Below, piece by piece: positions 1-10,555 of a stretch of 10,555 nucleotides of DNA. This stretch comes from Treponema sp. GTDB lineage: Bacteria; Spirochaetota; Spirochaetia; Treponematales; Breznakiellaceae. The notes under the pieces are model-generated. The model did no database searches, had not been told where the DNA came from, and saw only the letters and a program-made list of their open reading frames with translations. Both the position numbers and the translations under genes were made by a program. The stretch is from NCBI GenBank assembly GCA_031256115.1, contig JAIRRF010000187.1, positions 1 through 10,555 on the forward strand, in the 5' to 3' direction. Position 1 is the stretch's first letter, and each line of letters opens with the position of its first letter.

Positions 1-20
1 AAATGTAATCTTTGATTCGG

Positions 21-48
21 ACGCCCCCGATTTTCGGGGGCGTTTTTT
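21..48 (+). terminator. Strong intrinsic terminator-like hairpin before gene 1
   Basis: A perfect 10-bp GC-rich stem (ACGCCCCCGA at 21-30, TCGGGGGCGT at 34-43) with a TTT loop is followed by an unbroken T run to 48, the classic form of a Rho-independent terminator. It either ends a gene lying left of the window or sits in the leader of the next gene. Only 2 nt separate the T run from the AGGAGA ribosome binding site (51-56) of the gene at 62, so no promoter fits between them. Confidence 0.9.
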
Positions 49-61
49 ATAGGAGAAAATT

Positions 62-1054
62 GTGGCAACAGAGTTGGCAAACCTTGAAATTCTTTCCAAC
101 AAGATAAATTTTAATTCCGCTGTCCGGCATATTAAAAGAACCATTAGCATTATGGAAGATGCAGAGGGAAATAAAAATCTGGCGGACCTCCTTTATCAGA
201 TAGAAGACGAGGAAATGGACGGGAACCGTTCCGCCTTGGTGTTGAATATCCTTTTGGTAGACAAAATGGGGTATAAGACCGTTTCGGCTAATTTAAAATC
301 AGTTGTAGAAAATTTATCTTCATTAGCCGCTGAATTTGCAAAATGGAAAGGCATTGACTTAATAGCGGCGTATCATCATCCTGAACTGGGACTTTTGGTT
401 GCAAATCCAAAAATACCGGAGGAGCTTTCGGCTTTCGGCTCATTAAAAAAAAGAGAACTCCTTGTGGTTTACGCAGGTAAAGGAAATGCCCCGGCGGATG
501 ATGATTGTACGAAAGCTGCAGAGCTGGCAATACATCTTTTTGAAGGTACAAAAATAAAAGCTCCCGTTTCTTTTTTAAAGGGTAGTTTTCCGGTAAAACA
601 TATAAAAGAAAAAGCTGTTTCCAAAGGCTCTAAAACAGCTGCCAAAAAACCAAAACCGGGGAAAGCAAAGACAGCCGCCCGTAATATTCACAGCGATGTT
701 AGTGCGGCTGCTCCGGCCGGACAGGTAAAAATGACACCCCGCTATGCTGTGGTTGTACAGAACGAATTTTTCCACAATGGAAATGTTGAAGCCTGGAAGC
801 GAATTATTGCCAGTTATAATGCTGCATATCCAAATCTTCAGGTATATATTTATTACGAAGGTGAACGGATCCAGAATATTAACGCCCTTTTTAAATGGGG
901 AAAGGTAAAACACGGCAGCGCCATTGAATTTGCGGTAGCAGGCAGCAATATAAAGGGCGTAGCCAAACTACAGCGTTATCTGGCACAGGGGGCAAGTCAT
1001 CTATTCGAGGCTTTTCTTCATGGCCCGGTAAGCAGCATACTTAAACTCTTTTGA
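62..1054 (+). CDS. Uncharacterised protein with divergent HPr-like C-terminal domain
   Basis: I do not recognise the 330-aa protein as a whole. The GTG start is supported by AGGAGA at 51-56, 5 nt upstream. It has no signal peptide or membrane segment, so it is probably cytoplasmic. Three parts are visible: an alpha/beta N-terminal region (about 1-180), a Lys/Ala/Pro-rich basic linker (about 184-222) and a compact C-terminal domain (about 226-313). In the last, the predicted order strand (RYAVVVQ), helix (VEAWKRIIASYNAAY), two strands (LQVYIYYEGERI), short helix (NALFKWGKVKHG), strand (AIEFAVAG), helix (VAKLQRYL) matches the PTS phosphocarrier HPr. His238 falls where HPr has His15 at the start of helix 1, but the Arg-Pro that follows in HPr (LHxRPA) is replaced by Gly-Asn. 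The stop overlaps the upstream edge of the PPDK-like gene, so the two are surely cotranscribed. HPr-like fold is inference; phosphocarrier function is not proven. Confidence 0.8.
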   Translation: MATELANLEILSNKINFNSAVRHIKRTISIMEDAEGNKNLADLLYQIEDEEMDGNRSALVLNILLVDKMGYKTVSANLKSVVENLSSLAAEFAKWKGIDLIAAYHHPELGLLVANPKIPEELSAFGSLKKRELLVVYAGKGNAPADDDCTKAAELAIHLFEGTKIKAPVSFLKGSFPVKHIKEKAVSKGSKTAAKKPKPGKAKTAARNIHSDVSAAAPAGQVKMTPRYAVVVQNEFFHNGNVEAWKRIIASYNAAYPNLQVYIYYEGERIQNINALFKWGKVKHGSAIEFAVAGSNIKGVAKLQRYLAQGASHLFEAFLHGPVSSILKLF

Positions 1055-1065
1055 TTAAGGACCAT

Positions 1066-3753
1066 ATGGATACAAGAATACACTTTTTCAGCCAGAGGGA
1101 TGTTATAAAAAATGTTTCTCCCGAATTTCTGGGAATCAGAGGCCGTCAAGCTAACGAATTTGCTGAGCTTAAATTTCCCATTCTTCCGGGTTTTATTATT
1201 GACAGTACTTTGGCTTCAAAGATTGATCCGGGAACAATAAAAAAGGATTTTCTGACGGCGCTGGGAAGAATCAGCGCTTTTACCGGTAAACACTTCGGAG
1301 ATCCGGACAATCCAATGCTGCTTAAGGTAGTTATTTCTTCCAACCTGGCGATTACGAATTATCCGGTCCTTCATAATCTGGGTTTGACAAAACCTGTCAT
1401 AAAAGGGTTTAGTAACTGGGTTGGCAGGGACTTTGCCGTCCGGGAAGTGCTTTTTTTGATCCGAGGGGTGCTAAAAATTGAAGAACGGATCAAAGAACTC
1501 GAAGCTGATATTAAACTGCAAAAAGAAATAAGCGATCAGCTAGCAATGTTGGACCAGGTTTTGTGTATCCGGGGGCCTTCCAACGAACCTGGCAATGAAG
1601 GAAAAAAGCCCGTACCACTTAACAAAAACGCTGAATTTTACATGGATTTTTATGCCGGTTTTTTCCAAAAAGGTTTTTTTGAAAACGCAGAAGAGCAGAT
1701 ACTAATATGTTTGGGTGAAATTTCTTCAATGTTCCGGATGGATAATCAAAACGACAACGATACGGCCTTGATGATTTCCCCTATGGTATACGGAAACTAC
1801 GGAAAAGATTCCTGTTCGGGGGCATACTTTAGCCGTAATGTGGTTACCGGAGAAAAAATTCTTCAGGGCAGTTTCTCCCGGCAGAAAATTAATGAAAGCG
1901 GTTCTTCCGGTCAATCCATAGAAAAGATAGCACCTGTCCACTATAAAGAGCTTAAACGTATTGCATGGACGCTGGAAGACAAGTTTAAGGAAATCCGTCA
2001 AATCCTGTTTACCGTAGAAAACGGAAAGCTATGGCTATTGGAACAGCGTCTGGTTGACAAGAAATCCGCCCAGGCGGACTTAAAACTTCTTTTGGATTTG
2101 GCCAGACGGAAGGTCATCGGTAATGCGGAGTTAATAAAATCCATTGAACCATTACGGCTTAACGAGATCCTTCATCCGGTGATTGATTCCCTTAGCGTAA
2201 AGGGCCTGAAATATTGGAAAGGCGGCATAGCCGGCGCTCCCGGAGCGGCCATAGGCAGGGCCTATTTTAGTACAGGCGCTTTGCTGGAAGCGCATAGGGC
2301 TGCCCGGCAAAAAGGAGAAGACACACGATTTATCCTGATATTGGAATCCTCCTTTGCTGAGGATGTTAAAGCTATTGAACTTAGCACCGGGGTCCTTACC
2401 GCAGAAGGGGGTTATTCGGCACATGCTTCGGTTGTAGCCCGTCAATACGGCAAAGCTTCTCTGGTAGCCCCGGAGATGAAATTTAAAAGAAAAACCGCCG
2501 TATTGGGAGATTTAAGAATTAATGAGGGGGATTATTTAACTCTGCAGGTTCCTTTTTACGGTGAGTGTAATGTTTACCTTGGTACGGCTAAATTGATTGA
2601 GCCTGACCCCAAGAAATCAGGTCTGTTGGACTTTATTGGAATTGCCAAAGGTTTCCTTAACAATTTCCATGTCCGCTGTAATGCCGATACATCAAGGGAT
2701 GCGGCTCTGGCATTAAACTTTGGCGCCGACGGAGTTGGGGTATGCCGGACAGAACATATGTTTTTTCAGGAAGACCGGATTAATATTTTCCGGGAAATGC
2801 TTTTTTTGCCGGATCCAAAAGACCGGGCCGGGGCACTGGCAAAGCTCCAGGTTATGCAAATGAAAGATTTTTACGGGCTCTTTAAAGTTATGGCCGGAAA
2901 GGAAGTGACCATACGGCTTTTGGATTCACCTCTCTATGAATTTATGCCCCATAACGACGAAGAAATGAAAAGCTTTATTTACCACATGCAAAAGATTAAG
3001 GGGAAAAAGATATCCAGGGCGGAGCTTATCGCCGGTGTGGAAGCCCTGCATGAATTTAACCCCATGTTAGGTCACAGGGGCTGCCGTATTGCCGTCTCAT
3101 TCCCGGAAATATATATAATGCAGGTAAAAGCGATCTTTGAAGCAGCTTATAAGCTGTGTTCTGAAAAAATTGATGTCCAACCGGAGATCATGGTTCCTGT
3201 CATTATGAACGCTTCGGAACTAAAACTTATTGCCTTTGGCAAGAAGATCGAAGGAAAAAGTTATACCGGTATTGTAGATATTGAAGAAGAAATAAGAAAG
3301 AAAAAAAAGGCAAAACCGCTGGAATATCAGATTGGAACGATGATAGAACTTCCTGCCGCCGCCCTGGGAGCGGGAGAAATTGCCAAGTACAGCCGGTTTT
3401 TCAGTTTTGGAACCAACGACCTGACCCAAACTACCTTGGGCATTTCCCGGGATGACTTTACTGCCTTTATCTCCGATTACACCCTCTTCGACTTGATTAT
3501 TGGGAACCCCTTTAGTACCCTGGATCCCCGGGTTAAAGAACTAATATCCCTGGCTGTCGAACGGGGACGTCTTACCAGGCCCGATCTGGTCTGCGGTCTC
3601 TGCGGTGAACACGGCGCCAACCCTATTAATGTACGTTTCTGTATGGATGCGGGACTTAACTATGTATCCTGCTCGCCCTATTCTGTGCCTATCGCATTGT
3701 TGGCGGCGGCCCAGGCGGAACTGGAAAAGGCAGAAACAAGACAAAAAGCCTAA
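1066..3753 (+). CDS. PPDK-family PEP-utilising phosphotransferase with degenerate ATP-grasp domain
   Basis: This homologue of pyruvate phosphate dikinase has 895 aa, close to the family's 870-890. I chose ATG 1066 because AAGGA (1057-1061) lies 4 nt upstream; an in-frame TTG at 1051, overlapping the previous stop, has no such site. Residues 1-335 align with the PPDK ATP-grasp domain (LPGF near 40, GNYGKDSCSG near 243, FTVENGKL near 315), but catalytic positions are lost: by hand alignment to Clostridium symbiosum PPDK, Lys22 is Arg25, Arg92 is Ile, Asp321 is Gln, Glu323 is Leu, the AQGEDVVAG stretch is missing, and a charged helical stretch (about 133-166) replaces normal sequence. The swivelling domain keeps His453 in EGGYSAHASVVAR. 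The C-terminal barrel is intact: Arg561 (CRTEHMFF), Arg617 (TIRLLD), Glu761 (MIELP), Asn784-Asp785 (GTNDLTQ), Cys846 (GLCGEHG). It should accept phosphate from PEP on His453 but probably cannot pass it to AMP/ATP, which resembles PTS Enzyme I. Automatic annotation would call it ppdK. Confidence 0.9.
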   Translation: MDTRIHFFSQRDVIKNVSPEFLGIRGRQANEFAELKFPILPGFIIDSTLASKIDPGTIKKDFLTALGRISAFTGKHFGDPDNPMLLKVVISSNLAITNYPVLHNLGLTKPVIKGFSNWVGRDFAVREVLFLIRGVLKIEERIKELEADIKLQKEISDQLAMLDQVLCIRGPSNEPGNEGKKPVPLNKNAEFYMDFYAGFFQKGFFENAEEQILICLGEISSMFRMDNQNDNDTALMISPMVYGNYGKDSCSGAYFSRNVVTGEKILQGSFSRQKINESGSSGQSIEKIAPVHYKELKRIAWTLEDKFKEIRQILFTVENGKLWLLEQRLVDKKSAQADLKLLLDLARRKVIGNAELIKSIEPLRLNEILHPVIDSLSVKGLKYWKGGIAGAPGAAIGRAYFSTGALLEAHRAARQKGEDTRFILILESSFAEDVKAIELSTGVLTAEGGYSAHASVVARQYGKASLVAPEMKFKRKTAVLGDLRINEGDYLTLQVPFYGECNVYLGTAKLIEPDPKKSGLLDFIGIAKGFLNNFHVRCNADTSRDAALALNFGADGVGVCRTEHMFFQEDRINIFREMLFLPDPKDRAGALAKLQVMQMKDFYGLFKVMAGKEVTIRLLDSPLYEFMPHNDEEMKSFIYHMQKIKGKKISRAELIAGVEALHEFNPMLGHRGCRIAVSFPEIYIMQVKAIFEAAYKLCSEKIDVQPEIMVPVIMNASELKLIAFGKKIEGKSYTGIVDIEEEIRKKKKAKPLEYQIGTMIELPAAALGAGEIAKYSRFFSFGTNDLTQTTLGISRDDFTAFISDYTLFDLIIGNPFSTLDPRVKELISLAVERGRLTRPDLVCGLCGEHGANPINVRFCMDAGLNYVSCSPYSVPIALLAAAQAELEKAETRQKA

Positions 3754-4338
3754 CTAATTGTAAGTACCGATAAAATTCATGGTATTTTTGATAATGACAG
3801 TTATTTCCCCGGCGCCTTTGCGGGAATCCGCCATAGAAAGTCCTGCATCATTGGTAAAGGACTGTTCAAAAAATTTTGCAAGGGTGGTATAAAGATCAGA
3901 TTTATTGTAGAACACAAAAGAAACATTAAATCCAGTGGGCCGTGAAACAGTAAATGAAGAAAGCGATTCGATTGGCTTTTTTGCCCAATAAATTGTAGAC
4001 TGGTTCTTGGTAACGTATTTTTCGACTTCATTAAAGCGCAGAGGTATCTGATCATGTTTTTCCCGTAAATAAGGTTCTGTACCTTTGTAATTATAGGAAG
4101 CGGGTTCTATCAGGACATGGAGCTTTTTACCCTGGGATTGGAAAGTAAGACCGTCTCCTTCCGGATAAATTGCCTTTACACCGGAATAGGAAATGACTTC
4201 GTAAACAGAATAACCGGTATTCGCATTAATAAAAGAAGAAATGATATACCCCTGATCCTTGGGCAGTTTATCGCTAATGAATGCATCAAAAAGATTCATT
4301 ACCTTGGGTGTGCCTGCCGTTTCATTCTTTTTTGCCAT
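3754..4338 (-). CDS. Hypothetical protein, 194 aa, last gene of the pta-TPR unit
   Basis: I do not recognise this protein. ATG 4338 is preceded by GGGGGA on the minus strand (4345-4350) at 6 nt, a fair ribosome binding site. It has no signal peptide, membrane helix or cysteine. Alternating hydrophobic stretches (YIISSFI, YSVYEVISY, KLHVLIEPAS, FNVSFVFYN, GEITVIIKN) suggest a largely beta or alpha/beta soluble protein. A helical patch with Leu/Phe (LYTTLAKFFEQSF) lies near 150. It follows the TPR gene by 72 nt on the same strand and probably belongs to the pta transcript, though a separate promoter cannot be excluded. Its TAG stop directly touches the TAA stop of the convergent PPDK-like gene. 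Having its own start signal and codon usage like its neighbours argues that it is real. Confidence 0.75.
   Translation of the reverse strand: MAKKNETAGTPKVMNLFDAFISDKLPKDQGYIISSFINANTGYSVYEVISYSGVKAIYPEGDGLTFQSQGKKLHVLIEPASYNYKGTEPYLREKHDQIPLRFNEVEKYVTKNQSTIYWAKKPIESLSSFTVSRPTGFNVSFVFYNKSDLYTTLAKFFEQSFTNDAGLSMADSRKGAGEITVIIKNTMNFIGTYN
3765..3789 (+). terminator. Weak candidate terminator after the PPDK-like gene
   Basis: TACC (3765-3768) can pair with GGTA (3781-3784), with two more A-T pairs possible around a bulged G, and five T residues follow (3785-3789). The stem is short, so efficiency would be low. It lies inside the 3' coding end of the convergent gene, because the two genes share no intergenic spacer. 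It is the only + strand candidate I see after the PPDK-like stop. Confidence 0.25.
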
Positions 4339-4344
4339 GTTTAT

Positions 4345-4388
4345 TCCCCCGTATAAAGTATACTTTTTTTCCTGTATGCAGGATACGG
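4345..4388 (-). promoter_or_regulatory. Possible leader structure over the start region of the 194-aa gene
   Basis: The 72-nt gap upstream of the gene at 4338 holds nested inverted repeats. CCGTAT (minus strand, 4383-4388) can pair with ATACGG (4349-4354), whose GG is the beginning of the GGGGGA ribosome binding site, and CCTG/CAGG (4371-4382) forms a small inner hairpin. Such pairing could reduce access to the binding site. The stems are short (6 and 4 bp), so a functional role is only a suggestion. Confidence 0.2.
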
Positions 4389-4410
4389 CAAATTCCGGTT
4401 TTCCGCAAGC

Positions 4411-6378
4411 CTAAACAGATGAGTTTGACATAATCCGTTGATATTCTCTTTCATAACGTCCGGCCCCTTCCAAATCCCCCTTTTTTTTTGCAATTAAGTG
4501 CATCCAGTGAAACGGCCTGGGGTCTTTATTGTTTTTTGATATTGCTTCCCTAAAATAATCAAAGGATTTTTCCGGAAACCCCTCACGGTAACTTAAAAGG
4601 CCAAGAGCGGTTGGTATTTCCGAAGATTTTGTAAAGTAGGCGGCTGCCTTTTCTAAAATCATCCGGGCATAGTTCACGCTGCCGGCCCGTTCAATGCAGC
4701 CGCAATATTCTACAAGTAACCCGATATCTTTTGGCTTTTCCAGCAGCAGCGCCCGAAGGTATATGGCTGCGGACCGGTAATTTTCCAGCTTCCGGTAAGA
4801 ATAGGCTAAAACCCGCCGGAGTCCCGGATTGGAAGGATCCCAGGCCAGGAGTGCTTCCAGTTTTTTTACCGCAGTTTTATATTCACGGGTTTTTACCAGG
4901 AACATGGCTTCGTCCCGGCGTATGCTGCGGTTGTCAGGCCAGTTCTCGAGGTATTCCCTGTATGCAAGAGATAGTTTTTTCCCCGATTTTTTTTGTCCCT
5001 CTTCAAAAAGAACCTCTCTGGCGGCAATAAGGCCAAGCCAGGCTTCTTCATGCCTTTTTTGCAGAACCAGGGTTTTGGAAAACCAGCTTTCTGCCGCTTC
5101 CACAAGGCCGATTTTAAGATAGCTTCTGGCCAGGGTATACATTAATTCCGGTTCCGGCCCAAGGCTGTGGATTGCTTTTTGCAAAAGGGTAATGACCCGT
5201 TTAGTATCCTGGGTATGTTCCGATTCATAGAGAATAGAAAACCGGGAAAGGAGATCTTTTTCTCCTCCAAGTTTTTTTGCAGTGTAGAGTGCTCTTTTTA
5301 ATGTTTTGAAATTCCGGCCTTCCCAGGCAGTCAGCATGAGGGCATACCAAAGCTGGATACTTTTGCCGTCTGCCTCCAGTGCCCGGTTCAAGTGGTTTTC
5401 TGCAGCGGAATAATTTTTTAGGTTACGCTGGGCTTCGGCATAGATCGCGTGAATTTCCGGTTCGGAACCCCGTTTTTTTATCCAATCCCGGCACGCATCG
5501 GCAGCCCTGCGCCATTGACCGTTCTTCAAAAAGGAAATAATCATGAACCGGTCAATCAGAATACCGGTCCAGGGCAGATCCGGAAGCTGTGCCCCTTGGG
5601 ATCGGATAATGGAAAGATCCTCGATGGCTTCAGTTTTTCTTCCCAATTCCATATAAATAGATGAACGGTACCAGCGGATCATGGGATCTTCCGGAGAAAA
5701 ATGAATAGCCTGGGTATAGTGTTCTACCGCTTCTTCCAGCAGCCCCAATTCCCTGGAAGCCCTGCCCAGTTCCAGCCGAAGCAGGGGCCCGTCCCTGCCA
5801 TTTTCCAGCACAAAGTGGAGCATTTGAATTCCCAACTGGTATTTTTCATCTTTACAAAGCCTGAGGGCACGGATAAACAGGGCATTTAAATATGCCCGGT
5901 AAATACGTTGATCATCCGGCGCAATTTCCACTGCCTGTTGAAAGATTTCCACCGCAGCGCCGGAACGCCGGGCTTTTAATAGTGCGGCTCCCAAAAGAGC
6001 CAAAATTTGACTGTTGTTTTTTTCCCTTAGAAGAGCTTGCTGTAAATAGTTAATCGCCCGTTGAAAAAATCCCAGGACAAGGCAGCTGCGACCGGCAAAA
6101 AAGTAACCCTGGTATGAATGGGGTTTTTGGGCAATATAGTCGTTAAAAGCCGCCAGAGCTCGGGAATGGTATTCCAAACAGTGAAGAGCCCTGCCAAGGT
6201 AAAGGAATGCCTCGGCGGGGCCCTCGTAATTGGCAATTATTTCTTCCAGAATCATCACCGCTTTGGGATACTCCCTCCGGCTTCCTGCGGCCAAAGCAGC
6301 TTTTAGTCTTTCTTCTCCCTCCCGGGCGCTTCGTCTAAATTCCGATTCGTTGTAATAATCCTGGTCTGATTTTGCCAT
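4411..6378 (-). CDS. Large cytoplasmic tetratricopeptide-repeat (TPR) protein
   Basis: This 655-aa protein is built almost wholly of about 34-residue helical repeats with the TPR pattern (W/Y-x2-L/G ... G/A/S ... Y/F ... A ... P). Clear units lie near 55-88 (AFLYLGRALHCLEYHSRALAAF), 89-122, 123-156 and 198-231 (LGLLEEAVEHYTQAI), and continue to about 640. TPR solenoids are protein-binding scaffolds; the partner cannot be read from sequence. No signal peptide or transmembrane segment is seen, so it is probably cytoplasmic. It starts 22 nt after the pta stop on the same strand, with no recognisable Shine-Dalgarno site before ATG 6378, which suggests coupling to pta translation. There is no other start codon in the spacer. 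Near the 3' end the coding strand carries nine A then five G (4476-4489), a potentially slippery run. Confidence 0.92.
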   Translation of the reverse strand: MAKSDQDYYNESEFRRSAREGEERLKAALAAGSRREYPKAVMILEEIIANYEGPAEAFLYLGRALHCLEYHSRALAAFNDYIAQKPHSYQGYFFAGRSCLVLGFFQRAINYLQQALLREKNNSQILALLGAALLKARRSGAAVEIFQQAVEIAPDDQRIYRAYLNALFIRALRLCKDEKYQLGIQMLHFVLENGRDGPLLRLELGRASRELGLLEEAVEHYTQAIHFSPEDPMIRWYRSSIYMELGRKTEAIEDLSIIRSQGAQLPDLPWTGILIDRFMIISFLKNGQWRRAADACRDWIKKRGSEPEIHAIYAEAQRNLKNYSAAENHLNRALEADGKSIQLWYALMLTAWEGRNFKTLKRALYTAKKLGGEKDLLSRFSILYESEHTQDTKRVITLLQKAIHSLGPEPELMYTLARSYLKIGLVEAAESWFSKTLVLQKRHEEAWLGLIAAREVLFEEGQKKSGKKLSLAYREYLENWPDNRSIRRDEAMFLVKTREYKTAVKKLEALLAWDPSNPGLRRVLAYSYRKLENYRSAAIYLRALLLEKPKDIGLLVEYCGCIERAGSVNYARMILEKAAAYFTKSSEIPTALGLLSYREGFPEKSFDYFREAISKNNKDPRPFHWMHLIAKKKGDLEGAGRYEREYQRIMSNSSV

Positions 6379-6400
6379 ACGGTAAGCAAAAACCGCCCGG

Positions 6401-7411
6401 TTATTTTGCCCTGGAAAGGGTTACGGCACAGGTAACCACAATGTCCTCTACTGAAGCTCCTCTGGAAAGATCGCTGATTGGTTTTGCAAAACCCTGAAGA
6501 AAAGGCCCGAAGGCATCCGCCCTGCCTAAACGCTGAACCAGCTTATAACCGATGTTCCCCGCTCCCAGGTCCGGAAAGACCAAGGTATTAACCTTGCCCT
6601 GGACAGGGCTGCCTGGGGCTTTTTTCTCCGTAATAGAAGGAACCAGGGCGGCATCGGCCTGGAGTTCGCCGTCAAATAAGAATCCCGGGTTTCTTGTTTT
6701 TAGGATTTCTACGGCGTTTTGAACTTTGGTAACATCGTCATGTTTTGCGGAACCCCTGGTGGAAAATGACAAAAGTGCCACCGCCGGTTCAGTTTCCAGG
6801 AATTCCCGGCATGACTGGGCGGTGCTTTCCGCAATATCCGCCAACTGTTCCGCCGTCGGATCGGGAATCACGGCACAGTCGGAAAAGATAAGAGATCCGT
6901 CTTTGCCCAAAGGCGCTCCATCTATTGATGAATCCATGCCGGTCATTACAATACATGACGAAGCGGTTTTTAGTCCCGGCAGGGTGCCAATAATTGCAAG
7001 CCCGGCCCGGAGTACATCCCCGGTGGTGTTTTCGGCACCGGCAACCATGGCGTCTGCATCCCCCATATGGACCATCATGGCTCCCCATCGGAGAGGATCC
7101 ACAATGTCAATTTTTGCCTGTTCGGGAGTCATACCTTTATGTTTACGAAGTTCATACAATTCATTGGCATAGTGTTCTAACAGGGAAGAGTTGGCCGGAT
7201 CAATTAAGGTTACTTTTTCCGTTTTTACCCCTTCCCGGGATGCAGCAGCACGAACGGCTTCCATGTTGCCCAAAAGAGTTACCGAGGAAGCCAATCCCTG
7301 GTCCATAAGAATAGCTGCGGCTTTTACCGTTCTTGGTTCAGTTCCTTCGGGAAGAACCAGTTTTTTTTGGAGGGAAGCTGCTTTAGCCCTCATTTCCTTT
7401 ACAAAATCCAT
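6401..7411 (-). CDS. pta: Phosphate acetyltransferase
   Basis: This enzyme (EC 2.3.1.8) interconverts acetyl-CoA plus phosphate with acetyl phosphate plus CoA; with acetate kinase it makes ATP from acetyl-CoA in fermenters. At 336 aa it is the short single-domain form, like the 333-aa Methanosarcina enzyme. Family signatures are plain: LVLPEGTEPRT near 18, GAENTTGDVLRAGL near 125, and the C-terminal block with FPDLGAGNIGYKLVQRLGRA near 279 and PISDLSRGASVEDI near 311. By alignment with the Methanosarcina thermophila enzyme, the CoA/phosphate-site residues Arg287, Ser309, Arg310 and Asp316 correspond to Arg294, Ser316, Arg317 and Asp323, all kept. ATG 7411 has AAGGAGA upstream (7418-7424 on the minus strand). 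It is the first gene of a minus-strand unit followed by the TPR gene. No acetate kinase gene lies in this window. Confidence 0.97.
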   Translation of the reverse strand: MDFVKEMRAKAASLQKKLVLPEGTEPRTVKAAAILMDQGLASSVTLLGNMEAVRAAASREGVKTEKVTLIDPANSSLLEHYANELYELRKHKGMTPEQAKIDIVDPLRWGAMMVHMGDADAMVAGAENTTGDVLRAGLAIIGTLPGLKTASSCIVMTGMDSSIDGAPLGKDGSLIFSDCAVIPDPTAEQLADIAESTAQSCREFLETEPAVALLSFSTRGSAKHDDVTKVQNAVEILKTRNPGFLFDGELQADAALVPSITEKKAPGSPVQGKVNTLVFPDLGAGNIGYKLVQRLGRADAFGPFLQGFAKPISDLSRGASVEDIVVTCAVTLSRAK

Positions 7412-7429
7412 ATTTTTTCTCCTTTTTTC

Positions 7430-7458
7430 ATCATACCGCTTAATTGACGAATAGTGAA
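7430..7458 (-). promoter_or_regulatory. Candidate sigma-70 promoter of pta
   Basis: On the minus strand, TTCACT (7453-7458, 4 of 6 to TTGACA) and TATGAT (7430-7435, 5 of 6 to TATAAT) are 17 bp apart. Transcription would begin near 7423, giving a very short leader that starts at about the ribosome binding site. That tight fit lowers my confidence. Confidence 0.45.
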
Positions 7459-7470
7459 TAGTTATATACA
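7444..7470 (+). promoter_or_regulatory. Candidate promoter of the bactofilin operon
   Basis: TTGACG (7444-7449, 5 of 6 to consensus) is followed after 15 bp by TATACA (7465-7470); TATATA at 7463-7468 is a closer-spaced alternative. The spacer is shorter than the ideal 17 bp. The predicted start, near 7477, almost coincides with ATG 7479, so the transcript would be nearly leaderless. It overlaps the opposing pta promoter candidate. Confidence 0.35.
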
Positions 7471-7478
7471 GTGGGATT

Positions 7479-7844
7479 ATGACGGATGTTCACAACGATG
7501 CGATGGAACTTGAGGATTTTGATACGGTTTTATCGCCGGATATTGAATTTTCCGGCACCCTGCGTTTTGAAAAACCTTTTTTGGTGCAAGGTAAAGTTTC
7601 CGGAGAGATTAACGGTTCCAGTCTATTAATGGTAGCCGAAGATGCAGTTGTGACTGCAAATATCAGGGCATCAAAGGTGATTATCCTGGGAACAGTCAAG
7701 GGAAATGTCAATGCCGAATCCAGAGTGGAAGTGGCTCTAACCGGAAGATTAACCGGAAACATAACTGCCCCGGAGATTAACATGGAAGCAGGGTGTTTTT
7801 TTTCGGGCCGCTGCATCATGATCGAAAAAAAATATTCCGAGTAA
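7479..7844 (+). CDS. Bactofilin (polymer-forming cytoskeletal protein)
   Basis: Bactofilins (DUF583/CcmA family) self-assemble without nucleotide into filaments or patches that position cell-wall or envelope enzymes. This 121-aa protein has the family layout: a short polar N-terminal tail (1-18), then a right-handed beta-helix core of short repeats with hydrophobic residues every other position and turns at Gly/Asn (FSGTLRFEKPFLVQGKVSGE near 24, AVVTANIRASKVIILGTVKG near 56, RVEVALTGRLTGNITAPEIN near 82), ending in MEAGCFFSGRC and a short charged tail. No membrane segment is present. The start is ATG 7479 with only a weak GGGA 2 nt upstream; ATG 7503 is possible but has no better site. It heads a unit with a secreted TPR gene 3 nt downstream and mtaB after that. 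The bactofilin-TPR pairing suggests cell-shape or envelope work, which is inference. Confidence 0.93.
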   Translation: MTDVHNDAMELEDFDTVLSPDIEFSGTLRFEKPFLVQGKVSGEINGSSLLMVAEDAVVTANIRASKVIILGTVKGNVNAESRVEVALTGRLTGNITAPEINMEAGCFFSGRCIMIEKKYSE

Positions 7845-7847
7845 AAA

Positions 7848-8504
7848 ATGCCGGTTTGTTTCTTTCTTAAAAAACCATTTGTAATATATCTTTGTTTTTT
7901 GCTGCTGCCGGCTTTTTTTTTGGAAGCCCAATGGACAACGCAGCGCAGGGATGCGCTGCAGGAATACAGGAACGGAAATTATGAGGAAGCAGTCCGGATC
8001 TGTAAGGCGGAGATTTCAGCTAATCAAGGCAGCCTGGAATCAATAGTAATACTTTGCTGGAGTTTAGTTAGTTTGGGCCGTTATGAGGAAGGGCGGACCT
8101 ATGCTTTGACGGGGAGGAATATCAGCCGTTATGATCCTCGGATTATAGAAATCCTTGGGGAGGTATGTTATTTTCAGGGAAGGAATAACGAGGCACTGCA
8201 ATATTTTCAGGAATATGTTAACCTAGCTCCTCAGGGAGCCCGTATTAATACCGTATACTACTATATAGGTGAAATTTATATCCGCCAGGGCCGTTACCGC
8301 AGGGCTGATATCGCCCTTTCTACAGCAGTATATTATATGCCCCGGAATGCCGGATGGTGGGTCAGGCTGGCCTATGCCCGGGAAAATGCCGGTGAATTCC
8401 AGCAGGCTATAGCCGCCTATGAACAGGCTCTTCATCTTAATGAAAGCCTGGCCGATGCCCGTAAAGGACTCGAACGGTCCAGAACACGTTTACAGAACCG
8501 GTAG
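7848..8504 (+). CDS. Exported TPR protein
   Basis: This 218-aa protein has an N-terminal signal-like segment: Lys8-Lys9, a hydrophobic stretch at about 11-25 (FVIYLCFLLLPAFFL), then LEAQ as a plausible signal peptidase I site near 26-28. No lipobox Cys follows, so it is more likely periplasmic (or anchored by an uncleaved segment) than a lipoprotein. The rest is about five TPR units: 32-61 (ALQEYRNGNYEEAVRICKAE), 64-95, 98-130 (LGEVCYFQGRNNEALQYFQE), 135-166 (IGEIYIRQGRYRRADIALST) and 168-201. These would form a binding scaffold. ATG 7848 comes 3 nt after the bactofilin stop with at most GAG as a binding site, so translation is probably coupled. A run of nine T lies within the signal sequence (7913-7921). 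The partner is unknown; work with the bactofilin is inferred from position. Confidence 0.88.
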   Translation: MPVCFFLKKPFVIYLCFLLLPAFFLEAQWTTQRRDALQEYRNGNYEEAVRICKAEISANQGSLESIVILCWSLVSLGRYEEGRTYALTGRNISRYDPRIIEILGEVCYFQGRNNEALQYFQEYVNLAPQGARINTVYYYIGEIYIRQGRYRRADIALSTAVYYMPRNAGWWVRLAYARENAGEFQQAIAAYEQALHLNESLADARKGLERSRTRLQNR

Positions 8505-8510
8505 GACGTC

Positions 8511-9932
8511 TTGCTTTCCGTTTCTTTTTATACTCTGGGATGTAAACTTAACCAGCTTGAAACCGAAGCTCTTTCGGAATCCTTCAGGGATGAAGGGTTT
8601 GCAATAGTACCTTGGATTTTTTGTAAAGATTCCTCGCCGGAAGTCTGTGTCATCAACACCTGCACTGTTACATCAAAAGCCGAACAAAAGGCCCGGAGGA
8701 TTATCAGGTTTTGTCTCAAAAAAGGCTGTATTGTCCTTGTTACCGGCTGTTATGCCCAGCTTGAAAAAAAAGCCATAAAAGCTTTAAGTAATCCTAAAGA
8801 AGAAGACTTATTTGTAATCCCCGGTCAAGCCAAGGATAAGATCCTTGATCTTCCACGGTTTCTGTCAGACTCTTTCCGGAAAGGAGTCAGTATATCAGAG
8901 TCATTGAAACACTGGCCTCTATACAGCCGGAGCGATCCGGATATCATGAAGGATCCGGACCCTTTCCGGTTTAAGCCCCGGCGTTTTTCGTATCACTCCC
9001 GGGCTTTTTTAAAAATTCAAGACGGCTGTGACGGTTCCTGTACTTATTGCCGGGTTCCTCTTGCCCGCGGAAAAAGCATTAGCCTTGATTCCACGGAGCT
9101 GCTGCAGAGGCTTAAGACATTGGAAGATGACGGTATGGCTGAGGCGGTAATCACCGGGGTCAATATCTGCCAATACCGTGATCCGTCCGGGAAAGCATTG
9201 TCTCTTGCGGCTTTGCTTAAATATTTGCTGGATAATACCGCCCGTATTGCTATGCGTCTTTCATCCCTGGAACCTGAATTTTTTTTCTCCGGCCAGGATA
9301 TTGACGAGAATGGAATCTTAGAGATACTTGCCCATAAACGAATCAGAAATCATTTTCATCTTTCAGTCCAATCGGGGAGTGATTCGGTTTTATCAGCCAT
9401 GGGACGGTCCTACCGTGCATGGCAAGTCTCTCGGGCGGCTGAAATACTTAGGATTAACAGGAACGATCCCTTTTTGGCCTGTGATATTATTACCGGCTTT
9501 CCGGGAGAAACAGAAGATGATTTTGGAAAAACCCTGCAATTGTGCAGGGACATAGATTTTGCATGGATACACGCATTTCCTTTTTCAAAGCGTCCCGGAA
9601 CATACGCGGCCGGAATAAAGAAAGCTTTGGTAAGTCAAAGGATTGCCGGGGAGCGGTTAAACATTCTGGCAGAAATTTCGCGGCAGGGCAGACATGCCTA
9701 TATTGACCGGTGGCTGGGAAGAATAACAGAAGCGGTAGTAGAATCCAGCGCTGATTCTCCGGATGCATTTTTTTTTCCTGCCCTGACCGATAATTATTTA
9801 AAAGTCCTTATCCCGGAATGCCAGGACGGAAAACCCCTGCCGGGAACAGCTATTCATTGCAGAATTGGAAAACCAACGGAAGGAATTAATGTGCCGGATA
9901 ATTTTGACACATGGGCCGAATATATTACTTGA
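8511..9932 (+). CDS. mtaB: tRNA (N6-threonylcarbamoyladenosine-37) methylthiotransferase MtaB
   Basis: MtaB is a radical-SAM enzyme that adds a methylthio group to t6A37, giving ms2t6A in tRNAs that read ANN codons. The 473-aa length and order fit: an N-terminal UPF0004 domain with cluster cysteines Cys11 (YTLGCKLNQLETEA), Cys51 (VINTCTVTSKAEQKARR) and Cys80 (VTGCYAQ); a radical-SAM domain with the CxxxCxxC motif at Cys173, Cys177 and Cys180 (QDGCDGSCTYCRVPLARG); later blocks LSSLEPEF, HLSVQSGSDSVLSAMGR, DIITGFPGETEDDF and HAFPFSKRPGT; and a C-terminal TRAM-like region from about 400. The TLGCKxNxxETEA start and QDGCDxxCxYC separate it from MiaB and RimO. TTG 8511 is the start: AGGA (8503-8506), overlapping the previous stop, is 4 nt upstream, and the protein begins just before the conserved YTLGCK. 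It is the third gene of the bactofilin unit. The tRNA-Gly downstream is not an expected substrate. Confidence 0.95.
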   Translation: MLSVSFYTLGCKLNQLETEALSESFRDEGFAIVPWIFCKDSSPEVCVINTCTVTSKAEQKARRIIRFCLKKGCIVLVTGCYAQLEKKAIKALSNPKEEDLFVIPGQAKDKILDLPRFLSDSFRKGVSISESLKHWPLYSRSDPDIMKDPDPFRFKPRRFSYHSRAFLKIQDGCDGSCTYCRVPLARGKSISLDSTELLQRLKTLEDDGMAEAVITGVNICQYRDPSGKALSLAALLKYLLDNTARIAMRLSSLEPEFFFSGQDIDENGILEILAHKRIRNHFHLSVQSGSDSVLSAMGRSYRAWQVSRAAEILRINRNDPFLACDIITGFPGETEDDFGKTLQLCRDIDFAWIHAFPFSKRPGTYAAGIKKALVSQRIAGERLNILAEISRQGRHAYIDRWLGRITEAVVESSADSPDAFFFPALTDNYLKVLIPECQDGKPLPGTAIHCRIGKPTEGINVPDNFDTWAEYIT

Positions 9933-9957
9933 CAATAATTCTGCATACTGCTACGCT
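9929..9957 (+). promoter_or_regulatory. Promoter of tRNA-Gly
   Basis: A perfect -35 box TTGACA (9929-9934), a 17-bp spacer and an extended -10 (TGC before TACGCT, 9952-9957) predict a start near 9964, two bases before the tRNA. The -35 contains the mtaB stop codon TGA (9930-9932). The weaker -10 is balanced by the TGn extension. Confidence 0.75.
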
Positions 9958-9965
9958 AATCATAT

Positions 9966-10037
9966 GCGGCTGTCGTATAACGGCTATTACCCCAGCCTTC
10001 CAAGCTGGAGACGTGGGTTCGACTCCCATCAGCCGCT
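9966..10037 (+). tRNA. tRNA-Gly (anticodon UCC)
   Basis: A 72-nt cloverleaf with a GCGGCTG / CAGCCGC acceptor stem (9966-9972 with 10030-10036) and discriminator T10037. The anticodon stem CCAGC / GCTGG (9992-9996 with 10004-10008) closes the loop CTTCCAA, with anticodon TCC at 9999-10001. The T arm GTGGG-TTCGACT-CCCAT (10013-10029) includes one G-U pair. Layout and sequence closely resemble Escherichia coli tRNA-Gly(UCC). The 3' CCA is not encoded (TGGA follows) and must be added by the CCA-adding enzyme. It has its own promoter but could also be reached by read-through from mtaB. Confidence 0.97.
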
Positions 10038-10048
10038 GGAAGGTTGTT

Positions 10049-10068
10049 TTTTGGTGAATACACCAAAA
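10049..10068 (+). terminator. Hairpin downstream of tRNA-Gly, possible weak terminator
   Basis: TTTTGGTG (10049-10056) and CACCAAAA (10061-10068) form a perfect 8-bp stem with an AATA loop. A T run lies before and within the 5' arm rather than after the hairpin, so it is not a standard intrinsic terminator. It may instead define the 3' end of the tRNA precursor or act in processing. Confidence 0.35.
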
Positions 10069-10073
10069 CTATA

Positions 10074-10102
10074 CAGCGGCTGCTTTCAGTCAGCCGCTGG
10101 AA
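10074..10102 (+). repeat. Hairpin repeating the tRNA-Gly acceptor stem
   Basis: CAGCGGCTG (10074-10082) and CAGCCGCTG (10091-10099) form a perfect 9-bp stem with an 8-nt loop. The core GCGGCTG ... CAGCCGC is identical to the two strands of the tRNA-Gly acceptor stem just upstream. A 13-nt direct repeat, TCAGCCGCTGGAA, occurs at 10029-10041 (tRNA 3' end) and 10090-10102, with GGT following both copies (one extra A in the second). It looks like an internally deleted copy of the tRNA or a structural echo of it. A second partial match, CAGCGG at 10110-10115, could compete for the same pairing strand. Confidence 0.7.
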
Positions 10103-10151
10103 AGGTATTCAGCGGTCCGGTGTCATCTCGGAGAATATGAGAGGAGCAGCC

Positions 10152-10555
10152 ATGTCAGTCATTATTCTTGGTGTTTATGTTCTTGTTGGTATTGTCCACG
10201 AAGTAAGTGCGATCCGTTTTTGGGAAAAAGCACGGAGGGTCCTAAAAACGGCGCTCATGCCTGTTCTTTTTATTGGTTATTTTACAACCGCAGCCCCTAT
10301 GCTTATCGTTGCTCTTATAGCGTTACTATTCGCATGGATCGGCGACATCTTATTAATACGAAAAGACGAACCGAAATTTTTCAAGCTCGGTCTGGCCGCC
10401 TTCCTTTTATGCCATGTATTTTATATAACAACGTTTATTTTAATGACCCAGAGCCTTCATATTCCGGCCTTTGCCACTTCAATCTGCGTAGGTCTTGTGG
10501 CTGTAATCCTTGTACCAAAAATCACCGACCCGCCCAAAGCAATGCTCGGCCCGGT
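10152..10555 (+). CDS. YhhN/TMEM86-family membrane protein (lysoplasmalogenase-like), 3' end beyond window
   Basis: The open frame runs off the right edge after 134 codons. ATG 10152 is preceded by AGGAG (10142-10146) at 5 nt, a strong binding site. The protein is strongly hydrophobic, with segments near 2-19, 34-48, 48-68, 78-97 and 106-121, so it is an inner-membrane protein. Features typical of the YhhN family are the KTALMP block at 32-37, the acidic GDILLI motif at 64-69 (Asp65) and the LGLAAFLLCHVFY segment at 79-91 with His88. Characterised members (TMEM86B, some bacterial YhhN) hydrolyse the vinyl-ether bond of lysoplasmalogens; activity here is inferred from family only. The rest, likely about 80-90 residues with further helices, is outside the window. 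The upstream spacer holds the tRNA and its echo hairpin, and I see no convincing separate promoter. Confidence 0.85.
   Translation, partial: MSVIILGVYVLVGIVHEVSAIRFWEKARRVLKTALMPVLFIGYFTTAAPMLIVALIALLFAWIGDILLIRKDEPKFFKLGLAAFLLCHVFYITTFILMTQSLHIPAFATSICVGLVAVILVPKITDPPKAMLGP

Follow-up and report, generated by a model that had tools for sequence, protein, structure and literature searches.

A PPDK-derived protein and a tandem HPr-like protein as a putative PEP-driven phosphotransfer pair of the spirochaetal cytoplasmic-filament system

The beginning of a 10,555-nt stretch of Treponema sp. DNA (contig JAIRRF010000187.1; the whole stretch is referred to here as the window) raises the question of what a PPDK homologue (B) does when it is encoded directly behind a protein with an HPr-like domain (A). 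The initial annotation had proposed a phosphorelay in which B takes phosphate from PEP, no longer uses ATP or AMP, and hands the phosphate to a histidine of A, with a regulatory output. Both reading frames were recovered on the forward strand at the positions given there, A at 62-1054 and B, as called, at 1051-3753 (Table 1). The gene overlap that it described is probably not real: the 4 nt are shared only if TTG 1051 is the start codon, and homologues of B begin at the position of ATG 1066 (consensus MDxRIHFF), so that B probably comprises 895 aa and starts 11 nt past the A stop codon.

Table 1. Positions of the features of the A/B locus in the window.
Feature	Position	Strand	Basis or detail
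G+C-rich hairpin with a T run after it, immediately ahead of the A ribosome-binding site	19..45	+	RNA fold
Gene A, putative tandem HPr-like protein, 330 aa, GTG start	62..1054	+	ORF call and predicted structure
A residues 71-164, first predicted HPr-fold domain	272..553	+	Without His at the His15 position
A residues 225-316, second predicted HPr-fold domain	734..1009	+	Strand-helix-strand-strand-helix-strand-helix
His238 codon of A, candidate phospho-acceptor	773..775	+	Directly before helix 239-255
Gene B, PPDK-derived, 895 aa with ATG 1066 as start codon (900 aa with TTG 1051)	1066..3753	+	ORF, Pfam, homologue starts
B residues 1-383 (approximate), pseudo ATP-grasp domain	1066..2214	+	K22 to R25, R92 to V, E323 to L
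B residues 384-510 (approximate), swivelling phosphohistidine domain	2215..2595	+	PF00391; PPDK alignment
His453 codon of B (895-aa numbering), equivalent of PPDK His455	2422..2424	+	
B residues 511-895, PEP-binding barrel with R561, R617, E761, N784 and C846	2596..3750	+	PF02896

Pfam searches of B returned PF02896, the PEP-utilizers C-terminal domain (1.3e-65), and PF00391 (3.5e-7), with no match at E<=1 to PF01326/PPDK_N or to the Enzyme I N-terminal HPr-binding domain, and a poor predicted model (pLDDT 67, 32 rows) served only to confirm the PPDK fold. B scored 626.5 bits against NCBIfam TIGR01828, below the equivalog cut-off of 843.45, and 94.7 bits against TIGR01417, below 341.7, with the latter match in its C-terminal part. 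The equivalents of PPDK K22, R92 and E323, which we take to have roles in the ATP site, were replaced in 236 of 236 aligned B homologues (from partly overlapping sets, and not independent of each other) and also in 8 of 8 distant homologues from families f47 and f49; K22A is named in a PDB title, and two alignments disagreed on the B equivalents of PPDK Q335 and R337. His455 and the PEP site (R561, R617, E745, N768 and C831 in PPDK) were kept in the 236 homologues, apart from a single X at E745 and a single gap at C831, and likewise in the 8 homologues from f47 and f49. This alignment left out 3 of 120 proteins, each at most 800 aa long, as well as loci lacking a usable long B ORF (6 of the 80 named and 15 of the 60 diverse loci). 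R561 was read from the motif GLCRTEH; a second entry under the same label, with T, C or A, stems from a misplaced motif. By alignment, B has lost the ATP site and retained the PEP/His site, with His453 where the initial annotation had placed it. Three genomes of genus g39 kept A together with a B that lacks the ATP-grasp domain (586, 547 and 552 aa), and these short proteins branched within the B clade (UFBoot 100).

The predicted structure of A contained the HPr fold twice, the first 27 of the 50 rows being HPr, Crh or NPr. The C-terminal domain thus matches HPr in its predicted fold, as had been proposed; what the proposal of a single such domain had missed is the second, N-terminal one, which lacks the histidine: of 120 relatives, most have P, L, I or T at residue 85, the His15 position. 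His238, the residue originally singled out, was kept in 84 of 84 sequences (alignment A2), is the sole invariant histidine of A, and directly precedes a predicted helix that starts at 239; position 275, the Ser46 equivalent by eye, was S in 52, A in 20 and T in 12 of the 84. For both domains, the likeness to HPr comes from the predicted structure. A Pfam scan gave no PF00381 match in A, for which precomputed annotation lists PF27497.1, and A profiles found no HPr among PDB sequences. Comparison of the C-terminal domain with 32 spirochaete HPr by hhalign was not significant (probability 0.64, E 0.089, with 3 of 40 column shuffles scoring higher), nor was that of the N-terminal part (nominal E 0.02). 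Further hhalign runs against HPr likewise reached no significance, with E 0.003 over 20 columns (probability 10.6) for the first domain and E 0.077 (probability 0.7) for the second. The local profile alignments fell in HPr register, which is suggestive only. The best PDB match of the second domain, to an RxLR effector, spanned 45 columns surrounding a common Trp (E 1.5e-4) and was judged to be chance.

A single-sequence search undercounted A, finding it in 79 of 145 family genomes, and profiles were therefore used later. With 3026 A homologues at E<=1e-3 and recurrent adjacency to B, the pair is not a chance neighbourhood: A was followed by B in all 80 named loci kept (from 210 relatives found) and, across the phylum, in 48 of 60 loci, with a median gap of 12 nt, and A and B distances were correlated across 44 genomes (r = 0.94). 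The gene upstream of A was cfpA in 130 of 135 judgeable loci; 5 of the 80 named loci were not judgeable, and no CfpA lay in the available flank of 5 of the 60 phylum-wide loci. The window itself begins where cfpA would be expected to end and does not include that gene. The hairpin at its start (-22.0 kcal/mol for the fold of 16-52), which has similar counterparts between cfpA and A at three other loci (L068, L070 and L073), would be the cfpA terminator, possibly with read-through into A and B. In T. denticola, A, B and cfpA are repressed together (PMC3914990), and B and CfpA both occur in the envelope fraction (PMC3931704), where they may be co-pelleting.

Among 392 genomes of the phylum, A, a B-type protein and CfpA occurred together in 129, and A and CfpA were both absent from 252; CfpA was present in 132 of 135 genomes with A, and A was absent from 5 of 137 genomes with CfpA. 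Fisher tests on the genome lists gave 2e-100 and 6e-94, with relatedness ignored. The B-type threshold of E<=1e-30 was set after a gap had been seen between 7.7e-31 and 4.1e-28. The exceptions were A without B-type (G038, G188 and G354, of which G038 and G188 nonetheless have an adjacent B), B-type without A (G343), A without CfpA (G328, G348 and G444) and CfpA without A (G258, G266, G343, G351 and G362). The co-occurrence also held where the genes are unlinked (f47, G038 and G476).

On balance, and by a narrow measure, we favor the interpretation that A and B are a PEP-driven phosphotransfer pair of the spirochaetal cytoplasmic-filament (CfpA) system. B would derive from PPDK and take phosphate from PEP onto His453 with release of pyruvate, its ATP-grasp domain no longer exchanging phosphate with ATP, AMP or Pi; the swivelling domain would then pass the phosphate to His238 of A, and the first domain of A, which lacks the histidine, may act in docking. 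Depending on its phosphorylation, A would signal the PEP/pyruvate state to the CfpA ribbon and change how the ribbon assembles, how it is anchored or what it does in division. The original interpretation as a PEP phosphorelay is supported: three findings that would have spoken against it (a C-terminal domain unlike HPr in predicted fold, a variable His238, and genes apart in other genomes) did not materialise. That phosphate passes from B to A, and that CfpA is the target or scaffold, is what we infer from these data. A scan of the eight larger ORFs of the window revealed no recognisable permease, in line with the initial annotation, and the cfpA link shifts the likely output away from PTS-like regulation of a generic kind and towards the cytoskeleton. 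A fuller version we put forward tentatively, as a proposal with somewhat less than an even chance of being right. In it, a dedicated relay would gate an intermediate-filament-like cytoskeleton of spirochaetes: B would be a PPDK that evolved into another type of Enzyme I, A its HPr carrier with two domains, and the CfpA ribbon their target, with filament assembly and cell division responding to the PEP/pyruvate state. A and B may themselves be bridging or anchoring pieces of the ribbon.

Bridging and anchoring components of the CfpA ribbon are, to go by its title, reportedly the subject of a 2004 paper by Izard, listed among the references of PMC3398590. That A and B are such structural parts and have lost phosphate passing is unlikely: the conservation of His453 and the PEP site in 236 homologues, and of the invariant His238, counts against it, since proteins with only a structural task could do without these residues. 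Co-occurrence and gene order shared with cfpA would fit, as would the abundance of B, a major protein beside CfpA in the T. denticola envelope fraction (PMC3931704). Similarly improbable is a PEP-driven relay with another target, in which case cfpA, A and B would be together in operon and lineage for some different reason; a direct interaction of A or B with CfpA is not known and relatedness inflates the co-occurrence, yet the co-occurrence persists where the genes are unlinked.

B could also still function as a PPDK that forms ATP, its ATP site being unusual, with A as an accessory or regulatory subunit and the cfpA link as an old operon only. Loss of the R92 and E323 equivalents in 236 of 236 homologues, the A/B pair retained in g39 despite the dropped ATP-grasp domain, and the tracking of CfpA by A/B make this quite unlikely, even though the change of K22 to R is conservative and TP0746 of T. 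pallidum is assigned the reaction PEP + AMP + PPi (PMC10013896). Neither pyruvate kinase nor PPDK_N was found in the T. pallidum-like genome G200, which has, however, a GTP-type PEPCK and oxaloacetate decarboxylase beta as a possible bypass; pyruvate kinase and PPDK_N were present elsewhere in the other 9 of the 10 genomes checked. That A takes its input from the ordinary PTS, or supplies it, with B as a side branch, is very unlikely. HPr occurs in 374 of the 392 phylum genomes, and the window's genome encodes Enzyme I and two HPr (as well as a canonical PPDK); HPr is, however, far wider than A/B, which track CfpA, and B has a PEP site of its own. Five genomes with A gave no HPr match (G198, G249, G253, G345 and G354), four of them with B-type and only G249 being more than 90% complete.

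If A and B do act as a PEP-driven pair of the CfpA system, an Enzyme I/HPr-like pair would have evolved from PPDK and a metabolic phosphorelay would be wired to a bacterial cytoskeleton; to our knowledge, neither is known from elsewhere. One hypothetical and one misnamed treponeme gene would gain a testable function, and the relay would offer a handle on what cytoplasmic filaments do. Many spirochaetes carry the A/B pair, almost always with cfpA, and it may link metabolism to the cytoskeleton. A further prediction is that TP0746, treated as a glycolytic enzyme in PMC10013896 and PMC8525777, is no dikinase, in which case PEP would reach pyruvate by another route, e.g., PEPCK and oxaloacetate decarboxylase.

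Compared with known systems, A resembles HPr, Crh and NPr in its predicted fold and in a histidine directly before the first helix of its second domain, but differs in having two domains per chain, the first without the histidine, in lacking Arg-Pro after the histidine, and in showing no similarity to them detectable by profile or sequence search. B has PEP-binding and phosphohistidine domains in common with PTS Enzyme I, which the g39 form also roughly matches in size. In B, however, no Enzyme I N-terminal domain was recognised, and by sequence it falls on the PPDK side. From PPDK (TIGR01828; 1DIK, 1KBL) it differs in the lost ATP-site residues, the score under the equivalog cut-off, the pairing with A and cfpA, and the ATP-grasp loss in g39. 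For the cytoplasmic filaments of treponemes, whose cfpA is the upstream and co-occurring gene of A/B, no enzymatic or signalling partner of CfpA was found in searches of open-licence papers. A parallel to B is VadK of mycobacteria, which, according to PMC13400623 (a text in which the terms HPr, spirochete/spirochaete and Treponema do not appear), is likewise a PPDK derivative turned regulatory phosphohistidine protein; VadK, however, retains the ATP-grasp domain and the histidine and autophosphorylates from ATP, whereas B retains the histidine and the PEP domain.

To assess how far the ATP site and the PEP/His site persist in the PPDK-derived protein B, we compared it with PPDK by domain, alignment and tree. 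In the Pfam scan B matched the PEP-binding and mobile His domains, with no match to PPDK_N, and it scored 626 bits against the NCBIfam PPDK equivalog, for which 843 are required. Alignment to C. symbiosum PPDK covered residues 231-892 well, and the N-terminal domain aligned weakly (11.9 bits). Across 236 aligned B homologues (overlapping sets: 117 found by protein search, 74 in named genomes and 45 phylum-wide), the K22 position was Arg and the R92 position Val or Ile throughout, Glu never occurred at the E323 position, and His455 and the tested PEP-site residues were retained, barring one X and one gap; eight far homologues (families f47 and f49) had the same ATP-site/PEP-site pattern. At the E323 position the window B carries Leu (residue 317); all 190 remaining homologues of the near and named sets carry Arg there. 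A 55-sequence tree placed B in a single clade separate from 16 spirochaete PPDKs (UFBoot 100; FastTree support 0.82). Judged from these residues, B is a PPDK that has lost its ATP site, and it is very likely that ATP use was lost and PEP chemistry retained. B is an extra protein, because the genome holding the window (a treponeme MAG, 72% complete) additionally encodes canonical PPDK, pyruvate kinase, Enzyme I and two HPr proteins. The closest named relatives are MAGs of Treponema and Spirochaetaceae, from whose isolate names we presume a termite gut source.

The initial annotation had proposed a survey of genomes for co-occurrence of the two genes, and their adjacency recurred: the HPr-like gene A was followed by B in 80/80 named loci kept and in 48/60 phylum-wide loci, with a median gap of 12 nt (n = 124). 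Ten of the 12 exceptions belong to f49, nine with B on the same strand roughly 5-7 kb off and one with B on another contig; the other two, from f47, have A and B on separate contigs. About four conserved genes separate A and B in three f49 loci (see the table). Residue 275 of the window A is Ala, which is Ser in 113 of the 120 listed relatives. One homologue of A, P0325, is labeled as coming from an Ignavibacteria MAG, which would reflect either a transfer beyond the phylum or misbinning. The strong hairpin ahead of A may hold read-through into A and B at a low level relative to abundant CfpA. Bactofilin is another cytoskeletal protein.

Features of the window and of the A-B interval in f49
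Feature	Position	Context	Basis
Hairpin + T run	window 19-45	just before A start; also between cfpA and A in loci L068, L070, L073	
Gene A	window 62-1054		
Gene B	window, ATG 1066, stop to 3753		
194-aa protein	window		Pfam scan: no match
TPR protein	window		Pfam scan
pta	window		Pfam scan
Second TPR protein	window		Pfam scan
MiaB-like radical SAM protein	window		Pfam scan
Bactofilin gene	window 7479-7844	~3.7 kb beyond B, next to TPR genes	Pfam scan
239-aa protein	between A and B	L248/L249/L250	
Lipoprotein, vWA-like start	between A and B	L248/L249/L250	by eye
671-874 aa protein	between A and B	L248/L249/L250	family search: no match
GAF-GGDEF protein	between A and B	L248/L249/L250	

The gene upstream of A encodes the cytoplasmic filament protein CfpA (NF040882, cut-off 500 bits; the three scanned loci scored 1227, 885 and 720 bits). 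It lay within 1.5 kb of A on the same strand in 75/75 judgeable named loci and 55/60 phylum-wide loci, at a median gap of 83.5 nt (n = 130). In the genome of the window, a cfpA fragment is truncated by the end of contig C222, and the window begins where the end of cfpA is expected. Among 392 genomes, A occurred in 135, B-type proteins in 133 and CfpA in 137; all three were present together in 129 and neither A nor CfpA in 252, whereas HPr was found in 374. Co-occurrence held also for widely separated genes (f47 and genomes G038 and G476). A functional association of A and B with CfpA is likely. Genome G028 has two full-length CfpA genes (C1:845038 and C1:2843508), of which only one lies beside A. 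In distant spirochaetes a vWA-type gene adjoins cfpA (L163, 1746-2852; L148, 8715-9386; L149, 10406-11068); that of L163 has a Pfam VWA match, and those of L148 and L149 we take to be such genes by eye and from what is known of TP0750.

In genus g39, A was seen in three genomes (G038, G072 and G101), and it is followed there by a gene for a protein of 586, 547 or 552 aa that starts past the ATP-grasp domain and retains the His and PEP domains. These short proteins sit within the B clade beside that of L145 (UFBoot 100); therefore, the ATP-grasp domain was lost secondarily, and in g39 A and B must function without any. Elsewhere the pseudo ATP-grasp domain keeps 15 invariant columns among 31 diverse sequences, and by this conservation it is probably useful in the lineages retaining it, perhaps for docking or sensing. 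In the single-contig genome G038, cfpA (C1:2249885-2251651) lies ~160 kb away from A; its score is the lowest of the listed complete f1 genomes, and one in-frame stop falls within the match.

In T. denticola co-incubated with other oral bacteria, TDE0842 (cfpA), TDE0843 (conserved hypothetical) and TDE0844 (putative PPDK) were jointly repressed; for P. gingivalis and T. forsythia the passages concerned list a fold value for each of the three genes, and for S. gordonii cfpA carries only '-' (PMC3914990). From gene order we infer that TDE0843 is A and TDE0844 is B. Major envelope-fraction proteins include TDE0844 and CfpA (PMC3931704), and a cfpA mutant showed filamentation, chromosome condensation and reduced attachment (PMC3398590). 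The T. denticola passages of these papers do not mention the A/B-CfpA connection proposed here.

The reading of B bears on T. pallidum, where TP0746 has been called most likely ATP-forming in a passage of PMC10013896. The complete genome G200 (L148; 1,139,633 bp), of T. pallidum size, encodes a 901-aa B and a 678-aa CfpA, matching the published lengths of TP0746 and TP0748 (PMC3373638, passage on these genes). The strongest argument that TP0746 forms ATP after all is that G200 lacks pyruvate kinase: a genome search for PPDK_N and pyruvate kinase matched neither. G200 does have GTP-type PEPCK and oxaloacetate decarboxylase beta. From its residues we predict, on the contrary, that TP0746 should not form ATP, and the PEP-to-pyruvate step of G200 may be unusual.

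In the relay we favor, PEP would phosphorylate His453 of B, the phosphate would pass to His238 of A, and A and B would act on the CfpA ribbon or be anchored to it. That A is the phosphate acceptor appears reasonably probable; control of the filament by the relay is a more tentative proposal. B and A would work in the same way as Enzyme I and HPr, although they belong to neither family by the tests made; the short g39 B is about equal in size to Enzyme I. Among the systems seen, the nearest precedent for a regulator derived from PPDK is VadK, which, as described in the relevant passages of PMC13400623, retains the opposite half of PPDK from B.
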